Source: an uncultured Bacteroidales bacterium (GTDB lineage Bacteria > Bacteroidota > Bacteroidia > Bacteroidales > F082). Taken from it: a stretch of DNA of 64,000 nt. Position numbers and translations under genes: made by a program. Position 1 is the stretch's first letter. Every line of letters begins with the position of its first letter. The notes beneath the pieces are model-generated. The model saw nothing but the letters and a program-made list of their open reading frames with translations, was not told the origin of the DNA and made no database searches. The DNA is taken from assembly GCA_946185535.1 (NCBI GenBank), contig CAMHJX010000013.1:1-64000 (forward strand), given 5' to 3'. Positions 1 through 64,000 of the stretch are shown here, piece by piece.

Positions 1-1
1 C

Positions 2-2485
2 TTATTCCTGGTAATACACCCGCTTCACGCGCTGCGAGACGCGCGTCATGATTTCATAAGGAATGGTTTGGCATGCGCGGGCAATGTCGTTGATATCGTG
101 TTCGGCATCAAAGATGACCACCGTGTCGCCTTCTGTGGCTTCCACATCAGTCAAATCCAACATGCACATATCCATGCAAATGTCACCCACAACAGGCACC
201 TGACGACCATTGACGAAAAACTTTCCGTTGCCGTTACCCAAAAGGCGCGAAAGGCCGTCAGCATAACCGATGGGCACAATGCCTATAAGCATGTCATGCT
301 CAGCACGGCCATGACGGTTGTAGCCGATGCTGTCGCCCGCAGGAATGCGTTTGATTTGGTTGATGGTTGTCTTGAGCGACACCACAGGCTGCAACATGCC
401 TTTATCGGCTTCGCAAGTCGAAACACCATAAAGACCAATGCCCAAGCGTACCATATCGAACTGATACTGCGGAAAACGAGAGATTCCCGCTGTATTGAGA
501 ATATGCCTGATAGCTTGAGGGAAAGCCTCCCGAATCATCGCGCTGCCTTCCTCGAAACAATGGATTTGGCCCAAGGTGAAAGCATCCTCGGCAGGATTGT
601 CGGCCGTGGCCAAATGTGAAAACACGCTTTTTACGTGCAACATCGAATTGGATTGGATGCGACGGATAAGCTCGGGCAATTCAGCAATGGAGAAGCCCAG
701 TCGGTGCATGCCCGTATCGAGTTTGATATGCACATTCAAGGGATGCACCTCAGGCAAAGCAAGGTTCTCCAAGGCATTCTCGATAAACTCCAAGTTGCGA
801 AAGCTGAACACCTCAGGCTCAAGGTGGTATTTGATGATGTTGTCATAGCTGTTCACCTCGGGACTCATCACCATGATGGGTAGGTTGATGCCCGCACGGC
901 GCAATTCCACACCCTCATCGGCAAAAGCAACCGTAAGATAGTCAACATTATGGTATTGAAGCACGTTAGAGACCTCAAGATTGCCGCTGCCATAACCGAA
1001 AGCCTTCACCATCACCATCAACTTAGTCTCAGGTTTAATCTTAGAGCGAAAATGATTGAGATTATTAACCAAATGGTTGAAATTAATTTCCAAAACGGTT
1101 TCGTGCGCCTTCTCTTGTAGCTCCATGCCAATTTGCTCAAACTCAAAGGCACGTGCCCCTTTCAGCAGAATCGTCTGGTTGTTGAACTTCGAGAAGGGAA
1201 AATGCGCGAGAAAATCAGCAACATTGGGATAGAAATAGCATTCCATGTCGAAATTATTGGCCTGACGTGAGATTCCCTCGCCAATGCCAATCAGCATGTC
1301 GACACCTTTGGTTTTCAACAGTTGAGCTATTTCGGCATACAAATCCATCTCGTTGCGACCACTTTGTAGAATGTCGGACAGAATCACCACATTGCGTTGG
1401 TGCTGGTGCTGTTGCCTCATTGTATCCAAAGCGATGGACAACGAGTCGACATCGGAATTGTAGTAATCGTTGATGATAGTGCAATTGTTCATGCCCGCCT
1501 TGATTTCCAAGCGCATGGCGATGGAAGTCAACGAAAGCAGTCTTTCAGCAATGAGCTCAGGGCGCATCTTCATCAGCAGCCCAACAGCAATGCAGTGGAT
1601 GGCATTCTCGATAGAAGCCGCGTCAGCAAAGGGGATGGTAAACGACAGCAACACCCCCTTATAAAGGCATTGCACCTGACTCTGCTTCTCACCCACGGCA
1701 ACTTCCTTGACAAAGAGATCTGCTTCCTCAAATTTGCGGCTCCATGTAAAAAGCTTCACCTTGGAAGACACTCCAGAACGCATCACAACCTGTTGTATGT
1801 CAGAATAATCCATACAATATACTAATGAATCGGCCTTAGTGAAGAGGTTCATCTTTTCACCCACCTTTTGGGTATGATTGATAAAATTCTCTTCATGAGC
1901 TTGCCCGATATTGGTGAACACGCCAATAGTTGGACGAATGATGTCTTGTAAGGCCATCATTTCATCGGGTTCAGAAATGCCAGCCTCAAAGATGGCCAGT
2001 TCATTACTTTCACTCATCTGCCACACCGAAAGAGGCACACCCACCTGCGAGTTGTAACTTTTAGGACTGCGCACAATATTGTAGTCGGGACTGAGCATCT
2101 GATAGAGCCATTCCTTGACGATGGTCTTGCCATTGCTGCCCGTGATACCGATGACAGGAATATTAAACTGTTGGCGATGATAAGAGGCCAACGCCTGCAA
2201 GGCTTTCAGTGTGTCAGCCACAACAATGAACGCGGCTTCGGAGCATGATGCCTCGGGACGTTGCTTCACCACAAATGCCCTGACCCCTTTCTCATAAAGC
2301 TCCTCAATATACTTATGGCCGTCGTTGCGATGGCTCTTCAAGGCAAAAAATAAGGCTTGGTTGGGATCCATAAGGTGACGGCTGTCGATAAGCAAATCAC
2401 TGATTTTGCGTTCATCTGAGGCTCCAATGAGCTGCCCATTGACGATTTCCGCAACCTTCTGCAAGGAATAAAACTGGTGCTGCAT
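2..2485 (-). CDS. murF-alr: Bifunctional MurF ligase / alanine racemase
   Basis: The 827-residue protein joins two cytoplasmic peptidoglycan enzymes. Residues 1 to about 455 are MurF, which adds D-Ala-D-Ala to UDP-MurNAc-tripeptide; the ATP loop GITGSNGKT is at 113-121, and NDYYNSDVDS near 339 matches the conserved MurF Asn-rich motif. From about 463 the protein is a type III-fold alanine racemase, with the PLP lysine in MVKAFGYG (about K494) and the C-terminal GDICMDM motif. The fusion supplies and consumes D-alanine in one chain and is known from Bacteroidota. The stop TAA lies at the very edge of the window, so the gene is complete. It is divergent from pssA and shares a palindromic promoter region with it. 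Confidence 0.96.
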   Translation of the reverse strand: MQHQFYSLQKVAEIVNGQLIGASDERKISDLLIDSRHLMDPNQALFFALKSHRNDGHKYIEELYEKGVRAFVVKQRPEASCSEAAFIVVADTLKALQALASYHRQQFNIPVIGITGSNGKTIVKEWLYQMLSPDYNIVRSPKSYNSQVGVPLSVWQMSESNELAIFEAGISEPDEMMALQDIIRPTIGVFTNIGQAHEENFINHTQKVGEKMNLFTKADSLVYCMDYSDIQQVVMRSGVSSKVKLFTWSRKFEEADLFVKEVAVGEKQSQVQCLYKGVLLSFTIPFADAASIENAIHCIAVGLLMKMRPELIAERLLSLTSIAMRLEIKAGMNNCTIINDYYNSDVDSLSIALDTMRQQHQHQRNVVILSDILQSGRNEMDLYAEIAQLLKTKGVDMLIGIGEGISRQANNFDMECYFYPNVADFLAHFPFSKFNNQTILLKGARAFEFEQIGMELQEKAHETVLEINFNHLVNNLNHFRSKIKPETKLMVMVKAFGYGSGNLEVSNVLQYHNVDYLTVAFADEGVELRRAGINLPIMVMSPEVNSYDNIIKYHLEPEVFSFRNLEFIENALENLALPEVHPLNVHIKLDTGMHRLGFSIAELPELIRRIQSNSMLHVKSVFSHLATADNPAEDAFTLGQIHCFEEGSAMIREAFPQAIRHILNTAGISRFPQYQFDMVRLGIGLYGVSTCEADKGMLQPVVSLKTTINQIKRIPAGDSIGYNRHGRAEHDMLIGIVPIGYADGLSRLLGNGNGKFFVNGRQVPVVGDICMDMCMLDLTDVEATEGDTVVIFDAEHDINDIARACQTIPYEIMTRVSQRVKRVYYQE

Positions 2486-2497
2486 AAATCGATTTAG

Positions 2498-2550
2498 ATT
2501 TTGTGCAAAGGTAGCGCTTTTTTGAAAAAAGCGCTACCTTTGCACAAAAT
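2498..2550. promoter_or_regulatory. Perfect palindromic bidirectional promoter, murF-alr / pssA
   Basis: A 26-bp arm (2498-2523) is repeated exactly in inverse orientation at 2525-2550, with one G between. Each arm contains the Bacteroidota -7 box TACCTTTG, at 2535-2542 for pssA and 2506-2513 on the other strand for murF-alr. The starts lie 17 and 21 bases downstream of the boxes. A -33 TTG is not at the usual distance on either side. The perfect symmetry could also be an operator or an RNA hairpin. Confidence 0.75.
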
Positions 2551-2558
2551 AAAACGCC

Positions 2559-3272
2559 ATGTCCCTCAAGCAACACATTCCCAACGCCATCACCTGCGGC
2601 AACCTGGTTTCGGGCTGCCTCTCCATCCTTTTCGTCGCCTTCGGTATGCCCGTCAAGGCGGCCGTCATGATCTTTGTGGCTGGTCTCTTCGACTTCTTCG
2701 ATGGCTTTGCAGCGCGCCTGCTCCATGCCCATTCGCCCATTGGTGCCGACTTGGACTCGTTGGCCGATGTGGTTTCGTCGGGTGTGGCCCCCGGATTCAT
2801 CATGTATTGGCTGATGGCCCATGCCTTTGACCTGCCCTCAGTCACTCTATATGGAGTTTACGTGTTGCCTTGCTTGGCATTTCTGTTACCCGTATTTTCG
2901 GCCATCCGTTTGGCGAAATTCAATGTCGACGACACACAAAAGACCTCGTTTCGTGGTTTGCCTGCTCCAGGCATGGCCATCTTCATCGCTTCACTCCCCT
3001 TGGCACTTGGCCAAGTGGGACACCTTGTCGATGGAGCTTTGGGCTATTGGTGCTGCCTTGGCATCACGCTCATCTTCTCGTTCATGATGGTGAGCCGTTT
3101 GCGTTTCTTCTCATTCAAGATGAAGTCGGCAAAATGGAAAGGCAACGAAGTCAGGTGGATTTTCCTCATCGTCGCCGTAGTTGCGGTGGCCGTGTTCCGC
3201 CTAGTGGCCTTGCCTTTCGTGATGGTGTTTTATGTTTTGCTGTCGGTATGTTTTGCCAGCAAAATGGAGTGA
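2559..3272 (+). CDS. pssA: CDP-diacylglycerol-serine O-phosphatidyltransferase
   Basis: This 237-residue membrane enzyme makes phosphatidylserine from CDP-diacylglycerol and serine, the route to phosphatidylethanolamine. The CDP-alcohol phosphotransferase motif is complete: D45-x2-D48-G49-x2-A52-R53-x8-G62-x3-D66-x3-D70. Several hydrophobic segments follow (for example around 85-110, 135-150 and 160-180), plus a C-terminal pair near 195-230. The length fits the short bacterial PssA form. The related enzyme PgsA shares the motif, but the N-terminal ITCGNLVSGC pattern is typical of PssA. It is divergently transcribed from murF-alr and convergent with lptB. Confidence 0.9.
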   Translation: MSLKQHIPNAITCGNLVSGCLSILFVAFGMPVKAAVMIFVAGLFDFFDGFAARLLHAHSPIGADLDSLADVVSSGVAPGFIMYWLMAHAFDLPSVTLYGVYVLPCLAFLLPVFSAIRLAKFNVDDTQKTSFRGLPAPGMAIFIASLPLALGQVGHLVDGALGYWCCLGITLIFSFMMVSRLRFFSFKMKSAKWKGNEVRWIFLIVAVVAVAVFRLVALPFVMVFYVLLSVCFASKME

Positions 3273-3274
3273 TA

Positions 3275-3401
3275 GAGATTCCCTTCGGGAAAGGCAATTC
3301 ACTTGTTTTACATGCGGCGGCTTGTGACGTTTACGGATCGTTTACGTAGTATGCCGCCGCTTTTGAATTAATGACTGCACTCCATTCCCGCAGGGAATCT
3401 C
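3275..3401. repeat. MITE/REP-like palindromic element, copy 1
   Basis: The 127-bp element fills the gap between the converging stops of pssA and lptB. Its outer arms (3275-3291 and 3385-3401) match at 16 of 17 positions, and each arm is itself a small palindrome of the GATTCCC..GGGAAT type. Inner arms GCGGCGGC (3314-3321) and GCCGCCGC (3353-3360) pair perfectly. Related copies lie at 12581-12710 and 55705-55835. It could act as a two-way terminator here. Confidence 0.8.
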
Positions 3402-4139
3402 CTACATTTCCTTCTTGTGCAATATGAAATTATGCCCCAAATACACTTCACGGACATGCTCATCGGCAGCCAACTGCTCGGGTGAGCCCGACATAAGCAC
3501 CTTGCCGTCGAAAAGCAGGTAGGCTCGGTCGGTGATACTCAAGGTTTCATGCACGTTGTGGTCAGTGATGAGCACACCGATGTTCTTCCTTTTCAACTTG
3601 AAGATGATGCGCTGGATGTCCTCCACAGCAATAGGGTCAACGCCAGCGAAAGGCTCATCCAAAAGGATGAAGTTAGGGTCGACGGCCAAGGCACGAGCAA
3701 TCTCGGTGCGGCGACGCTCACCACCCGAAAGCTGTATGCCCTTGCTCTTGCGCACATGCTGCAAGCCGAACTCATCAAGCAAGCCCTCCAACTTCTCGAC
3801 TTGCTGCTGTTTCGTGAGACCTTTCTTGAACTGCATCACAGAGGCGATGTTGTCCTCCACGCTCATCTGGCGGAACACCGAGGCTTCCTGCGCCAAATAA
3901 CCGATGCCTATTTGAGCGCGGCGGTACATGGGCAAGTCGGAGATGTCTTGATCCTCAAGGAACACCTTGCCAGAATAAGGCTTGATGAGCCCTACCACCA
4001 TATAGAACGTAGTCGTCTTGCCAGCCCCGTTGGGGCCCAACAGACCGACAATCTCACCCTGTTCCAATTCAACATTCACCTTGTTGACCACGGTGCGTTG
4101 ACCGTATTTCTTGACCAAATCTTCAGTTCTTAGCTTCAT
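3402..4139 (-). CDS. lptB: LPS export ABC transporter ATPase LptB
   Basis: This 245-residue cytoplasmic ATPase drives lipopolysaccharide extraction from the inner membrane with LptF/G. Walker A GPNGAGKT is at 35-42, the Q-loop at YLAQEAS (81-87), the signature LSGGERRRTEIA at 137-148, and Walker B FILLDE ends at the catalytic E162. The LSGGERRR(V/T)EIARAL signature and the GVDPIAVEDIQ stretch are characteristic of LptB rather than of other ABC ATPases. The upstream neighbour on the same strand is kdsD, another LPS gene, so the two probably form an LPS operon, with a 69-bp gap holding a REP-like sequence. Confidence 0.93.
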   Translation of the reverse strand: MKLRTEDLVKKYGQRTVVNKVNVELEQGEIVGLLGPNGAGKTTTFYMVVGLIKPYSGKVFLEDQDISDLPMYRRAQIGIGYLAQEASVFRQMSVEDNIASVMQFKKGLTKQQQVEKLEGLLDEFGLQHVRKSKGIQLSGGERRRTEIARALAVDPNFILLDEPFAGVDPIAVEDIQRIIFKLKRKNIGVLITDHNVHETLSITDRAYLLFDGKVLMSGSPEQLAADEHVREVYLGHNFILHKKEM

Positions 4140-4176
4140 CTTCAGTTATCAGTTATTCAGTTATTCAGTTGCCGCA

Positions 4177-4200
4177 GGTCCCTGAGCCTGTCGAAGGACC
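4177..4200. repeat. REP-like palindrome, single copy
   Basis: The 24-bp sequence begins GGTCCCTGAGCC and ends TGTCGAAGGACC, with inverted GGTCC/GGACC tips. Related sequences form a head-to-head pair at 9000-9067. It lies in the 69-bp gap between lptB and kdsD, next to a short degenerate TCAGTTAT repeat (4143-4170). Very similar CCTTCGACAGGCTCAGGG palindromes are dispersed in many bacterial genomes. Confidence 0.6.
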
Positions 4201-4208
4201 GTCTCATT

Positions 4209-5174
4209 TCAAAATATCCCTTCCTTCAATATATCATGCAAATGGATAATTCCCAAATATTTCCCCTCATGCACCACAGGCAATTGCGTGATGCTGTTCT
4301 CCCGCATCTTGTGCAAGGCATCCACCACCAAGGCATCCTCGTCGATGGTCTTGGGGTTGGAGGTCATGATTTGTGCGGCCTTCACCTGCTCGATGTTGGG
4401 GTATTTCATCAGCATGCGGCGCAGGTCTCCGTCAGTGATGATGCCCAACAGTTGTCCGCTCTCCATCACCACAGTGGCACCCAAGCGTTTGTGGGTCATC
4501 TCAATGATGACGCGAGTGAGGTTGTCGTCGGGGCCCACCTCGGGACGCTCGTTCCTAACATAAAGGTCTTTCACACGGAGATAGAGTTGCTTGCCCAACG
4601 CCCCGCCTGGATGGAACTTAGCAAAATCATCGGTGGAGAAACCGCGACACCTCATTAATATTAATGCAAGTGCATCGCCCATGACGAGTTGGGCTGTTGT
4701 ACTGCTGGTTGGTGCCAAACTGCCCGGAATGGCTTCCTCATCCACGGTCACATCAAGGACATAGTCGGCCTGTGAGGCAAGATACGACTGGCGGTTGCCC
4801 ACCATGGCCACAATCTTGTTGCCCCGCAACTTGATGAGCGGCACCAGCATCTTGATTTCAGGCGTCTCGCCGCTTTTCGAGAGAATCACAACGATATCAC
4901 CCTCACGGACAATGCCCAAGTCTCCGTGGATGGCATCGGCGGCGTGCATAAACACTGCCGTGGTGCCCGTCGAATTCATCGTAGCCACAATCTTTTGAGC
5001 GATGATAGCACTCTTCCCTATACCCGAAAACACCAAATTTCCTTTGTTTTCAAGTGCCAATGCCACAACTTCGGCAAAATCGTCGTCCAATTTCGCTTTT
5101 AGTCCAATGACTGCATTCGCTTCATTCTCAATAATTTGAGAGGCAAATCGAATTATTTCTCCTTTTTTTGTCAT
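4209..5174 (-). CDS. kdsD: Arabinose-5-phosphate isomerase, KpsF/GutQ family
   Basis: The 321-residue enzyme converts ribulose-5-phosphate to arabinose-5-phosphate, the first step of Kdo synthesis for LPS. It has an N-terminal SIS sugar-isomerase domain (about 40-175) with SGIGKS (50-55), the DAIHGDLG segment near 80-87 and the phosphate-binding LSKSGETPE near 98-106. Two CBS domains follow (about 205-260 and 270-321; TDGDLRR and LHDIL motifs). The domain order and length match KdsD/KpsF. The start ATG is preceded by a GAGAAAAG ribosome-binding stretch. It lies upstream of lptB on the same strand and diverges from recQ. Confidence 0.93.
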   Translation of the reverse strand: MTKKGEIIRFASQIIENEANAVIGLKAKLDDDFAEVVALALENKGNLVFSGIGKSAIIAQKIVATMNSTGTTAVFMHAADAIHGDLGIVREGDIVVILSKSGETPEIKMLVPLIKLRGNKIVAMVGNRQSYLASQADYVLDVTVDEEAIPGSLAPTSSTTAQLVMGDALALILMRCRGFSTDDFAKFHPGGALGKQLYLRVKDLYVRNERPEVGPDDNLTRVIIEMTHKRLGATVVMESGQLLGIITDGDLRRMLMKYPNIEQVKAAQIMTSNPKTIDEDALVVDALHKMRENSITQLPVVHEGKYLGIIHLHDILKEGIF

Positions 5175-5191
5175 CTTTTCTCAAAAATTAC

Positions 5192-5223
5192 TTGCGCCGT
5201 ATTGGTTAAATACTATAACTTTG
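5192..5223 (+). promoter_or_regulatory. Promoter of recQ
   Basis: The -7 box TAACTTTG is at 5216-5223 and a TTG is at 5192-5194, 21 bases upstream. The same TTG-N21-TAnnTTTG layout precedes the polyprenyl synthase gene. The transcript would have a leader of about 100 bases before the chosen recQ start. Confidence 0.65.
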
Positions 5224-5326
5224 TCTTTGCTGATTGGGGAGAAAACTCTCTTTGGCAATAACGCAGTTTTTCAAAACAGATTGCAAAATAACGCAAAAAT
5301 TCGGACAATACCAAAAGGAGGAAATC

Positions 5327-7534
5327 ATGGCAAAAAAAGAAGACCTTGAGATTCACAAACTGTTGAAGAATGTTTTCGGTTTCGACCAGTTCAAAGGAAA
5401 CCAGGAAGAGATCATCAAAAGCATCCTTGGCGGTAACAACACCTTCGTTCTGATGCCCACGGGTGGCGGCAAATCGCTGTGCTACCAATTGCCGGCGTTG
5501 ATGTCGAAAGGCACTGCAATTGTTGTTTCGCCTCTCATCGCCCTAATGAAAAACCAAGTCGACATGATCCGCAACTTTGGCACCGAGCTGGGCATCGCCC
5601 ATGTGATGAACTCATCGCTCTCGAAAGCCGAACTGCTTGAGGTGAAGGAAGACTTGAAGAGTGGTAAGACCAAACTGCTTTACGTGGCACCCGAGTCGCT
5701 CACCAAAGAGGAGACGACCGAATTTCTGCGTGGCCTCAAGATTTCGTTTATTGCCATCGATGAGGCGCACTGCATCTCGGAGTGGGGTCACGACTTCCGC
5801 CCCGAATATCGCCGTCTGCGCCCCATTATCAATGCCATCGACGAAACCCTTCCCATCATCGCCCTGACGGCCACTGCCACCGTAAAGGTGCAAAACGACA
5901 TCATGAAAAACCTTGAAATCATGGATGCCAAGGTCTTCAAGTCGTCGTTCGACCGTCCCAACCTCTATTACGAGGTACGTCCCAAGACCAAAGACGTCAT
6001 CAAGGACATCATCAAATACATCAAGCAGAACCCGGGCAAATCAGGCATCGTGTACTGCCTCAGCCGCAAGAAGGTGGAAGAACTGGCCGAGACGCTCGTC
6101 GTCAACGGCATCCGCGCCCTGCCTTACCACGCCGGCCTCGACAGCCAGACACGTAAGGAGAACCAAGACAAGTTCCTTATGGAGGAGGTCGACGTCATCG
6201 TGGCCACCATCGCTTTCGGCATGGGCATCGACAAGCCAGACGTGCGCTTCGTCATCCACCACGACATCCCCAAGAGCCTCGAAGGCTACTATCAAGAGAC
6301 AGGTCGTGCGGGTCGCGACGGCGGCGAAGGCAACTGCATCGCTTTCTACGATTACGAGGACATCCACAAACTGGAAAAGTTCAACAAAGGAAAGAACGTG
6401 GCCGAACAGGAAATCGCCCGCGAACTGCTGAATGAAACTGTAACCTACGCAGAATCAGCCGTTTGCCGCCACAAACTCCTACTCCACTATTTCGGCGAGG
6501 AATACAACAAGGAGAACTGCGGCTCATGCGATAACTGCCGCTTCCCAAAGGAGAAATTCGACGGCAAGGAAGACCTCAAGCTCGTGCTCGAAGCCGTGGA
6601 AGACACCAAACAGCTCTTCAAGACCAAGCACATCGCTGAACTGCTGGCCGGCAAACTCACTGGCGACATCAAGGCGGCAAAGCAAGAAAACAACGAGTTC
6701 TTCGGTGCTGGCGACGAACATGACGACAAATATTGGACCGCTGTCATCCGCCAGGCTTTGGTCAACAAGCTGCTGTCGAAGGACATCGAGAACTATGGTA
6801 TCCTGAAAATCACCAAGGAGGGTAAGAACTTCATCAAGAAGCCTTACACCATCATGCTCGTCAAGGACCACGACTACGAGAACACTGACGACGACGATCC
6901 GGAGACCATGGCAGCCATGGGCGCCAATAAGGACGGCGGCGCCGACAAGACCCTCTTTGCCTTGCTGAAAGACCTACGCAAGACCATCGCCAAACAAAAT
7001 GGTCTGCCTCCATTCGTCATCTTCCAAGACCCATCGTTGGAAGACATGGCCATCCAATACCCCATCACCAAGGAGGAAATGACCCAAATCGCGGGCGTGG
7101 GCGCAGGCAAGGCCGAAAAATTCGGAGAGCCTTTCATCAAGCTCATCAAAGAGTATGTGGAAGAGAACGAAATCACCCGCCCGAACGACATGGTGGTGAA
7201 GTCGGTAGTCAACAACTCCGCACTCAAGATCGGCATCATCCAAAACATCGACAAGAAAATCCCGCTAGAAGACATCGCCTATGGCAAGGGCTTGGAATTC
7301 GACGAGTTGTTGTCGGAAATTGAGAGCATCGTGTCGAGCGGCACCCATCTCGACATCAACTATTATATCGAGGAGAATATCGACATCTATCACCAGCAAG
7401 ACATCCTTGATTACTTCCAAGAGGCCGAATCGGATGATGTGCAGGCCGCCCTACGTGAGCTTGGTGAAGACGAATATGAAGAGGAAGAAGTGCGCCTGAT
7501 GCGTATTAAGTTTTTGTCGGATGTGGGTAACTAA
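5327..7534 (+). CDS. recQ: ATP-dependent DNA helicase RecQ
   Basis: The 735-residue 3'-5' helicase acts in recombination and replication repair. It shows motif I PTGGGKS near 44-50, the DEAH box IDEAHCISEWGHDFRP at about 144, the TATAT motif III, motif VI QETGRAGRDG, a zinc-binding RQC cluster (CRH near 381, then CGSCDNC near 398-404), and an HRDC domain (about 542-610). A C-terminal extension of roughly 100 residues carries a helical module and an acidic tail. I chose the ATG at 5327 because the strong ribosome-binding site AAGGAGG lies at 5315-5321; a TTG at 5234 in the same frame would add 31 residues without homology. The lipoprotein gene downstream begins 6 bases after the stop. Confidence 0.95.
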   Translation: MAKKEDLEIHKLLKNVFGFDQFKGNQEEIIKSILGGNNTFVLMPTGGGKSLCYQLPALMSKGTAIVVSPLIALMKNQVDMIRNFGTELGIAHVMNSSLSKAELLEVKEDLKSGKTKLLYVAPESLTKEETTEFLRGLKISFIAIDEAHCISEWGHDFRPEYRRLRPIINAIDETLPIIALTATATVKVQNDIMKNLEIMDAKVFKSSFDRPNLYYEVRPKTKDVIKDIIKYIKQNPGKSGIVYCLSRKKVEELAETLVVNGIRALPYHAGLDSQTRKENQDKFLMEEVDVIVATIAFGMGIDKPDVRFVIHHDIPKSLEGYYQETGRAGRDGGEGNCIAFYDYEDIHKLEKFNKGKNVAEQEIARELLNETVTYAESAVCRHKLLLHYFGEEYNKENCGSCDNCRFPKEKFDGKEDLKLVLEAVEDTKQLFKTKHIAELLAGKLTGDIKAAKQENNEFFGAGDEHDDKYWTAVIRQALVNKLLSKDIENYGILKITKEGKNFIKKPYTIMLVKDHDYENTDDDDPETMAAMGANKDGGADKTLFALLKDLRKTIAKQNGLPPFVIFQDPSLEDMAIQYPITKEEMTQIAGVGAGKAEKFGEPFIKLIKEYVEENEITRPNDMVVKSVVNNSALKIGIIQNIDKKIPLEDIAYGKGLEFDELLSEIESIVSSGTHLDINYYIEENIDIYHQQDILDYFQEAESDDVQAALRELGEDEYEEEEVRLMRIKFLSDVGN

Positions 7535-7540
7535 TTGGGA

Positions 7541-7945
7541 ATGAAAAAACTATACTTTTTTATTCTGCTCTTTCTCCTTGTGACCGCCTGCGGTCACAAG
7601 GAGAAAAGTTTTATGCCCGAGCGGCTGCTCACGGAGCAAGAAATGATTGATGTGTTGACCGATGTGCAAATCATCGAGGCTGACATCAACTACCAAAAAT
7701 CCAAAGAGCGTGACCAGAAAGAGGAAGATTCAGTCAAAATCGCCCCGAAAGACTATAACAAGATGACGAGGGAATACTACGACCAATTCTTCGAGCATTA
7801 TGGCATCACGGACAGCATTTTTGTGCAAAACATAAGGTTTTATTCCACACAACCCGAGGTGCTGGAACGCATTATGGACTCGGTAATGAACCGATTGGAC
7901 AAGGAGAAATCTACTTCTTCAGCTCCGACGCAATCAAATCATTAA
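7541..7945 (+). CDS. DUF4296-type lipoprotein
   Basis: This 134-residue lipoprotein has a signal peptide with lipobox LVTAC (acylated C17). The rest is a small acidic, mostly helical domain with LLTEQEMIDVLTDVQIIEA and the YYDQFFEHYGIT segment, which fits the Bacteroidota DUF4296 family; its function is unknown. The ATG is 6 bases after recQ, so the two are probably cotranscribed. Bases 7571-7606 of the coding region form a perfect 17-bp inverted repeat around the lipobox codons. The 3' end overlaps the converging lipoprotein gene by 35 bp. Confidence 0.75.
   Translation: MKKLYFFILLFLLVTACGHKEKSFMPERLLTEQEMIDVLTDVQIIEADINYQKSKERDQKEEDSVKIAPKDYNKMTREYYDQFFEHYGITDSIFVQNIRFYSTQPEVLERIMDSVMNRLDKEKSTSSAPTQSNH
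7571..7606 (+). repeat. Perfect inverted repeat inside the lipoprotein gene
   Basis: The arms 7571-7587 and 7590-7606 are exact inverse copies of 17 bp separated by only CT. The hairpin lies 30 bases inside the DUF4296 lipoprotein gene, over the codons for the end of the signal peptide. It could affect translation or mRNA stability of the recQ-lipoprotein transcript. Confidence 0.8.
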
Positions 7946-8966
7946 GTTTTCGCGCGGCATCAATCAACATGCTCTCGTCCGTCGGGACGGGAACAGGATG
8001 GCTGTTGAGACGGCTCAAAGTCTCCGCCGAGCAGGCCTCGCGGTTGCCCTTGATGGTGGTGTAGTCGTTCTTGAAGGTGGATTTCACCTCGAACGGCACT
8101 GATGCCAGCGAGCGATAGCCGTAGGCATCGTAATACTTTATCGCTCCTGAAACAGTAACGGTTTTGTTTTGCGAGTGGTCAGTCACTTCAACGGTTTTGC
8201 CTCCATTGGTTTCCTTGAAGGTCACCTCGTCGAGGCGGTCGGGAGTGACTTGGATGTCGTTGATGACAACCCTCACCTCGGCATCGTCGCTCTTCAAGTG
8301 CATACGGTGTGTGGCAGGCACCACATTGGCTGGCACTTCACCTTCGTCAAAATGCAGCACAACATCAACGAAATCGCGTAACAGCGGACGCTCGTCGTCG
8401 TTATCGACCGATACCAGAACGCGTTCGGACTGGCGCAGCAGACTTTTCTTCTGCAACTCGGGCAGGCTACTGTTGTCCTTGTTGGTATGCCATAGCTGTT
8501 CGATATAGTTGTCCGCCTCAAGGGCATCTACAGGTGTGCCCGTATTAAGGAGTTGGTTGGCTTTGGCTAGCAAGAAAGCCTCTGCCTTGTTGAGGGCGAT
8601 GGTCATATCCTCATCAAGGTCAAGATTCACGTAATTCATGCCGTTTTTCACCTTGGTCGGGAAGCATTTCAAAGCATCATTGCGGCCTTTCATACTGCAA
8701 TAACGTTGATAGATTTCAGGCCAAACATCGGGCTGACCGGAAGCTTTCAAGGCTTGGATGCGCTCATGGTCGGCTTGGTTGGCCTTATGATAGGATGCTG
8801 CCACCATATTGATACGACTGGCGTTCATGTCGCCATCGCAGATGTCGGGTGCCAGACGCTGGATGACCTGGTCATATTCTTGGGCTTCATAGAGTTTCTT
8901 GGTCGTGTTGCAGGCTGTCAACATTGCGCCGAGCAACAGCATAGGAATCAGTCGGAGGTATTTCAT
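7911..8966 (-). CDS. Lipoprotein of unknown function
   Basis: The 351-residue protein begins MKYLRLIPMLLLGAMLTAC, a type II signal peptide with lipobox LTAC (C19). I chose this start rather than one 10 codons upstream because the signal peptide begins here. The N-terminal half is helical and TPR-like (KLYEAQEYDQVIQRLAPD, then MVAASYHKANQADHERIQALK). The C-terminal half is beta-rich with TVTVSGAIKYYDAYG and resembles an extracellular domain. I do not recognise the family. The 3' end overlaps the DUF4296 gene by 35 bp in convergent orientation, which is unusual for two genes that both look intact. Confidence 0.75.
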   Translation of the reverse strand: MKYLRLIPMLLLGAMLTACNTTKKLYEAQEYDQVIQRLAPDICDGDMNASRINMVAASYHKANQADHERIQALKASGQPDVWPEIYQRYCSMKGRNDALKCFPTKVKNGMNYVNLDLDEDMTIALNKAEAFLLAKANQLLNTGTPVDALEADNYIEQLWHTNKDNSSLPELQKKSLLRQSERVLVSVDNDDERPLLRDFVDVVLHFDEGEVPANVVPATHRMHLKSDDAEVRVVINDIQVTPDRLDEVTFKETNGGKTVEVTDHSQNKTVTVSGAIKYYDAYGYRSLASVPFEVKSTFKNDYTTIKGNREACSAETLSRLNSHPVPVPTDESMLIDAARKLNDLIASELKK

Positions 8967-8999
8967 CGATTTTCTGTTTTGATACAATTTGAACATACG

Positions 9000-9067
9000 G
9001 AGCCTTCGACAGGCTTAGGCACCTTCAACAACAATAAAAGCAAGGTCCCTGAGCCCGTCGAAGAGCC
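9000..9067. repeat. REP-like pair, head to head
   Basis: Two inverted copies of the CCTTCGACAGGCTCAGGGACC-type sequence (9000-9023 and 9044-9067) face each other and could fold into a long stem-loop. A single copy lies at 4177-4200. It sits upstream of the lipoprotein gene and before the promoter of the polyprenyl synthase gene. Confidence 0.6.
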
Positions 9068-9104
9068 GGTTTATTATTTATAAAACCACAAATTCCGCTC
9101 CAAA

Positions 9105-9136
9105 TTGTCCGTTTCCAACGAAAATCTTTAATTTTG
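9105..9136 (+). promoter_or_regulatory. Promoter of the polyprenyl synthase gene
   Basis: The -7 box TAATTTTG is at 9129-9136 and a TTG at 9105-9107 lies 21 bases upstream, the same geometry as the recQ promoter. The start codon is 22 bases downstream. Confidence 0.65.
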
Positions 9137-9158
9137 TGGCATCAAAACCTCTAATTTC

Positions 9159-10130
9159 ATGGAAAAAATCAAGCAACTGCAACAAGATTTTGCCGATTTC
9201 TTGGCAAAGACCGACTTCAGCGGACAGCCGAAGGAGTTATACGAACCCATAGCCTACACCATCTTGCAAAGCGGCAAACGCCTCCGCCCCATGCTCTGCC
9301 TCTTGGCCAACGAGATGTTTGACGGCGACGAAAACGAGGCCTTATGGCCTGCTCTGGCCTTGGAGACCTTCCACAACTTCACGCTCATCCACGACGACAT
9401 CATGGACAAGGCACCACTTAGGCGCGGCAAGGAGACCGTTTATCAAAAATGGAACGCCGACATTGCCATCCTCTCCGGCGACGCCATGCTCGCCAAGGCC
9501 TTCCAATATGCCTTGCAACCCAAGAAAGGTGCGGAACTTGCCAAGCAACTAGGCAAGGTGGCCATAGAGATTTGTGAAGGGCAGCAGATGGACCTCAATT
9601 TCGAGACTTTAGGCAATGTGACCATCCCAGAATACTTGGAAATGATCCGGTTGAAGACCGCTGTCCTTCTAGCCACTGCCCTGCAAATGGGTGCGACCGT
9701 GGCTGGCGCAACAAATGCCGACATCCAACATCTTTACGATTTCGGTATCAATATGGGCATGAGCTTCCAGTTGCAAGACGACATCCTTGACCTCTATAGC
9801 GATGTGGAGGTGTTCGGCAAGCGGCATGGTGGCGACATTGCCGACAACAAGAAGACCTACCTCTACTTGAAGGCATTGGAATTGGCCTCAGAAAAAGACC
9901 GCAAACGCCTTGAATACCTCTTCAACCTGCGCATCGACCATGACGAAGAGGAGAAAATAGAAGAGGTACAAGCCCTCTACGACCGACTGCACGTAAAAGA
10001 AGCTGTCGAACAGGTCATGCTCGACTTCGACCGCAAGGCCATCGAATCCTTAGCTGCCGTCAGCTTGTCCGAAGAAAAGAAAAAGCACCTCCGCACTTAC
10101 GCTGAGTTGCTTTCGGGTAGAAAAAAGTAA
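9159..10130 (+). CDS. Polyprenyl diphosphate synthase, trans type
   Basis: The 323-residue enzyme condenses isopentenyl diphosphate onto an allylic diphosphate for isoprenoid chains (quinone side chains, lipid carriers or carotenoids). The first Asp-rich motif DDIMD is at 79-83, followed by the RRG at 88-90, and the second is FQLQDDILD near 204-212. There is no two-residue insertion in the first motif, and a Phe sits five residues before it (F74). In characterised enzymes this favours a short product (C15-C20), but chain length cannot be fixed from the sequence alone. A strong terminator follows the gene. Confidence 0.88.
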   Translation: MEKIKQLQQDFADFLAKTDFSGQPKELYEPIAYTILQSGKRLRPMLCLLANEMFDGDENEALWPALALETFHNFTLIHDDIMDKAPLRRGKETVYQKWNADIAILSGDAMLAKAFQYALQPKKGAELAKQLGKVAIEICEGQQMDLNFETLGNVTIPEYLEMIRLKTAVLLATALQMGATVAGATNADIQHLYDFGINMGMSFQLQDDILDLYSDVEVFGKRHGGDIADNKKTYLYLKALELASEKDRKRLEYLFNLRIDHDEEEKIEEVQALYDRLHVKEAVEQVMLDFDRKAIESLAAVSLSEEKKKHLRTYAELLSGRKK

Positions 10131-10146
10131 AAGCCTTAAAACAAAG

Positions 10147-10185
10147 AAAGCGGAATGCCAGGTTTTTCTAGCATTCCGCTTTTTT
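10147..10185 (+). terminator. Intrinsic terminator after the polyprenyl synthase gene
   Basis: AAAGCGGAATGC (10147-10158) pairs perfectly with GCATTCCGCTTT (10171-10182) across a 12-base loop and is followed by more T residues. It lies 17 bases after the stop, and converging genes on both sides could use it. Confidence 0.85.
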
Positions 10186-10206
10186 CATTAACCGTCAGGG
10201 CAAGTT

Positions 10207-11214
10207 TTACTTCGTGTCGTTGTTATTTTGAGTGCCAGTTCCCTCGCTGACCTTTTCTTTAGGTCTAACTACATTATTAATAGGATCCTGAGGTTCATCC
10301 TTTTTGAGGGCGGGATTGTCATTTTTGTTGTTAGCGTTATAGTAGCCTTCTTTCTTTTGATTTGCCTCAACCTCACTGGCTTGAGCATTATTCTCCATCT
10401 TATCATTCTTACCAGGCTTTACGATACCAGGCTTTTCATTTCCCTGAGCGTTCTGATTGGCATTTTGCTCATTGACTTGGGCATTATTCTCCATCTTATC
10501 ATTCTTACCAGGCTTTACGATACCAGGCTTTTCATTTCCCTGAGCGTTCTGATTGGCATTTTGCTCATTGACTTGGGCATTATTCTCCATCTTATCATTC
10601 TTACCAGGCTTTACGATACCAGGCTTTTTATCTTTGCCCTGAGCGTTCTGATTGGCATTTTGCTCATTGACCTGGGCATTATTCTCCATCTTATCATTCT
10701 GACCGGGCTTAACAATACCGGGCTTTTTATCTTTGCCCTGAGCGTTTTGATTGGCATTTTGCTCATTGGTATTGGCATCGTTCTTCATCTTCTTATCCTT
10801 GACCATTTTGGGCTTGCTGGGCTTATATTCCTTTTTTTGGAAGCCATCCTTGCCTTGTTTCTTCTGGCCTTCTTGATTCTGATCGGCTTTGGCATCGTTC
10901 TTCATCTTCTTATCCTTGACCATTTTGGGCTTGCTGGGCTTATTGGTCTTATTAGTCTTGAGATCCTTTTGTCCCTTTGGGTTTTGTGCAGATCTCATCG
11001 AAGTTTCCTTGGACTCGTCCTTCGCTGCGGGATTGACGGTCACGGTAGTATTGGAACCTTTAATTTCCGATGGATTCTTCGGTTTCTCCTTAGGTTCATT
11101 GATGGCTTGTGTAGGTTTCACAGCCGGTTTGACATTTTGAGCATTCAAGTTCTGGACGCTCAGGGCGCTCACGGCAAACATTGCCAGGACTCCAAATAGA
11201 ATAGATCTTTTCAT
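10207..11214 (-). CDS. Secreted Lys/Asn/Gln-rich tandem-repeat protein
   Basis: The 335-residue protein has a signal peptide (cleavage likely after NLNAQ near residue 26) and then a low-complexity, basic, probably disordered chain. The core is a tandem repeat of 32-33 residues (KPGIVKPGKNDKMENN, then AQVNEQNANQNAQG), present about four times, preceded by two copies of PSKPKMVKDKKMKND. In DNA the repeat periods are 96, 99 and 99 bp. No family is recognised. The repeat is coding, in frame and nearly identical at the DNA level, so copy number probably varies between strains. It may bind polyanions or act as a wall-associated spacer; this is inference only. Confidence 0.75.
   Translation of the reverse strand: MKRSILFGVLAMFAVSALSVQNLNAQNVKPAVKPTQAINEPKEKPKNPSEIKGSNTTVTVNPAAKDESKETSMRSAQNPKGQKDLKTNKTNKPSKPKMVKDKKMKNDAKADQNQEGQKKQGKDGFQKKEYKPSKPKMVKDKKMKNDANTNEQNANQNAQGKDKKPGIVKPGQNDKMENNAQVNEQNANQNAQGKDKKPGIVKPGKNDKMENNAQVNEQNANQNAQGNEKPGIVKPGKNDKMENNAQVNEQNANQNAQGNEKPGIVKPGKNDKMENNAQASEVEANQKKEGYYNANNKNDNPALKKDEPQDPINNVVRPKEKVSEGTGTQNNNDTK
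10378..10800. repeat. Coding tandem repeat, 96-99 bp period
   Basis: The motif TGAGCGTTCTGATTGGC recurs at 10445, 10541 and 10640, and with one base change at 10739. It encodes the 32-33-residue units of the secreted repeat protein. Confidence 0.9.
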
Positions 11215-11276
11215 TTTGATTAAGTTTTAAAGTGAATAATTAATTTTGTTGCTTTCGATTTGAAAAAAACACAAAA

Positions 11277-11297
11277 ACCGTGCCAGAAAATCACGGT
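11277..11297 (-). terminator. Terminator overlapping the queA stop codon
   Basis: On the minus strand ACCGTG and CACGGT pair across a 9-base loop and run into a T-rich tract. The queA stop TGA is part of the first stem arm. Confidence 0.65.
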
Positions 11298-12508
11298 AAG
11301 AATAAACAACTGTCACCATAGCTCAAAAAACGGAAATTATGGTCCAAAGCGAAACGATAGCATTCCTGCCAACGCTCACCAATGAGCGCAGAAACCAACA
11401 GCAACAAAGTGCTCTTTGGCTGGTGAAAGTTTGTAATCAGCCCAGTGATGATACGCATATTATAATTAGGTGCAATCATAAGGGCCGTTGTGGCTTCAAG
11501 GCGGGTTAGGCCATGAAGGTCAAGGTAATCCAATACATATTGTAGGGATTCTACTGCCGAAAGTGGGGCATGGCTTTCGTAGGGGAACCACTGCTCCACA
11601 TGCAGCGGACGCAAATCGGAACCTTGCTCCTTGAGCATCACGCCAATCCAATAGAGGCTCTCCAAAGTGCGGGTGCTAGTGGTTCCGACAGGGACAATCG
11701 GCTTCCCGAAATGGTAAACTAAGTTTTCAATCAACGACCGGCGCACAATAATGGTCTCAGAATGCATAGCATGTTCACCTATGGTGTCGGTCGCGACAGG
11801 TTTGAACGTACCTGCCCCGACGTGCAGTGTCACCTCGTCGAAGGTGAAGCCTTGGTTACGCAGGGCTGCGATGAGCGGTTGGGTGAAATGCAGCCCCGCC
11901 GTAGGGGCGGCCACCGAGCCATCGTAACGGGCAAAGACGGTCTGGTAACGGTCGCGGTCAGCAGGCTCGGCGTCACGATGCAGATAAGGCGGCAAAGGAA
12001 TCTCGCCGGCAGCCTCAAGCACAGAGGCAAACGAAAGACTCTCAGGCGTCCATGAGAACTCAATCTCGGCATACTGATCGTTCTGCGCGATGCGTTGCGC
12101 CGTCAAGACCACGGGCTTCCCTCCCACCGTCAACTCCATAGAAAGCGGACCTTCTTTCCATCTTTTCGAGTTGCCTATCAGACACTTCCATCGGACTGGA
12201 GAATTGGACGAAAATGCCAGCTGATAGTCCTGTTCCGGTTCAAGACAAAACACCTCAATGCGCGAACCCGTTGCCTTATGGAATTGCAAGCGGGCACGAA
12301 TGACCTTAGTCTCGTTGAAGACCAACAAGGTTTCCTTGGAGAGGAAATCACCGATGTGCTTGAACTGCGATTCTAGCAACTCATTGCCTTTCAATACCAA
12401 AAGCTTCGAATCATCACGCTCAGGCAAGGGATACTTGGCGATGCGATCTTCGGGCAGAGGATAGTCGTAGGCTTCGATGGAGATGTCTTTCACCGCGTTC
12501 ATCGTCAT
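11291..12508 (-). CDS. queA: tRNA preQ1(34) S-adenosylmethionine ribosyltransferase-isomerase
   Basis: The enzyme transfers and rearranges the ribosyl part of S-adenosylmethionine onto preQ1 at tRNA position 34, giving epoxyqueuosine. The protein of about 405 residues shows the family landmarks YPLPERDDSKLLVL, LLVFNETKVIRARL, APTAGLHFT, LHVGAGTFKPV, GTTSTRTLESLYW and LITNFHQPKSTLLLLVSALIG. It is somewhat longer than the E. coli enzyme. I placed the start at MTMNAVKD (or MNAVKD two codons later), because the -7 box TATATTTG ends only 11 bases upstream; the longer frame starting at 12577 would begin upstream of that promoter. Confidence 0.93.
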   Translation of the reverse strand: MTMNAVKDISIEAYDYPLPEDRIAKYPLPERDDSKLLVLKGNELLESQFKHIGDFLSKETLLVFNETKVIRARLQFHKATGSRIEVFCLEPEQDYQLAFSSNSPVRWKCLIGNSKRWKEGPLSMELTVGGKPVVLTAQRIAQNDQYAEIEFSWTPESLSFASVLEAAGEIPLPPYLHRDAEPADRDRYQTVFARYDGSVAAPTAGLHFTQPLIAALRNQGFTFDEVTLHVGAGTFKPVATDTIGEHAMHSETIIVRRSLIENLVYHFGKPIVPVGTTSTRTLESLYWIGVMLKEQGSDLRPLHVEQWFPYESHAPLSAVESLQYVLDYLDLHGLTRLEATTALMIAPNYNMRIITGLITNFHQPKSTLLLLVSALIGERWQECYRFALDHNFRFLSYGDSCLFLP

Positions 12509-12518
12509 AAATTTTCTG

Positions 12519-12526
12519 CAAATATA
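12519..12526 (-). promoter_or_regulatory. -7 box of queA, very short leader
   Basis: The sequence TATATTTG on the minus strand is 10 bases from the first candidate ATG (12508) and 16 from the second (12502). The mRNA would be nearly leaderless. Confidence 0.6.
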
Positions 12527-12580
12527 GTCTTTTTTTACAGGAATGCCCTTCTGACAAGAAAAAATCAAAAAAATCACATA

Positions 12581-12710
12581 GGGATTTCCTGGGAAATGGA
12601 GTCAACTCACTTGTTTTTCATGCGGCGGCAAGTAACGCTTACGAACCGCAAACTTCACATGCCGCCACGGTTCACAAAACAAACAACTCTCCATTCCCAA
12701 CGGGAATCTC
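12581..12710. repeat. MITE/REP-like palindromic element, copy 2
   Basis: The left end (12581-12602, GGGATTTCCTGGGAAATGG) and right end (12686-12710, with CCATTCCCAACGGGAATCTC) are inverted and match the ends of the copy at 3275. The inner arm GCGGCGGC is at 12622-12629 and GCCGCC at 12661-12666. It lies between the divergent genes queA and the GtrA-type gene. Confidence 0.75.
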
Positions 12711-12756
12711 AAAGTAGAAAATTCCAAGTAGCTTCAAACACCTTATTAATTATTAC

Positions 12757-12764
12757 TATTTTTG
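12757..12764 (+). promoter_or_regulatory. -7 box of the GtrA-type gene
   Basis: TATTTTTG is followed 18 bases later by the ATG. A TTG inside this box is in frame with the gene but cannot be its start if the box is used. Confidence 0.6.
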
Positions 12765-12782
12765 CAGGACGATTCGAAAGCC

Positions 12783-13190
12783 ATGAAAGCCTTGTTGGAC
12801 ATAGAACTCAGCCGCACCTTCCTCCTGAAATTCCTGAAGTTCGGAGTGGTAGGTTTTTCAGGTGTTTTCGTCAACTTCGGCGTTACCTATGTCTGCAAGG
12901 AATGGCTCAAATGGAACAAATACCTAAGCAATATCCTAGGCTTCATTGTTGCTGCCACAACCAACTACCTGCTCAATCGCATCTGGACGTTCCAAAGCAC
13001 CAATCCACAAATCGGGATTGAATATGTGAAGTATTTTGGCATCGCGTTGGTCGGCTTGGGCATCGACACACTAACGGTGTGGCTACTCAATGGCAAACTG
13101 AAATGGAACTTCTACCTCAGCAAGGTCTTTGCCGTGGGTGCCTCCACGCTTTGGAATTTCTTCGGGAACCTATTGTTTACGTTCGCATAG
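12783..13190 (+). CDS. GtrA family membrane protein
   Basis: The 135-residue protein has four hydrophobic segments and the GtrA landmarks FLKFGVVGFSGVFVNF at the N-terminus, NYLLNRIWTFQ in the middle and STLWNFFGNLLFTF at the end. GtrA proteins are thought to help flip undecaprenyl-linked sugars for polysaccharide or O-antigen modification. No glycosyltransferase gene lies beside it, so the substrate is unknown. The ATG at 12783 follows a -7 box by 18 bases. Confidence 0.85.
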   Translation: MKALLDIELSRTFLLKFLKFGVVGFSGVFVNFGVTYVCKEWLKWNKYLSNILGFIVAATTNYLLNRIWTFQSTNPQIGIEYVKYFGIALVGLGIDTLTVWLLNGKLKWNFYLSKVFAVGASTLWNFFGNLLFTFA

Positions 13191-13219
13191 ACATAAAAAG
13201 CACTTGGTATAGTAAGAGC

Positions 13220-13375
13220 CCGCCTCCTATGTCATTCCAAGGTGGACTTGTGCGTTGGCTAGGAATCTATAGGAGGCGGTTAAAGAAGCAAAGACCTTGC
13301 ATAACGGCCTCATCAGGTATAGATCCCATGCCTTTGCCCACGTCCCTTCGCGGGGATGACATACCTGTTGAGGCC
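13220..13375. repeat. Twin two-tier inverted repeats between convergent genes
   Basis: CCGCCTCCTAT (13220-13230) pairs perfectly with 13269-13279 and encloses ATTCC/GGAAT. Immediately after, GGCCTCATCAGGTAT (13306-13320) pairs with 13361-13375 at 14 of 15 positions and encloses ATCCC/GGGAT. The gap from 13191 to 13405 holds no gene; these two stem-loops are its only structure and may end transcription from both sides. Confidence 0.7.
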
Positions 13376-13405
13376 TGCAACAACCAGTGCAGAAGTATGA
13401 ACCTG

Positions 13406-13849
13406 TTAGGTCATCATTTCAGTGTAATCCGGGAGATGGTCAAGTGGACTTAATCTTTGGCCATCTACCTTGAAACAATAGGTAGTGTTACTATTGCTGA
13501 GTAGCAAGTATTTGGGTCTTAGTGCGGAATGATAGCGTACAGCCTGCTCAAGCACAGCCTCAGTAAGCGTCACCGATGGGGCCTTGCATTCTACAATCAT
13601 CAAGGGAAGACCCTCAGTGCCAAACACAACTGCATCGGCACGCTTGTCCAAACCATTCACCTTCACCGAATACTCCACTGCCAGCAAACCCGCAGGCACT
13701 TTGTGACGCTCCACCAAAAGATACAGCACTCGCTGCCTGACTTCCTCCTCAGGAGTCAGTGCGACCTGCCGACGACGCAATGGGTCGTAAACATAAGTCT
13801 TCCCCTCGCGCTCCTCGGTCTTGAACCATTGCAGATGCGGGACATCCAT
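13406..13849 (-). CDS. Stand-alone HsdR N-terminal-like nuclease domain protein
   Basis: The 147-residue protein matches the small domain found at the N-terminus of type I restriction subunit R (HSDR_N_2 type). A PD-(D/E)xK-like active site is visible: D72 in KRADAVVF and E87-x-K89 in MIVECKAP. No helicase, methylase or specificity gene is near, so it is not a complete restriction system; free-standing copies are common in Bacteroidota and their role is unknown. It is the last gene of a probable operon, starting 7 bases after the DUF4837 gene, which itself follows the transglycosylase gene. Confidence 0.8.
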   Translation of the reverse strand: MDVPHLQWFKTEEREGKTYVYDPLRRRQVALTPEEEVRQRVLYLLVERHKVPAGLLAVEYSVKVNGLDKRADAVVFGTEGLPLMIVECKAPSVTLTEAVLEQAVRYHSALRPKYLLLSNSNTTYCFKVDGQRLSPLDHLPDYTEMMT

Positions 13850-13855
13850 AAAAAA

Positions 13856-14857
13856 CTATTCCTCGACGAACTTCAAGCTGTAGGCGATAGATTCAAGCTG
13901 GAGCATAAGATTGCGTTTCTTCTGGTTGGGCTCATAATAGAAGCCTTCGATGGTGACAAGCTGTCCAGTGCGGTTATTGGCGAAGGTGTAGGAGACGAAA
14001 GGACCGCCCATATAATTATTGTACACCTTCCACATGCCTCGCATCTCCTTGGCGTATCCGGCAGGAAATTGGCTTGCCGTGGTCACCAAAGGCGGCACGA
14101 ACTTAGTCTCTGTGCCCATATAGGAACCTTCAGAAGGGCCTGGAATGTGTTGCCCCATCATCAGGTCACGCATCGAGAGCAAGGCCTTGGGCTCAAACTG
14201 CAAAGTGTCGCGGTAAGGTATCTGATAGATGACGATGTCGGAACTCGAGCGTTCCAGTTCCTTGCGAAGCCACATAAAATCGGGCTCGGACTTGGCGATG
14301 TAAAAGCCTTGAGGTACAGTCAAAGTGAAGCCGAACCTCTTGGCGATGGCACTGGCGATGGAATCGTCTTTAGTGGGACGAAACACGGTCAAGATGCGCT
14401 CACGTTCCACCTTGTCATACCACTGCTGATAGATTTCCTTCTGCTTGTCGAAAACCGCAAGCCACGAGGCTACATTGGGAGCACTGATTTTCACATAACG
14501 CTGCGGTGCCGACCAATGGTCTTCCATGGTCTTGGCCACAGCCTCCTTGAGGGTTGGGTCAATCTCAACCTCAAAGATGCACTTGTGTTTCTTGAACATA
14601 TCGGAGAAGGCTTCCGCATTGATGTGCGCCAAGTTGTTGCGGGACTCAGGTTGGGGCAGTCCGTATTGTTCCTGCAGGAAGAAACTGCGGAGGGTGTCGC
14701 CTATGGTGCCATCCCATTGGTCAGGGTTTTGCGTGATGACAAGGATTTCGCGAGTGCCGCCCACAGAACGGGCTTTTCTTGGGCCACTGGATTCTTCACA
14801 CGACACCATCATGCCGGCAATCAAGACAATGATGGCGATTTTCAGAGCGTTCTTCAT
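13856..14857 (-). CDS. DUF4837 lipoprotein
   Basis: The 333-residue protein has a type II signal peptide, MKNALKIAIIVLIAGMMVSC (C20). The mature part contains GGTREILVITQNPDQWDG, LPQPESRNNLAHIN and MRGMWKVYNNYMGGPFVSY, which fit the Bacteroidota DUF4837 family; no biochemical role is known. I chose the ATG at 14857 because the signal peptide starts there, not 13 codons upstream. The gene lies between a peptidoglycan transglycosylase gene and the HsdR-N-like gene on the same strand, with short gaps, so a role in envelope upkeep is plausible but unproven. Confidence 0.82.
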   Translation of the reverse strand: MKNALKIAIIVLIAGMMVSCEESSGPRKARSVGGTREILVITQNPDQWDGTIGDTLRSFFLQEQYGLPQPESRNNLAHINAEAFSDMFKKHKCIFEVEIDPTLKEAVAKTMEDHWSAPQRYVKISAPNVASWLAVFDKQKEIYQQWYDKVERERILTVFRPTKDDSIASAIAKRFGFTLTVPQGFYIAKSEPDFMWLRKELERSSSDIVIYQIPYRDTLQFEPKALLSMRDLMMGQHIPGPSEGSYMGTETKFVPPLVTTASQFPAGYAKEMRGMWKVYNNYMGGPFVSYTFANNRTGQLVTIEGFYYEPNQKKRNLMLQLESIAYSLKFVEE

Positions 14858-14901
14858 AGTATGTTGGTGTTTTATGTGCAAGCCTAAGGCCTGCAATCTG
14901 G

Positions 14902-16446
14902 TTATTTCTTAATCTTCAACTTCTGCCCAACTTTAACACTGTTGCCCTTCAGCTTGTTCCATTTCTTGAGGTCGTTGACCGTGCAACCATATTTCCTTGA
15001 GATGGAGCTGAGTGTCTCTCCTTTCTTCACGGTGTGAGTCTTGGGCGCGGCCGATTTTGTCGCCTTGCTATTGTTCTTGGCACTCTTGGCACTACTCTTA
15101 GTAGTCTTATTATTTACTTGAGCCATAGAAGAGCCAGAGCGATAGATAGTAAGACGTTGTCCAACATGGAGGGTTTCGCGTTTCAAGTGGTTCCACTTCT
15201 TGATTTTCGCCACGGTGACGTGGTATTTCCTCGCAACGCTGCCAAGGCTCTCGCCTTTTTTCACCACATGGACGAAACTGTCGCTCACCTCCTCCACCTT
15301 TTCCTCAATAATCTCTCGTGCTTTCTCGGACTTGCTTACATAGTTGTAAATGCTGTCCTCGAGCTGCGTGAAGCGTAAGGTGTACTTAGTGGGCATGCGC
15401 AGCGCATAGGGGGATTCTTTCGAACCTGGGACAACACGTTTGGTGAATTGCGGGTTGAAAAACTCCAAATCGACCATGGGTACACCGATGCACTCGTTGA
15501 TTTGGTCGAAAGCCACACGATCGCGTACCAACACAGTGTCGGTGCCATGCATCAATAGGCCGGGATTCATGGGATAAAGGTTATGCTCAGGAGCATAGTT
15601 CATCACGTAGGTCACGGCGATAAAAGCCGGAACGTAGCCACGTGTCTCAGCGGGTAGGTAAGGCCAAATAGCCCAATAGTTCTTCACGCCACCCGCCCTG
15701 ATGATGGCTCTGTTGACCGTGCCTGGACCTGAGTTGTAGGCAGCCAGCACGAGGAACCAGTCCTCATAACGCGCATAAAGGTTTTTCAGGTATCGGCAGG
15801 CAGCATCGGTCTCTTTTTCAGGGTAGTAGCGCTCATCGATAAGAGAACTCACTTTCAAGCCATATTCAGACCCTGTGCCACGCATAAACTGCCACAAGCC
15901 TTTGGCGCCCGCCTTCGAGCCTGCAATAGGATTCAACGCCGACTCTACCATGGCCAGATACTTCAATTCCAAAGGGAGGTCATATTTGGCAAGGTATTCC
16001 TCAAACATCGGGAAATAGACGTAGGAAAGTCCCAACATACGGCTTGACTGCTGACGACGGCGGTTGGCATACAACTCGATAAACGACTTGACATGGCTGT
16101 TGAAAGTCAGAGGAATCATGGTCTCGGAGGCCAAGGCCTGGATGCGTTGCATGTAGACGCTGTCATCGTAGGCTGGCACATCGTCTTCCTTGAAACCATA
16201 CTTGTTCCAAGCGTTCTTGTCGATGTCTAAGTACACATCTTTCGTCATACCATAGGAACTCACCATGTCCAGCATTTCCATCACTGTCGACTCTTCTACA
16301 ACAGCCTTACCTGAGTTCAAGTCATTGACCCTCTGGTCATCAAGTTCCAAAGTATCAGCATCAGGCGCCAAAGGTTCATATACTTGCGCAAACAAAGTGG
16401 CGAAAGGGAAAAGTGCTAACAATGAGATAAGATGTATGCGTTTCAT
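14902..16446 (-). CDS. mltD: Membrane-bound lytic murein transglycosylase D-like
   Basis: The 514-residue protein cleaves glycan strands of peptidoglycan in the periplasm. A signal peptide ends near LFA-Q (20/21). The SLT domain has the catalytic Glu in MVESALNP (E168), followed by GAKGLWQFM and, further on, AAYNSGPGTVNRAI. Two LysM domains bind peptidoglycan (about 393-435 and 471-514), separated by a Ser/Lys/Thr-rich linker. Domain order and length match MltD. No lipobox is seen, unlike E. coli MltD. It is probably the first gene of a three-gene operon. Confidence 0.9.
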   Translation of the reverse strand: MKRIHLISLLALFPFATLFAQVYEPLAPDADTLELDDQRVNDLNSGKAVVEESTVMEMLDMVSSYGMTKDVYLDIDKNAWNKYGFKEDDVPAYDDSVYMQRIQALASETMIPLTFNSHVKSFIELYANRRRQQSSRMLGLSYVYFPMFEEYLAKYDLPLELKYLAMVESALNPIAGSKAGAKGLWQFMRGTGSEYGLKVSSLIDERYYPEKETDAACRYLKNLYARYEDWFLVLAAYNSGPGTVNRAIIRAGGVKNYWAIWPYLPAETRGYVPAFIAVTYVMNYAPEHNLYPMNPGLLMHGTDTVLVRDRVAFDQINECIGVPMVDLEFFNPQFTKRVVPGSKESPYALRMPTKYTLRFTQLEDSIYNYVSKSEKAREIIEEKVEEVSDSFVHVVKKGESLGSVARKYHVTVAKIKKWNHLKRETLHVGQRLTIYRSGSSMAQVNNKTTKSSAKSAKNNSKATKSAAPKTHTVKKGETLSSISRKYGCTVNDLKKWNKLKGNSVKVGQKLKIKK

Positions 16447-16493
16447 TTGGGACGATAATTACAAATGGTGAGACTCCTTTTTGAAAGAGAACG

Positions 16494-16501
16494 CAAAATT
16501 A
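16494..16501 (-). promoter_or_regulatory. -7 box of mltD
   Basis: TAATTTTG on the minus strand lies 47 bases from the mltD start. The AI-2E-type gene has its own box 32 bases away on the other strand. Confidence 0.5.
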
Positions 16502-16533
16502 CCAAAAATCGTCTATTAGGATTGAAAAAATAC

Positions 16534-16541
16534 TAATTTTG
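16534..16541 (+). promoter_or_regulatory. -7 box of the AI-2E-type permease gene
   Basis: TAATTTTG is followed 24 bases later by the ATG at 16566. Confidence 0.6.
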
Positions 16542-16565
16542 TCACTTCAAATCAGAAAAATTCCC

Positions 16566-17723
16566 ATGGAAAACGAGCGAAACACCGATAAATTAGCAGG
16601 TTACATCATTAAATTGGCTGGTTTGGCTTTGGTTCTTGCCTTGTGCTGGTACTTCAAGAACGTGCTTATCTACATCATCGTGGCCTTTGTGGTCTCCATG
16701 ATTGGACGCCCGCTCATGCAGCTGATGCGAAAGATAAAAATCAAAGGAAAGAGCGCACCCAACTGGCTCTTGGCCGTGCTCACCATCCTGCTCATCTTTT
16801 TCTTTCTGACGATGATTGTCACACAGATGGTTCCTTTGGTTTCCAACATCGTCATGGATGCCTCGGCCATTGAAGCGAGCAGCTATTTCGATTCTAATCC
16901 CATCGACAAAGTGAATGAATGGCTGATTGGAATGTTTCCCAACCTGGGCGAAGATTTCGATCTTTCCGCACTTCTCATGGATAAAATCCGTGAGCTAGTT
17001 GATTTCGGAAAAGTGAGCGGCATCGTTGGGTCAGTGGCTTCTTTGGTCACCAGCGCCTTCGTAGCTCTGTTTGCCATCGTGTTCATCTCGTTCTTTTTCC
17101 TTAAAGAAGAGGGGCTGTTTGAGCGAATCATCTGTGCTTTTGTACCTGACAAGCACGAATTGACATTAAGCAAGACCTTAAGCGAAATCAAGCAGCTATT
17201 GTCACGCTATTTTGTGGGTTTGTTCATCGAGATGTTAGGGGTGGCCTTGGTTGACTTCCTCGGTTTGTGGCTCATTGCTCGATTCGATTTCAGCTATGCC
17301 ATCGCCATCGGCTTCATCGCTGGTTTGCTCAATGTGATTCCTTATGTCGGTCCGCTCATTGGCGATGTCATTGGCATTGTCTTCGGCATCGTCTTGAAGC
17401 TAGGCACAGGTGCAGGTTTGGATGTCAACATCTGGGTCTTCGCCCTTATCATCCTCGCCATCATGCTGGCCGCACAGCTCATCGATAACTTCATCTACCA
17501 ACCGCTCATCTACTCAACGAGCATCAAGGCGCATCCCTTGGAGATTTTCATCGTGCTACTCATGGCAGGCCATATCGGTGGCACGGTCGGAATGCTTGTT
17601 GCCATCCCCGCTTACACCGTCGTGCGTGTCATTGCCATCCGTTTCTTCTACCGCTTCAAGCCCATCCAGCGGCTGGTGCCTGATTTGGCGGAAGAGGATA
17701 AAATTATTGAGAATATTGATTAG
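16566..17723 (+). CDS. AI-2E family transporter / PerM-type permease
   Basis: The 385-residue inner-membrane protein belongs to the AI-2E transporter family. It has two N-terminal membrane segments (about 12-45), one near 65-90, a soluble loop, and four or more C-terminal segments, with IGFIAGLLNVIPYVGPLIGDVIG and the late QLIDNFIYQPLIYS motif. Members export autoinducer-2 or act as Na+/H+ antiporters; the substrate cannot be told here. I chose the ATG at 16566; an upstream TTG at 16539 overlaps the -7 box. The last 4 bases overlap the converging toxin gene. Confidence 0.88.
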   Translation: MENERNTDKLAGYIIKLAGLALVLALCWYFKNVLIYIIVAFVVSMIGRPLMQLMRKIKIKGKSAPNWLLAVLTILLIFFFLTMIVTQMVPLVSNIVMDASAIEASSYFDSNPIDKVNEWLIGMFPNLGEDFDLSALLMDKIRELVDFGKVSGIVGSVASLVTSAFVALFAIVFISFFFLKEEGLFERIICAFVPDKHELTLSKTLSEIKQLLSRYFVGLFIEMLGVALVDFLGLWLIARFDFSYAIAIGFIAGLLNVIPYVGPLIGDVIGIVFGIVLKLGTGAGLDVNIWVFALIILAIMLAAQLIDNFIYQPLIYSTSIKAHPLEIFIVLLMAGHIGGTVGMLVAIPAYTVVRVIAIRFFYRFKPIQRLVPDLAEEDKIIENID

Positions 17724-18016
17724 AATGCTTTCCCGCCCTGCCTACAATCCCAGATGGAGGTGATGTAGACATGATCATCTTCAATAAAGTAATACACTTT
17801 ATAGGTCAGAATTACCAAATAGCGATAAGCCCTAATCTCAGTAAAGTCTTCGTCTTGCACGCCTAAGAAAGGCATAGTATGAAGATTACCAATGGCATGA
17901 ATTATCTTTTCAATTCTACGCCTGGCTACTTGCGGATTTGCAAACTCGCTGTAAAACTGAAATATCTCATCGAGTTCGTTTGAAGCGTGCCTCAACCAAT
18001 GTATTTCACACTCCAT
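17720..18016 (-). CDS. RelE/ParE-type toxin
   Basis: The 98-residue protein has the RelE/ParE fold pattern: an N-terminal strand and helix (IHWLRHASNELDEIFQFYSE), the middle FLGVQDEDFTEIRAYRYLVILTYK and the terminal VYITSIWDCRQG. ParE members poison gyrase and RelE members cleave mRNA; the sequence is closer to the ParE side. It overlaps the upstream antitoxin gene by 11 bp, typical of translationally coupled toxin-antitoxin pairs. Confidence 0.82.
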   Translation of the reverse strand: MECEIHWLRHASNELDEIFQFYSEFANPQVARRRIEKIIHAIGNLHTMPFLGVQDEDFTEIRAYRYLVILTYKVYYFIEDDHVYITSIWDCRQGGKAF

Positions 18017-18260
18017 AACGTTCGCAAATGGCTGAATGACTTACATAGTCTCCGTTTTGGTAATCTGCTTCAGCCTCACGAAGCACGCTAAGCATCTGTT
18101 CATAGGAGTATGCACAAGGCAACGACCTGCCGCTAAGAATAGCCATAGCCTCGGCAAGCAATTCTTCGCTTTCAGATTGCGAAACAAGAGCCAGCACCTT
18201 GTTTCTCAATGCAATTAATAAATCGCGACCTTGAACCTCTTTTTCTTGCAATGTCTCCAT
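18006..18260 (-). CDS. Antitoxin of the ParE-type module
   Basis: The 84-residue protein is mostly helical and ends in EADYQNGDYVSHSAICERYG. That ending resembles the antitoxins paired with ParE toxins in Bacteroidota, which often end in a short (S/T)HEEV-like segment. It precedes and overlaps the toxin gene. The assignment rests mainly on position and size; the N-terminal part is not recognisable as a known DNA-binding fold. Confidence 0.72.
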   Translation of the reverse strand: METLQEKEVQGRDLLIALRNKVLALVSQSESEELLAEAMAILSGRSLPCAYSYEQMLSVLREAEADYQNGDYVSHSAICERYGV

Positions 18261-18280
18261 AGCATCTCTTTTTTGATTGC

Positions 18281-18288
18281 AAAACTAC
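18281..18288 (-). promoter_or_regulatory. -7 box of the toxin-antitoxin operon
   Basis: TAGTTTTG on the minus strand lies 20 bases from the antitoxin start. Confidence 0.55.
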
Positions 18289-18301
18289 AAAATAATTTCC
18301 A

Positions 18302-18799
18302 TTAATGCATAACTTTCTGGAAAGCCAGACGCTCATTACCATCCAAAAGATAAATGATGCCACAGTATTGATAGCCATGCCGTTCCAGGCCCTTGCGCAT
18401 GATGATGTTGGCCTCGTGCGTGTCGATGCGGATGTTGTCGACTTGGCTTTCGCAATAGTCCAAGACGGCGTCCAAAACGCCATGTGAATCGGGAGTGCTG
18501 GCGATGCGGTGGATGACGTGATAAGGCTCATCGTCAAGCCATTGGCCGTCATAAATGACGTTATAGGTCACCTCGGGGCTGGGCAGCAAGGCAAAGGTGC
18601 CGACCACCTCTCCCCTTTCGTCTATCATCACGTGGCTGCCACCCACTTCGATGTCTCTCCGGAACATGTCATCGCGCGGATAGCCGTCGGGCCACTGGAA
18701 GGTGTTGCCATAGCTACGCATGATCTCGCGCGCCTGGTCGCGAAGGCTGAGGATGACCGGCAGGTCGGCCAAGGTGGATTTGCGGATGGTGTAACTCAT
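18302..18799 (-). CDS. GNAT family N-acetyltransferase
   Basis: The 165-residue protein has the GNAT layout: an N-terminal IRKSTLADLPVILSLRDQAREIM helix, the central strand pair with HVMIDERGEVVGTFALL, then YHVIHRIASTPDSHGVLDAVLDYC at the acetyl-CoA site and the final LERHGYQYCGIIYLLDG. The acceptor cannot be predicted. It overlaps the ybaK gene by 4 bp (ATGA), so translation is coupled to it. Confidence 0.83.
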   Translation of the reverse strand: MSYTIRKSTLADLPVILSLRDQAREIMRSYGNTFQWPDGYPRDDMFRRDIEVGGSHVMIDERGEVVGTFALLPSPEVTYNVIYDGQWLDDEPYHVIHRIASTPDSHGVLDAVLDYCESQVDNIRIDTHEANIIMRKGLERHGYQYCGIIYLLDGNERLAFQKVMH

Positions 18800-19299
18800 T
18801 TGGGGCCGATTTCAAAAAGGGTCAAGTCGGCGACGGTCATGTCCACCACCCGAATCAAATCCTGCGGGTCGAGTTTGAACTGCAAGCCACGCACACCCGC
18901 GCTGACGTAGATGTAGTCGAACAACTCGCTGGTCTCGTGGATGAAGGTGGGGAACTGCTTCTTCATGCCTATGGGCGAGCAGCCGCCGCGGATGTAACCC
19001 GTCAGGGGCAACAACTCCTTCATCGGGATGAGGTCGCAGCTCTTGTTGCCCGTAGCCTTGGCGGTCTTCTTCAGGTCGAGCTCGTCGTTGCCTGGGATGA
19101 CACACACGAAATGACCGATCTTGTCGCCTTTCAGCACCAAGGTCTTGAATACTTGGTCAATGTCCTCACCCAACTGGTCGGCGATGTGCTGCGCCCCAAG
19201 GTCGTTCTCATCGACTTCGTATGGAATCAAATCATAAGCCACCTTCCTCTGGTCGAGGATGCGGCAGGCGTTGGTTTTGTTGATTTTTTCTTTGGGCAT
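18796..19299 (-). CDS. ybaK: Cys-tRNA(Pro)/Cys-tRNA(Cys) deacylase YbaK
   Basis: The 167-residue protein removes cysteine from mischarged tRNA(Pro). The family Lys is in VFKTLVLKGDK (K52), and TGYIRGGCSPIGMKK carries the conserved GGxSPxG-like loop, here with Cys before Ser. Its length matches YbaK/EbsC proteins. It lies 5 bases after a truncated regulator gene and overlaps the acetyltransferase gene, so all three are probably on one transcript. Confidence 0.9.
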   Translation of the reverse strand: MPKEKINKTNACRILDQRKVAYDLIPYEVDENDLGAQHIADQLGEDIDQVFKTLVLKGDKIGHFVCVIPGNDELDLKKTAKATGNKSCDLIPMKELLPLTGYIRGGCSPIGMKKQFPTFIHETSELFDYIYVSAGVRGLQFKLDPQDLIRVVDMTVADLTLFEIGPK

Positions 19300-19304
19300 G
19301 GTTA

Positions 19305-19745
19305 TTATTCTTTCAGGTCTTCTTTACTTAATGTGATTCCTTTCTCAATAACTCTCCAATAGCCACCAAAAGCCGGGCCTATATGTTCTATGATACCTAA
19401 TGTTTTCAGACGATCCAATTGTATTTTTACGGCTTCGGGCGTGATACCCACAATTTCAGACACTTTATTTCTACCTACTTTTGGGTTTTGCTGCAACACA
19501 TCCAAAATGGACTTTTGAACATCTGTTAGGTTGTTCGTTAGGTTGTTCGTCTGGGTACTCCTACGGAAAGTCACCGTCACAAACCCACCTCTCAAACTCC
19601 ATTCAGGGTCAGGAACATTCTGTTTTCTGCAAGCCTCTACGATATGTTTCACTCCAGGCCCCCAACTCTCAAGATACGATGTCTTGTACAACACATCGGC
19701 AATAAGCGGATTGTAAGGATTCTTTCTTATGTCCTCTATGGTCAT
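19305..19745 (-). pseudogene. Truncated ATP-binding / winged-helix regulator (AlbA_2-type C-terminal part)
   Basis: The 146-residue frame starts at MTIEDIRKNPYNPLIADVLY and keeps only the end of a GHKL-like ATPase domain (SYLESWGPGVKHIVEACRK, then the WSLRGGFVTVTF strand), followed by a winged helix near 75-135 (VGRNKVSEIVGITPEAVKIQLDRL). Complete relatives carry an N-terminal AlbA_2/Schlafen domain and the rest of the ATPase, which are missing; upstream is another gene. A -7 box lies at 19776-19783, so the remnant may still be expressed. It is either a decayed gene or a trimmed regulator. The open frame continues upstream to 20099 but only as a shadow of the CxxCxG lipoprotein gene. Confidence 0.65.
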
Positions 19746-19775
19746 GGCCGTTTTTCTGGATTGATTTTGACTTTG

Positions 19776-19783
19776 CAAAATTA
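19776..19783 (-). promoter_or_regulatory. -7 box upstream of the truncated regulator
   Basis: TAATTTTG on the minus strand lies 30 bases from the ATG at 19745. It would also serve ybaK and the acetyltransferase gene. Confidence 0.5.
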
Positions 19784-19864
19784 CAACTTTTCCCGGACAT
19801 TTAAGCAAAGTACAAAAAAGCCATCTGACCTCAGTGTTTCCAAATGAACCTCCATTAAAGAAAC

Positions 19865-19887
19865 CGGCGGAGTTATTTGCCCCGCCG
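19865..19887 (-). terminator. Hairpin after the CxxCxG lipoprotein gene
   Basis: CGGCGG (19865-19870) pairs with CCGCCG (19882-19887). On the minus strand it is followed by GTTTCTTT, a weak T tract, 28 bases beyond the stop. Confidence 0.5.
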
Positions 19888-19914
19888 ATTTTATTTTGCA
19901 ACACTTTGACAAAT

Positions 19915-20499
19915 TCAATCCCATTTAGTTGGCCCAAGAACCTTGCCTGTTCCGTTGCATGTTCGGCATTTTCCCGTTTTACTGCAATTTGAACATTCAA
20001 CTCTTCCCGTGCCATATGGATTGTTATACCAGCCTTTACCTCCACAAGTGATGCACACACCACTTCCGTGGCATATATGGCAATCTTTATAATCGGCATG
20101 TGGCTTTTTGACTTGATGGGAACTGCTACTGTTATTTGATGATGAACTACTTGTTGAAGTAGTCTGGGGAACCATTATCGGAGCAGTAGTTGGAGCAGGC
20201 ATATTGGAAATAGCATTCATATTATTCTGCATCACCTGGTTCATCTGTTGATTGAAATTGGCTGTGCCTTGAACTTGAGTTTGTATGGATTGCTGTTTGT
20301 AAGATGGGACTGTCGTCCCCCCATAACTTGGTGTATACACACCAGGTCCATAGCCGTAACCATAACTGCCATAACCAGCCATTCCCGCAGCCATACCTTC
20401 AACCATTCCCAACATGAATTCACAAGATGTTAGTGACAACGAAAGCAGCACAAGAGCTGACATTGCTAGGGTTTTGATAGTTTTTTGTGGATTTTTCAT
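19915..20499 (-). CDS. Lipoprotein with DnaJ-like CxxCxG zinc-binding region
   Basis: The 194-residue protein has a type II signal peptide with lipobox LTSC (C26), then a Gly/Tyr-rich and a Gln/Asn/Ser-rich low-complexity part. Its C-terminal 55 residues contain four CxxCxxxG motifs (CHICHGSG, CITCGGKG, CSNCSKTG, CRTCNGTG), the pattern of the zinc-binding region of DnaJ. A DnaJ-type zinc centre on a surface lipoprotein is unusual; these motifs could also bind another metal or be redox active. It follows the fibronectin/FISUMP-like lipoprotein gene by 34 bases. Confidence 0.8.
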   Translation of the reverse strand: MKNPQKTIKTLAMSALVLLSLSLTSCEFMLGMVEGMAAGMAGYGSYGYGYGPGVYTPSYGGTTVPSYKQQSIQTQVQGTANFNQQMNQVMQNNMNAISNMPAPTTAPIMVPQTTSTSSSSSNNSSSSHQVKKPHADYKDCHICHGSGVCITCGGKGWYNNPYGTGRVECSNCSKTGKCRTCNGTGKVLGPTKWD

Positions 20500-20533
20500 T
20501 TTGATATTGTTTGATTTGTCATTACACATGTAT

Positions 20534-22132
20534 TTAATAATCTTTGACGAGACGAACAGAATGACCTAAAGGTCTCATGCTATGGCCTTTTGTAAAAAGC
20601 TTATCATCTCTAAATCCCATACTACACGCCATACCCGTAAATGGGAAAGAGTCTCTTGTACTCGACCAATAATAGCCTTCATTTAAGTATCTTACATTAG
20701 TTTTGTCTCGATCTCCTGTTATAGGCAAAAACACACAACCATTAACCTCTAAATCATCCCATTGTGACTTCGATATTACATTACAATTATAAGATGCATT
20801 CTCTTGATTTACATTATTCAAGACATAAGTTGATGTAGACCAATCATCAGGCAGTAAAACCAAGCCTTTGGTATTGCAGACAATTGCCTTGACGAACTTG
20901 ACACCAGACGATGTATTACGATTAGAAATAACATATTCCCACTCTTGTTGAGTCAATGTTCTCCATTGATTAGCCAGATTTCCACCATTATTAATGGCGT
21001 TATGAACTCCCCAATCAGCTTTGCAATAATTTCCTGTTAAGTCGGACTCCATCAGAATGTCTCCTACATAATATATTGGGCCATAGCCCTCATTTAATAA
21101 TTCATCAGAAGAATCAATATCCCAAGGGTTGTAATATTTGTTTCCATTGTTCCATCCACTTGTTCCCCAGCCAAATAAATCAATATAACCATTGTAGTTT
21201 TGAGAAATGTATTTATTGGCACTTCCAACATATTCATATTGATTATCAGCAAATCGCCACTCATTAATTAAAGCTTTGTATTGTAGATTCCCCTGCGAGA
21301 AGCGCACCTTCTTCGTTGCACTCACAGAAAAAACGCCAGGCAACACCCCATCAGGCCACGACACGGTACTTATTGTGGTAAATATCACTTCATTGCCATA
21401 ACTTGTTCCAACACTATTGGTGGCGTATGCTTTCACATGATAAGTCGTGTTTGCAGCCAAGCCAGTAATGGACAGCCAAAACTCTCCTGTTCCCCCGCCG
21501 TTGCTCAAATGGCTGTCGCTAATGGTTGGATTGGAAGAAACGCTCCAACAGAGGCCCCGCTCGATTATCGTGGCACCGCCATCATTTGTCACATTTCCGC
21601 CTCCCAGCACTGAGGTTTGGGTAACATTGTCTACGTATAGTGTAAAAACACTTGGTAGCGTCGGTGTTGTACCACCGCCCCCTCCTCCGCCTCCGCCATC
21701 TGAAAGCGTGGTAAAAGACTTGTCTTCACCATAATAATACTCCAAACCACGCAAGGCAAAAGCCCGAACATGATATGTAGTATTGGGTGAAAGCCCTGAT
21801 ATGGTTTTCACGATAGGCTCATTCCAAGCGTCTGATGACAATTGGCTGTCGTTGGCAGTTGGATTGGGTGAAGTGCTCCAGCAGATGCCCACTTTCGTGA
21901 GTGACAAACCTTGTACCACTTGCACAAAACCGCCGCAAACAGCAGACGATGTCGTAATGTCAGATGGTGTGTAGGTGGTTACCGTAACATCAGGGCCAGA
22001 ATTACCACCGCCGGAATTCCCGTTATTATTGTTGTTATTTCCGTTGTCATCGATGCTTGGCTTGGTGCAACCCATAATACACATCATTGCCATCACACAA
22101 AGACCAACTATAGATTTCAAAAGAGTTTTCAT
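20534..22132 (-). CDS. Lipoprotein with fibronectin-like repeats and a FISUMP-like domain
   Basis: The 532-residue protein has lipobox IMGC (C22), an Asn/Gly-rich spacer, two fibronectin III-like modules (ending LSPNTTYHVRAFALRGLEYYYGE and LAANTTYHVKAYATNSVG), separated by a run of nine glycines. The C-terminal half (about 265-532) has RFSQGNLQY, WDIDSS, WRTLTQQEWEYV, LLPDDW, YWSSTRD and the ending MRPLGHSVRLVKDY. This is the pattern of the FISUMP/formylglycine-enzyme-like lectin-type domains common in gut Bacteroidota. It is the third of four lipoprotein genes on this strand. Confidence 0.8.
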   Translation of the reverse strand: MKTLLKSIVGLCVMAMMCIMGCTKPSIDDNGNNNNNNGNSGGGNSGPDVTVTTYTPSDITTSSAVCGGFVQVVQGLSLTKVGICWSTSPNPTANDSQLSSDAWNEPIVKTISGLSPNTTYHVRAFALRGLEYYYGEDKSFTTLSDGGGGGGGGGTTPTLPSVFTLYVDNVTQTSVLGGGNVTNDGGATIIERGLCWSVSSNPTISDSHLSNGGGTGEFWLSITGLAANTTYHVKAYATNSVGTSYGNEVIFTTISTVSWPDGVLPGVFSVSATKKVRFSQGNLQYKALINEWRFADNQYEYVGSANKYISQNYNGYIDLFGWGTSGWNNGNKYYNPWDIDSSDELLNEGYGPIYYVGDILMESDLTGNYCKADWGVHNAINNGGNLANQWRTLTQQEWEYVISNRNTSSGVKFVKAIVCNTKGLVLLPDDWSTSTYVLNNVNQENASYNCNVISKSQWDDLEVNGCVFLPITGDRDKTNVRYLNEGYYWSSTRDSFPFTGMACSMGFRDDKLFTKGHSMRPLGHSVRLVKDY

Positions 22133-22158
22133 CTCCTCATAATTTATTGTTCATCAAA

Positions 22159-22830
22159 TCAGTTTGTCACAACAGCATGGATATTAGGCGAGGTCTCGAA
22201 ATGGAACTTTTTGTAATTGTATTGTATGCCATCCACTTCTACAAAAAATCTTCCTTTCAAAGCTTTTGCAGCTTTCATTTCACCATCATTAAGCGTTTCG
22301 CATACTTGGTTATACAAACTCCAATCATCAGCGGTCATCGTTCCTCCAGATTGGATTTTATCTTTGTAGTATTCGTAAGTTCCATGCGCCAAGTAGCAAT
22401 TCGAGGCAAAAGGCCAATCATGTTCGTTTGCTACATAAAACATAAGAACAAAATCGACAAACACGCTTCCGCTTCGCGGAAGATAATGCCGACAATCCAG
22501 CACATAATCAGACTCACCCTCACGAAGATAGCCATACTCAACACCGCATTTTATGGTTTTGCCAGGAAACACACTTCCCCAATTACATTCGATGTCAGGA
22601 ACAAAGTGATAATCCTCGTATCCAATTGTAACTTTCACATTTTCAGAAATCAATTGCTCAATTGTCTGTAGAGAGGATGGTGTTTCTCCACCATTGTTAC
22701 TTCCGTTATTTCCCCCGCCCGAGGGATATTCTTGATTGTTGTCATCATTGTTTGGCTTTGTACAACCCGCTGCACAAACAACCGCTAAAACCATCATTGT
22801 ATATGCCACTATTTTTACAAATCTTTTCAT
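22159..22830 (-). CDS. Lipoprotein of the local paralogous cluster
   Basis: The 223-residue protein starts MKRFVKIVAYTMMVLAVVCAAGC (acylated C23). The following CTKPNNDDNNQE spacer is close to the spacers of the neighbours (CTKPDDGNQN, CTKSNEGNNS, CTKPSIDDNG). The mature domain is beta-rich with an odd number of cysteines and no recognised family. An alternative ATG lies six codons upstream; I chose the one directly before the Lys-Arg start of the signal peptide. Confidence 0.7.
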   Translation of the reverse strand: MKRFVKIVAYTMMVLAVVCAAGCTKPNNDDNNQEYPSGGGNNGSNNGGETPSSLQTIEQLISENVKVTIGYEDYHFVPDIECNWGSVFPGKTIKCGVEYGYLREGESDYVLDCRHYLPRSGSVFVDFVLMFYVANEHDWPFASNCYLAHGTYEYYKDKIQSGGTMTADDWSLYNQVCETLNDGEMKAAKALKGRFFVEVDGIQYNYKKFHFETSPNIHAVVTN

Positions 22831-22847
22831 ATTGTTCTGTTTTTGCA

Positions 22848-23657
22848 TTAATTATATCTTTCCAATGTAAGAGTTTTGCCTTCAATACTTTCAATCATCA
22901 CCAACATATTGTCGGTACATGACTGTATCGTATAAGTTACTGTTTTGGATTGGCCATCGGTGAAGCCGTTGATTGTGGTGGGATTCCAGTTCACATCATG
23001 GACACTGACATTGTTGTATGTTGCCGTAATTGTCGTGCCCGATACGGTATATGTTCCTTTGGCGTGAATACCATACTCATTGTTGATGCTATACTGATAA
23101 TCCAGTTTTCCTGGTTGATTCCTGTCAAAATAGTAAGTGATATAAACGAAATTATTACCGCTTAAATTGAGATCACAACTCCAACCTCCAAGAATCTTCT
23201 CATCATAATTGGTGCTGCCACCACCGCCTCCACCACCTCCACCAGATGATGCGGTGGTAAAATTCTTGTCCTCGCCATAGTAGTAGTTTGTACCGTCGTA
23301 AGCGAAAGCCCGCACGTGATAACTTGTGCCAGGTGACAAATTGCTGATTGTGCAGACGTAGGGCTGACCACAAGAACCAGTAGATTGTTTGTTACCAGAC
23401 ACAGTTGGATTGGATGAAGTATCCCAACAAACACCTAGTTCGTATAGCACAACATTCCCTTCAACAATCGCATCTCCGCCGCACGAAGCGGAAGTGCTTG
23501 TAATATCAGCGGGTGTATAGGTTGTTACCCTAACTTTGTTAGTTGTTGTGCCACCGCCATTGTTGTTTCCACTATTGTTACCTTCATTAGACTTAGTGCA
23601 GCCTGCCAGACATAACGCCAATAGCATCATGCCGAAAAAATTCATTTTTTTACTCAT
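22848..23657 (-). CDS. Lipoprotein with one fibronectin-like and one lipocalin-like module
   Basis: The 269-residue protein has lipobox LAGC (C20), a spacer, one fibronectin-like module (VTTYTPADITSTSASCGG to YHVRAFAYDG) nearly the same as the first module of the 532-residue neighbour, a nine-glycine linker, then a domain with ILGGWSC, YYFDRNQPG, KGTYTVSGTTITATY, which looks like a lipocalin-type barrel. Shared module plus a different C-terminal domain suggests domain shuffling between adjacent genes. Confidence 0.75.
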   Translation of the reverse strand: MSKKMNFFGMMLLALCLAGCTKSNEGNNSGNNNGGGTTTNKVRVTTYTPADITSTSASCGGDAIVEGNVVLYELGVCWDTSSNPTVSGNKQSTGSCGQPYVCTISNLSPGTSYHVRAFAYDGTNYYYGEDKNFTTASSGGGGGGGGGSTNYDEKILGGWSCDLNLSGNNFVYITYYFDRNQPGKLDYQYSINNEYGIHAKGTYTVSGTTITATYNNVSVHDVNWNPTTINGFTDGQSKTVTYTIQSCTDNMLVMIESIEGKTLTLERYN

Positions 23658-23684
23658 AATTAAACTTATTTTGTGTTATTGTTT

Positions 23685-24287
23685 TTAATATCTCTTTGTC
23701 GGATCATATTTGTTGAATACCGCCGAACTTCCATCCTTTATCAGTCCATTGCCAGTGATGGTGAAGATGTCTCCATTTGAAACAAACAGTTTGTTGTCGG
23801 ATTTATAATAGGTATAATACGTTGGATTATCATAGTAAGTCATGTTTCCAAAAATGCTACCTGCATACAATTTGTAAACAGCTTCGCCCGATCCAGCACC
23901 ATCTTCGTATAGAAATGGGTTGTATAGCAGGAATGTCTGATTGTCAAGGATACGATAAACTGTTATTGGATTAGGAACTGAGAAACGTAACCTCCCGAAA
24001 TGAGCATCGCTATCGCTATACATCCCATTATTAATGAAAAGTTCGCGTGAAGCGTAATAGTAATTTCCAATTGTAGGATAGGAAGATAATAATTCATGAT
24101 TGTTAATGGCTTTGTTGATTTCAGTAAAATCCGATTGTTTTCCAACACGATTCTTGTCGGCATACCAACCTACCAATCCATTACTGTTACTTCCATTACC
24201 ATTTTGGTTTCCATCGTCCGGCTTAGTGCAACCTACGAAGCACAATACAAGTAGCATTATGCCCAAAAATGTCATTCTTCGGTTCAT
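23685..24287 (-). CDS. Lipoprotein of the local paralogous cluster
   Basis: The 200-residue protein has lipobox FVGC (C20) and an Asn/Gly-rich spacer. The rest is Tyr- and Asn-rich (GNYYYASRELFINNG, TYYDNPTYYTYYKSDNK) with no recognised family; the end ITGNGLIKDGSSAVFNKY may be a beta strand pair. It is the first gene of the lipoprotein run; the next starts 27 bases on. Confidence 0.68.
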   Translation of the reverse strand: MNRRMTFLGIMLLVLCFVGCTKPDDGNQNGNGSNSNGLVGWYADKNRVGKQSDFTEINKAINNHELLSSYPTIGNYYYASRELFINNGMYSDSDAHFGRLRFSVPNPITVYRILDNQTFLLYNPFLYEDGAGSGEAVYKLYAGSIFGNMTYYDNPTYYTYYKSDNKLFVSNGDIFTITGNGLIKDGSSAVFNKYDPTKRY

Positions 24288-24690
24288 CGCTTTTTTCCTT
24301 TTTCGGTGGTGCCGACACCCTAAACACCATATTCATTTCACATTTGATTAGTTACATTCAAAACACACCAAAAAAAGAAGCGCAGGTATCTGAACTATTG
24401 CTCATCCCGCTTGCTGAGGCCTTCGCATTGCCTACCATCCAAGGATAAGCAATGCCTAATGCCCACGCTGTTAGAATACACAAATTGAGGAATATGTATA
24501 AACTACCATAATGGGCGTTGGCTATTGCCTTATCTTGTGGATGGTTTGAAGTTGCGAAGTTCAGCAAGCCACAGATAAAGCGTTAGTACAACGCCTTTCT
24601 TTCAATATGTCCGCCGCTTGGCTTTTCAGCTTTACGACAGCGCAAAAATAACGAAAATCTGAATTTTACAAGTCAAGTTTGGAAAAATTT
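24288..24690. other. Intergenic region before the lipoprotein cluster
   Basis: No firm gene is seen. A 69-codon frame (24567-24358, minus strand) has a hydrophobic middle and a possible promoter, TATTTTTG at 24650-24643 on the same strand, so this may be either a small gene or a 355-base leader of the lipoprotein operon. A small hairpin GCGTT/AACGC lies near 24579-24593. Confidence 0.4.
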
Positions 24691-24691
24691 C

Positions 24692-24699
24692 TAATTTTG
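24692..24699 (+). promoter_or_regulatory. -7 box of the HEPN/MNT pair
   Basis: TAATTTTG lies 24 bases before the first ATG of the HEPN gene. Confidence 0.55.
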
Positions 24700-24723
24700 C
24701 AGTCGAATAGTGGTTCGTTACAG

Positions 24724-25116
24724 ATGGAAAAAGAAGAAAAAGTTCAATATTGGCTCAACATTGCTGAAGAGGATTTGGATGTCGCTGAAGACATGCATAA
24801 GACCAAACACTGGCTTTATGTCGCTTTTATGTGCCACTAAGTCATGGAGAAACTTCTCAAAGCCTACTGGACAGCAACTCGCGAAGACCTTCCGCCTTAC
24901 ATTCATAGCCATGTCAAGTTGCTTGATGATTGCGGATTGCTGAACCAAATGACCGAAGAACAACTGGAATTCATCGATTTTATGGTGCCAATGAACATCG
25001 AAGCCCGCTATCCTGAATACAAACAAAACCTTGCGGCACACTTAAACGAGCAAGTAAGTCTTGACATTATTGATAAAACCAAACAATTCAAGCAATGGAT
25101 ACTCCAAAAGTTCTGA
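24724..25116 (+). pseudogene. HEPN toxin gene with an in-frame stop
   Basis: Reading from the ATG at 24724 gives a HEPN-type protein (EKVQYWLNIAEEDLDVAEDM, then HWLYVAFMCH) interrupted by TAA at 24838-24840, after which the same frame continues VMEKLLKAYW up to 25116. One base change (CAA to TAA) explains the break, since intact relatives have a Gln here (FMCHQVVEKLLKA-like). A Thr-Arg-Glu-Asp-Leu-Pro-Pro-Tyr-Ile-His stretch lies where the HEPN active-site Arg/His are usually found, though the spacing is not clearly the RNase type. The toxin is probably inactive unless the stop is read through or is a sequencing error. The 3' end overlaps the MNT gene. Confidence 0.72.
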
Positions 25117-25412
25117 CCCAAGCTGAGGCACTTGACATCGTAAAGGAATACAAGCAAGTGATTGCGCCGCTTTTCGATGGCAAGGTCAAGGTGTATCTTT
25201 ACGGTTCCTACAGTAAGGGAAATCCCAACCCTTGGAGCGATATTGATGTTGCCGTCATCGTCCCCACCTTGGAAGGCGACTGGCTGAAACTATCCATTGC
25301 CCTCAACCGAAATGTGCGTAAAGTCAACCTTCGTATCGAACCCGTCCTGATGATGGAAGACCAATGGTCGCCGCTTTACGACGATGTGATGCAAACAGGT
25401 ATTGCTGTATAA
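25095..25412 (+). CDS. MNT-type nucleotidyltransferase, antitoxin of the HEPN pair
   Basis: The 105-residue protein has the minimal nucleotidyltransferase motif GSYSKGN-x4-SDIDVAVI, with the two metal-binding Asp. MNT proteins paired with HEPN toxins modify the toxin with AMP or guard it. It overlaps the HEPN gene by 22 bases, so both are on one transcript. It is intact although its partner is broken. Confidence 0.85.
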   Translation: MDTPKVLTQAEALDIVKEYKQVIAPLFDGKVKVYLYGSYSKGNPNPWSDIDVAVIVPTLEGDWLKLSIALNRNVRKVNLRIEPVLMMEDQWSPLYDDVMQTGIAV

Positions 25413-25421
25413 CCTCCTCTA

Positions 25422-28400
25422 TTACTTCCTATTCTCCTCCACCCACTTCCGAGCATTCACAAACGCCTCCATCCAAGGCGAGACTTCGTCGTTCTTGCGC
25501 TCGTCGGGATAGTAAGCCCACTGCCAAGGCAAGAAAGCACGCTCAAGGTGCGGCATCATGGCAAGATGGCGACCATCATTGGAACAGACCGCTGCCGTTG
25601 ACCAGTCGCTGCCGTTGGGGTTGCCTGGGTATTCGTCCTGACCGTAGCTCATCACAATCTTGTATTTATCGCGATAGCAGGGGAAGTAGAAGCGCCCCTC
25701 ACCATGGGCAATCCACACGCCGAGGCGGCGACCCGATAGCGACTTGAGCATCACGCTCTCGTTTTGGGCAATCTCCACATTAAGAAAACCAGACTCGAAC
25801 TTATGCGAGTCGTTGTGCATCATCACGGGGTGTTCCTCGTGGTCGGGATAGAGCAGGCCGAGTTCCATCATCAGCTGGCAGCCATTGCACACGCCAAGAC
25901 TGAGGGTGTCCTCACGAGCATAGAAGTCATCGAGGGCTTTCTTGGCCTTCTTATTATAAAGGAAGGCACCTGCCCAGCCTTTGGCCGAGCCCAGCACGTC
26001 GGAGTTGGAGAAACCTCCGATGAAGGCAATCATATTCACATCTTTGAGGTCTTCGCGGCCTGTGGCAAGGTCAGTCATGGTAACGTCACGTACGTCGAAG
26101 CCAGCGAGATACAGGGCGTAGGCCATCTCACGGTCGCACTGGCAGCCCTTCTCGCGGATGATGGCCGCGTTGATGCCCGTGGGCTTGCGGCGATGCATGT
26201 CGATGCCGAGGCTGGCAGCAGTGCCAGTGAAGTTTCTACCAAAGCTATAGTGCAGATACTGTTTCTTGTAGTTCATGAAACGCTCCATGGCCTTGCGTGG
26301 ACCGCTCTGCTTGCAATCAAGCAGATACGACGACTTGAACCAAATGTCGCGCAACTCGTCGATGTCAAAGATATAGTTATGTTCGGCATGCAGGATGTTG
26401 ACCTGACGCTTGGCTTGAGGCTTGCCTATCATCTTGAAGGTGATGCCCAGCTCGCGTAACATACGGTTAGCGATGCCGTCGTTGGAGACTTGGATGACCA
26501 CCGAAGGCTTCTCGCAGAACAACACGGCCATCAAGTCGTCCTTGTCGAAAGCACTGAGGTCGAGGTTCATGCCGTAAGTTGTGTTCGCGAAGTTCATCTC
26601 CAACAACGTGGTAATCAAACCACCTGCCGACACATCATGACCTGCCAAGATGAGGTTGCTCTCAATGAGTTTCTGGATGGCATTGAAACACTTCTTGAAG
26701 TAGTTGACATTCTTCACGTCAGGCACAGCTTGACCGATGGCACCGATGCTCTGAGCAAAGCTGCTACCACCTAACTCAAAGCCATCCTTTGAGAAATCGA
26801 TGTAAAGAAGTTCTGTGTTCTCATCGGCCTTCATTACGGGACGAATGACCTGACGAATGTTCGAGACCTCGCCTGCAGCGGAAACGATGACCGTTCCAGG
26901 AGCGACGACCTTCTCACCATCGGGATACTTTTGGGTCATGGAGAGGCTGTCCTTGCCAGTCGGCACATTGATACCCAAAGCCACGCAATAGTCGCTCAAA
27001 GCTTTCACGGCTTCATAAAGACGAGCCGTTTCGCCTTCCTGCTTGGCAGGCCACATCCAGTTGGCGCTCAGCGAAACACCTTCAAGGTTACCTTCAATCG
27101 GAGCCCATAGAATATTGGTCAAAGCCTCGGAAACCGAAAGACGCGATGCGGCGGCCGGGTCAATGAGACCCGCTATCGGGGCATGGCCCAAAGCGGTGGC
27201 AATGCCTCGCCTTCCATTGTAGTCCAAGGCACTGATGCCGAGGTTACTCAAAGGCAATTGAATCTCGCCCACACACTGCTGCTGCGCCACACGACCCGTC
27301 ACGGAGCGGTCCACCTTATTGGTTAGCCAGTCTTTGCAGGCTACGGCTTCCATTTGCAGCACATTGTTGAGGTACTTGTGTATGTCGCGCTTGGTGTAAC
27401 TGATTTTCTTGAAATGATAAGGTTTGGTCTTGTCTTTCAAAATCGTCTTAGGTGCACTACCAAAGAAGTCGGAGATGGCCAAGTCGATGGGAGCCTTGCC
27501 TTTCTTGCGGACAAAACGCAGGCGCTCGTCGCCAGTCACCTCGCCCACTTCATAATACGGCGCCCGCTCGCGTTCGGCGGTCTCCTTGATGATGTCCTTG
27601 TCTTTCTTGTTGACCAACAAACCCATACGCTCCTGCGACTCGTTACCAATGATCTCCTTGTCGGAGAGCGTCGGGTCGCCAACGGGCAGGTTGTCGACAT
27701 AAACCACGCCACCAGCGTCCTCGATGAGCTCGCTAAGGCAGTTGAGGTGGCCGCCTGCACCGTGGTCGTGGATGCTGCGGATAGGGTTGAAGTCGCTTTC
27801 GGCCATCGCACGGATGACATTACTTACGCGCTTCTGCATCTCGGGATTGGCACGCTGCACGGCATTCAACTCAATGGCGTTGCTGTATTGACCTGTATCC
27901 ACGCTCGACACGGCACCGCCACCCATACCGATGCGGTAGTTGTCGCCACCGAGAACGATGATGACATCGCCCTCTTTGGGTTCCAATTTCTTGGCATCCT
28001 TCACCTTGGCGAAGCCGATGCCGCCAGCCAGCATGATGACCTTGTCGTAACCCAAAGTTTCTTTCTCGCTGTGCTCAAAGGTCAGTAAGCTGCCGTTGAT
28101 GAGCGGTTGTCCGAACTTGTTGCCAAAGTCAGAGGCTCCGTTTGAGGCTTTGATAAGGATTTCCTCAGGGGTCTGATAAAGCCATTTGCGCGGCTCGATA
28201 TCCTTTTCCCATTCACGGCCTTGCTCCGTGCGGGGATAAGAAGTCATGTAAACGGCAGTCCCAGCCAAAGGCAAGCTACCTTGGCCGCCGGCCAAGCGGT
28301 CGCGGATTTCGCCACCGCTACCCGTGGCTGCACCGTTGAAGGGCTCCACGGTTGTCGGGAAGTTATGTGTTTCGGCTTTCAGCGAAATCACCGTCTCAAT

Positions 28401-29111
28401 AGGCTTGATTTGGAAGGCCGAGGGCTTGTTAGGCTCGGCGGGAGCGAACTGTTCCACCTTAGGACCGAGGATGAAGGCCACGTTGTCCTTGTAGGCTGAC
28501 ACGAGGCGGTTGGGGTTCATCTTCGAGGTCTTCTTGATGAGGGCAAAGAGCGTGTTGGGCATCGGTTTGCCATCGATGACGAAAGTGCCGTTGAAGATCT
28601 TATGGCGACAGTGCTCCGAGTTAACTTGCGCAAAGCCATACACCTCACTGTCAGTGAGTTTGCGTCCAATCTTTGCGGATATGCCTTTCAGATACTCCAC
28701 CTCATCCGAGCTCATGGCAAGGCCTTCCTGCTGGTTGTAGGTCTCAATGTCATCGATGTATTTCAGCGGCTCAGGTTTGCGGTCGACGGAGAACACATTT
28801 TGGTCAAGGTTCTCGTAACGGTTTTGCAGCATTGGGTCGTAGGGAGCCTTCTTCGAGTCCACCTTTTGGAACTCCTCAATACGGATGATGCCTTTGATGC
28901 CCATGTTTTGGGTAATCTCGACGGCATTGGTGCTCCAAGGCGTAATCATCTCGCGACGTGGTCCGATGAAATGGCCTTTTATGGTGTCTTTTTCAATTCT
29001 TTCGGCATTACCGAAAAGCCAAGTGAGTTTGGAGATAGTTTCCTTTGAAAGCTCAGATTTGGAATCAACGGCTATAACCTTTTGATTATCAGATTGGAAA
29101 AAGCATATCAT
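25422..29111 (-). CDS. purL: Phosphoribosylformylglycinamidine synthase
   Basis: The 1,229-residue single-chain enzyme makes FGAM in purine synthesis. It has the N-terminal PurS-like part, a linker, two AIRS-type halves (SLKAETHNFPTTVEPFNGAATG, GAGGHLNCLSELIEDAGG, then GKDSLSMTQKY and LAGHDVSAGGL), and a C-terminal glutaminase with the nucleophile Cys in GVCNGCQLMMELG and the His of WIAHGEGRF. Length and order match the large-type PurL of Gram-negative bacteria. The start ATG at 29111 follows TATATTTG at 29150-29143. A rearranged fragment of this gene lies at 33945-34338. Confidence 0.96.
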   Translation of the reverse strand: MICFFQSDNQKVIAVDSKSELSKETISKLTWLFGNAERIEKDTIKGHFIGPRREMITPWSTNAVEITQNMGIKGIIRIEEFQKVDSKKAPYDPMLQNRYENLDQNVFSVDRKPEPLKYIDDIETYNQQEGLAMSSDEVEYLKGISAKIGRKLTDSEVYGFAQVNSEHCRHKIFNGTFVIDGKPMPNTLFALIKKTSKMNPNRLVSAYKDNVAFILGPKVEQFAPAEPNKPSAFQIKPIETVISLKAETHNFPTTVEPFNGAATGSGGEIRDRLAGGQGSLPLAGTAVYMTSYPRTEQGREWEKDIEPRKWLYQTPEEILIKASNGASDFGNKFGQPLINGSLLTFEHSEKETLGYDKVIMLAGGIGFAKVKDAKKLEPKEGDVIIVLGGDNYRIGMGGGAVSSVDTGQYSNAIELNAVQRANPEMQKRVSNVIRAMAESDFNPIRSIHDHGAGGHLNCLSELIEDAGGVVYVDNLPVGDPTLSDKEIIGNESQERMGLLVNKKDKDIIKETAERERAPYYEVGEVTGDERLRFVRKKGKAPIDLAISDFFGSAPKTILKDKTKPYHFKKISYTKRDIHKYLNNVLQMEAVACKDWLTNKVDRSVTGRVAQQQCVGEIQLPLSNLGISALDYNGRRGIATALGHAPIAGLIDPAAASRLSVSEALTNILWAPIEGNLEGVSLSANWMWPAKQEGETARLYEAVKALSDYCVALGINVPTGKDSLSMTQKYPDGEKVVAPGTVIVSAAGEVSNIRQVIRPVMKADENTELLYIDFSKDGFELGGSSFAQSIGAIGQAVPDVKNVNYFKKCFNAIQKLIESNLILAGHDVSAGGLITTLLEMNFANTTYGMNLDLSAFDKDDLMAVLFCEKPSVVIQVSNDGIANRMLRELGITFKMIGKPQAKRQVNILHAEHNYIFDIDELRDIWFKSSYLLDCKQSGPRKAMERFMNYKKQYLHYSFGRNFTGTAASLGIDMHRRKPTGINAAIIREKGCQCDREMAYALYLAGFDVRDVTMTDLATGREDLKDVNMIAFIGGFSNSDVLGSAKGWAGAFLYNKKAKKALDDFYAREDTLSLGVCNGCQLMMELGLLYPDHEEHPVMMHNDSHKFESGFLNVEIAQNESVMLKSLSGRRLGVWIAHGEGRFYFPCYRDKYKIVMSYGQDEYPGNPNGSDWSTAAVCSNDGRHLAMMPHLERAFLPWQWAYYPDERKNDEVSPWMEAFVNARKWVEENRK

Positions 29112-29142
29112 AATGCCTGCATTTTTAGGATTTGAACGCCTG

Positions 29143-29150
29143 CAAATATA
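29143..29150 (-). promoter_or_regulatory. -7 box of purL
   Basis: TATATTTG on the minus strand, identical to the queA box, lies 31 bases from the start. Confidence 0.6.
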
Positions 29151-29541
29151 GGGGATTTATCTGTAGGTTTTTATTATTCTTTATCAACAATTAGAATTTT
29201 TCCCAAAATTCGTATGGCCTATTCCTTTTTTCCCTATTTTTGCCCGTGCCAAGCCGAGAGAAAATGGCATGGCCAGAGAAAGCGCATTCTTCGCTTTGTT
29301 CCTCAACGGTGAATCTGGACAATTCGCATGAATAACGAGGAATAATGGGCTGATGAATGTTTTCGCTGTTGTGTTAGTGTATAATATTTTGCTTAACATA
29401 AACAGCGGAGCATTACCATATCCGTTATTTTGTTATTCTTGGGAGTCCAGACCCATCCGTTGGAAATAAGGATAAGTTTGGGAGGCTCCGCTCTGTTTAC
29501 CATTTAAAGACACGCCTTTTGATCCGAAGGGTAAACAAAAC
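29151..29541. other. Long leader region of the surface-adhesin operon
   Basis: No gene is supported in this stretch. On the plus strand TATTTTTG at 29235-29242 could start a transcript with a leader of about 290 bases before the adhesin gene. The leader holds a short hairpin (AAAGCG/CGCTTT near 29280-29300) and a longer imperfect one (AACAGCGGAGC near 29400 with GCTCCGCTCTGTT near 29488). The leader may be regulated, but this is inference. Confidence 0.4.
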
Positions 29542-32412
29542 ATGAAGGTTTTTTCTATGGAAAACAAAAACATACGAATTAAGAGTATTTGGAGCACTAC
29601 ACTTATTATCTTATTTTTATTTCTAAATACTTTGAGTTGCGAAAAGCTATATGCGCAGCTCATAGTGACAGAAACTTCAGCTTTGAATGGCTGGACTGCA
29701 GATTCATTGGTTAGGAACATCCTATTGGATGATTATGGTATTATCATTTCCAATGCAAAATTCAATGGCTCCACAGGAATCATCGAATGTAACAATATTG
29801 GAATATTTGAGACAGGTAGTGAAGATACTGGCCTCGGTATAGCATCTGGCTTAATCCTTGCCTCTGGAGGTGTGGATGTTGCTATAGGTCCAAATAATGA
29901 TAATGGCGCAATGGTTCCCACAAGATGTGGAGACTTTTTTGATGATGATTTAGCTTCTATTGCCTCCGGACCCACAAATGATGTCGCCGTACTTGAGTTT
30001 GACTTCATCCCATTGGATAATATGGTAACATTTAATTATGTTTTTGGTTCCGAAGAATATATGGAATTTGTCGGTTCACAATATAATGATGTATTTGGTT
30101 TCTTTATAGAAGGAATTAATCCAACTGGAGGATATTACGACCATCAGAACATAGCATTGATACCTGGAACCACAGAAGTCGTTAGCATAAATACTGTGAA
30201 CAATCATCATAGTTCAAGATATTACATTGACAATCAACCTGATAGCATAACCAATCAACCACCCTTTAATTATATACAATTTGACGGATTTACGGCTTTG
30301 ATGGGTGTGAGCTTACCTGTAGTGCCGATGTCGAATTATCATATCAAAATGGCAATTTGTGATGTCTCTGACCATAGTTTAGATTCGGGAGTGTTTTTAG
30401 AGGCACACAGTTTTAGCACCAATTTCTCGTATGATATGATGATTGATGATTGGTCATACTTGGAAATTCCAGAGAATCATTATTTTTGCACCAATCAAGG
30501 CATAGAATTTAATACTGTGACGACTTGGAATTATGATAATGTGACGTGGTATTTCGGCGATGGCACATCAGCACAAGGAGAACAGGTCACACATGCTTAT
30601 AATGATGAGGGGATTTACACTGTAACAAATGTACTTCATAATCCTCACAGGGAAACAGATTCACTTTTCCTTACCACCGAAATTGAAGTCAGAGGGCTTG
30701 TTTCAAAAGAGTATGTCACAGCATGTAACAGTTTTGATTGGTTTGGAACTAACTATACAGAGAGCGGTACATATACTTATTCTATCCAAACACCCGATGC
30801 TTGCGACAGTACCTTCATACTGATTCTTACCATAGACCATGATGTTCAAAGCGACACAACTGCTTTTGTGTGCGAGGAGTTCATTTGGTACGGGCAAACA
30901 TACACGGAAACTGGTCGGTATGAACACATGCTTCACACAGTAGCAGGCTGTGACAGTTTAATAGTCCTTGAATTGGAAATAGGAGAAAACTACAGTTCCG
31001 AAGAAACTGCCACGGCATGCAACAGTTTTTATTGGCATGGCAACACTTATACCGAAGATGGAATTTACACCGTTCAAGTTCAAAATTCTGCAGGATGCGA
31101 CAGCACTTTTGTGCTGAATCTGACCCTTGGTCATGATACCCAAAGTGACACAACAGCCTTAGTGTGCGAGGAATTCATTTGGTACGGGCAAACATACACG
31201 GAAACTGGTCAGTATGAACACATGCTTCACACAGCATTGGGATGTGACAGTTTAGTTATACTAAATCTCAACGTGGGTGACATTTCAAATGTTGAAGAAA
31301 ATATTACTGCTTGCAACAGTTATTGGTGGCGAGGAAACACCTACTCACAGGGAGGTACCTATACAGACATAGGCTACAATTCAGCTGGATGCGACACCAT
31401 TTTTACACTTAATCTAACCTTGGGGCATGATGCCGTAGGAGATACAACGGCAATAAACTGTGAACCTATCATTTGGTATGGCACAACTTATTCTGAAACG
31501 GGTGAATATACCCATCTACTACAAACTCCTCTTGGCTGTGACAGCCTACTTACCCTGCATCTTATGATAGGCAAAGAGCAAATTCATCCAGTGGAAAATG
31601 AAAAGACATGCGAAGATTCATTCACATGGCATGGAAATAGTTATACACAAAGTGGTGTATATTACGACACGATAGCCGGTATTGCAGGTTGCAACGATAT
31701 CTATGTACTTGACCTTACTATTTCTCAAGGCTATAACACCAGCTTCAACGAGACAATCTGCGACAGATATCCGTGGCCCTCAGCCTCAGGCGGCTATCTG
31801 ACCGAATCAGGTTATTATCAATACGAAGGCCTTTCACAGGATGGATGCGACAGCATTGTTGATTTGAACCTTACCGTGAATTACACACCAGGATTGAAGA
31901 TAGATGGTTTATCACAAGTGGCAATGACCACCGATTTTGGACCTTTTTATACATATTATGCCTTGGATACCATTGGAGTAGATTTCTGCTCTGTGATATG
32001 GTCATGCTCAAATCCAGAATGGGTAATAGTTCCAGTTGATGACTCTTATAAGTGCATGATCGCTCCAACAACCTTGGGTCAGGCCACATTGACTGCAGTT
32101 ACTCATTGTACAACAGGCTGCGATGCGGTCTGCACTTTTGAAATTAACTCTACTTATTATGATGTTGAAGAAAAAGAAGAAGACGGAGTGCTTTTATTCC
32201 CCAACCCAACCAACTCGCAATTTACCATACAAGCGCATCAATTGACACACATCAGAATGTTTGACAGCTACGGTCAGATATTGAAAGACATCCACACCAA
32301 AATTGCAGAAACCGTGACAATCAATGTGAACGACTTATCCCAAGGTGTCTATTTTGCGGAAATCACTACAGAAAGAGGTCGTACAATCAAACATCTAATC
32401 ATCTTGAGATGA
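29542..32412 (+). CDS. T9SS-exported repeat adhesin (choice-of-anchor L, PKD, eight Cys repeats)
   Basis: The 956-residue protein has a signal peptide, then a choice-of-anchor L domain (about 50-270; FDFIPLDNMVTFNYVFGSEEY), a PKD domain near 325-385 (VTWYFGDGTS), and eight repeats of about 48 residues (391-780) with a CNSF..W.G..YTE.G.Y core and a GCDS..L.L.(T/I) end. Two alternating repeat types (ACNSFYWHGNTY and VCEEFIWYGQTY) suggest duplication as pairs. The end (881-956; LLFPNPTNSQFTI) is a T9SS type A sorting domain. It resembles SprB-like gliding or attachment proteins. The start may instead be the ATG five codons later. The gene is AT-richer than its surroundings and overlaps the next gene by 4 bp. 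Confidence 0.85.
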   Translation: MKVFSMENKNIRIKSIWSTTLIILFLFLNTLSCEKLYAQLIVTETSALNGWTADSLVRNILLDDYGIIISNAKFNGSTGIIECNNIGIFETGSEDTGLGIASGLILASGGVDVAIGPNNDNGAMVPTRCGDFFDDDLASIASGPTNDVAVLEFDFIPLDNMVTFNYVFGSEEYMEFVGSQYNDVFGFFIEGINPTGGYYDHQNIALIPGTTEVVSINTVNNHHSSRYYIDNQPDSITNQPPFNYIQFDGFTALMGVSLPVVPMSNYHIKMAICDVSDHSLDSGVFLEAHSFSTNFSYDMMIDDWSYLEIPENHYFCTNQGIEFNTVTTWNYDNVTWYFGDGTSAQGEQVTHAYNDEGIYTVTNVLHNPHRETDSLFLTTEIEVRGLVSKEYVTACNSFDWFGTNYTESGTYTYSIQTPDACDSTFILILTIDHDVQSDTTAFVCEEFIWYGQTYTETGRYEHMLHTVAGCDSLIVLELEIGENYSSEETATACNSFYWHGNTYTEDGIYTVQVQNSAGCDSTFVLNLTLGHDTQSDTTALVCEEFIWYGQTYTETGQYEHMLHTALGCDSLVILNLNVGDISNVEENITACNSYWWRGNTYSQGGTYTDIGYNSAGCDTIFTLNLTLGHDAVGDTTAINCEPIIWYGTTYSETGEYTHLLQTPLGCDSLLTLHLMIGKEQIHPVENEKTCEDSFTWHGNSYTQSGVYYDTIAGIAGCNDIYVLDLTISQGYNTSFNETICDRYPWPSASGGYLTESGYYQYEGLSQDGCDSIVDLNLTVNYTPGLKIDGLSQVAMTTDFGPFYTYYALDTIGVDFCSVIWSCSNPEWVIVPVDDSYKCMIAPTTLGQATLTAVTHCTTGCDAVCTFEINSTYYDVEEKEEDGVLLFPNPTNSQFTIQAHQLTHIRMFDSYGQILKDIHTKIAETVTINVNDLSQGVYFAEITTERGRTIKHLIILR

Positions 32413-33077
32413 AAACTACAATAAAAAAAACAGCATATCTCATTTACATAACAGGAATGCTTCTTGGATTGTCAAATTGTCAGAAAACAGTTGAAGATGG
32501 AGAATCGGTGATTTTGTTAGGTAAAGAAAGCTATGTTGTCCCGTTAGCAGAAATGATTCCTGATACATTACAGACTGTGTTTCTAAGTCATTTTGGAAAT
32601 ATGCAAGAAGGATATATCCCACCCAATATTGAAGGGGAATATGTGATAAGTAGAAAGCAATTCTGCTACGCAAACCTTATTCCTCTTCATGACGATCAAG
32701 ATATGCATCTACGAATCACCAACCAACACAACCGAGTGGCAAATGTCGAATTCTACGAATATGGCACTGTATGTACCGACACGGCCAATATTATGGGCTC
32801 TGGACAAAAATTCACCCTGTATTTAACAGAAGATAGGGAAACCGAGTTTTTCGGTGCCCATTGTATATATACACGATGTGTTATCATAAGCGGAGAGAAG
32901 ACAGATTGTGGCATTAAGGATTTGCGTTTCGGAAACATTATTCTGGAAGCCAGGGAAAGTGATAATCCATATATCAGTGCATTCATTCCTGGCATGTACT
33001 TTATTTATAAGGATGAAGATGGATTGTCAGAAAACTGCGACTGGTTTGACCATCAAACAGAAGGAGGGCGACAATGA
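32409..33077 (+). CDS. Lipoprotein of the adhesin operon
   Basis: The 222-residue protein begins MKTTIKKTAYLIYITGMLLGLSNC, a type II signal peptide with lipobox LSNC (C24). The mature part is beta-rich with several Cys and no recognised family. It starts inside the stop of the adhesin gene and overlaps the following barrel gene by 4 bp (both ATGA), so three proteins are made from one tightly coupled transcript. It may anchor or help the exported adhesin; this is inference. Confidence 0.78.
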   Translation: MKTTIKKTAYLIYITGMLLGLSNCQKTVEDGESVILLGKESYVVPLAEMIPDTLQTVFLSHFGNMQEGYIPPNIEGEYVISRKQFCYANLIPLHDDQDMHLRITNQHNRVANVEFYEYGTVCTDTANIMGSGQKFTLYLTEDRETEFFGAHCIYTRCVIISGEKTDCGIKDLRFGNIILEARESDNPYISAFIPGMYFIYKDEDGLSENCDWFDHQTEGGRQ

Positions 33078-33892
33078 ACAAGTACTTTACAGTATTAGTC
33101 CTGTTGTTAGTCATAACTTGCAACTTCATGGAGGCTAAAAATCCATATTATCCAACAAGAACTCGCGATGAAGCCAAAATAAACAATGGTGTCATATTTG
33201 GTATAAAAGGAGGATTGAATTGCCCTCGACTATACTATACCAATAGCTATTTGACCGATTTGCCCCACGACTTCATGATGGGCGTTTCAGCAAGTACTTT
33301 TGTAGAGTTTCCTTTTCTCAAAATAATTGCCATTGCTCCAGAATTCAACTACCAGCAAAGAGGCGGTACCACATCATATATTTATGAAGAAATTTATAAT
33401 GTCAGTTATAGAGTTGAGGCTTATTATGTTTCACTCCGTGCCCCTTTTATCTGTTATATTCCAGCCTCCAAAACAGTAAGACCTTATCTGTTTGTGGCTC
33501 CTGATGCGGGATATGTTACCAGCGGAAGAATTTCGTTATCACAGCCTGAATTGGATATCGAAGGCAGCGAAATCAGGCTCAACAATTCCAACATCAATCG
33601 TTACTATTTAGGTTTGTTGGGAGGCGCTGGAATCCGTATGAATATTCCGTTGAGAGGTTTTACTATGGTCATCAAGACCGATGCAGCAATTAATTTTGGT
33701 TTCATAGACACCTTCTCTGAATCAGAGCATCAAGAAACTGCCACATCCACAAATGTCCATGCGTATAATCATCAAGGTAAACGGTATTCACGAGGTTTGG
33801 AAATCCACCTCGGTATAGGCTTTATTCGCAACAAGGAAGATGATGTTTGTGGCCATTTCAACTCATATCACCCAAAGCATATTAGATACTGA
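33074..33892 (+). CDS. Outer-membrane beta-barrel protein of the adhesin operon
   Basis: The 272-residue protein has an N-terminal signal sequence and then alternating strands typical of an OmpX/PorT-like barrel: GIKGGLNCPRLYY, VEFPFLKIIAIAPEFNYQQRGG, VSLRAPFICYI, PYLFVAPDAGYV, YYLGLLGGAGIRM and the final LEIHLGIGFI. It is the last gene of the coupled operon. With the adhesin and lipoprotein it could form a surface complex, as in SprB/SprC/SprD-type loci; that link is by analogy only. Confidence 0.78.
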   Translation: MNKYFTVLVLLLVITCNFMEAKNPYYPTRTRDEAKINNGVIFGIKGGLNCPRLYYTNSYLTDLPHDFMMGVSASTFVEFPFLKIIAIAPEFNYQQRGGTTSYIYEEIYNVSYRVEAYYVSLRAPFICYIPASKTVRPYLFVAPDAGYVTSGRISLSQPELDIEGSEIRLNNSNINRYYLGLLGGAGIRMNIPLRGFTMVIKTDAAINFGFIDTFSESEHQETATSTNVHAYNHQGKRYSRGLEIHLGIGFIRNKEDDVCGHFNSYHPKHIRY

Positions 33893-33944
33893 CAGAACAC
33901 TCTCCTCACCACACATCCTAAAAGCAGAAACTCATTTCGCTTGG

Positions 33945-34338
33945 TCGGTTTTCATCACCAAACGCACCACTTGCCGAATGTTCGAAACCCCACCCGTAGC
34001 AGAAACGAAGACCGTTCCAGGAGCGGCGACCTTCTCACCATTTGGTTATTTCTGGGTAATCGAAAGGCTGTCTTTGCCCGTCAGCACGTTGATGCCCAAG
34101 GTCACGCAATAGTCACTCAAAACCTTCACGGCTTTTAAGAGACGGGCTGTCTCGCCTTCCTGTTTGGCAGGCCACATCCAGTTGGCGCTCAGCGAGACGC
34201 CTTCGAGGTTGCCTGCAATAGGAGCATGGCCCAAAGCAATGGCGATACCACGCTTGCCGTTGTAGTCCAAGGCACTGATGCCGAGGTTACTCAAAGGCAG
34301 ACCTTCCAGCTGGTTGTAAGCCTCGATGTCATCGATAT
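33945..34338 (-). pseudogene. Rearranged purL fragment
   Basis: The stretch is a diverged copy of pieces of the purL gene 7 kb away, in the same orientation. Segment A (33945-34209) matches purL 26830-27095, segment B (34210-34299) matches about 27166-27259, and segment C (34300-34338) matches 28721-28758. Between A and B 25 codons are lost in frame, at a short direct repeat (ATCGGAGC / ATCGGGGC in intact purL). Thirty-two bases at 34164-34195 equal 27043-27074 exactly. An 82-codon open frame remains but cannot make an active enzyme. Confidence 0.85.
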
Positions 34339-34380
34339 GATAGTGGAATTATTGGAAAAATGTTTGCGGTATAGGATAAT

Positions 34381-35355
34381 TTATCTCACCACCATCTTTG
34401 CCACGATTTCCTCACCTTCGTTTCTTGCCTTGAGGAAATACAATCCCTTGGGGTATTGTCTGAGGTCGATAGTTGACTTGCCTTCGTGACGGTTTTCATA
34501 GATTTTACGACCCGTGATGTCATAAACCTCAACATCCCATTGGCCTTCGCCCAAAGTAAGGTTGAAATGGCCATTCGAGGGATTGGGATAAATGGCACCT
34601 GAAGCAACCTTGTTTTCGACCACATCGGCCAAAGTTGCTTCCAACATCACGCACTGATAGACTTCCTTGTTGCCCGTATAGTCCTGCACCCAAGCCACCA
34701 GTTGGCAGTCCTCGAGAGGATAGTTGATTTCAAACTTCTCCTCGAAATCCATCACTGGGCCTGCGAAAGGAGTGCCCTCGTGCGTCGGGATCATGTCGCG
34801 CACGTTCCAGTTGACGTACTCACCGCCACCCCATGAATAAGGGATATGGCTTTGGGTGAGGACAACGAACAGTCGCACGTCGCTACCATTGCAATCGCCC
34901 ACTTGCTCCACATGGCATTTCACGGTATACAAATTGTAACCGTTAGCATCCAGTTCCATGGCAATGGTGAACGGACTCGTCTTGGCTATTTCCTGCTCAT
35001 AGTACGGTTGATAATACATGTAATTCATTCCTGGGGAACCGCCAGGAAGGCTGATGGAACCGTCCATAAACAGCGTGGGATAGCCCATGGCATCGTAATA
35101 AGCCACACGAGCGCCCACTTCATCATTAGTCAATTCAGGCACGGAATAGGAAGGAGCCTGATAGCATACCGGAGCGATAAGAAGACCATCGGCCAACATC
35201 TCTTCGATGGCTTCGTCGGCGGCTGGGCAGTTGCCACAGTGCACGCCAGTCATCAGTTCGAAAAGCACGCATTCGCGCGCCACGTTCTTGGTTTGGGCAA
35301 ACATCGCAGGCATGGCAAGCATGGCGGCGATGAGTAAAAAGAGGTTTTTCTTCAT
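34381..35355 (-). CDS. T9SS-exported thioredoxin-fold (Omp28-like) protein
   Basis: The 324-residue protein has a signal peptide ending near MFAQ (21), a thioredoxin-like N-terminal domain with a CxxC site (GVHCGNCPAADE, C39-C42 region) and the cis-Pro-like MGYPTLFMDG, a beta-rich middle, and a C-terminal T9SS type A sorting domain (YPNPSNGHFNL to KMVVR). This matches Omp28-related proteins of Bacteroidales. It follows the larger thioredoxin-like gene by 53 bases and is likely its operon partner. No own promoter box was seen in the gap. Confidence 0.85.
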   Translation of the reverse strand: MKKNLFLLIAAMLAMPAMFAQTKNVARECVLFELMTGVHCGNCPAADEAIEEMLADGLLIAPVCYQAPSYSVPELTNDEVGARVAYYDAMGYPTLFMDGSISLPGGSPGMNYMYYQPYYEQEIAKTSPFTIAMELDANGYNLYTVKCHVEQVGDCNGSDVRLFVVLTQSHIPYSWGGGEYVNWNVRDMIPTHEGTPFAGPVMDFEEKFEINYPLEDCQLVAWVQDYTGNKEVYQCVMLEATLADVVENKVASGAIYPNPSNGHFNLTLGEGQWDVEVYDITGRKIYENRHEGKSTIDLRQYPKGLYFLKARNEGEEIVAKMVVR

Positions 35356-35408
35356 TTTTAGTAGAGATTAAATTAGTAGCTATTTATTTGTCTGCTTGAA
35401 CATTCAGA

Positions 35409-37436
35409 TTATTGAATTGTCAGTTTGGTTGTAATCTCATGCCCCTCGTTTGTGGCCTTCAGGAAATACAATCCCTTCGGGCATCGGCCAAGGTCAATGG
35501 CTGATTGACCTTTGTGACGGCCTTCGTAAACCTTGCGGCCCGTGATGTCAAAGACTTCCACGCTCCACTGGCCTTCGCCGAGGTTAACATTAAACTGGCC
35601 GTTGGAAGGATTGGGATAGACATTAAACTCTTGATTTTCAGCCTCATCGACCGATTGTGTCTCTTGGAACGTCACAATTTGTTTCACTGAAGTTTTATTA
35701 CCTCCATAAAGGGCCTGAACCTCAATGACATATAGCTTTTCAGGCAAATATTCATACTCGTATTCGGTTTCATTGACATTCTCAGCAACCAAAACGTTGT
35801 TCACATACACGTTGTAGCCCGTCGGCGTGCCTTGCGAAGGGGCATCCCACGAAACAAGGAGACAATGGCAATACACACCTTCCTCCTCTTCGGCCTTCAG
35901 ATTCTGCACCGAATAAGGATGCTCGTCAGTGTATTCGTATGCGAAACGGCTGTTGTAAATCTCCTTGGTGGCATGGTTCTGAACCCAGACGGCCACTTCC
36001 AAATCGTTCATTTCCTCGACATGGGTCGATGCCATATCGTATTCAAACTCAAAGTGTTGCTCCTCGCCCACAGTGAAATTCACTTGCGTGCCTTGGGCAT
36101 CGGGGAGCATCTTCATCATGACGTGGAAAAACTCCGTCTCGCCGTTGCTGCCCGTGTTGTTGACCGTCCTTTTTTCGTTCACCGAAACGAAGACACGGGC
36201 ATTTTGGTCGACGAAAGGCATGATGTCGGCCACCACCTTGATGGTGCTGCCTTGCATGGAGAACGAGCTGCGGATATCGAACAGCGCCACCTGCTCCAAC
36301 ATGGGTTCGAAATTGGTGGACAACACCGGATTCTCGCCTTGGTCGACGCCATCAAGGAAGGCTTGGGGGACGCCCACCACATTATAATAATAGAAACGGG
36401 TGTCGCTTTCGGAGGTGTGGTATCGATCGCCAAAAGTGGGATACTTCACGAAGGCGAACTGCCCCGCATAGTCCTCGCAAAGCTGGTGCAAAGCCTCGTT
36501 GTTCTCCACGCACGGGCCGCACGTCGACGACGAGAAACTCTCGATCATCACATTCCTTTCGCCAATGGCGTGAACCACCGTGAGGGTCAATTCAAGCTCA
36601 TTGTTTTCGTCGTTGTCGTCGCCTTCCGCACCGTTAACTTCCAATATCTTGAAAACGCAGTCGTGTTGGCCTAAACCAAGGTCGACGGGGGTGCTGAAAG
36701 TCAGCACGTCGCTGGTCATATAGGGAATGTTGACCGAGAAAGTCTCCGCCACAGGCTCCTGACCGTCAATCTGATAACTCAACTCGACCGAAGTGATGGC
36801 ATCGGTGCCGTAGTTGAGCACCTTCACGCCGAGATTCGTCTCGCCGTAGGGAAGCGTAGCCGGAAATGCCAATCTCGTGAGGCCCAAATCATTGTTCGTA
36901 TTGCTGATGATTTCGATGTCGTCGAAAAACCACTGAAGGAACTGGTGGCTGTCGGTATCGACGAACACGCAGAACTGCACGTTGGGCTGCCCCATGTCGG
37001 GCGATTCGATCGACTCAAGCACATGGTAAACCGACGACGAATTGTAGGTGTGGCGCCAGCACTCATGCCAGGTGACACCGCCGTCGGACGAGGTCGCAAT
37101 GCCCATGTCGTTGGAACCGTAGAAATGCTCGTAGGAGTGGTTGAACGTAAACGTCACGCCGCTCACACCCGTCATGTCGAAGGCAGGTGTGACTAGGCGC
37201 GCCATGCCAGTAAAATATGGAGAAAATTGTAGTTCCATCTCGTTGGGCGTACCGCCTGCATTGTTCGTGCGGGAAACGACCCAGTTGTTGCCGCCTTCGC
37301 CCATGGTCGACCATCCGGCAGGGATGGAGTTACCATCAAAGGATTCGTGAAGCAAGACAGCGCGATTTTGTGCCAATCCATTGACTGAAAGTAGGATAGC
37401 CATCGCAATAGTAATAGTAATAAATACTCTTCTCAT
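35409..37436 (-). CDS. T9SS-exported protein: cleaved-adhesin-like, thioredoxin-like and Fn3 domains
   Basis: The 675-residue protein has a signal peptide ending near GLAQ, an N-terminal jelly-roll of the cleaved-adhesin/choice-of-anchor J type (ESFDGNSIPAGW to FFDDIEII, about 30-180), a linker strand domain, a thioredoxin-like domain with CxxC in SSSTCGPCVENNEAL (about 300-420), a fibronectin-like domain (about 535-600), and a T9SS type A sorting domain at the end (VYPNPSNGQFNV to KLTIQ). The first domain type also occurs in gingipain and HagA proteins. The 26-bp motif shared with the sigma gene lies upstream at 37479-37504, suggesting control by the same sigma factor. Confidence 0.85.
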   Translation of the reverse strand: MRRVFITITIAMAILLSVNGLAQNRAVLLHESFDGNSIPAGWSTMGEGGNNWVVSRTNNAGGTPNEMELQFSPYFTGMARLVTPAFDMTGVSGVTFTFNHSYEHFYGSNDMGIATSSDGGVTWHECWRHTYNSSSVYHVLESIESPDMGQPNVQFCVFVDTDSHQFLQWFFDDIEIISNTNNDLGLTRLAFPATLPYGETNLGVKVLNYGTDAITSVELSYQIDGQEPVAETFSVNIPYMTSDVLTFSTPVDLGLGQHDCVFKILEVNGAEGDDNDENNELELTLTVVHAIGERNVMIESFSSSTCGPCVENNEALHQLCEDYAGQFAFVKYPTFGDRYHTSESDTRFYYYNVVGVPQAFLDGVDQGENPVLSTNFEPMLEQVALFDIRSSFSMQGSTIKVVADIMPFVDQNARVFVSVNEKRTVNNTGSNGETEFFHVMMKMLPDAQGTQVNFTVGEEQHFEFEYDMASTHVEEMNDLEVAVWVQNHATKEIYNSRFAYEYTDEHPYSVQNLKAEEEEGVYCHCLLVSWDAPSQGTPTGYNVYVNNVLVAENVNETEYEYEYLPEKLYVIEVQALYGGNKTSVKQIVTFQETQSVDEAENQEFNVYPNPSNGQFNVNLGEGQWSVEVFDITGRKVYEGRHKGQSAIDLGRCPKGLYFLKATNEGHEITTKLTIQ

Positions 37437-37478
37437 ACTTTTTACAGAATTAGTTAGTTTGCCTTTAATTTTTAATTA

Positions 37479-37504
37479 GGTGCAAAAGAGCAAGGGATAA
37501 TAAC
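37479..37504 (-). promoter_or_regulatory. Putative ECF-type promoter, copy B
   Basis: On the minus strand the 26 bases begin GTTATTATCC and end TTTTGCACC, with GTTATT and GCACC at the same distance as in the copies before the sigma gene, the giant adhesin and its paralogue. The distance to the ATG of the 675-residue protein gene is 42 bases. There is no TA two bases before TTTG, so it is not a normal -7 box. Confidence 0.6.
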
Positions 37505-37686
37505 GGAGGGAGGAGGAAAGTTTTGGCAGGTTACAATTCTCCAGCCATATAAAGCGGCAAATAACCACGCCGTCTTCAACTTTGACATAGGAGGAGTGAA
37601 ACGCAAACGGAGTGGATAGTTGCTGCGCGTATTTGTTGCGGAATTATTTCAAGCATCTGTAGGACTAAAACTTTTCTCCTCAGCCC
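37505..37686. other. Intergenic core between divergent motif copies B and A
   Basis: No gene is seen in these 182 bases. The flanks are two facing copies of the shared 26-bp motif. An upstream extension of the sigma gene frame reaches 37620 but includes the promoter. Confidence 0.5.
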
Positions 37687-37712
37687 GTTATTTTCTTCCC
37701 TACCTTTGCACC
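37687..37712 (+). promoter_or_regulatory. Putative ECF-type promoter of the sigma gene, copy A
   Basis: The 26 bases begin GTTATTTTCTTCC and end CTTTGCACC. This copy also contains a normal -7 box TACCTTTG (37701-37708), so it may be read by the housekeeping sigma factor as well. The sigma gene ATG is 24 bases downstream. Confidence 0.6.
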
Positions 37713-37736
37713 CAACAACATAAACAGCCAAACTTA

Positions 37737-38258
37737 ATGCCGTCTGCACCCATTGCCTCCACCGAAAAACGCGTCGAAGCCTTCAACGCCCTTGTGTTGC
37801 GCCACAAGGCGATGATTTGGCATGTGTGCTCCGACTACAGCCTCGGAAGGGTATGGAACACAGAAGACTGCATGCAAGAGGTGATGGTCAATCTGTGGCG
37901 CGACTTCGACAAGTTCGAGGGTCGCAGCGCGGAGAAGACCTGGGTGTGGCGCGTGGCCACCAACACGATGCTCATGCTGCGCCGAAAAGACGTCAGAAGC
38001 CCGCAGACCGAAACGATGGACCCAACCAACGAAGGCCTTGCAGGGGCAGCACTGCAGGACGACAACTACCAGCAGCTGCTGCAACTCATCGACGCACTAC
38101 CCGAAGAAAACAGCGTCGCCATCCGCGCCTTCCTCGACGGCTTCTCCTACAAGGAAATCGCCGACATGACTCACAGCACTGTGGGCGCCGTGGCCATGCG
38201 CATCGCACGCACCAAACGTCGGCTCAAGCGGATGTACGAAGCAGAAAACACCTTATAG
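37737..38258 (+). CDS. ECF RNA polymerase sigma factor
   Basis: The 173-residue protein has region 2 (LRHKAMIWHVCSDYSLGRVWNTEDCMQEVMVNLWRD, about 20-80, with the RVATNTMLMLRRK helix) and region 4 (LPEENSVAIRAFLDGFSYKEIADMTHSTVGAVAMRIARTKRRL, near 130-168). No region 3 or extra domain. I chose the ATG at 37737 after the -7 box; an in-frame start at 37620 would lie upstream of the promoter. It is followed 3 bases later by a small membrane protein gene, in the usual place of an anti-sigma factor. Identical 26-bp motifs in front of it and of nearby T9SS cargo genes suggest autoregulation and a local regulon. Confidence 0.9.
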   Translation: MPSAPIASTEKRVEAFNALVLRHKAMIWHVCSDYSLGRVWNTEDCMQEVMVNLWRDFDKFEGRSAEKTWVWRVATNTMLMLRRKDVRSPQTETMDPTNEGLAGAALQDDNYQQLLQLIDALPEENSVAIRAFLDGFSYKEIADMTHSTVGAVAMRIARTKRRLKRMYEAENTL

Positions 38259-38261
38259 TTT

Positions 38262-38681
38262 ATGAACGAACAACCAACATATAGAACAATGAACGCAAAC
38301 CAAAATCGTGACGATTTCCGACAGCTTTGGGAACGACGCAAACAGACGTGGCAAAATGAAAACGATATGAACGTGCCCGACGACACCACCGTTCTGAAAA
38401 TGGCCGAACTCGCCCGCCAAGTTTCACCTGCTCGCGATGAAAACATCGTTCCTATCAGCCTCGGACGGCGCGGCCGCTGGATCCCCTATGCCGCTGCAGC
38501 CAGCGTGCTCATCGGTGTCGGTGTCATCGGTCTGACCTACCAAAGCGAAATGCCCAATCAGCCACAACTGCTTAAAGCCCAAAAGATAAACATCAACGGA
38601 CAGAACGTGCGTTTCCTGTGCAACAACGGTTGCTCGGCGCAAGACATACTGGTCTCGGCCAACGACATCATCAAAAAATAA
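38262..38681 (+). CDS. Small single-span membrane protein, candidate anti-sigma factor
   Basis: The 139-residue protein has an N-terminal soluble part with DDFRQLWERRKQTW, one membrane span near 72-93 (WIPYAAAASVLIGVGVIGLTY), and a short outer part with two Cys (FLCNNGCSA). Position and topology match an anti-sigma factor for the sigma gene just upstream, but no known anti-sigma domain (such as a zinc-binding HxxxCxxC) is visible, so the role is inferred. Confidence 0.7.
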   Translation: MNEQPTYRTMNANQNRDDFRQLWERRKQTWQNENDMNVPDDTTVLKMAELARQVSPARDENIVPISLGRRGRWIPYAAAASVLIGVGVIGLTYQSEMPNQPQLLKAQKININGQNVRFLCNNGCSAQDILVSANDIIKK

Positions 38682-38687
38682 CCAGCC

Positions 38688-39512
38688 ATGAAGAAAACCA
38701 TCACATATCTTTTGCTGCTCCTCTTGACGGCGATGGTGGCCTGTTGCGACAACGAAAGCGGACAGGAAACGACAAGCCCGTACGATACAAATGCCGCGCT
38801 CAAACTATATTGCCAATATGCCGACAACGAGAACCTGACCGTGGCTTATCTCGGCGACTTTGAAATCAACGGCAACCCTATCGACGCTGTCATGATCCAA
38901 GCCGACAACGACCTCGACTGGCAAGAGCTGAGCAAAGACTTCGACATATTTACAAAAATTGATTCATGCGTCGAACAAAACAACATATCCATGTGCCCCA
39001 ACCGCGACGAACTTATCTCCTTAGGCATTGGCATCGAGACCGACTTCCTGCAAGTACTCGGACTCGACAGCACTATCACACGCGACCAAATCACCGAAGA
39101 ACACATCAATACATTCTCGAAGTACTTGTCCCTACAAATCAAGGACATCCTCAATAACTTCCAGGACTCCGACACCCTCATCCATGATGCCACCATCATC
39201 ATTGGCGACGGCCCTGTGACCCCTGCCAGCAACATGTCCATCGACGAATATATCAACACCGTGGCCGAAGTCCTCACCCAAAGCATCTTCGATGAATTCT
39301 TCACCAATCAAGACAGCCTCAACCTCGCCCCCAACCCCATAGCTGAAAACAACGAATTGCTCGACAACGCCAAAAGCCACGGCCACAGCGGCTACGTTAC
39401 CGCAGCCGACTACAAGAACCGCACCATGTGGCTCTTCTTCTATGATGACCAAAAGGAATGTAACGTCATCCTCACTCACATCAAAAACGACATCATCATC
39501 AAAGAAGAATAA
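38688..39512 (+). CDS. Lipoprotein linked to the sigma factor operon
   Basis: The 274-residue protein has a type II signal peptide, lipobox MVAC (C19; the next residue is also Cys). The mature part is acidic and helical (EEHINTFSKYLSLQIKDILNNF and similar), with no family I recognise. It starts 6 bases after the membrane protein gene, so the three genes form an operon: sigma factor, membrane protein, lipoprotein. Confidence 0.72.
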   Translation: MKKTITYLLLLLLTAMVACCDNESGQETTSPYDTNAALKLYCQYADNENLTVAYLGDFEINGNPIDAVMIQADNDLDWQELSKDFDIFTKIDSCVEQNNISMCPNRDELISLGIGIETDFLQVLGLDSTITRDQITEEHINTFSKYLSLQIKDILNNFQDSDTLIHDATIIIGDGPVTPASNMSIDEYINTVAEVLTQSIFDEFFTNQDSLNLAPNPIAENNELLDNAKSHGHSGYVTAADYKNRTMWLFFYDDQKECNVILTHIKNDIIIKEE

Positions 39513-39536
39513 ACAAGAATAAACAGAGAGACCGGG

Positions 39537-39639
39537 ACTTCCACATTTTTCATGTTTTTATCACGTTAATAATGCTAGTTTGTCAGAGACAATTTCTTTT
39601 TTCGCAATGATTTTCCCCAAAACCATTGCATGTGGAAGT
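39537..39639 (+). ncRNA. Candidate structured RNA
   Basis: ACTTCCACAT (39537-39546) pairs exactly with ATGTGGAAGT (39630-39639). Directly before the right arm GCAATG (39604-39609) pairs with CATTGC (39624-39629), so two helices would stack. The right arm is followed by TTTTTCC, like a terminator. No promoter box was found, so this could also be a transcription end for the lipoprotein operon. Confidence 0.35.
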
Positions 39640-39732
39640 TTTTCCATATGATGACGCCTCTTGAACCCCGAAGAAGCAATGAGAATGAGAAAGCTTAATA
39701 AATTGGTTAATTAATTCAGTGAAAGCGAAATG

Positions 39733-39757
39733 GGCGGCCTTCAAGGTCGCCTTTTTC
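39733..39757 (+). terminator. Hairpin with T tract before the giant adhesin promoter
   Basis: GGCGGCCTT (39733-39741) pairs with AAGGTCGCC (39743-39751) with one wobble and is followed by TTTTTCTG. It isolates the giant adhesin gene from the sigma operon. Confidence 0.65.
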
Positions 39758-39787
39758 TGTTTTGTGGAATATTTTTCCAAAAAGGCA

Positions 39788-39813
39788 GTTATTTTTCCCC
39801 AGACTTTTGCACC
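39788..39813 (+). promoter_or_regulatory. Putative ECF-type promoter of the giant adhesin gene, copy C
   Basis: The 26 bases begin GTTATTTTTCCCC and end CTTTTGCACC. The TA of a normal -7 box is missing (GACTTTTG instead). The 76-base leader holds an imperfect hairpin CTCAAAGGA/TCCTTGAG followed by a T-rich tract, 39820-39862, which could work as an attenuator. Confidence 0.62.
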
Positions 39814-39889
39814 TAGACTCCTCAAAGGATGAAAAATGTCCTTGAGTTTTTATTTATTTTTCTATTAATTAACTAATTTTCAAAACTTT

Positions 39890-42800
39890 ATGCAAAAGAA
39901 AGCATTTTCTTTCGTTTTGACGCTCCTGCTCGCCTTCATGGGCATGGCGAGAGCTGATGTAGTGACCATCGGCGAAGGGACGAGCACGGGCTACGTGACC
40001 CCGTTCAACAGCCTTTGGGGCTACTCATGCGTTGAGCAGATCTACACTGCCAACGAAATTGGGACTGCTGGAACCATCAACTCCATCAGTTTCAATCTGT
40101 CCTCTGGTTCGCAAACGAACCAAGTTGAGGTTTTTATGAAGAACGTGACAAGAAGCACGTTCTCAAGTACTTCGGATTACGAAGCCCTCACCGCTTCGGA
40201 CATGGTGTATAGCGGCACCGTGACGTTCAACGCCGGGTGGACCACGATCACGCTCGACACTCCGTTTGCGTATGACGGCAGCAGTAATCTGTTGATTGCC
40301 ATGCACGAGTTCACCTCGGGCTACAGCACAATCAACTTTTATTACACCTCGGCTGCGAACACGGTGGTGACGTTCCACAGCGACAGTGTAAACCCCGACC
40401 CTTACAATCTGGGTTCGTTCAGCGGTAGCTCCTACACCTCGTCCAACCGCGCCAACATCCAAATCGACATCACTCCTGGTGGTGCTGGCAACGGCGACAA
40501 ACTGCACGTGCAGTTCATGGACGGTGAAAACGTGGTCATCGACTCGCTGAACATGGGCATCCGCCCGATTAACGCATGGATGGAACCTTTCGAGTTCACC
40601 ATGTACAGCGAAGGCCCGACCTATACGGTGACCAACCTCGACTTCACCCCAAGCGATGGCATGTTCAGCGTCAGCGGTCAGGAATTGCCTTTCCAAGTGA
40701 CCCGTTCACACGGTGTTGACCTTACCATCAGCTCCAATGCCACACAAGCTGGCGTGGTTGAGCGTCAGTTTGTGGCCATCACCGAAGGCAATCGCGCCGC
40801 CCACATCTGGCCCATCGTGGTCGAGGTCTACAACCCCGCCGTTCCGGATGTGTGGGAGATGGCTTGCACCCAAGCCACCACGTTCCCCTTCGTGGAAGTG
40901 CCTGCAACAGCCCACAATACCACTCTGCACAACGACTACACCCTGCCTTTCCCCGAAATCGAGGAAGGTTATGATGCCGTCTACAAGCTCGTGTTCACGC
41001 AAGACCGTATGCTGAACGCCAGCGTCAGCAATGGCCAAAACGGCAAAGTGGCCCTCTACAAGGAAGGCTTTGAAGGCCAAGGCGGCCCCATGGCTACCAA
41101 CAACTACACTGGCCCCCAAACCGCCACTGCCGAAGGCATCAGCTACGGCCCCGTCATCACCAACGCTGCCGTCGAAGCTGGCACCTATTATTTGGTGGCC
41201 TCTTCGACCACGCCTGACTTCCAGGTGACCATCGATGCCCAAGCCATGCCTTGCCCGACGGTTGAAGGTTTTGCTTTCAACCCGACGCCTGCCGACAATG
41301 CCGACGGCCTCGAGCCTGCCAGCGTCACGCTGCAATGGACGCTGCCCGCCTACACCACCGAGTGGCGCCTGGTGTTCGGAACGACCTACTATCCTGAAGC
41401 CGGTCATCCGCAAACCATCATCACCGACTGGTCGAGCGAGCTGGCCAACAGCTACACCGTGACCAACCTTTGGAACAACACCAACTACTTCTGGAGGATA
41501 GAGATGCGCAACGACGGTTGCCCGCAAGGCGTGAGCAGCCCGATTTGGGGCTTCACCACCAACCTCAACCGCCCGCACGACCTGACCACCGTCGACCAAA
41601 ACATCTTCGAGGACGAGCAAGTCGTGTTGAACTGGACGGCTGTCGTCGACCGTACTTTCCGTACCTATAACGTGTACCGCGACGGTCAGCTCATCGGCAC
41701 CACCCAAGTGAACAACATCGGCAACGCCACCTATACTGACGGTCCTCTGGCCTACAACATGAACGGCTACACCTACCATGTGACCGCCGTTTACGACGAA
41801 GGCGAAAGCGCCCCGTCGAACACCGTCACGGTGAACGTGAGCGGCTATACCAACACCACTGGCGTCAACGGTTACGTTTGGGAACAAGACGGTGAAACGG
41901 GCATCCAAGGTGCCTTGGTCACCCTGACCACTACCGACGAATTTGGCGACCCGCACACCTACACGGTCACTTCGGGTGCCAACGGTTACTACAGCAAGCA
42001 AATCTATGCTGGCACCGTGACCAACGCCGTGGCCACTTTGGACGGCTACCAAGAGACTGTCACCGTCCACGAATTGCCCTTCACCGTGGCCCACAATGCT
42101 CAAGAGGACAACGTGAACTTCTTGATGGACGAAAACTTCAACCCCGTTTGCTCAGTCATCGCCGAGTATTATCCCGACAGCCTCGACCCGAACAGCCCGT
42201 ATGTGAAGGTTTCGTGGGGCTGCGGCCTGCCTGGTGAGGAAATCATCGAGCCTTTCGAGACTGGCGACTTCAGCCAATTCGATTGGCAAATCGATGCCAA
42301 CTATCCTTGGAGCATCACCACCACCAACCCGTATGAAGGCCAATACTGCATGAAGAGCGGCGGCGCTGGCGTGGCCAACGTCACCAGCAACATGACCGTT
42401 ACGGTCGACATCCCCAGCGACGGCGAGATGAGCTTCTTCGGCAAGATCAGCTGCGAGCAGAACTGGGACTACGGCTACTTCTTCATCGACGGCCAACAGA
42501 TGGGCAGCTACACTGGTGCCGGCAACTGGGCCGAGCGCAAGTTCCCCATCACCGAAGGCACACACACCTTCCAATGGAGATACACGAAGGACGGTAGCGT
42601 CAACAGCAACGACGACTGCTTCTACGTGGACTACATCAGCTTCTACCATCAACCCGCTCCCGTGGAACCCGGTTGGGTGTTCTACGACGACGGCGTGAAC
42701 GTCGACGCCATCGGCCTGACCGCCGGCGGTTCGTTCTACTGGGGCGTGATGTTCCCCGCTGGCCAATATGCTGGCAACAGCCTGACCAAGGTGAGCATGT

Positions 42801-45800
42801 ACGACTATGCCGCCCACACTGGTAACATCATGGTTTACCAAGGTGGCGCCACCGCTCCTGGCACGTTGCTCTATCAACAGCCCTACACCTGCACCGGCAG
42901 CGAAGACTTCGTGGAATGGACGATGAACACGCCTGTGGCCATCGATCCTACGCAGAACCTCTGGATTGTGATGAACAACAACGACGGCCAATATGTGGCT
43001 TCTTGCTGCGCCAACACGGGCGACCCGAACGGTCGTTGGATCAGCATTGACGGCACGGCTTGGCAAGACCTCGTTGATGCAGGCCTTGATTACACCTTCA
43101 TGCTCCGCGCCTACGTGGCCAACGGCGCCAAGGGTGAATACATCGCTTCTGTCAACAACTGGGATGCTGCTTCGCAAATGGTGAAGAAAGCCGCTCCCGT
43201 GAAGGGCGAAAGCCGCACGAGCCTCTTTGCCGTTTCGGGCAATACCACCAAGTACAACGTTGGTGTTCCCACCCGCAATGGCAACACCCGCAGCCTGGAT
43301 CACTACAGAATCTATCGTACGCACTGCTACAACGACGGTCCTTACACCGAAGAGAACACCGTGCTGCTGGCCACCAACTGGCCCAGCGACACCATCTACA
43401 TCGACGTTGAATGGGCCGACCTGCCGGCTGGTATCTACAAGTGGGGTGTTGGCTGCGTCTATGCTGGCAACCGTGGCGAACTCGTCGAGTCACCCATCAG
43501 CTGGGGCGCTCCTCAAGCCATCAACCACGTCAACGGCGACCGTACTGGCCTCGCCAAGCACAGCATTGAGCTGATGCCCGGTGCCAATGCCAACCACAAC
43601 GCCAAGGCCATCGGCCAAGCCCTCCGTGGCGCCACTGCCTACGGCATGAACATCTTCGACGGTCTGGCTCTGCCTGTGGGTTACCTGAGCTTCGATATGG
43701 ACAACATCAATGGCGCTTCGGTCATCAACAGCCTCGCTGCCGTTGGCGGTTCGGCTTACGATGCCGCTACAGGTCACCTCTTTGTGAGCGATATTGAAAA
43801 CAGTCTCCTCTACGAATTGGATCCTGCCACCGGTAACATCCTCAACCAAGTGGAGACCACCTACGGCCTGCTGACCATCGCCATGGATCCCACCACGGGC
43901 ATCCTCTACGGCGAAGACGACTACGGCTACCTGATGACGGTTGATCCTGCTACTGGCGAGACCACCGACATCGATGTCATGGGTGCAGCCATGACCAGCA
44001 TCAGCTTTGATGGCAACGGACAACTCTACGGCTTGGCCGTTGGAGCTCCCACTGCTTTCTACAGCATCGACAAGACCACGGCCGTCGAGACGCTGGTTGG
44101 CAACCTCAACCACGATTCCAACTACGCCCAAAGCTTCGCCATCGACCCCGTCAATGGCAAGATGTACTGGGCTCAGTGCCTCAATCCTGACGACACGCAC
44201 TTCTATGAAGTCGACATGACCACTTTAGTCCTGACCGAACTGGCCGCCAACATCGGCGAAGTGACTGGCCTGGTGATTCCTGCCTACACCGAACCTGGTC
44301 CTGGCCCGGAACCCACTCCTGGTAGCAACATCAACGAGCTGGCTCTGCCTCGCGAAAGCGAGACCATCTGGTCCAACTGCCTCGAAAAGGGCATGTACCT
44401 CGGCGAAGACATGGTTGACATCAACGTGCTGCTCAACAGCGCCGACAGCCCAGAGGGCGTCAGCGTGAGCTTCACCAACCTCGACGAAAACGAACAAGCC
44501 GAACACCCGATGGATGCCATCGTCCTCGACGAGACTGGTTTCTACAGCTGGGATCTCTTCCGCAAGGGCGACTACATCGTCAACATCAACTTTGAGGGTT
44601 ACTACCCGATCGTCGACACCGTGAGCATCTGGGAAGAGACTCACATGCGCTATGTGATGACCGAGATCATCTACGGTGTCGAAAACCTCTACGTGAGCCG
44701 CACTGGTTGGGCCATGTGGGATCCTCAGGGCGCTGCCCCGACTCCTCCTACCCCGCCCACACCTCCCACTCCTGGTGAAGACGCCGTGATCGTGCTGAAC
44801 GTTCCTGCCGACATCTGGGGCGACGGCTCTGGCTATCAGATGCTGCTCGATGCCGATGCCACGATGTTCACGCAACTTGATGCCGTCAGCTTCTTCAACG
44901 AAATTGGCAGCTTCAGCGATTTCGAATACACGATTCCTGCCGATGCCGACTATGGCCTCAACCCCGCCCACGTGGTGGTTGGAACCAGCGTCTCCATCAC
45001 CGTGCCCGCTGGCACCTACGACTACGCCATCATCAACCCTGACAAGGTCAGCACCATCTATTTCGCTTCCAACAACGGCAATGCCCCGAGCAAGGGCGAC
45101 GATATGGTGTTTGAAGCCGGCAAGGCCTACACCTACACCGTTTACGAAAGCGGCACTGGCGATGCTGTCGACCTGACCGTCACCGACCGCGAAGGCAGAA
45201 GCATCAAGCCCGCCGCTCAGCACAACGTTGCCAACGCTGCTGCTCGCGTGCGCGAAAATGTTGCCAACAACGATCGTCACCTCGAATATTATAAGGTGAT
45301 GTGCGAGAGCCTCGACCACGAGCCCATCTTCAATGCCGACGTTCCTGCTTCGCAGCCTTTCTGCCAAGTGAACACCGCTGAACTGGTTGAAGGCGAACAC
45401 TACCTCTGCAAGGTAGCTGCCGTCTACAGCACTGGCATGAGCGATTGGACCGAATGCATCTGGCAGTATGAAAGCTGCGAGAACTATGCTGGCACCCTCA
45501 ACGGCGTGACCGTTGACGGCAATGTCATCAGTTGGGATTACCCGAACGGTAGCGGTCCTCAACCACCGGTTCCTCCGGTCCCGGGCGACAATGCCGAAAT
45601 CGTCTTGAACGTGCCCACCGACATCTGGGGCGACGGCTCTGGCTATCAGATGCTGCTCGATGCCGATGCTTCGATGTACACGCAACTTGAAGCCGCCCAG
45701 TACTTCAACGACCTCGGCAGCTTCGAAGGCTTCGAATACACGATTCCTGAAAACGCCGACTACGGCATCAACCCTGCCAACGTGGTGGTTGGAGCCAGCG

Positions 45801-47974
45801 TCACCATCACCGTGCCCGCTGGCACCTACGACTACGCCATCATCAACCCCGACAAGGTCAGCACCATCTGGTTTGCTGGCGCCGGCAACGTTGAGAGCAA
45901 GGGCGACGATATGGTCTACGAAGGTGGCAAACGTTACACCTACACTGTTTCCGCCAGCGGCACTGGCGACGCTGTCAACCTGACCGTCACCGACCGCAAC
46001 GGCAGAACGTATCAGCCCACCTTCCAACACGTGGCCACGGGTCAAGTGGTGCGTCATTCTGACAACATCGCTTCCAGCCGCGAGGGTCAGTGGTACTACT
46101 ACGACAATGGCAACAACATGGATGCCATCGGTCTGAGCAGCGGCACTGCCAACTTCTCATGGGGTATCATGTTCCCTGCCGGCAGCTACACTAGCGGCAG
46201 CCTGACCAAGGTTGGCTACTACGACTATGTGGCCCACACGGGTAACATCCACATCTACCAAGGCGGCACGGGCAACAGCACTCCTGGCGCTGAGGTCTAC
46301 GCGCAGCCTTACGCAGTGAACGGCACCGAGACCTACATCGAGATCGCCTTGACCGCTCCTGTGGCCGTCGACGCCACGCAAGCTCTGTGGGTGGTGATGG
46401 AAAGCACGACTCCTGGCTACACCGCAGCCATCGACGACAGCGGCATGACCAACCCGAATGGTGGCCTCGTCTCGACCGACGGTGTCAGCTTCTCGCCCAT
46501 CGACGTCGTCTCTGGCGGTGGCATCACGGGCAACTGGAACCTCCGTGCCTACATCGAGGACGGCGCTCCTGTGCCTCCTGTTCCGGCTGGCAACGTCCTC
46601 GGCGCCATGATCTTCGCCGATGGCGAATGGGAAGCCTTCGTCGAGTACCCGACCAACAGCTACGTCTACGAAGGCGATGCCGAAAATGTTTGCGTCCGCA
46701 TGGTCTATGACGGCACGGCCGAACTGCCCGACAACAACTTCTACTATGCCATGAGCTGCGAAGAGTGCGAAGCCGCCCTGATGTGCGAAAGCGAAATCAT
46801 GATCCACGGCGAAGCCATGACCGACACCGACCAAGCCAGAGTGTGGTGGGGCGAGCGTGCCGAAGGCTGGCTGACCTACCTGCCTGAAGAGTTTACTCCC
46901 GAAGGTGCAGTCGCCTTAGGCGATCCTAACGGTGGTGGACTGCCGTTCTACGGCGGTTGCATGTATCCCACTTCGGTGCTGACAGAATACATCGGCAGCA
47001 ACCTTGACCAGATTGCTTATCTCGACATGGCTGATCCTGAGACCACAGGAAATCTGCAAGTGCACATTTACCTCGGAGGTGACCAGGATCCTGAAACATG
47101 GATGACCAGCCAATCCTTCACAGTCACTGGTAACGAGTATGGCATGCAAACTGTCAACCTTGATCACCCGATCCATATTGATGGCGACAAGAACTTGTGG
47201 GTCATGTTCTACACCGATCCTGCACAGCAAGGTGCTCCTTTGCCATTCGTCAACGACCTTGGCGATGCCAACACTCGTTGGGTCGGCATTATGGGTTCGT
47301 GGATGGACTTCGCAAGCATGGGTGCCAACTATAGCTTCGTCCAGATGATCCACTTCGGTGGCAACAAGTCGGCTGGCCTGACATTGAACGATGGCATTGC
47401 CGTTAACCCCGGCACCGGTGTCAACATTAGCGACATCAACGTCAACGTCATCAATGTCAATGCTGGCTCGCTCCATACGAACGTCATGTATGACTTCGCG
47501 CCTGTCCAGTACAACGTGTACCGTTCTGCCGACAACACCAGCTACGAGCTCATCGCTTCGGTGCCTTACGTTGAAGGCCAGACCTACTACGAGTACGTCG
47601 ACACGCCCGAAACGAGCGACGACTACTACTACCAGGTCCGCACGGTCTACGAAGACGGTTGCGAATCCACGCCGGCCCTCAACGCCGACGACGAGACGCA
47701 GAACTACGTCCTCGTGGCTGTCAACGTCGGTATCGGTGAGAATAGCGACAATGTCGCCCTCTTCCCAAACCCGACCAACGGCAACGTGACCATCCAAGCC
47801 GCTGGCATGAGCCACATCACCGTGACGAGTGTCCTCGGCCAAGTGGTTTACGACACCGATGTCAATGCTGACGAAATGGTCATCAACATGGGCCAATTCA
47901 ACGCTGGCATGTACATGGTTCGCATCAACACCGAAAATGGTGTGGTTGTGAAGCGCGTCACTGTCATGCAATAA
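39890..47974 (+). CDS. Giant HagA/gingipain-like adhesin with T9SS sorting domain
   Basis: The 2,694-residue secreted protein has a signal peptide (ending near ARA-D) and a modular chain: an N-terminal sheet domain, a fibronectin-like module (about 560-650), a carboxypeptidase-regulatory-like module (about 657-735), a choice-of-anchor J/cleaved-adhesin domain (783-920), three copies of a DAIGL..WG..FP module (about 930-1075, 2067-2225, 2343-2500), a propeller-like stretch (1267-1463), two DUF2436-type domains (about 1632-1775 and 1902-2043, with the GYQMLLDAD and PAGTYDYAIINP motifs known from HagA and gingipains), Pro-rich linkers such as PTPPTPPTPPTP, and a T9SS type A sorting domain (2617-2694). 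No protease or other enzyme domain is seen. It is more GC-rich than its flanks. Confidence 0.9.
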   Translation: MQKKAFSFVLTLLLAFMGMARADVVTIGEGTSTGYVTPFNSLWGYSCVEQIYTANEIGTAGTINSISFNLSSGSQTNQVEVFMKNVTRSTFSSTSDYEALTASDMVYSGTVTFNAGWTTITLDTPFAYDGSSNLLIAMHEFTSGYSTINFYYTSAANTVVTFHSDSVNPDPYNLGSFSGSSYTSSNRANIQIDITPGGAGNGDKLHVQFMDGENVVIDSLNMGIRPINAWMEPFEFTMYSEGPTYTVTNLDFTPSDGMFSVSGQELPFQVTRSHGVDLTISSNATQAGVVERQFVAITEGNRAAHIWPIVVEVYNPAVPDVWEMACTQATTFPFVEVPATAHNTTLHNDYTLPFPEIEEGYDAVYKLVFTQDRMLNASVSNGQNGKVALYKEGFEGQGGPMATNNYTGPQTATAEGISYGPVITNAAVEAGTYYLVASSTTPDFQVTIDAQAMPCPTVEGFAFNPTPADNADGLEPASVTLQWTLPAYTTEWRLVFGTTYYPEAGHPQTIITDWSSELANSYTVTNLWNNTNYFWRIEMRNDGCPQGVSSPIWGFTTNLNRPHDLTTVDQNIFEDEQVVLNWTAVVDRTFRTYNVYRDGQLIGTTQVNNIGNATYTDGPLAYNMNGYTYHVTAVYDEGESAPSNTVTVNVSGYTNTTGVNGYVWEQDGETGIQGALVTLTTTDEFGDPHTYTVTSGANGYYSKQIYAGTVTNAVATLDGYQETVTVHELPFTVAHNAQEDNVNFLMDENFNPVCSVIAEYYPDSLDPNSPYVKVSWGCGLPGEEIIEPFETGDFSQFDWQIDANYPWSITTTNPYEGQYCMKSGGAGVANVTSNMTVTVDIPSDGEMSFFGKISCEQNWDYGYFFIDGQQMGSYTGAGNWAERKFPITEGTHTFQWRYTKDGSVNSNDDCFYVDYISFYHQPAPVEPGWVFYDDGVNVDAIGLTAGGSFYWGVMFPAGQYAGNSLTKVSMYDYAAHTGNIMVYQGGATAPGTLLYQQPYTCTGSEDFVEWTMNTPVAIDPTQNLWIVMNNNDGQYVASCCANTGDPNGRWISIDGTAWQDLVDAGLDYTFMLRAYVANGAKGEYIASVNNWDAASQMVKKAAPVKGESRTSLFAVSGNTTKYNVGVPTRNGNTRSLDHYRIYRTHCYNDGPYTEENTVLLATNWPSDTIYIDVEWADLPAGIYKWGVGCVYAGNRGELVESPISWGAPQAINHVNGDRTGLAKHSIELMPGANANHNAKAIGQALRGATAYGMNIFDGLALPVGYLSFDMDNINGASVINSLAAVGGSAYDAATGHLFVSDIENSLLYELDPATGNILNQVETTYGLLTIAMDPTTGILYGEDDYGYLMTVDPATGETTDIDVMGAAMTSISFDGNGQLYGLAVGAPTAFYSIDKTTAVETLVGNLNHDSNYAQSFAIDPVNGKMYWAQCLNPDDTHFYEVDMTTLVLTELAANIGEVTGLVIPAYTEPGPGPEPTPGSNINELALPRESETIWSNCLEKGMYLGEDMVDINVLLNSADSPEGVSVSFTNLDENEQAEHPMDAIVLDETGFYSWDLFRKGDYIVNINFEGYYPIVDTVSIWEETHMRYVMTEIIYGVENLYVSRTGWAMWDPQGAAPTPPTPPTPPTPGEDAVIVLNVPADIWGDGSGYQMLLDADATMFTQLDAVSFFNEIGSFSDFEYTIPADADYGLNPAHVVVGTSVSITVPAGTYDYAIINPDKVSTIYFASNNGNAPSKGDDMVFEAGKAYTYTVYESGTGDAVDLTVTDREGRSIKPAAQHNVANAAARVRENVANNDRHLEYYKVMCESLDHEPIFNADVPASQPFCQVNTAELVEGEHYLCKVAAVYSTGMSDWTECIWQYESCENYAGTLNGVTVDGNVISWDYPNGSGPQPPVPPVPGDNAEIVLNVPTDIWGDGSGYQMLLDADASMYTQLEAAQYFNDLGSFEGFEYTIPENADYGINPANVVVGASVTITVPAGTYDYAIINPDKVSTIWFAGAGNVESKGDDMVYEGGKRYTYTVSASGTGDAVNLTVTDRNGRTYQPTFQHVATGQVVRHSDNIASSREGQWYYYDNGNNMDAIGLSSGTANFSWGIMFPAGSYTSGSLTKVGYYDYVAHTGNIHIYQGGTGNSTPGAEVYAQPYAVNGTETYIEIALTAPVAVDATQALWVVMESTTPGYTAAIDDSGMTNPNGGLVSTDGVSFSPIDVVSGGGITGNWNLRAYIEDGAPVPPVPAGNVLGAMIFADGEWEAFVEYPTNSYVYEGDAENVCVRMVYDGTAELPDNNFYYAMSCEECEAALMCESEIMIHGEAMTDTDQARVWWGERAEGWLTYLPEEFTPEGAVALGDPNGGGLPFYGGCMYPTSVLTEYIGSNLDQIAYLDMADPETTGNLQVHIYLGGDQDPETWMTSQSFTVTGNEYGMQTVNLDHPIHIDGDKNLWVMFYTDPAQQGAPLPFVNDLGDANTRWVGIMGSWMDFASMGANYSFVQMIHFGGNKSAGLTLNDGIAVNPGTGVNISDINVNVINVNAGSLHTNVMYDFAPVQYNVYRSADNTSYELIASVPYVEGQTYYEYVDTPETSDDYYYQVRTVYEDGCESTPALNADDETQNYVLVAVNVGIGENSDNVALFPNPTNGNVTIQAAGMSHITVTSVLGQVVYDTDVNADEMVINMGQFNAGMYMVRINTENGVVVKRVTVMQ
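44811..44861. repeat. Near-identical DNA in the two DUF2436 copies
   Basis: Fifty bases starting GACATCTGGGGCGACGGCTC are repeated with no visible change at 45619-45668. Neighbouring parts of the same domain differ clearly, so this points to recent duplication or gene conversion. Confidence 0.75.
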
Positions 47975-48021
47975 TTAGGCTTGTAGGGCTGTCGTACCAC
48001 GGCAGCCATCAAACCGAAAAG

Positions 48022-48054
48022 AAGAGGCAATCCGCACGGGTTGCCTCTTTTTTT
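48022..48054 (+). terminator. Intrinsic terminator after the giant adhesin gene
   Basis: AAGAGGCAA (48022-48030) pairs perfectly with TTGCCTCTT (48041-48049), followed by TTTTT. Confidence 0.9.
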
Positions 48055-48074
48055 GATTATTTTCCCACGATTTC

Positions 48075-48100
48075 GTTATTTTTCCGCCATTCCACGCACC
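48075..48100 (+). promoter_or_regulatory. Putative ECF-type promoter, copy D
   Basis: The 26 bases begin GTTATTTTTCCGCC and end CCACGCACC. The TTTG part of the other copies is replaced by CACG, so only GTTATTTT and GCACC are kept. The ATG is 51 bases downstream. Confidence 0.55.
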
Positions 48101-48151
48101 TAAATAAAACATAAAACAAAACGTTTTACCAATAATTAAACCAAAAGCACT

Positions 48152-49012
48152 ATGAAGAAAAATGTATTCTCATTGATGTTGTTGTGCTGCTTCGCCTTCG
48201 TGGGCGTGGCTAAGGCACAGGAAGGAATCAAAGTGACGGTCAACACTGACGTCAACGCAACGATTTCAGACCTGAGAGCTCCTATCGTACTGACCTATGC
48301 TCCCGAACCCATTACACCTGCCGGCTTCCTCTCCATCGGCATGGCCTTCCACTGGGGCTACATGTTCCCCGCTGAAATGATTGCCGAATACGACGGCAAG
48401 TATTTAACCCAGGTCGCCTACGTGGACTACACCAACTCCGCAGGCGAATACGAAGTGCACATCTGGCAAGGTGGCGACACGGCTCCCGCGACTGAAATCA
48501 CTCGCCAAGCCTTCACAATCACAGGCACACTCAATAACATTGTCCCGCTTTATCTCGACCAACCTGTACTCATCGATGGATCACAGAACCTATGGGTGAC
48601 CTTCTATCAAGACGGCTCGGTGCAACAAGCCGCTTGCGTCATCACCGACATGGGCGACCCAAACAGTCGCTGGATTGGTGTTGATGGCTACGGCTGGATG
48701 GATATGGCTACGGTGCAAGGCGGTGCTGGCTACAGCTTTGCATTATGGGCCATCGCCGACGACTACGATATCATTGGCGAGTTCGACAGCAACGTGGCCG
48801 TGTATCCCAACCCCACCACGGGCAAAGTAAACGTGGCCGCCCCCGGCATGAACCACATCACTGTGTTCAATGCCATGGGCCAAATGGTGATGGACATGCC
48901 CGTCAGCACCAACAGCCAGGTCTTGGACATGAGCCAATACCAAGCGGGTGTCTACATGGTGCGCGTGGCCTCTGAGAAGGGCATCAGCACCAAACGCGTG
49001 ACCGTGATGTAA
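48152..49012 (+). CDS. Single-module paralogue of the giant adhesin, T9SS cargo
   Basis: The 286-residue protein has a signal peptide (ending near AKAQ), one module of the kind found three times in the giant adhesin (LSIGMAFHWGYMFPAEM, LTQVAYVDYTNSAGEY, IDGSQNLWVTFY, PNSRWIGVDGYGWMD), and a T9SS type A sorting domain (AVYPNPTTGKVNV to KRVTVM) nearly the same as that of the giant protein. It may have come from the giant gene by duplication of its last module and end. A shared terminator follows. Confidence 0.87.
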   Translation: MKKNVFSLMLLCCFAFVGVAKAQEGIKVTVNTDVNATISDLRAPIVLTYAPEPITPAGFLSIGMAFHWGYMFPAEMIAEYDGKYLTQVAYVDYTNSAGEYEVHIWQGGDTAPATEITRQAFTITGTLNNIVPLYLDQPVLIDGSQNLWVTFYQDGSVQQAACVITDMGDPNSRWIGVDGYGWMDMATVQGGAGYSFALWAIADDYDIIGEFDSNVAVYPNPTTGKVNVAAPGMNHITVFNAMGQMVMDMPVSTNSQVLDMSQYQAGVYMVRVASEKGISTKRVTVM

Positions 49013-49030
49013 TTTTTATGGCTAATGACA

Positions 49031-49066
49031 AAGAAAGGCGACCGCGAGGCCGCCTTTCTTGTTTTT
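49031..49066. terminator. Bidirectional terminator between convergent genes
   Basis: AAGAAAGGCG (49031-49040) pairs perfectly with CGCCTTTCTT (49051-49060), followed by GTTTTT on the plus strand. It ends the adhesin paralogue gene; the receptor gene converges on it. Confidence 0.8.
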
Positions 49067-51536
49067 AATACCCTTCTTCGGATTGTTCTTCGCCACCACC
49101 GTCATCACCGCCTTCGTCGCCACCCGGACGGTTGCGCTTGATGTTCTGCTGGTTGATGCGGTAGTTGAAGTTGAGCGAGAACGAACGGCGGTTCCAAGTG
49201 CTGGTGTTGTATTGCCAGAAACCGTCGCCCCACGACTCACCGCCCCAGCTGCGCGAGTTGAACAAGTCGCGTACGTTGAAGGTGATGGTGCCGTTGCCAT
49301 TGAGGATTTCCTTGCTCACGGCGAGGTCGACCCACCAATTGCCCTTGCGCATACCTAAAGGCTCCTTGTGCGGACCCATGATGTGGGCTGTCAGCTGCAA
49401 GTCGAACCAGTTGCTGATCTTGAACTTCGACACGGCACGGCCAAAGAGCATCCAAGTGGCATCGTCATAGACCTTGTCGTTAATGGTGCCTTTGAACTTG
49501 GAACGGAAGAAGTTGACGTTGCCGTTGAGGTTCCACCACTTGGTCATCTGGCCTTGGGCCACAGCCTCCACGCCGAAGTCGTCGGCCTTACCGAAGTTGA
49601 TGGGCATGCTGTAGAATACGCCATCGTCTTCGTAGGTGTAGTTGCGTATCATATTGGTGCCGTGGCGATAATAGGTCGTGAAGTTGAAGCTGGCTTTATC
49701 CCAGAAATGGATGTAACCCAACTCATAGCTATCCATGTAGGTCGGCGTCAAGGCGGGATTACCCAAACGGATGTTGCGGTTGTCGTTGAACGAACGGAAG
49801 GGGCTCATCTGCCAAAAGCCCGGACGACGGATACGGCGGGTGTAGCTCACCTGGAACTGGTTGAACTCGTTCACCGAATAGTTGATGTGTGCACTCGGGA
49901 AGAAGTCGAAATAAGGCTTACCGCCATTGATGGAGTCAGTGCCGTCATGGGCATAGCCTTTCAGGTTGGTCAAGATGTCGGTCATCTCGGCACGCAGACC
50001 CACTTGTCCCGACCAGCGGCCCCATTCATTGCCGAGACTGGTGTACAAGGCGGCCACCTGTTCGCTGTATTCGTAGTCGTAACAATAGTTTTCCAATGGC
50101 TCCCAAATGCCGCCATTCTTCTGCCATACGCTGTCGTTGCTCAAAATATTGCGGTTGGTGTATTTGCCGCCAATCTCCCACTGCGCCTTGGTGCTGAAAG
50201 GATGCACATAGTCAATGCTGGCCTGGAGGTTGCGCATACGCTGGTCGTTGCCCGTCTTCTGATAGATGGTCCACAAAGCCTGTTGCGCGACAGCATTAGG
50301 ATAAAGCGACTCATTGATGTCGGAACCCGCGTTTTCGGTATTGGTGAAGAAACGCACATTGGCTTTCAGACTGCGGCCCTTGCGTTCAAAGGTCTTGTCG
50401 TAGTCCAAAGTAACCTCATACATGGGGTCATATTCCCAATAGTCCTCGGCGCGCACATCATACGAAGCAGAGTCCCAAAGCGGATACTCATCGGAATAAC
50501 GCACCACAGGATGCGTCTCGAGCTTGCCGTAACGGTAGACGAATGCGGCACTCACAATGTCGCGGTCCGTGATATAGTAATCGGCGCCCACGCGAACATT
50601 GTGGCCCATACGGTTCATCCTACGTTCAGTGGTCTGGTCGGTGAGTTGGGTGAAAAGGGTGTCGCCATCGATGATATCGCTGAAACGTTTGGTCCTATTG
50701 ACGCCGCCTCCAATATTGCGACGGTTATTGAAGCCATAGCTGCCGAAGAAGTTCCAACGTTTCAAACGGTAATTACCCGAAAGACTGGCACCATACATCC
50801 AAGGATAGCCCGTGCGAATATTGACCGCGCCATTGAAACCCTGGCGTTTGTCCTTCTTTAAGATGATGTTGATAATGCCAGCAGAACCTTCCGCATCGTA
50901 ACGCACCGAAGGGTTGGTGATGACCTCAATGCGTTCGATCATGTCGCCCTGCAAGTTGCGCAAAGCATCTTGGGTGCTCATGCCCGAAAGGCCTGACTCC
51001 TTGCCGTCGATGAGGATACGCACGCCATCGTCGCCACGCAGGCTGACATTGCCTTCCACGTCAACCGACACGGCGGGGATGTTCTCCAGCACCTCGATGG
51101 CGTTGCCAGCAGTGTTGGCCACGTCCTTGCCCACGTTGAACACGTGCTTGTCCAAGGTCATCTCGTAGGTACTCTTCTCAGCCACCACGTTGACTTCATT
51201 CAGCATGCGACTGTCGGGCGAGAGGCTGATCTTGCCCACGTCGACCGTGCTTTTTGTACCATCAACGTTGACGGTTTTGTAGGAGGTGATAAAGCCCATA
51301 TACTGCACCTCGAGCTCATAGCGCCCTTTCTCGAGTTCCATAATAAAATTTCCCGAGGGGTCAGTGACGCAGCCCGAAACAAATGTTTTATCAGGCAAAG
51401 TACAGGCGCGCACCGTGGCATATTCCATAGGCTGACCCGTAGAATTATCAAAAACGCGACCTTTAACAGTAATGGCGACAAAAGAGAATTGGGCGCAACA
51501 TAGAAGCGCCAAAAAGAATAAGATAGTTTTTTTCAT
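49065..51536 (-). CDS. Outer-membrane receptor, TonB-dependent type, with carboxypeptidase-like N-domain
   Basis: The 823-residue protein has a signal peptide (MKKTILFFLALLCCAQFSF), a carboxypeptidase-regulatory-like domain (KGRVFDNSTGQPMEYATVRA, 25-105), a plug domain (VDVEGNVSLRGDDGVRILIDGKESGL, about 150-235), and a large barrel of the OMP_b-brl_3 family (FNGAVNIRTGYPW, FQVSYTRRIRRPGFWQMSPF, YELGYIHFWDKASFNFTTYYRHG, SLNFNYRIN). It ends with an acidic tail (GGDDGGGEEQSEEGY). I chose the ATG at 51536 because it starts the signal peptide and follows a -7 box (TATTTTTG, 51572-51565). The ligand is unknown. Confidence 0.88.
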   Translation of the reverse strand: MKKTILFFLALLCCAQFSFVAITVKGRVFDNSTGQPMEYATVRACTLPDKTFVSGCVTDPSGNFIMELEKGRYELEVQYMGFITSYKTVNVDGTKSTVDVGKISLSPDSRMLNEVNVVAEKSTYEMTLDKHVFNVGKDVANTAGNAIEVLENIPAVSVDVEGNVSLRGDDGVRILIDGKESGLSGMSTQDALRNLQGDMIERIEVITNPSVRYDAEGSAGIINIILKKDKRQGFNGAVNIRTGYPWMYGASLSGNYRLKRWNFFGSYGFNNRRNIGGGVNRTKRFSDIIDGDTLFTQLTDQTTERRMNRMGHNVRVGADYYITDRDIVSAAFVYRYGKLETHPVVRYSDEYPLWDSASYDVRAEDYWEYDPMYEVTLDYDKTFERKGRSLKANVRFFTNTENAGSDINESLYPNAVAQQALWTIYQKTGNDQRMRNLQASIDYVHPFSTKAQWEIGGKYTNRNILSNDSVWQKNGGIWEPLENYCYDYEYSEQVAALYTSLGNEWGRWSGQVGLRAEMTDILTNLKGYAHDGTDSINGGKPYFDFFPSAHINYSVNEFNQFQVSYTRRIRRPGFWQMSPFRSFNDNRNIRLGNPALTPTYMDSYELGYIHFWDKASFNFTTYYRHGTNMIRNYTYEDDGVFYSMPINFGKADDFGVEAVAQGQMTKWWNLNGNVNFFRSKFKGTINDKVYDDATWMLFGRAVSKFKISNWFDLQLTAHIMGPHKEPLGMRKGNWWVDLAVSKEILNGNGTITFNVRDLFNSRSWGGESWGDGFWQYNTSTWNRRSFSLNFNYRINQQNIKRNRPGGDEGGDDGGGEEQSEEGY

Positions 51537-51564
51537 AGTAATAATTCTGCTCGTTTTAAGGTTG

Positions 51565-51572
51565 CAAAAATA
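51565..51572 (-). promoter_or_regulatory. -7 box of the receptor gene
   Basis: TATTTTTG on the minus strand lies 28 bases from the ATG at 51536. Confidence 0.55.
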
Positions 51573-51711
51573 GGTCTTTTTGGGCAATACAGCGCTAAAA
51601 ATGTTGCAGAAAATGAGCATCTTCAATTTTGCTGACCGATACGACACAGCCATAGATGCCCGCAGACGCACATGCCAGCGTTGGCATGACATGGCTGCTG
51701 CAATGACAGCC

Positions 51712-54195
51712 CTACATCGGATCCACATCAATCTGCACCTGGACCGCCTTATACTCGGAATTCTGTTGGAACAAACGAATCTGCTGTGCAATCAACTCCT
51801 TCACCTTTTGGGTATTGTAGTCCCGCCTAAACTTCACCATCATCTGCTTGATATACAGATTCTTGACTCTTGAAACCACGGGGTATTCCGGCCCAAGCAG
51901 ATCCTGCTTGAAAATGGGGCGCAGCATCCTAGCCAATTCGGCCGCTGCGGGGTTGAGCTTTTGGTAGTCCTTGTGCTTCAATCGGATAAGGATGAGACGG
52001 TAGAACGGCGGATAGCCAAACTGTCGGCGAATAACCATTTGTTTCTCGTAAAGCCCACGGAAGTCGTTGCGTAACACATCCTGTAAAACGGGATGCGCAG
52101 GCTCGTAGGTCTGGATAACGACCTTGCCTTGTTTGCCTTTGCGGCCTGCGCGGCCCGCCACCTGAGCCATCAGCTGGAAGCTGCGCTCGTGGGCACGAAA
52201 ATCAGGGAAGGAAAGCATATTGTCGGCGTTGAGGATGCCCACCACTTTCACCGAGTCGAAATCCAAGCCCTTGGTGACCATCTGGGTGCCCACGAGGATG
52301 TTGGTTTCATGGTCCTGGAAAGCCTCAAGGATGCTCTGGTAGTCGTTTTTCGAGCGGGTGGTATCGAGGTCGAGACGCGCCACCTTGGCCTCGGGCATGA
52401 CAAGACTCAAGTCTTCTTCGATTTTCTCCGTGCCAAAACCATGCATTCGGATATTGGTGCTGTGACAAACGGGACACTCCGTCGGCACGCTGGCTGTATA
52501 GCCACAGTAATGGCAGCGCAACACGTTTTGGCTCTTGTGGTAAATGAGGCTCACATCACAATTGATACACTGCGGCACATAATGGCATTCATCGCATTCC
52601 AAACGCAGCGAGAAACCGCGCCGATTCTGGAACAAGATGGTCTGGTTATGCTCGTCCAAGGTCTCTTTCATCGCATCAAGAAGCGTACTACCAAAGTCGG
52701 CTTTCATCGTCTTGCGCCGTCGCTCCACGCGCATGTCGCTGAGGATGATTTCAGGCATCTGCACGCCCCCAAAACGCTCGGTGATTTCCACGAGATGATA
52801 ACGGCCATTCAAGGCGTTGAAGTAACTCTCGTATGACGGAGTGGCTGACCCCAATACGATGTTAGCCTGATGCATGGCAGCCAACACAATGGCGGCATCG
52901 CGGGCATTGTAGCGCGGTGCAGGGTCGATTTGCTTGAAGCTGCTGTCATGCTCCTCATCCACGATGATGAGGCCAATGTCAGAGTAAGGCAAAAAGATGG
53001 CCGAGCGCGAACCAATAATAATTTGATGTTTAGGCGATTGCGTCTGACCAAAATCACGTACTTGCTCCCAAACTTCAACCCGCTCATTGTTGCCATAACG
53101 AGAATGATACACACCCAGCCTGTCGCCAAAATACTCTTTCAGACGGTTGATGATTTGTGCCGTAAGTGCAATTTCTGGCAAGAGATACAAGACCTGCTTG
53201 CCTTGATCGATGGCTTCCTTGATCAACTTGATATAAATAGCCGTCTTGCCGCTTGAGGTCACGCCATGAAGCAGCACAGGCTTCTTCTCACCAAAACCCG
53301 CCTTAATGCCATTGTAGGCCCTCTGTTGGGCTTCTGTAAACTGAATGCTGTCCACATCAGTCTGCACCTTAAACTCTTTTAGACGGCTCACCTTTCGCTC
53401 ATAGACCTCAAAAACACCTTTCTCAGCCATGCTTTTCAGTATCGAGGAAGTGGCATTAGCTTTTTCCAGCAAAGCCTTGGCCATAATATCGTTATCGGCA
53501 TCACCGCCAAGGGTGATGAAGGCAAGCAATACCTCAAGTTGCTTGTAGGCACGCTTGGTGAGGTTGTCCATCAGGTCATGGAGTTTCGCCTCATCGCGGT
53601 AAGCAGCCGCAAGCCGCACAAAACGCTCGTATTTGGCCTTGTATTTCTCATTCAGCTCCTCTTCCATCACGAGGATGCCTTTCTCCATCATCGAATGGAT
53701 GAGGGGCATCACCTTCTTGAAACCGATGATCTTGCTCACCTCGCTGATGGCAATTTTCGGCTTGATTTGCAAGGCTTCGACAATAAGGTACTCGAAGTCG
53801 TTCAAGGCTACCGAATCGAGGACATAGTCGGGCGACAAGGCCACGGTGGTCTCGCTGCTCAGCTTCAATGCCGAGGGCAAAGCAGCCTGCATCACCTCGC
53901 CGAGATGACACATATAATAGGTCTTCACCCAGTCCCAAAACTTCAGCTGTCTCTCGTTGACAATCGGCTGGTCATCTAACAAATCCATCAGGAATTTGAC
54001 TTCGACCGAAGGGACTTTATCGGTCAATCCAACAATCAACCCCGACATGATTTTGGTCTTGCCGAACTGCACCACCGCCCGTTGGCCTACATGCACTTGG
54101 TCGTTCAAGGCGAAAGGCACACGATAGGTGAAGGTGCTCGGAACTGGAATCGGTAGTAAGATTTCAGCAAAGAGGGTGATACGGGAGTCGCTCAT
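51712..54195 (-). CDS. priA: Primosomal helicase PriA
   Basis: The 827-residue helicase restarts stalled replication forks. It shows the N-terminal DNA-binding domain (PVPSTFTYRVPF), Walker A GVTSSGKT near 310, DEEH in IIVDEEHDSSFKQ near 411, the paired zinc clusters (CDECHYVPQCINC and CHYCGYTASVPTECPVC, about 529-579), and motif VI QVAGRAGRKGKQGKV. Length and order match PriA. A possible -7 box TAGTTTTG lies at 54274-54267, 71 bases from the start. Confidence 0.95.
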   Translation of the reverse strand: MSDSRITLFAEILLPIPVPSTFTYRVPFALNDQVHVGQRAVVQFGKTKIMSGLIVGLTDKVPSVEVKFLMDLLDDQPIVNERQLKFWDWVKTYYMCHLGEVMQAALPSALKLSSETTVALSPDYVLDSVALNDFEYLIVEALQIKPKIAISEVSKIIGFKKVMPLIHSMMEKGILVMEEELNEKYKAKYERFVRLAAAYRDEAKLHDLMDNLTKRAYKQLEVLLAFITLGGDADNDIMAKALLEKANATSSILKSMAEKGVFEVYERKVSRLKEFKVQTDVDSIQFTEAQQRAYNGIKAGFGEKKPVLLHGVTSSGKTAIYIKLIKEAIDQGKQVLYLLPEIALTAQIINRLKEYFGDRLGVYHSRYGNNERVEVWEQVRDFGQTQSPKHQIIIGSRSAIFLPYSDIGLIIVDEEHDSSFKQIDPAPRYNARDAAIVLAAMHQANIVLGSATPSYESYFNALNGRYHLVEITERFGGVQMPEIILSDMRVERRRKTMKADFGSTLLDAMKETLDEHNQTILFQNRRGFSLRLECDECHYVPQCINCDVSLIYHKSQNVLRCHYCGYTASVPTECPVCHSTNIRMHGFGTEKIEEDLSLVMPEAKVARLDLDTTRSKNDYQSILEAFQDHETNILVGTQMVTKGLDFDSVKVVGILNADNMLSFPDFRAHERSFQLMAQVAGRAGRKGKQGKVVIQTYEPAHPVLQDVLRNDFRGLYEKQMVIRRQFGYPPFYRLILIRLKHKDYQKLNPAAAELARMLRPIFKQDLLGPEYPVVSRVKNLYIKQMMVKFRRDYNTQKVKELIAQQIRLFQQNSEYKAVQVQIDVDPM

Positions 54196-54204
54196 GGGAA
54201 GTTG

Positions 54205-54375
54205 TTTTTAGCACGCAGAACACACAGAATTTCGGGAATCGCTCATATGAAATAGTTTTTTTCACGCAAAACTATTATGGCACGCAGAATGCGCAGAATA
54301 ATATGAATCGCAAAGCGACGCAAAGTTTGCGTCCGACAGGTTCTGCGAATTCTGCGAGTTCTGCGTGAGACAATT
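54205..54375. repeat. Intergenic CGCAGAA-type repeats
   Basis: The motif GCACGCAGAA occurs at 54216 and in variants at 54269-54300; its inverse TTCTGCG is repeated near 54342-54367 (TTCTGCGAATTCTGCGAGTTCTGCG-like, in pieces). An AATAGTTTT/AAAACTATT inverted pair lies between. Similar repeats are dispersed between genes in many bacteria. Confidence 0.55.
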
Positions 54376-54390
54376 CATAAAAAAACATTT

Positions 54391-55662
54391 TCAATGTGAA
54401 TTCACCGTGGAATAACCTACCAGCTCATCATAGCCCTTGAGAGCGTTGTAAAAATAGAAATACAGCTTGTAGACGTTATTGGTTTCCCAGTGGTTACCCG
54501 CCGTCATGTCGGTCATGATTTCGTGGGTCTGGTGGTCGAGGGTAACGAACATGAAGTTGTAGTAGCCTTGTTTGAGTACCATCGAACAGGTGTAGCCGCG
54601 CAGACGGTAGTCGTAGGTCATCTTGTTGCTCTCATTGAAGCACCAGTCGTTGAGCGCTCCCATGATATAAATGTCCTCGTGGGTCAGCGGTGCCTCACTC
54701 TTGTAGAAGAAGTTGACGCGGCAATAGTCGGCCTCGGTTGAGTTATCGAGGTTCTCGTTCTCCACATAAACAAATTTCTCGCCGTGGATGTCCTCGTAGG
54801 AAGTGTAGGCCAACCGTGCCCGCGACTCACAAGTGGCGATGTCGATTTCAAAACACTCGTCAGTCTGGCGAATGTGGGCCAAGTTTTCCGATTGGAAATA
54901 GAAGTTGCTCGTATTGAAACGTCTGTATTGGTTGGCTGCCTCAAAAACCGTCTGAGGATGATGCTCAAAGGAGATATAATCGGGATAAACATAGGTAGGT
55001 TTCAAACCCTCAGCGGCATTGTCCCAACGACCATTTTGTCGGATGGTCAGGAAGCTGTACTGCTGCGTGTTGCCCGTCAAATAGTTGTTCATGTTCACCT
55101 TGACATTGAGTTGCTGGTGCGTATCGGTGTAGTTGAGGTCGTCGGGATAACGCGGCACGGTGGCACCCACATGGGCTTTCTCGTCAACCACCATGAAACG
55201 ACGCGTCAGATACAAATCGTTCAAATCGTCGCCATATACGATAAGCAGATAGTTGCCAGAGATAAGCGGCACCATGTCCTCCCTTGGAAAGGTGAGGTGG
55301 TAGTTGACATATTCTATCAAGGTGTTGCGCGAAAAAGCATAGTCGTCCAAACGATCCGATTCGAAGCCCGAGGCATACTGGATGCGTTGGATATCGGTAG
55401 GCTGCCAATCGTGGCTGCAATGGATGAAGGTGTAGTTGAGCACCTCGCCTTGCCCGTCAATAATGTCGAACGAAAGGGTCAAACGGCCCATCATATCGTC
55501 TAGAGGGATGATGGGGTCGTTCAGTTGGTTGTCGTCAGCATAAAGCAATACAGTCTGTATTTCTGGCTTGTAATTGAGGTTGCCACAAGGCAGGTCGAAA
55601 TCCTGGGCAAACATACCTGTCATTACACAAAGCGCCAATAGTAACAAGGTGATTCTTTTCAT
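54391..55662 (-). CDS. Type IX secretion system plug protein (DUF5103)
   Basis: The 423-residue protein has a signal peptide (ending near MFAQ, 20) and an N-terminal region, YKPEIQTVLLYADDNQLNDPIIPL and LTLSFDIIDGQGEVLNYTFIHCSHDW, that fits the DUF5103/T9SS plug domain. In a known structure the plug protein closes the SprA translocon pore. Further conserved parts are SGNYLLIVYGDDLND and VKVNMNNYLTGN. The T9SS cargo genes around make the role fitting. A -7 box TATCTTTG is at 55686-55679. Confidence 0.85.
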   Translation of the reverse strand: MKRITLLLLALCVMTGMFAQDFDLPCGNLNYKPEIQTVLLYADDNQLNDPIIPLDDMMGRLTLSFDIIDGQGEVLNYTFIHCSHDWQPTDIQRIQYASGFESDRLDDYAFSRNTLIEYVNYHLTFPREDMVPLISGNYLLIVYGDDLNDLYLTRRFMVVDEKAHVGATVPRYPDDLNYTDTHQQLNVKVNMNNYLTGNTQQYSFLTIRQNGRWDNAAEGLKPTYVYPDYISFEHHPQTVFEAANQYRRFNTSNFYFQSENLAHIRQTDECFEIDIATCESRARLAYTSYEDIHGEKFVYVENENLDNSTEADYCRVNFFYKSEAPLTHEDIYIMGALNDWCFNESNKMTYDYRLRGYTCSMVLKQGYYNFMFVTLDHQTHEIMTDMTAGNHWETNNVYKLYFYFYNALKGYDELVGYSTVNSH

Positions 55663-55678
55663 TGGTCAATAATTTCGG

Positions 55679-55686
55679 CAAAGATA
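55679..55686 (-). promoter_or_regulatory. -7 box of the plug protein gene
   Basis: TATCTTTG on the minus strand, 16 bases from the start; the same box sequence as the one before greA. Confidence 0.55.
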
Positions 55687-55704
55687 ACAAAAAAACAATG
55701 TATA

Positions 55705-55835
55705 GATTCCCTTTCGGGAATGGAGCGCCGAAGTATGGCCAACAAGCGGCGGCCTGCAGAGCCTACAAACCGTAAGCGCTACAAGCCGCCGCATTAAACT
55801 AATTTGATAACTCCATTCCCCAAAGGGGAATCTCC
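55705..55835. repeat. MITE/REP-like palindromic element, copy 3
   Basis: The ends (55705-55725 and 55810-55835) are inverted copies of the GATTCCC..GGGAATGGAG type. The inner arms GCGGCGGC (55746-55753) and GCCGCCGC (55785-55792) pair perfectly. It ends exactly at the stop codon of the HIT gene and, relative to copy 2, is inserted in the opposite sense. Confidence 0.8.
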
Positions 55836-56228
55836 TTAAAGATTCTCCACAATACGCTTCTGCACCTCGCGGAACTCCTCTTCGCTCATATGCACATGTT
55901 CTTTCTTGAAGTCCATATCGCCTTCCTGGGAGATGGGAATGAGATGGATATGCGCATGAGGCACTTCCAAGCCGATGACGGCCACGCCGATGCGCTTGCA
56001 GGGCACAGCTTTCTCGATGGCTTTGGCCACTTTTTTTGCAAAGACCATCATGGCAGCGATTTCATCGTCTTCAAGGTTGAAGATGTAGTCATCCTCACGC
56101 TTGGGAATCACCAAAGTATGGCCCACGGCAACGGGATTAATATCCATGAATGCGAAGAAACGTTCATCCTCGGCAATCTTATAGCAAGGGATTTCCCCTT
56201 TCACGATTCTTGAGAAAATAGTAGCCAT
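55836..56228 (-). CDS. HIT family nucleotide hydrolase
   Basis: The 130-residue protein has the histidine triad HAHIHLIPI near 96-104, with the N-terminal IFSRIVKGEIPCYKIAED typical of HINT/PKCI-type HIT proteins. Such proteins hydrolyse purine nucleotide phosphoramidates. The gene lies 11 bases after greA and is probably cotranscribed with it. Confidence 0.92.
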   Translation of the reverse strand: MATIFSRIVKGEIPCYKIAEDERFFAFMDINPVAVGHTLVIPKREDDYIFNLEDDEIAAMMVFAKKVAKAIEKAVPCKRIGVAVIGLEVPHAHIHLIPISQEGDMDFKKEHVHMSEEEFREVQKRIVENL

Positions 56229-56239
56229 GACTTGAGGTT

Positions 56240-56713
56240 TTAACGGGTAATTTCTATGACTTCGAACTGCACTTTGCCGGCAGGCACCTGAATCTCGGCA
56301 ATGTCGCCCACCTGCTTGCCCAACAGGCCTTGACCTATGGGCGAGTTGATAGAGAGCTTGCCTTCCTTGAAATTGGCCTCCTTCTCAGGCACGATGGCGT
56401 AAGTCATCATCATGCCCGACTTGGTGTTTTTGATCTTCACAGTCGAATAGAGCAGCACTTTCGAGTTGTCCATCTTCGACTCATCGAGGATACGGGCATT
56501 GAAAATGAGGTCTTGCAGTTCGGCGATTTTGGCTTCAAGCAGGCCTTGAGCCTCTTTCGCAGCATCATATTCGGCATTTTCAGAGAGGTCGCCTTTGTCG
56601 CGTGCTTCCTGAATGGCTTGCACGATGCGTGGACGTTCGCGAAGAATCAGGTCGTCAAGTTCGTCCTTCAGTTTTTGTAACCCTTCTGGGGTAAAGTATT
56701 TGATTTCTGACAT
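56240..56713 (-). CDS. greA: Transcription elongation factor GreA
   Basis: The 157-residue factor rescues backtracked RNA polymerase. The N-terminal coiled coil carries the acidic tip DLSENAEYDAAKE, with D42 and E45 equivalent to E. coli D41 and E44, and the C-terminal domain has SPIGQGLLGKQVGD. The length matches GreA, and GreB is less likely because of the tip loop. The transcript from the -7 box at 56804 contains a terminator-like hairpin before the start codon. Confidence 0.95.
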   Translation of the reverse strand: MSEIKYFTPEGLQKLKDELDDLILRERPRIVQAIQEARDKGDLSENAEYDAAKEAQGLLEAKIAELQDLIFNARILDESKMDNSKVLLYSTVKIKNTKSGMMMTYAIVPEKEANFKEGKLSINSPIGQGLLGKQVGDIAEIQVPAGKVQFEVIEITR

Positions 56714-56754
56714 AGTAATTATGTTTATTTATTTCGTTGCAGGTTGCAAAAAAG

Positions 56755-56778
56755 AGACCCTTACCGAAATAAGGGTCT
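56755..56778 (-). terminator. Hairpin with T tract in the greA leader
   Basis: AGACCCTTA (56755-56763) pairs perfectly with TAAGGGTCT (56770-56778). On the minus strand it is followed by CTCTTTTTTG. It lies between the -7 box of greA and the greA start; it can end transcripts from the upstream barrel gene and also attenuate greA. Confidence 0.75.
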
Positions 56779-56796
56779 TCTTTTGGTTTGCGACTG

Positions 56797-56804
56797 CAAA
56801 GATA
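56797..56804 (-). promoter_or_regulatory. -7 box of greA
   Basis: TATCTTTG on the minus strand, 83 bases from the greA start. Confidence 0.55.
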
Positions 56805-56831
56805 CAAATTATTTCTAAACTGATACCAGTT

Positions 56832-57920
56832 TTAGAAAATAATTCTCAAGCCCACGCTGTGGGTGCCACCATAGGTGTAGGTGTCTCTGTAGGAATAATC
56901 CAGAGCAAAACGCATGGCGTCTTCCTTCTTCGAGACCGGCACATCGATGGACATACCAGCGCTGAGGCCACGGTTGATGTTCATGCAGCCATCATCGTAA
57001 AGGATGCCTTCCTTCGACCACAAGCCGTTTTCATAGGTGTAACCGGCACGAATCATAAACATCTCTTTCCAACCATACTCCAGACCAACAATGAATTGGT
57101 CGTTGGTGAAGGAGTTGGAGCAGAAGTTACCAGCCAAGGTGATTCTGTTGGTTTCGGCAAACAGGAAATCGTAGGCGGCTGCAATGCACAACTGAGTGGG
57201 CAATTCGAAGTCGTCGACGCGCTGCACCATAGTGAACTGCTGGTTGCTAGCGTTGTCCATAAACACTCTGAGGGAGAGACCGTCACCAGAGAACTTCATG
57301 GTGGGTCCGATGTTCTTCAAGGTGATACCGAAATGGATATTGTCGAAGGGACCAGTGACATACTGGATACCAGCATCGAGGGCAACACCAACACCATCCA
57401 TATCCTTAATGGACTCGCTGATGATCTTCAGATTGACGCCACCACTGATGCTGTTGGAGAAAGCTTTGGCGAACGACAAATTGATGTTCATCAGGTTAGG
57501 CTTGAAGGTACCCAAGGTGTTCGGGTCAGGGTTATCAACAGTCGTAATCGGAATTTCACCGAGGCTGAACGACATGAAGGAAAGACCCAACACGCTTGAC
57601 TCACCAACGCGAGCCAAGAAGCCGAATGAGGAGATGCGGGTGTCATTACCCACACCAACCAGCCAGCTGGTGTGGGTAAAGTTCACATCCAGGGTGCGGC
57701 ACGAGCTGATGCCTGCCACGTTGCCGTAGATGGCTTCGACGCCATGAACGAACGACATGCCAGCATTGCCCCAGCCCGACGAAGCGGCCCAGGGATTGAT
57801 CAACAGCTCGGGAGCGCCAGCTTGGCCTGAACGGTCTTTGTTTCCTGCAAATGCTTGAGGAGCACTTAATCCAAATAGGATTACGAAGCTCAATACGATA
57901 TATCTAAATGATTTCTTCAT
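56832..57920 (-). CDS. PorV/PorQ-family outer-membrane protein
   Basis: The 362-residue protein has a signal peptide (ending near AFAG) and a FadL-like barrel of the PorV/PorQ family: SGWGNAGMSFVHGVEAIYGNVAG, FNFTHTSW-like strand, ISGGVNLKIISESIKDMDGVGVALDAGIQY in parts, and the ending SVGLRIIF. PorV and PorQ act in T9SS as a cargo shuttle and attachment component. Here the protein is the last gene after a TonB receptor and a large T9SS cargo, so it may be a dedicated partner of that cargo rather than the core PorV. Confidence 0.8.
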   Translation of the reverse strand: MKKSFRYIVLSFVILFGLSAPQAFAGNKDRSGQAGAPELLINPWAASSGWGNAGMSFVHGVEAIYGNVAGISSCRTLDVNFTHTSWLVGVGNDTRISSFGFLARVGESSVLGLSFMSFSLGEIPITTVDNPDPNTLGTFKPNLMNINLSFAKAFSNSISGGVNLKIISESIKDMDGVGVALDAGIQYVTGPFDNIHFGITLKNIGPTMKFSGDGLSLRVFMDNASNQQFTMVQRVDDFELPTQLCIAAAYDFLFAETNRITLAGNFCSNSFTNDQFIVGLEYGWKEMFMIRAGYTYENGLWSKEGILYDDGCMNINRGLSAGMSIDVPVSKKEDAMRFALDYSYRDTYTYGGTHSVGLRIIF

Positions 57921-57956
57921 GATGATAAGTTATTTACGGTTAGCAATTACATTTGA

Positions 57957-60900
57957 TTAGAATGTGTTCAGGTCAACTTGACGCATGGCACCGAAGAACT
58001 TGATGGTACGCTCGCCACCGCTGGTCAAATCCTTGACGTGAATCAAGTAGAAGCCGCTGGCCACAGGCGTATTGGCAAAGTTCGTGAGGTCCCATTCAAT
58101 ACTCGTTGTTTCATTGTCCTTACGGAACTGACGCACCTTCGTGCCACTCAAAGTGTAAATCGAAACGATACACTTGTCAGGCAGATTGATGATCTTCACC
58201 TTATTGGTCAGTGCATTGCCCTCGTATGCATTGTAGGCATAGTAAGGATTAGGCACCACCGTGACGAGGTTCAGGTCTTCATCCGACTTCTTTTCATCGT
58301 TCATGATAGGATCCCAACCCTCAATCTTGAAGGTGTACTTCGGATTCATGTTGTTGATCATCAAATCAGGATTCTCTTCCTGCAGCGGGAAGCCATAGCC
58401 AGGAGCGTAAGGCTTGGCAAGACGGATACGGACACGGCATTCGTTGCCTTCGGGCAACCATTCCATACCTTCGATACCCATCGGCATACCAATCCACATG
58501 ACCAGTTTATAGAAAATTCTATTAACGGTCAAAGCAGCAGAAGGAACCAAGTTCTGAATAGCGTTCATTGAGTTGAACAGCAACTGACCACCGTCATAAC
58601 CATAGTTCTTCAATTGCTTCCATGGGAAAGTGCTCGGCAAGTTCGTGAGCGAGTCCATACGCCAGATGTAAACAAAGTGCTTACCACCAAAGACGGGATC
58701 ATTGTCAGCACCACGGAAAATGGCAGGGTCATACTCTTGCATCAAACCCGTCGGGTCTTCAGCGGTGACCTTCTGAACCTTGGCAGGATTGAAGATCATA
58801 TCGCGACCATTCAAATCTTCAAGGTAAGAATCTTCACCGAAGGCAACATTCAAACGTACACCGTTTTCAACATCGATGACATAGCCTGGGAACCATCCCA
58901 TACCTTGGGCACCGATAAAGTTCGGATCCTCTGGGTTGTTAGAAACATATTGGGCATCACCAGCTTGTGACCACAAGTTGAACGGAATGTCTTGGTTGTT
59001 TTCGTCCTTAATCATATACGGATTACCATCCTTGTCAACTGAAGCGTGCTTACGCAAGTTAAAACGTGCCACGCCATTTTCGCTAAGGGCAGGATCCATA
59101 CACATCTCGATGACGGGGCAACGGGTCCACTTGCTCTTGTCGGCAGTGAATACAACATCAATACTAGTAGTATACTTAAACAGAGAGTCAACACGTCCAC
59201 CAGGAGCCACCGGACCGGGATCCACGCTAGAGGTGTGCTTCGTATTGGTAGCAAACAACGGGGTAGTCCACGAACGGTTGGCGATCTTCTCCCAATTCTC
59301 GTTCGGGTCCCAAGGCTGGCTTTGACCAGTGGAACCATATTGCTGGGACGACATGTTGTAGTCGTTATAGGAGGAATTACCCATTTCGACATACGTACCA
59401 GAACGAATCCAGTTTAGGTAAGAACTAGGCACATCGATGTCGCGGATTCCGCTCATCCACTGGTAGCTGGGATCAGTATATTCGATGGAGGAACCGATAA
59501 CACCATTGTTTTTGGCGACGACAGTCTCATATTTCTGCCATTCGGTACCATCGTTCTTCTTATTATAATACCAACCAGCCCAGATACGACCAAACTCATA
59601 GACTTGGGTCACATTGACAGAAATACCGAGATCCAAGAACATCTGTTCATTGTCATAAATCGTAGTTGTGTCGCTATGGAAAATGCTATCCAAATCAAGG
59701 TCTTTAAGATACCAGCTGTTGACCAAGCGGACAGAAGAGTCACCCTTAATATCAGGATTGCTGGTTACGTTATGCGTATACTTCTGATACATGTCGTCAA
59801 ACACAAGTTCATAACTGTGCGACTTCACGTTCAACGGGTCGATAATCTTCACGTCGATAGGACCAAAACCAGGCGCGTAAGTAGGATGATACGCTGCAGG
59901 ATAATTGGGATTACCAAAGCGGTTGGTCGAATCATTGGCCATAGGCTTGCTCAAAATCTCGTCAATCGTAGCCTGGCTCAGCTCAAGCTCGTTGAAACCG
60001 TTACCAGTACCCACGATACGGGTAATCGCAGGGCTGTCACCATACTGTGCTTGCAGCACGGTACCATTGACAATCTTGTGAGGAATAGCGGTATACACCT
60101 GAATGTTCTTTCTACCTTCAAGGTAAGGCTTCTTTTGGCCTTGAAGGCCAAGAGCGTCTTCCTGATTGTAGGGCAAATAGTTGTTGTAGGCGTAAGCCAC
60201 AGCCATATAGTAATAAGGTGTATGGTTGACAAGCGTCGGGTTGTCGCTCATGGAGAACTCGTCCTCTGTGACCACGAAGCTGTGGGTGATACCGGCATCG
60301 CCGCCACTCACCTTCAGGCTCGGCACATTGGCTTGCAACGATTCGTCGAATTCGTAGTTGAGCAGACGGCCAACGTTATTGCGCACGTCGCATTGGAACA
60401 CCAAACGAGCCTTATCGTTGTTGCTCAACTCGTCGGCACCCACTTCGGCATTAGCCAACTGATAAACCTTGTAACCTTCGAAACGATAGTGTCTATCGTA
60501 GACATATACGCTATCTTTTTTATCTTCGGTAACAACCATGCCAAGGGTATCACCGTCAGGACCGATATTCCATGTAGTATCTCTATAAATCAAAGTCTCG
60601 GTTCTACCCGTCGGGATTTCGGGGTCGAGTTCGACGTATTTCTCCTTATAGTTGTTGGAGAGCGTACCATTCGACAGATAGATGATGAGCTTCTGGTCAA
60701 GCTCGCGGATGGTCAAATCGGGAGCGCTAGGACCGTCGATGACCTTAAAGCAGTTGTCGAACAAGGCTTGGCACTTGTCGTCGACCACGCGAAGCAGTTC
60801 AACAGATGCCCATGCACCGCCAGAGGTAGCACGTGCCCACGGCACACCGAAGGTAATGTAGTTAACAGCACCGGGTTCCAAGGTGAAGGGGCCTGCCGAC

Positions 60901-62498
60901 TGCATGAAACGACGGTCGTTAGGTGCATTGCCGCACTGTTCTTCTGACCAGTACTTTCCATTCGTATTGAAACCACCTCCAGGAGGATTACCACCAGTAC
61001 CCCAGTTCCACGGGTCGGAATCGCCAGGGAACATGAAGTCGCAGTCAGGACCGACAACGTCAGTCTGGAAAGCATCACCACCATAACTCATCTTGGCACC
61101 GTTCTTCCAAATACCACGCAAGTAGTTGTAGTACTCAGGAGCAGACTCCGGGTCACCATTTTGAGAGCTGTTATTGTTGTGATACACGAAACGACGCATA
61201 CCGAAACGTTCATCGTCGACGATACCATTACCGAAGTTCACACCATTGATGCTGAAGTCAACCACTTGGGTCTGACCAACGGTATCGTAAGTGAAGATGG
61301 AGTCGTTGCCATCCATGTGGTCGAAGGTAACCACAACTTCAAAGTTATACTTGGGATTGTCGATACCATCGGGATCCATGTATGGACCTTGGAAGAAGTC
61401 GATACCCAACGCAGGAGGCTGAGCACCATAGGCTTCAGGTTCACCGCTACCGTCAACGGCAGTACCATTATAACCATAACCGAGACCACGACCCACGTCG
61501 CAACCTACATAGTCGTCCCAACCGTAACCGAGGTCAACGTCGGTCCAAGGCGAGAAGTAAGTGCCCGTTAAGGTGTAAGTGGAACGGTTGATGATTTCGT
61601 AGCTATAGAAAGTCATGTTGTTGATTTCGTCGTTCGTGGCGAAAGCGAAAGCTTGGGCACGCACTTCGATACCAATAGCTTGACCCTTAGATTCAGTGTG
61701 GGCAGCACCCTTATCGTTGAAGATCCACCACAAGGTTTGGTCACCCTTCAGCACCTGGTCAGCCAAAATGGAACCGTGCATGGTACCAAACTTTTCCTCT
61801 TCCATGGTCGGAATCTTGGTGTGGCAGAGTTCGTTTTCGATGTCGTAGTATGGATAGTCACCGTTTTCCGGATTATACAAACCGTCGCCATCGACATCAT
61901 AGAAAGGCGCCAGATACTGGGCAATGCCTACCGGATCATCATCACCGCGCATGGCGGGCCAATTCTTGATGATAGATGGCATCTGATAACCTTGTTCAAG
62001 TGCGTGCGTTACAGGGTCGCAGTGGCTGAGGAATTCATCCACCTCGGCACGAGTAATCTTGAAAATCTTATCCCACTTGGCGCAGGTCTCAGGCGTAATG
62101 GAGGCCTTGCCATCAACGGTCAGAGGACCAGTGTAGTAGTCGTTACCAACCTGACGGAAACGCAAGGCGGCGCACTTCAACTGGTTGTTGACGTCGACAC
62201 CAGCGATCCACAAGGAGCCAGCGAACAGAGAAGTAGCAGAACCGTTGGCAGGGATAAAGTACTTGGAGCCCGTTCCCGAAGGAAGGTCCCACCACATGTC
62301 ACCACCCGCATTGATACGGGTTCTGACATTGTTGATGTCGAGCCATTCGAAAGCTGACGAAGGCGTACATCCGGCTGCGGTCTGGGCACGCTGGCCATTA
62401 TTGCCAGTTTGTCCATACTTGTACATTTCAGCCTTTCCGGGAGTCACAGCGCCCGCAATGAGCAGCGCCGCTAACAAAAATCGAAATATATTCTTCAT
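57957..62498 (-). CDS. Large T9SS cargo protein, function unknown
   Basis: The 1,513-residue protein has a signal peptide (ending near GKAE). Repeated Asp/Asn/Trp-rich and Gly-rich segments are seen (LYNPENGDYPYYD, WTDVDLGYGWDDYVG, GGNPPGGGFN), and it ends with a T9SS-type sorting region (VVPNPYYAYNAYEGN, IVSIYTLSGTKVRQFRKDN, ASGFYLIHVKD, ERTIKFFGAM). No catalytic domain is recognised. Long conserved proteins of this type occur in Bacteroidota with a TonB receptor upstream and a PorV/PorQ-like protein downstream, as here; gaps of 37 and 36 bases indicate an operon. Confidence 0.8.
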   Translation of the reverse strand: MKNIFRFLLAALLIAGAVTPGKAEMYKYGQTGNNGQRAQTAAGCTPSSAFEWLDINNVRTRINAGGDMWWDLPSGTGSKYFIPANGSATSLFAGSLWIAGVDVNNQLKCAALRFRQVGNDYYTGPLTVDGKASITPETCAKWDKIFKITRAEVDEFLSHCDPVTHALEQGYQMPSIIKNWPAMRGDDDPVGIAQYLAPFYDVDGDGLYNPENGDYPYYDIENELCHTKIPTMEEEKFGTMHGSILADQVLKGDQTLWWIFNDKGAAHTESKGQAIGIEVRAQAFAFATNDEINNMTFYSYEIINRSTYTLTGTYFSPWTDVDLGYGWDDYVGCDVGRGLGYGYNGTAVDGSGEPEAYGAQPPALGIDFFQGPYMDPDGIDNPKYNFEVVVTFDHMDGNDSIFTYDTVGQTQVVDFSINGVNFGNGIVDDERFGMRRFVYHNNNSSQNGDPESAPEYYNYLRGIWKNGAKMSYGGDAFQTDVVGPDCDFMFPGDSDPWNWGTGGNPPGGGFNTNGKYWSEEQCGNAPNDRRFMQSAGPFTLEPGAVNYITFGVPWARATSGGAWASVELLRVVDDKCQALFDNCFKVIDGPSAPDLTIRELDQKLIIYLSNGTLSNNYKEKYVELDPEIPTGRTETLIYRDTTWNIGPDGDTLGMVVTEDKKDSVYVYDRHYRFEGYKVYQLANAEVGADELSNNDKARLVFQCDVRNNVGRLLNYEFDESLQANVPSLKVSGGDAGITHSFVVTEDEFSMSDNPTLVNHTPYYYMAVAYAYNNYLPYNQEDALGLQGQKKPYLEGRKNIQVYTAIPHKIVNGTVLQAQYGDSPAITRIVGTGNGFNELELSQATIDEILSKPMANDSTNRFGNPNYPAAYHPTYAPGFGPIDVKIIDPLNVKSHSYELVFDDMYQKYTHNVTSNPDIKGDSSVRLVNSWYLKDLDLDSIFHSDTTTIYDNEQMFLDLGISVNVTQVYEFGRIWAGWYYNKKNDGTEWQKYETVVAKNNGVIGSSIEYTDPSYQWMSGIRDIDVPSSYLNWIRSGTYVEMGNSSYNDYNMSSQQYGSTGQSQPWDPNENWEKIANRSWTTPLFATNTKHTSSVDPGPVAPGGRVDSLFKYTTSIDVVFTADKSKWTRCPVIEMCMDPALSENGVARFNLRKHASVDKDGNPYMIKDENNQDIPFNLWSQAGDAQYVSNNPEDPNFIGAQGMGWFPGYVIDVENGVRLNVAFGEDSYLEDLNGRDMIFNPAKVQKVTAEDPTGLMQEYDPAIFRGADNDPVFGGKHFVYIWRMDSLTNLPSTFPWKQLKNYGYDGGQLLFNSMNAIQNLVPSAALTVNRIFYKLVMWIGMPMGIEGMEWLPEGNECRVRIRLAKPYAPGYGFPLQEENPDLMINNMNPKYTFKIEGWDPIMNDEKKSDEDLNLVTVVPNPYYAYNAYEGNALTNKVKIINLPDKCIVSIYTLSGTKVRQFRKDNETTSIEWDLTNFANTPVASGFYLIHVKDLTSGGERTIKFFGAMRQVDLNTF

Positions 62499-62535
62499 AA
62501 TACTTGTAATTTTTCGTTATGAATAGTCTCTCCTA

Positions 62536-64000
62536 TTAGAAATTGAAGCTCAAACCAACTCTGATGTGACGAGGCATCGAGTAGTTGCCGCCACTGTTGA
62601 CATAGAGTTCATACATTTGGATGTAGGCCTGCGGGTCAATCATGGAGTTGATTTCACTAGCCCATTGAGGTGCTGAGAGGTAACCGTCGTCATCGGGATT
62701 ACCGGTAGCGTTATACACACCAACGATATTCTTCGAGTTGAGCAGGTTCAGCACTTGCAGGTACACGTTCACGAAAGCTTCGCGACCCTTCTTGCCTTCT
62801 TCCTTGCCACCAATGGTGAAGTCGAAGTCCTTGTCGACACGGAGGTCGAAACGGAACGAAGCGGGGATACGGGAACCGTTATAGGTACCTTGCAGCAGGT
62901 TGTTGCCGCCCGAAATGGGTGACGACACGTTACGTGCAGCGGTGAAAGGAGTACCCGAACCACCATTGACTTGCAATGCAAAACCGGTGTTGGACAGGAA
63001 TTGGACACCCTTGATGGTAGGACCATCATAGTCCTTGCCACTGCTGTAACGATAGTCGAGCGTCAGGTTGAAGCTGTGACGACGGTCAGCATTGGTCGGG
63101 AAGGTGGATCTCAGATTAGGCACACCAGCGGCAATCAGAGCGGCAGCGGTGGAGGTCGAAGAACCGGTCATGTCGGCATACTGCAAAGTGTAGCTAGCAC
63201 GGATACGGGCGTTCTTCGTACGACGCATGTCATAGCTGGCTGTCAAACCCTTGACAGTACCGAAGTCGAGATTGCTATAGGAGTTGTAAGGCTTGGGGAA
63301 TGCACCATTGAAACGGTACATCTGAATCATGTTACGCAATTCATGGTAGTAGGCCGAAATCGTCATTGACGAAGTGTTGGTCACCTTCTGAGTGAAACCG
63401 AGTTCGTACTCGATGGTCTGCGAAGGCTTCAGGTTGGGGTTAGCAACCGTACCCGAGAGGTCGGTGAAGCGGTAGTAGTACAGCGGGCTGCAGTAGAAGG
63501 CACTGGTAGGACGCTGAGTCAACACATCGTAGTGAGCGAAGAACAAGGCTTCGTCGGAAATCGGGAAGGAGAAGGAGATACGAGGCATGATGCTCCAAGC
63601 GGGATCGTAATCCTTGAAGGAGTTGATGTCAACCTTACGGTTTTCCATGTTCACATAATCTTTCTTAACCCAAGGCGTGACACCGGTACCCATGTCAAGA
63701 ACCTCAGGGTTGGAGATTTCAACACCATCGGCATTGTACCAAGTGTTACCCGAACGGTAACCAACGATTTCAGTGATTTCGCTGATCTTGTTCACATAAG
63801 GAACGTAATCATCACCGATATTGTCAGGAATATAAATATCAGACACAACACCGGCAAAGTTGAAGTCACCTTCGTTCAGCTTGTTGTTGGCAATAGCATT
63901 CTTGATGTCGCCAACGGTATTAAAGTCATACAGAACATAAGGATCTCTCAGCACTTGCTGGTTGGCATCGAAACGGTCGACACGGACACCGATGTTGAAG
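62536..64000 (-). CDS. TonB-dependent receptor, partial (5' end outside window)
   Basis: The frame is open to the window edge, so the gene continues to the left of its N-terminal part; at least 487 residues are seen, all from the barrel. Typical strands are FNIGVRVDRFDANQQVLRD, YELGFTQKVTNTSSMTIS, FNLTLDYRYSSGKDYDGP, RFDLRVDKDFDFTIGG and the final MPRHIRVGLSFNF. It is the first gene of the operon with the 1,513-residue cargo. The ligand and the plug domain lie outside the window. Confidence 0.85.
   Translation of the reverse strand, partial: FNIGVRVDRFDANQQVLRDPYVLYDFNTVGDIKNAIANNKLNEGDFNFAGVVSDIYIPDNIGDDYVPYVNKISEITEIVGYRSGNTWYNADGVEISNPEVLDMGTGVTPWVKKDYVNMENRKVDINSFKDYDPAWSIMPRISFSFPISDEALFFAHYDVLTQRPTSAFYCSPLYYYRFTDLSGTVANPNLKPSQTIEYELGFTQKVTNTSSMTISAYYHELRNMIQMYRFNGAFPKPYNSYSNLDFGTVKGLTASYDMRRTKNARIRASYTLQYADMTGSSTSTAAALIAAGVPNLRSTFPTNADRRHSFNLTLDYRYSSGKDYDGPTIKGVQFLSNTGFALQVNGGSGTPFTAARNVSSPISGGNNLLQGTYNGSRIPASFRFDLRVDKDFDFTIGGKEEGKKGREAFVNVYLQVLNLLNSKNIVGVYNATGNPDDDGYLSAPQWASEINSMIDPQAYIQMYELYVNSGGNYSMPRHIRVGLSFNF

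Follow-up and report, generated by a model that had tools for sequence, protein, structure and literature searches.

The ECF sigma factor SigP (PGN_0274) of Porphyromonas gingivalis has been tied to type IX secretion; it acts with PorX/PorY, is driven by this two-component system and serves the genes of the secretion machinery (PMC4800418, PMC8265659, PMC7712824). The motif proposed for SigP is C(T)AAA(G/C/T)A(T)A(C)T(A/G)A (PMC4800418). In Flavobacterium psychrophilum, the SM6 promoter group is presented as a predicted ECF class with an ECF/anti-sigma pair and T9SS genes, among them genes of the machinery (gldN and porU, for example), and with a CGT box at -10 (PMC9723704).

The locus described here was found in an uncultured Bacteroidales bacterium, in a window of 64,000 nucleotides (the whole stretch of DNA that was analysed). 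It very probably encodes an ECF sigma factor that controls its own gene, is paired with a membrane anti-sigma factor and serves specifically some of the T9SS proteases and adhesins via a two-box promoter. The motif, its spacing and orientation, the associated genes and the co-occurrence with the sigma gene were read from the sequence; the sigma factor P0001 would be the protein that reads the motif, and the releasing signal would come from the envelope. No cargo regulon of such kind was found described in the open-licence PMC literature.

The sigma operon and the neighbouring cargo genes

The features of the locus are the following, the promoters being predicted ones:

35409..37436, minus strand: T9SS cargo gene encoding P0003, 675 aa, with a Por_Secre_tail CTD (PF18962 over cut-off) and a CGPC motif seen in the sequence
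37476..37504, minus strand: promoter of the divergent T9SS cargo gene (P0003), 21.8 bits with model R1
37687..37715, plus strand: promoter of the sigma operon, GTTATTTTC...TACCTTTGCACCCAA, overlapping a TAnnTTTG box, with orthologous sites, 19.7 bits with model R1 (whole genome)
37737..38258, plus strand: gene of the ECF sigma factor P0001, 173 aa, with sigma regions 2 and 4 (PF04542, PF08281 and TIGR02937 over cut-off)
38262..38681, plus strand: gene of the candidate anti-sigma factor P0002, 139 aa, starting 3 nt after the sigma gene, with a predicted membrane helix at about residues 73-95 and a C-terminal tail
38688..39512, plus strand: third gene of the operon, encoding the conserved lipoprotein P0006, 274 aa, with a lipobox-like N-terminus read by eye
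39788..39816, plus strand: promoter of the giant adhesin gene (P0005), 22 bits with model R1
39890..47974, plus strand: gene of the giant T9SS cargo P0005, 2694 aa, with two DUF2436 stretches, fn3 and a CTD (PF10365, PF00041 and PF18962 over cut-off)
48075..48103, plus strand: promoter of the small cargo gene (P0004), 13.6 bits with model R1, the weakest of the four
48152..49012, plus strand: gene of the T9SS cargo P0004, 286 aa, with a CTD (PF18962 over cut-off)

P0001 was matched by the profiles PF04542 (50.5 bits), PF08281 (42.8 bits) and TIGR02937 (76.5 for a cut-off of 42.9), and contains regions 2 and 4 only, which places it among the ECF sigma factors. Orthologs were detected in 54 of 99 congeneric genomes (E <= 1e-30). 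When 84,980 species genomes were scanned, relatives with at least 60% identity made up 55 of the 80 best loci, after which the identity falls to 37%. The relatives come from Bacteroidales/Bacteroidia MAGs obtained from goat, buffalo, deer and sheep (rumen, abomasum, caecum and similar sites), and also from bacterium F082. At one locus (L165, G122) the sigma ortholog is interrupted by one internal stop.

The gene order was followed at 53 sigma loci, which overlap the 99 congeneric genomes, so that the two sets are not independent; a locus beginning within the gene (L238) and one whose gene is cut by the contig end (L290) were omitted. A P0002 homologue was present downstream in 51 of the 53 loci and a P0006 homologue in 50, and in 45 of them a CTD gene was located within 5 kb downstream or started divergently within 700 nt. 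The single membrane helix of P0002 was predicted by eye from the sequence. In its FxCNxGC tail, the residues F118, C120, N121, G123 and C124 are invariant in all 32 aligned sequences. The 'anti-sigma factor' profile NF052375 weakly matched 18 of 32 family members (best E 0.00099), P0002 itself scoring 17.8 bits for a cut-off of 100. The gene position, the predicted helix and these weak profile matches suggest that P0002 could be the brake of the sigma factor.

For P0006, the Pfam search gave no family, with seven scattered one-member matches among 31 homologues, and the search among solved structures gave no relative (best E 0.28). The P0006 family (38688-39512 and its orthologs) has a conserved C-terminal stretch near WLFFYDDQEEC and is tied to the sigma locus.

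The CTDs of P0003, P0004 and P0005 scored 53.5, 51.7 and 43.2 bits, respectively, for a curated Por_Secre_tail cut-off of 27, which classifies the three proteins as T9SS type A cargo. DUF2436, present in P0005, is a domain of gingipain-type adhesins.

A two-box motif at the sigma gene and at cargo genes

The original prediction had described four sites sharing a 26-bp pattern with GTTATT at one end and GCACC at the other, located 24-76 nt from the ATG, three of them lacking the TA of the usual TAnnTTTG box. All these points were confirmed. The sites lie at 37479-37504 (minus strand), 37687-37712, 39788-39813 and 48075-48100 (plus strand), with 42, 24, 76 and 51 nt, respectively, between their 3' end and the ATG, and the TA is found in register at 37687 only; at 48075, TTTG is absent too. 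In the whole assembly of 3,673,387 bases, the exact pattern matched these four sites only (one match for the reversed-pattern control), and dinucleotide shuffles gave a chance expectation of 0.01 matches per window. When one mismatch was allowed in GTTATT-N15-GCACC, 51 matches were obtained in the genome and 66 in the reversed control; the short consensus is thus specific as an exact match only, and a longer motif is needed for variants. Its use with one mismatch as a search tool was dropped.

In the genus, the motif consists of two boxes, GTTATTTTT and TTTGCAMCTAA, separated by 8 or 9 nt, the distance from the first G to GCAMC being 20 or 21 nt and rarely 22. The strict pattern GTTATNNT-N12-TGCAMCTA, searched in 99 genomes of the genus, gave 91 matches in 52 genomes (reversed control, 5). 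The sigma gene was the downstream gene for 40 of them (38 were assigned by script, and G056 and G020:C33 from their coordinates) and a CTD cargo gene for 38. Six more precede cargo homologues, the C-terminus being outside the fetched stretch in five cases and the sixth (G035:C161:7512) being read in L285, and the match G007:C110:3671 is located farther upstream of a P0005 homologue. Two matches inside CTD genes (G122:C21:371639 and G126:C26:70960) were not counted in the cargo class, two have no downstream ORF (G124, G047), and CTD-less genes follow the motif in G030 (285 aa) and G058 (a 170-aa ORF). At least 38 CTD genes among 51 non-sigma matches correspond to p 3e-29 if CTD genes represent 9% of the genes, a generous round figure that was assumed, the shared ancestry of orthologs being ignored. 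An equal frequency of the motif before unrelated genes, which the original prediction had named as an argument against itself, is therefore not what was observed across the 99 genomes.

The pattern shortened by one base (GTTAK) gave 46 matches (control, 14), 39 of which precede CTD cargo genes and two the sigma gene. Three others (G046, G039:C12 and G020:C33:34646) precede cargo homologues that are cut or outside the fetched stretches, the latter two being C10-protease matches, and two further ones were in G119 and G134. Lengthening by one base, the spacing control, gave five matches for five in the control; three are one repeated sequence and two precede CTD genes. Given the match counts at these three spacings, the boxes tolerate the 25- and 26-type, and rarely the 27-type.

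Upstream of the sigma orthologs, the recurrent sequence is GTTATTTTTC...CTTTGCA(A/C)CTAA. At 50 of the 53 loci the sigma gene has the motif no more than 260 nt away; at the remaining three (G041, G052, G138) the motif precedes a 339-340-aa CTD cargo gene situated just upstream of the sigma gene. At L161 (G011) and L162 (G039), inspection by eye showed the promoter directly before the sigma gene and adjoining what seems to be the last stretch of a T9SS cargo gene, as though the cargo gene that once separated the two had been lost.

The genome of the window was scanned with a sequence-only model built on 46 sites, 150 of 2120 candidates being scored. In this ranking, the three stronger window sites came first and 48075 was eighth. 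Ranks 4, 5, 6 and 16 were C22:49552, C1:40931, C8:42859 and C9:104041, with weak E values of 0.008, 0.068, 0.125 and 1.7, and all four precede CTD genes whose products are 97.7, 74, 74 and 74% identical (range 70-98%) to orthologous cargo that carries the strict motif in other species. For the 22 other model matches listed, up to E 10 among the scored candidates, no listed CTD lies downstream, and several low-scoring ones look like plain TTTGCACC promoters of unrelated genes. The near-matches on these four contigs indicate that the regulon is probably wider than the window. Since the genome contains at least 150 T9SS CTDs (150 of 199 candidates scored), the four-site group represents a small subset of the cargo.

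The geometry GTTATT - 16 nt - CAMCTA is consistent with the -35/-10 pair of an ECF promoter, and SigW-type promoters have a similar spacing. Among the 26-type sites, TAnnTTTG was in register in 20 of 39 at the sigma gene versus 4 of 38 at cargo genes (p 1.6e-4); it was present in 14 of 39 cargo sites of the 25-type and, when both spacings were pooled, in 22 of 41 sigma-gene versus 18 of 77 cargo sites (p 0.002). From its presence in these 20 sigma-gene promoters it follows that a housekeeping sigma factor could act there, and the box would then allow a basal expression of the sigma operon.

The same box speaks for an explanation in which all these sites are ordinary housekeeping promoters, GTTATT being the site of a transcription factor that controls T9SS cargo and has the sigma gene merely as one of its targets; the resemblance of the low-scoring genome matches to plain promoters of unrelated genes goes in the same direction. 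Such an explanation is improbable, because 59 of the 77 cargo sites do not have TAnnTTTG and 48075 does not have even TTTG, because the motif is non-palindromic, oriented toward the gene and composed of boxes at a near-fixed distance, and because its occurrence tracks the sigma gene.

Motif occurrence, sigma gene presence and cargo families

A match of the 25- or 26-type was found in 53 of 54 sigma-positive genomes versus 9 of 45 sigma-negative ones (Fisher 2e-17, uncorrected for phylogeny). The strict matches amounted to 86 in the 54 sigma-positive genomes (1.6 per genome) and 5 in the 45 sigma-negative ones (0.11), and the background in 147 genomes of other Bacteroidales was 15 matches (0.10 per genome), 13 of which are inside mechanical ORFs. 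In G003, the only sigma-positive genome without a 25- or 26-type match, a relaxed site lies before the sigma gene and a 27-type match before a C10-like CTD gene. With sigma or cargo genes downstream of most matches and matches that follow the presence of the sigma gene, these data support the original proposal that the sigma factor would control both itself and the surface cargo.

An independent comparison was carried out on C10-protease genes by scoring the 300 nt upstream of each gene with a matrix whose training set was 38 sigma-gene promoters alone. The 20 sigma-positive cases were chosen for having no strict match, and the sigma-negative genomes with a known match at a C10 gene (G008, G140, G142, G143) were omitted. 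A score of at least 12 bits was reached in 17 of 20 sigma-positive versus 3 of 20 sigma-negative cases (Mann-Whitney p 1.8e-4), in a sample where the protein types are imperfectly matched, the type of about 680 aa being commoner among the sigma-negative genes. The counts were 16 versus 2 of 20 at 14 bits and 14 versus 2 at 16 bits, and the contrast was gone at 18 bits (6/20 versus 2/20, p 0.24).

Matches at cargo genes were detected in the sigma-negative genomes G008, G046, G140, G142 and G143. The matches in the nine sigma-negative genomes imply that the sigma gene was lost or unassembled there, or that the motif has another reader. The sigma gene was not found in G046, whose genome is 90% complete; at L337 of this genome there is a divergent pair of motif-bearing cargo promoters, as in G052. 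The persistence of motif-bearing cargo promoters in some sigma-negative genomes is compatible with recognition by another cellular sigma factor, the local sigma gene being just a member of the regulon, and candidates exist, for a search of the window's genome with the sigma protein gave seven matches at E <= 0.001, itself included, and the genome thus has at least six further ECF-like matches. This possibility appears very unlikely, since genomes devoid of this sigma gene show the background match rate despite their other ECF factors.

The 77 CTD cargo proteins with the motif fall into ten families once their last 70 residues are removed. Ten representatives, nine motif-bearing and one from the end of a sigma operon, were scanned with Pfam. 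The families recognised were BspA-type LRR, C10 peptidase with I69 inhibitor (two), M28 peptidase, S8 subtilase, IgGFc-binding (two), CARDB and thioredoxin/AhpC, the remaining one showing the CTD only. No T9SS machinery gene was recognised among the classified matches of the genus and of the genome itself, CTD-bearing components such as PorU or PorZ being excluded for the ten scanned representatives. That the motif is common only because functionless leaders were copied along with duplicated cargo genes, as the C-terminal sequence common to P0004 and P0005 and the recurrence of some cargo families among the matches might suggest, is hardly credible: it is carried by ten families between which no similarity was detected beyond the CTD, the cargo sites are weakly conserved outside the two boxes, the ATG lies anywhere between 29 and 140 nt away over 79 CTD matches, and the C10 genes of sigma-negative genomes are mostly without it. 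The original prediction had already used the differing distances at the four sites against a shared ancestry of whole leaders.

Proposed control circuit and comparison with described systems

In the preferred reading, an ECF sigma factor acting on its own operon and on surface cargo, the product of 37737-38258 would direct RNA polymerase to the -35-like box GTTATTTTT and the -10-like box TTTGCAMCTAA, 8 or 9 nt apart. It would transcribe the operon of the sigma factor, the membrane anti-sigma factor and the lipoprotein, followed in many species by T9SS cargo, and also a small set of T9SS cargo genes coding for adhesins, proteases, thioredoxin-like and LRR surface proteins. The membrane protein P0002 would retain the sigma factor until a signal from the envelope, which might be sensed via the periplasmic CxxxC tail of P0002 or via the lipoprotein P0006, frees it. 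The freed factor would then amplify itself and turn on the surface proteins.

A broader and more tentative interpretation, which we consider possible but doubtful, is that a lineage-specific ECF sigma factor became a dedicated switch of the T9SS surface arsenal. Its operon would hold the brake, the lipoprotein and, in many species, cargo, and ten unrelated cargo families would have gained its promoter. The invariant CxxxC tail of the brake, together with the thioredoxin-like cargo, could provide a feedback from the cell surface on redox state or secretion status.

Such a promoter code would allow the surface proteases and adhesins that are made together to be predicted from sequence in a genus of uncultured rumen Bacteroidales. 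The compact set of sigma factor, anti-sigma factor and promoters could be assayed in a culturable relative and offers a testable control circuit for type IX secretion.

Autoregulated ECF/anti-sigma pairs in general, such as RpoE of E. coli (1or7) and SigH of M. tuberculosis, resemble the present system by their domain layout and by a neighbouring membrane anti-sigma factor, for which P0002 is the candidate here; the profile match to 1or7_A is 2.4e-16. The promoter boxes of such pairs are of the GGAAC / GTC type, from which those of the present motif differ. The SM6 group is likewise an ECF-type promoter class with an ECF/anti-sigma pair and T9SS genes, whereas the present motif has TTTGCAMCTAA and sits at cargo genes. 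SigP is also an ECF sigma factor linked to the T9SS, but the motif described here is dissimilar and matches at cargo genes and at the sigma gene itself, which is followed by a membrane protein gene. The links described so far between ECF factors and type IX secretion, SigP and SM6, concern the machinery, and the promoter code proposed here would address a defined part of the cargo.
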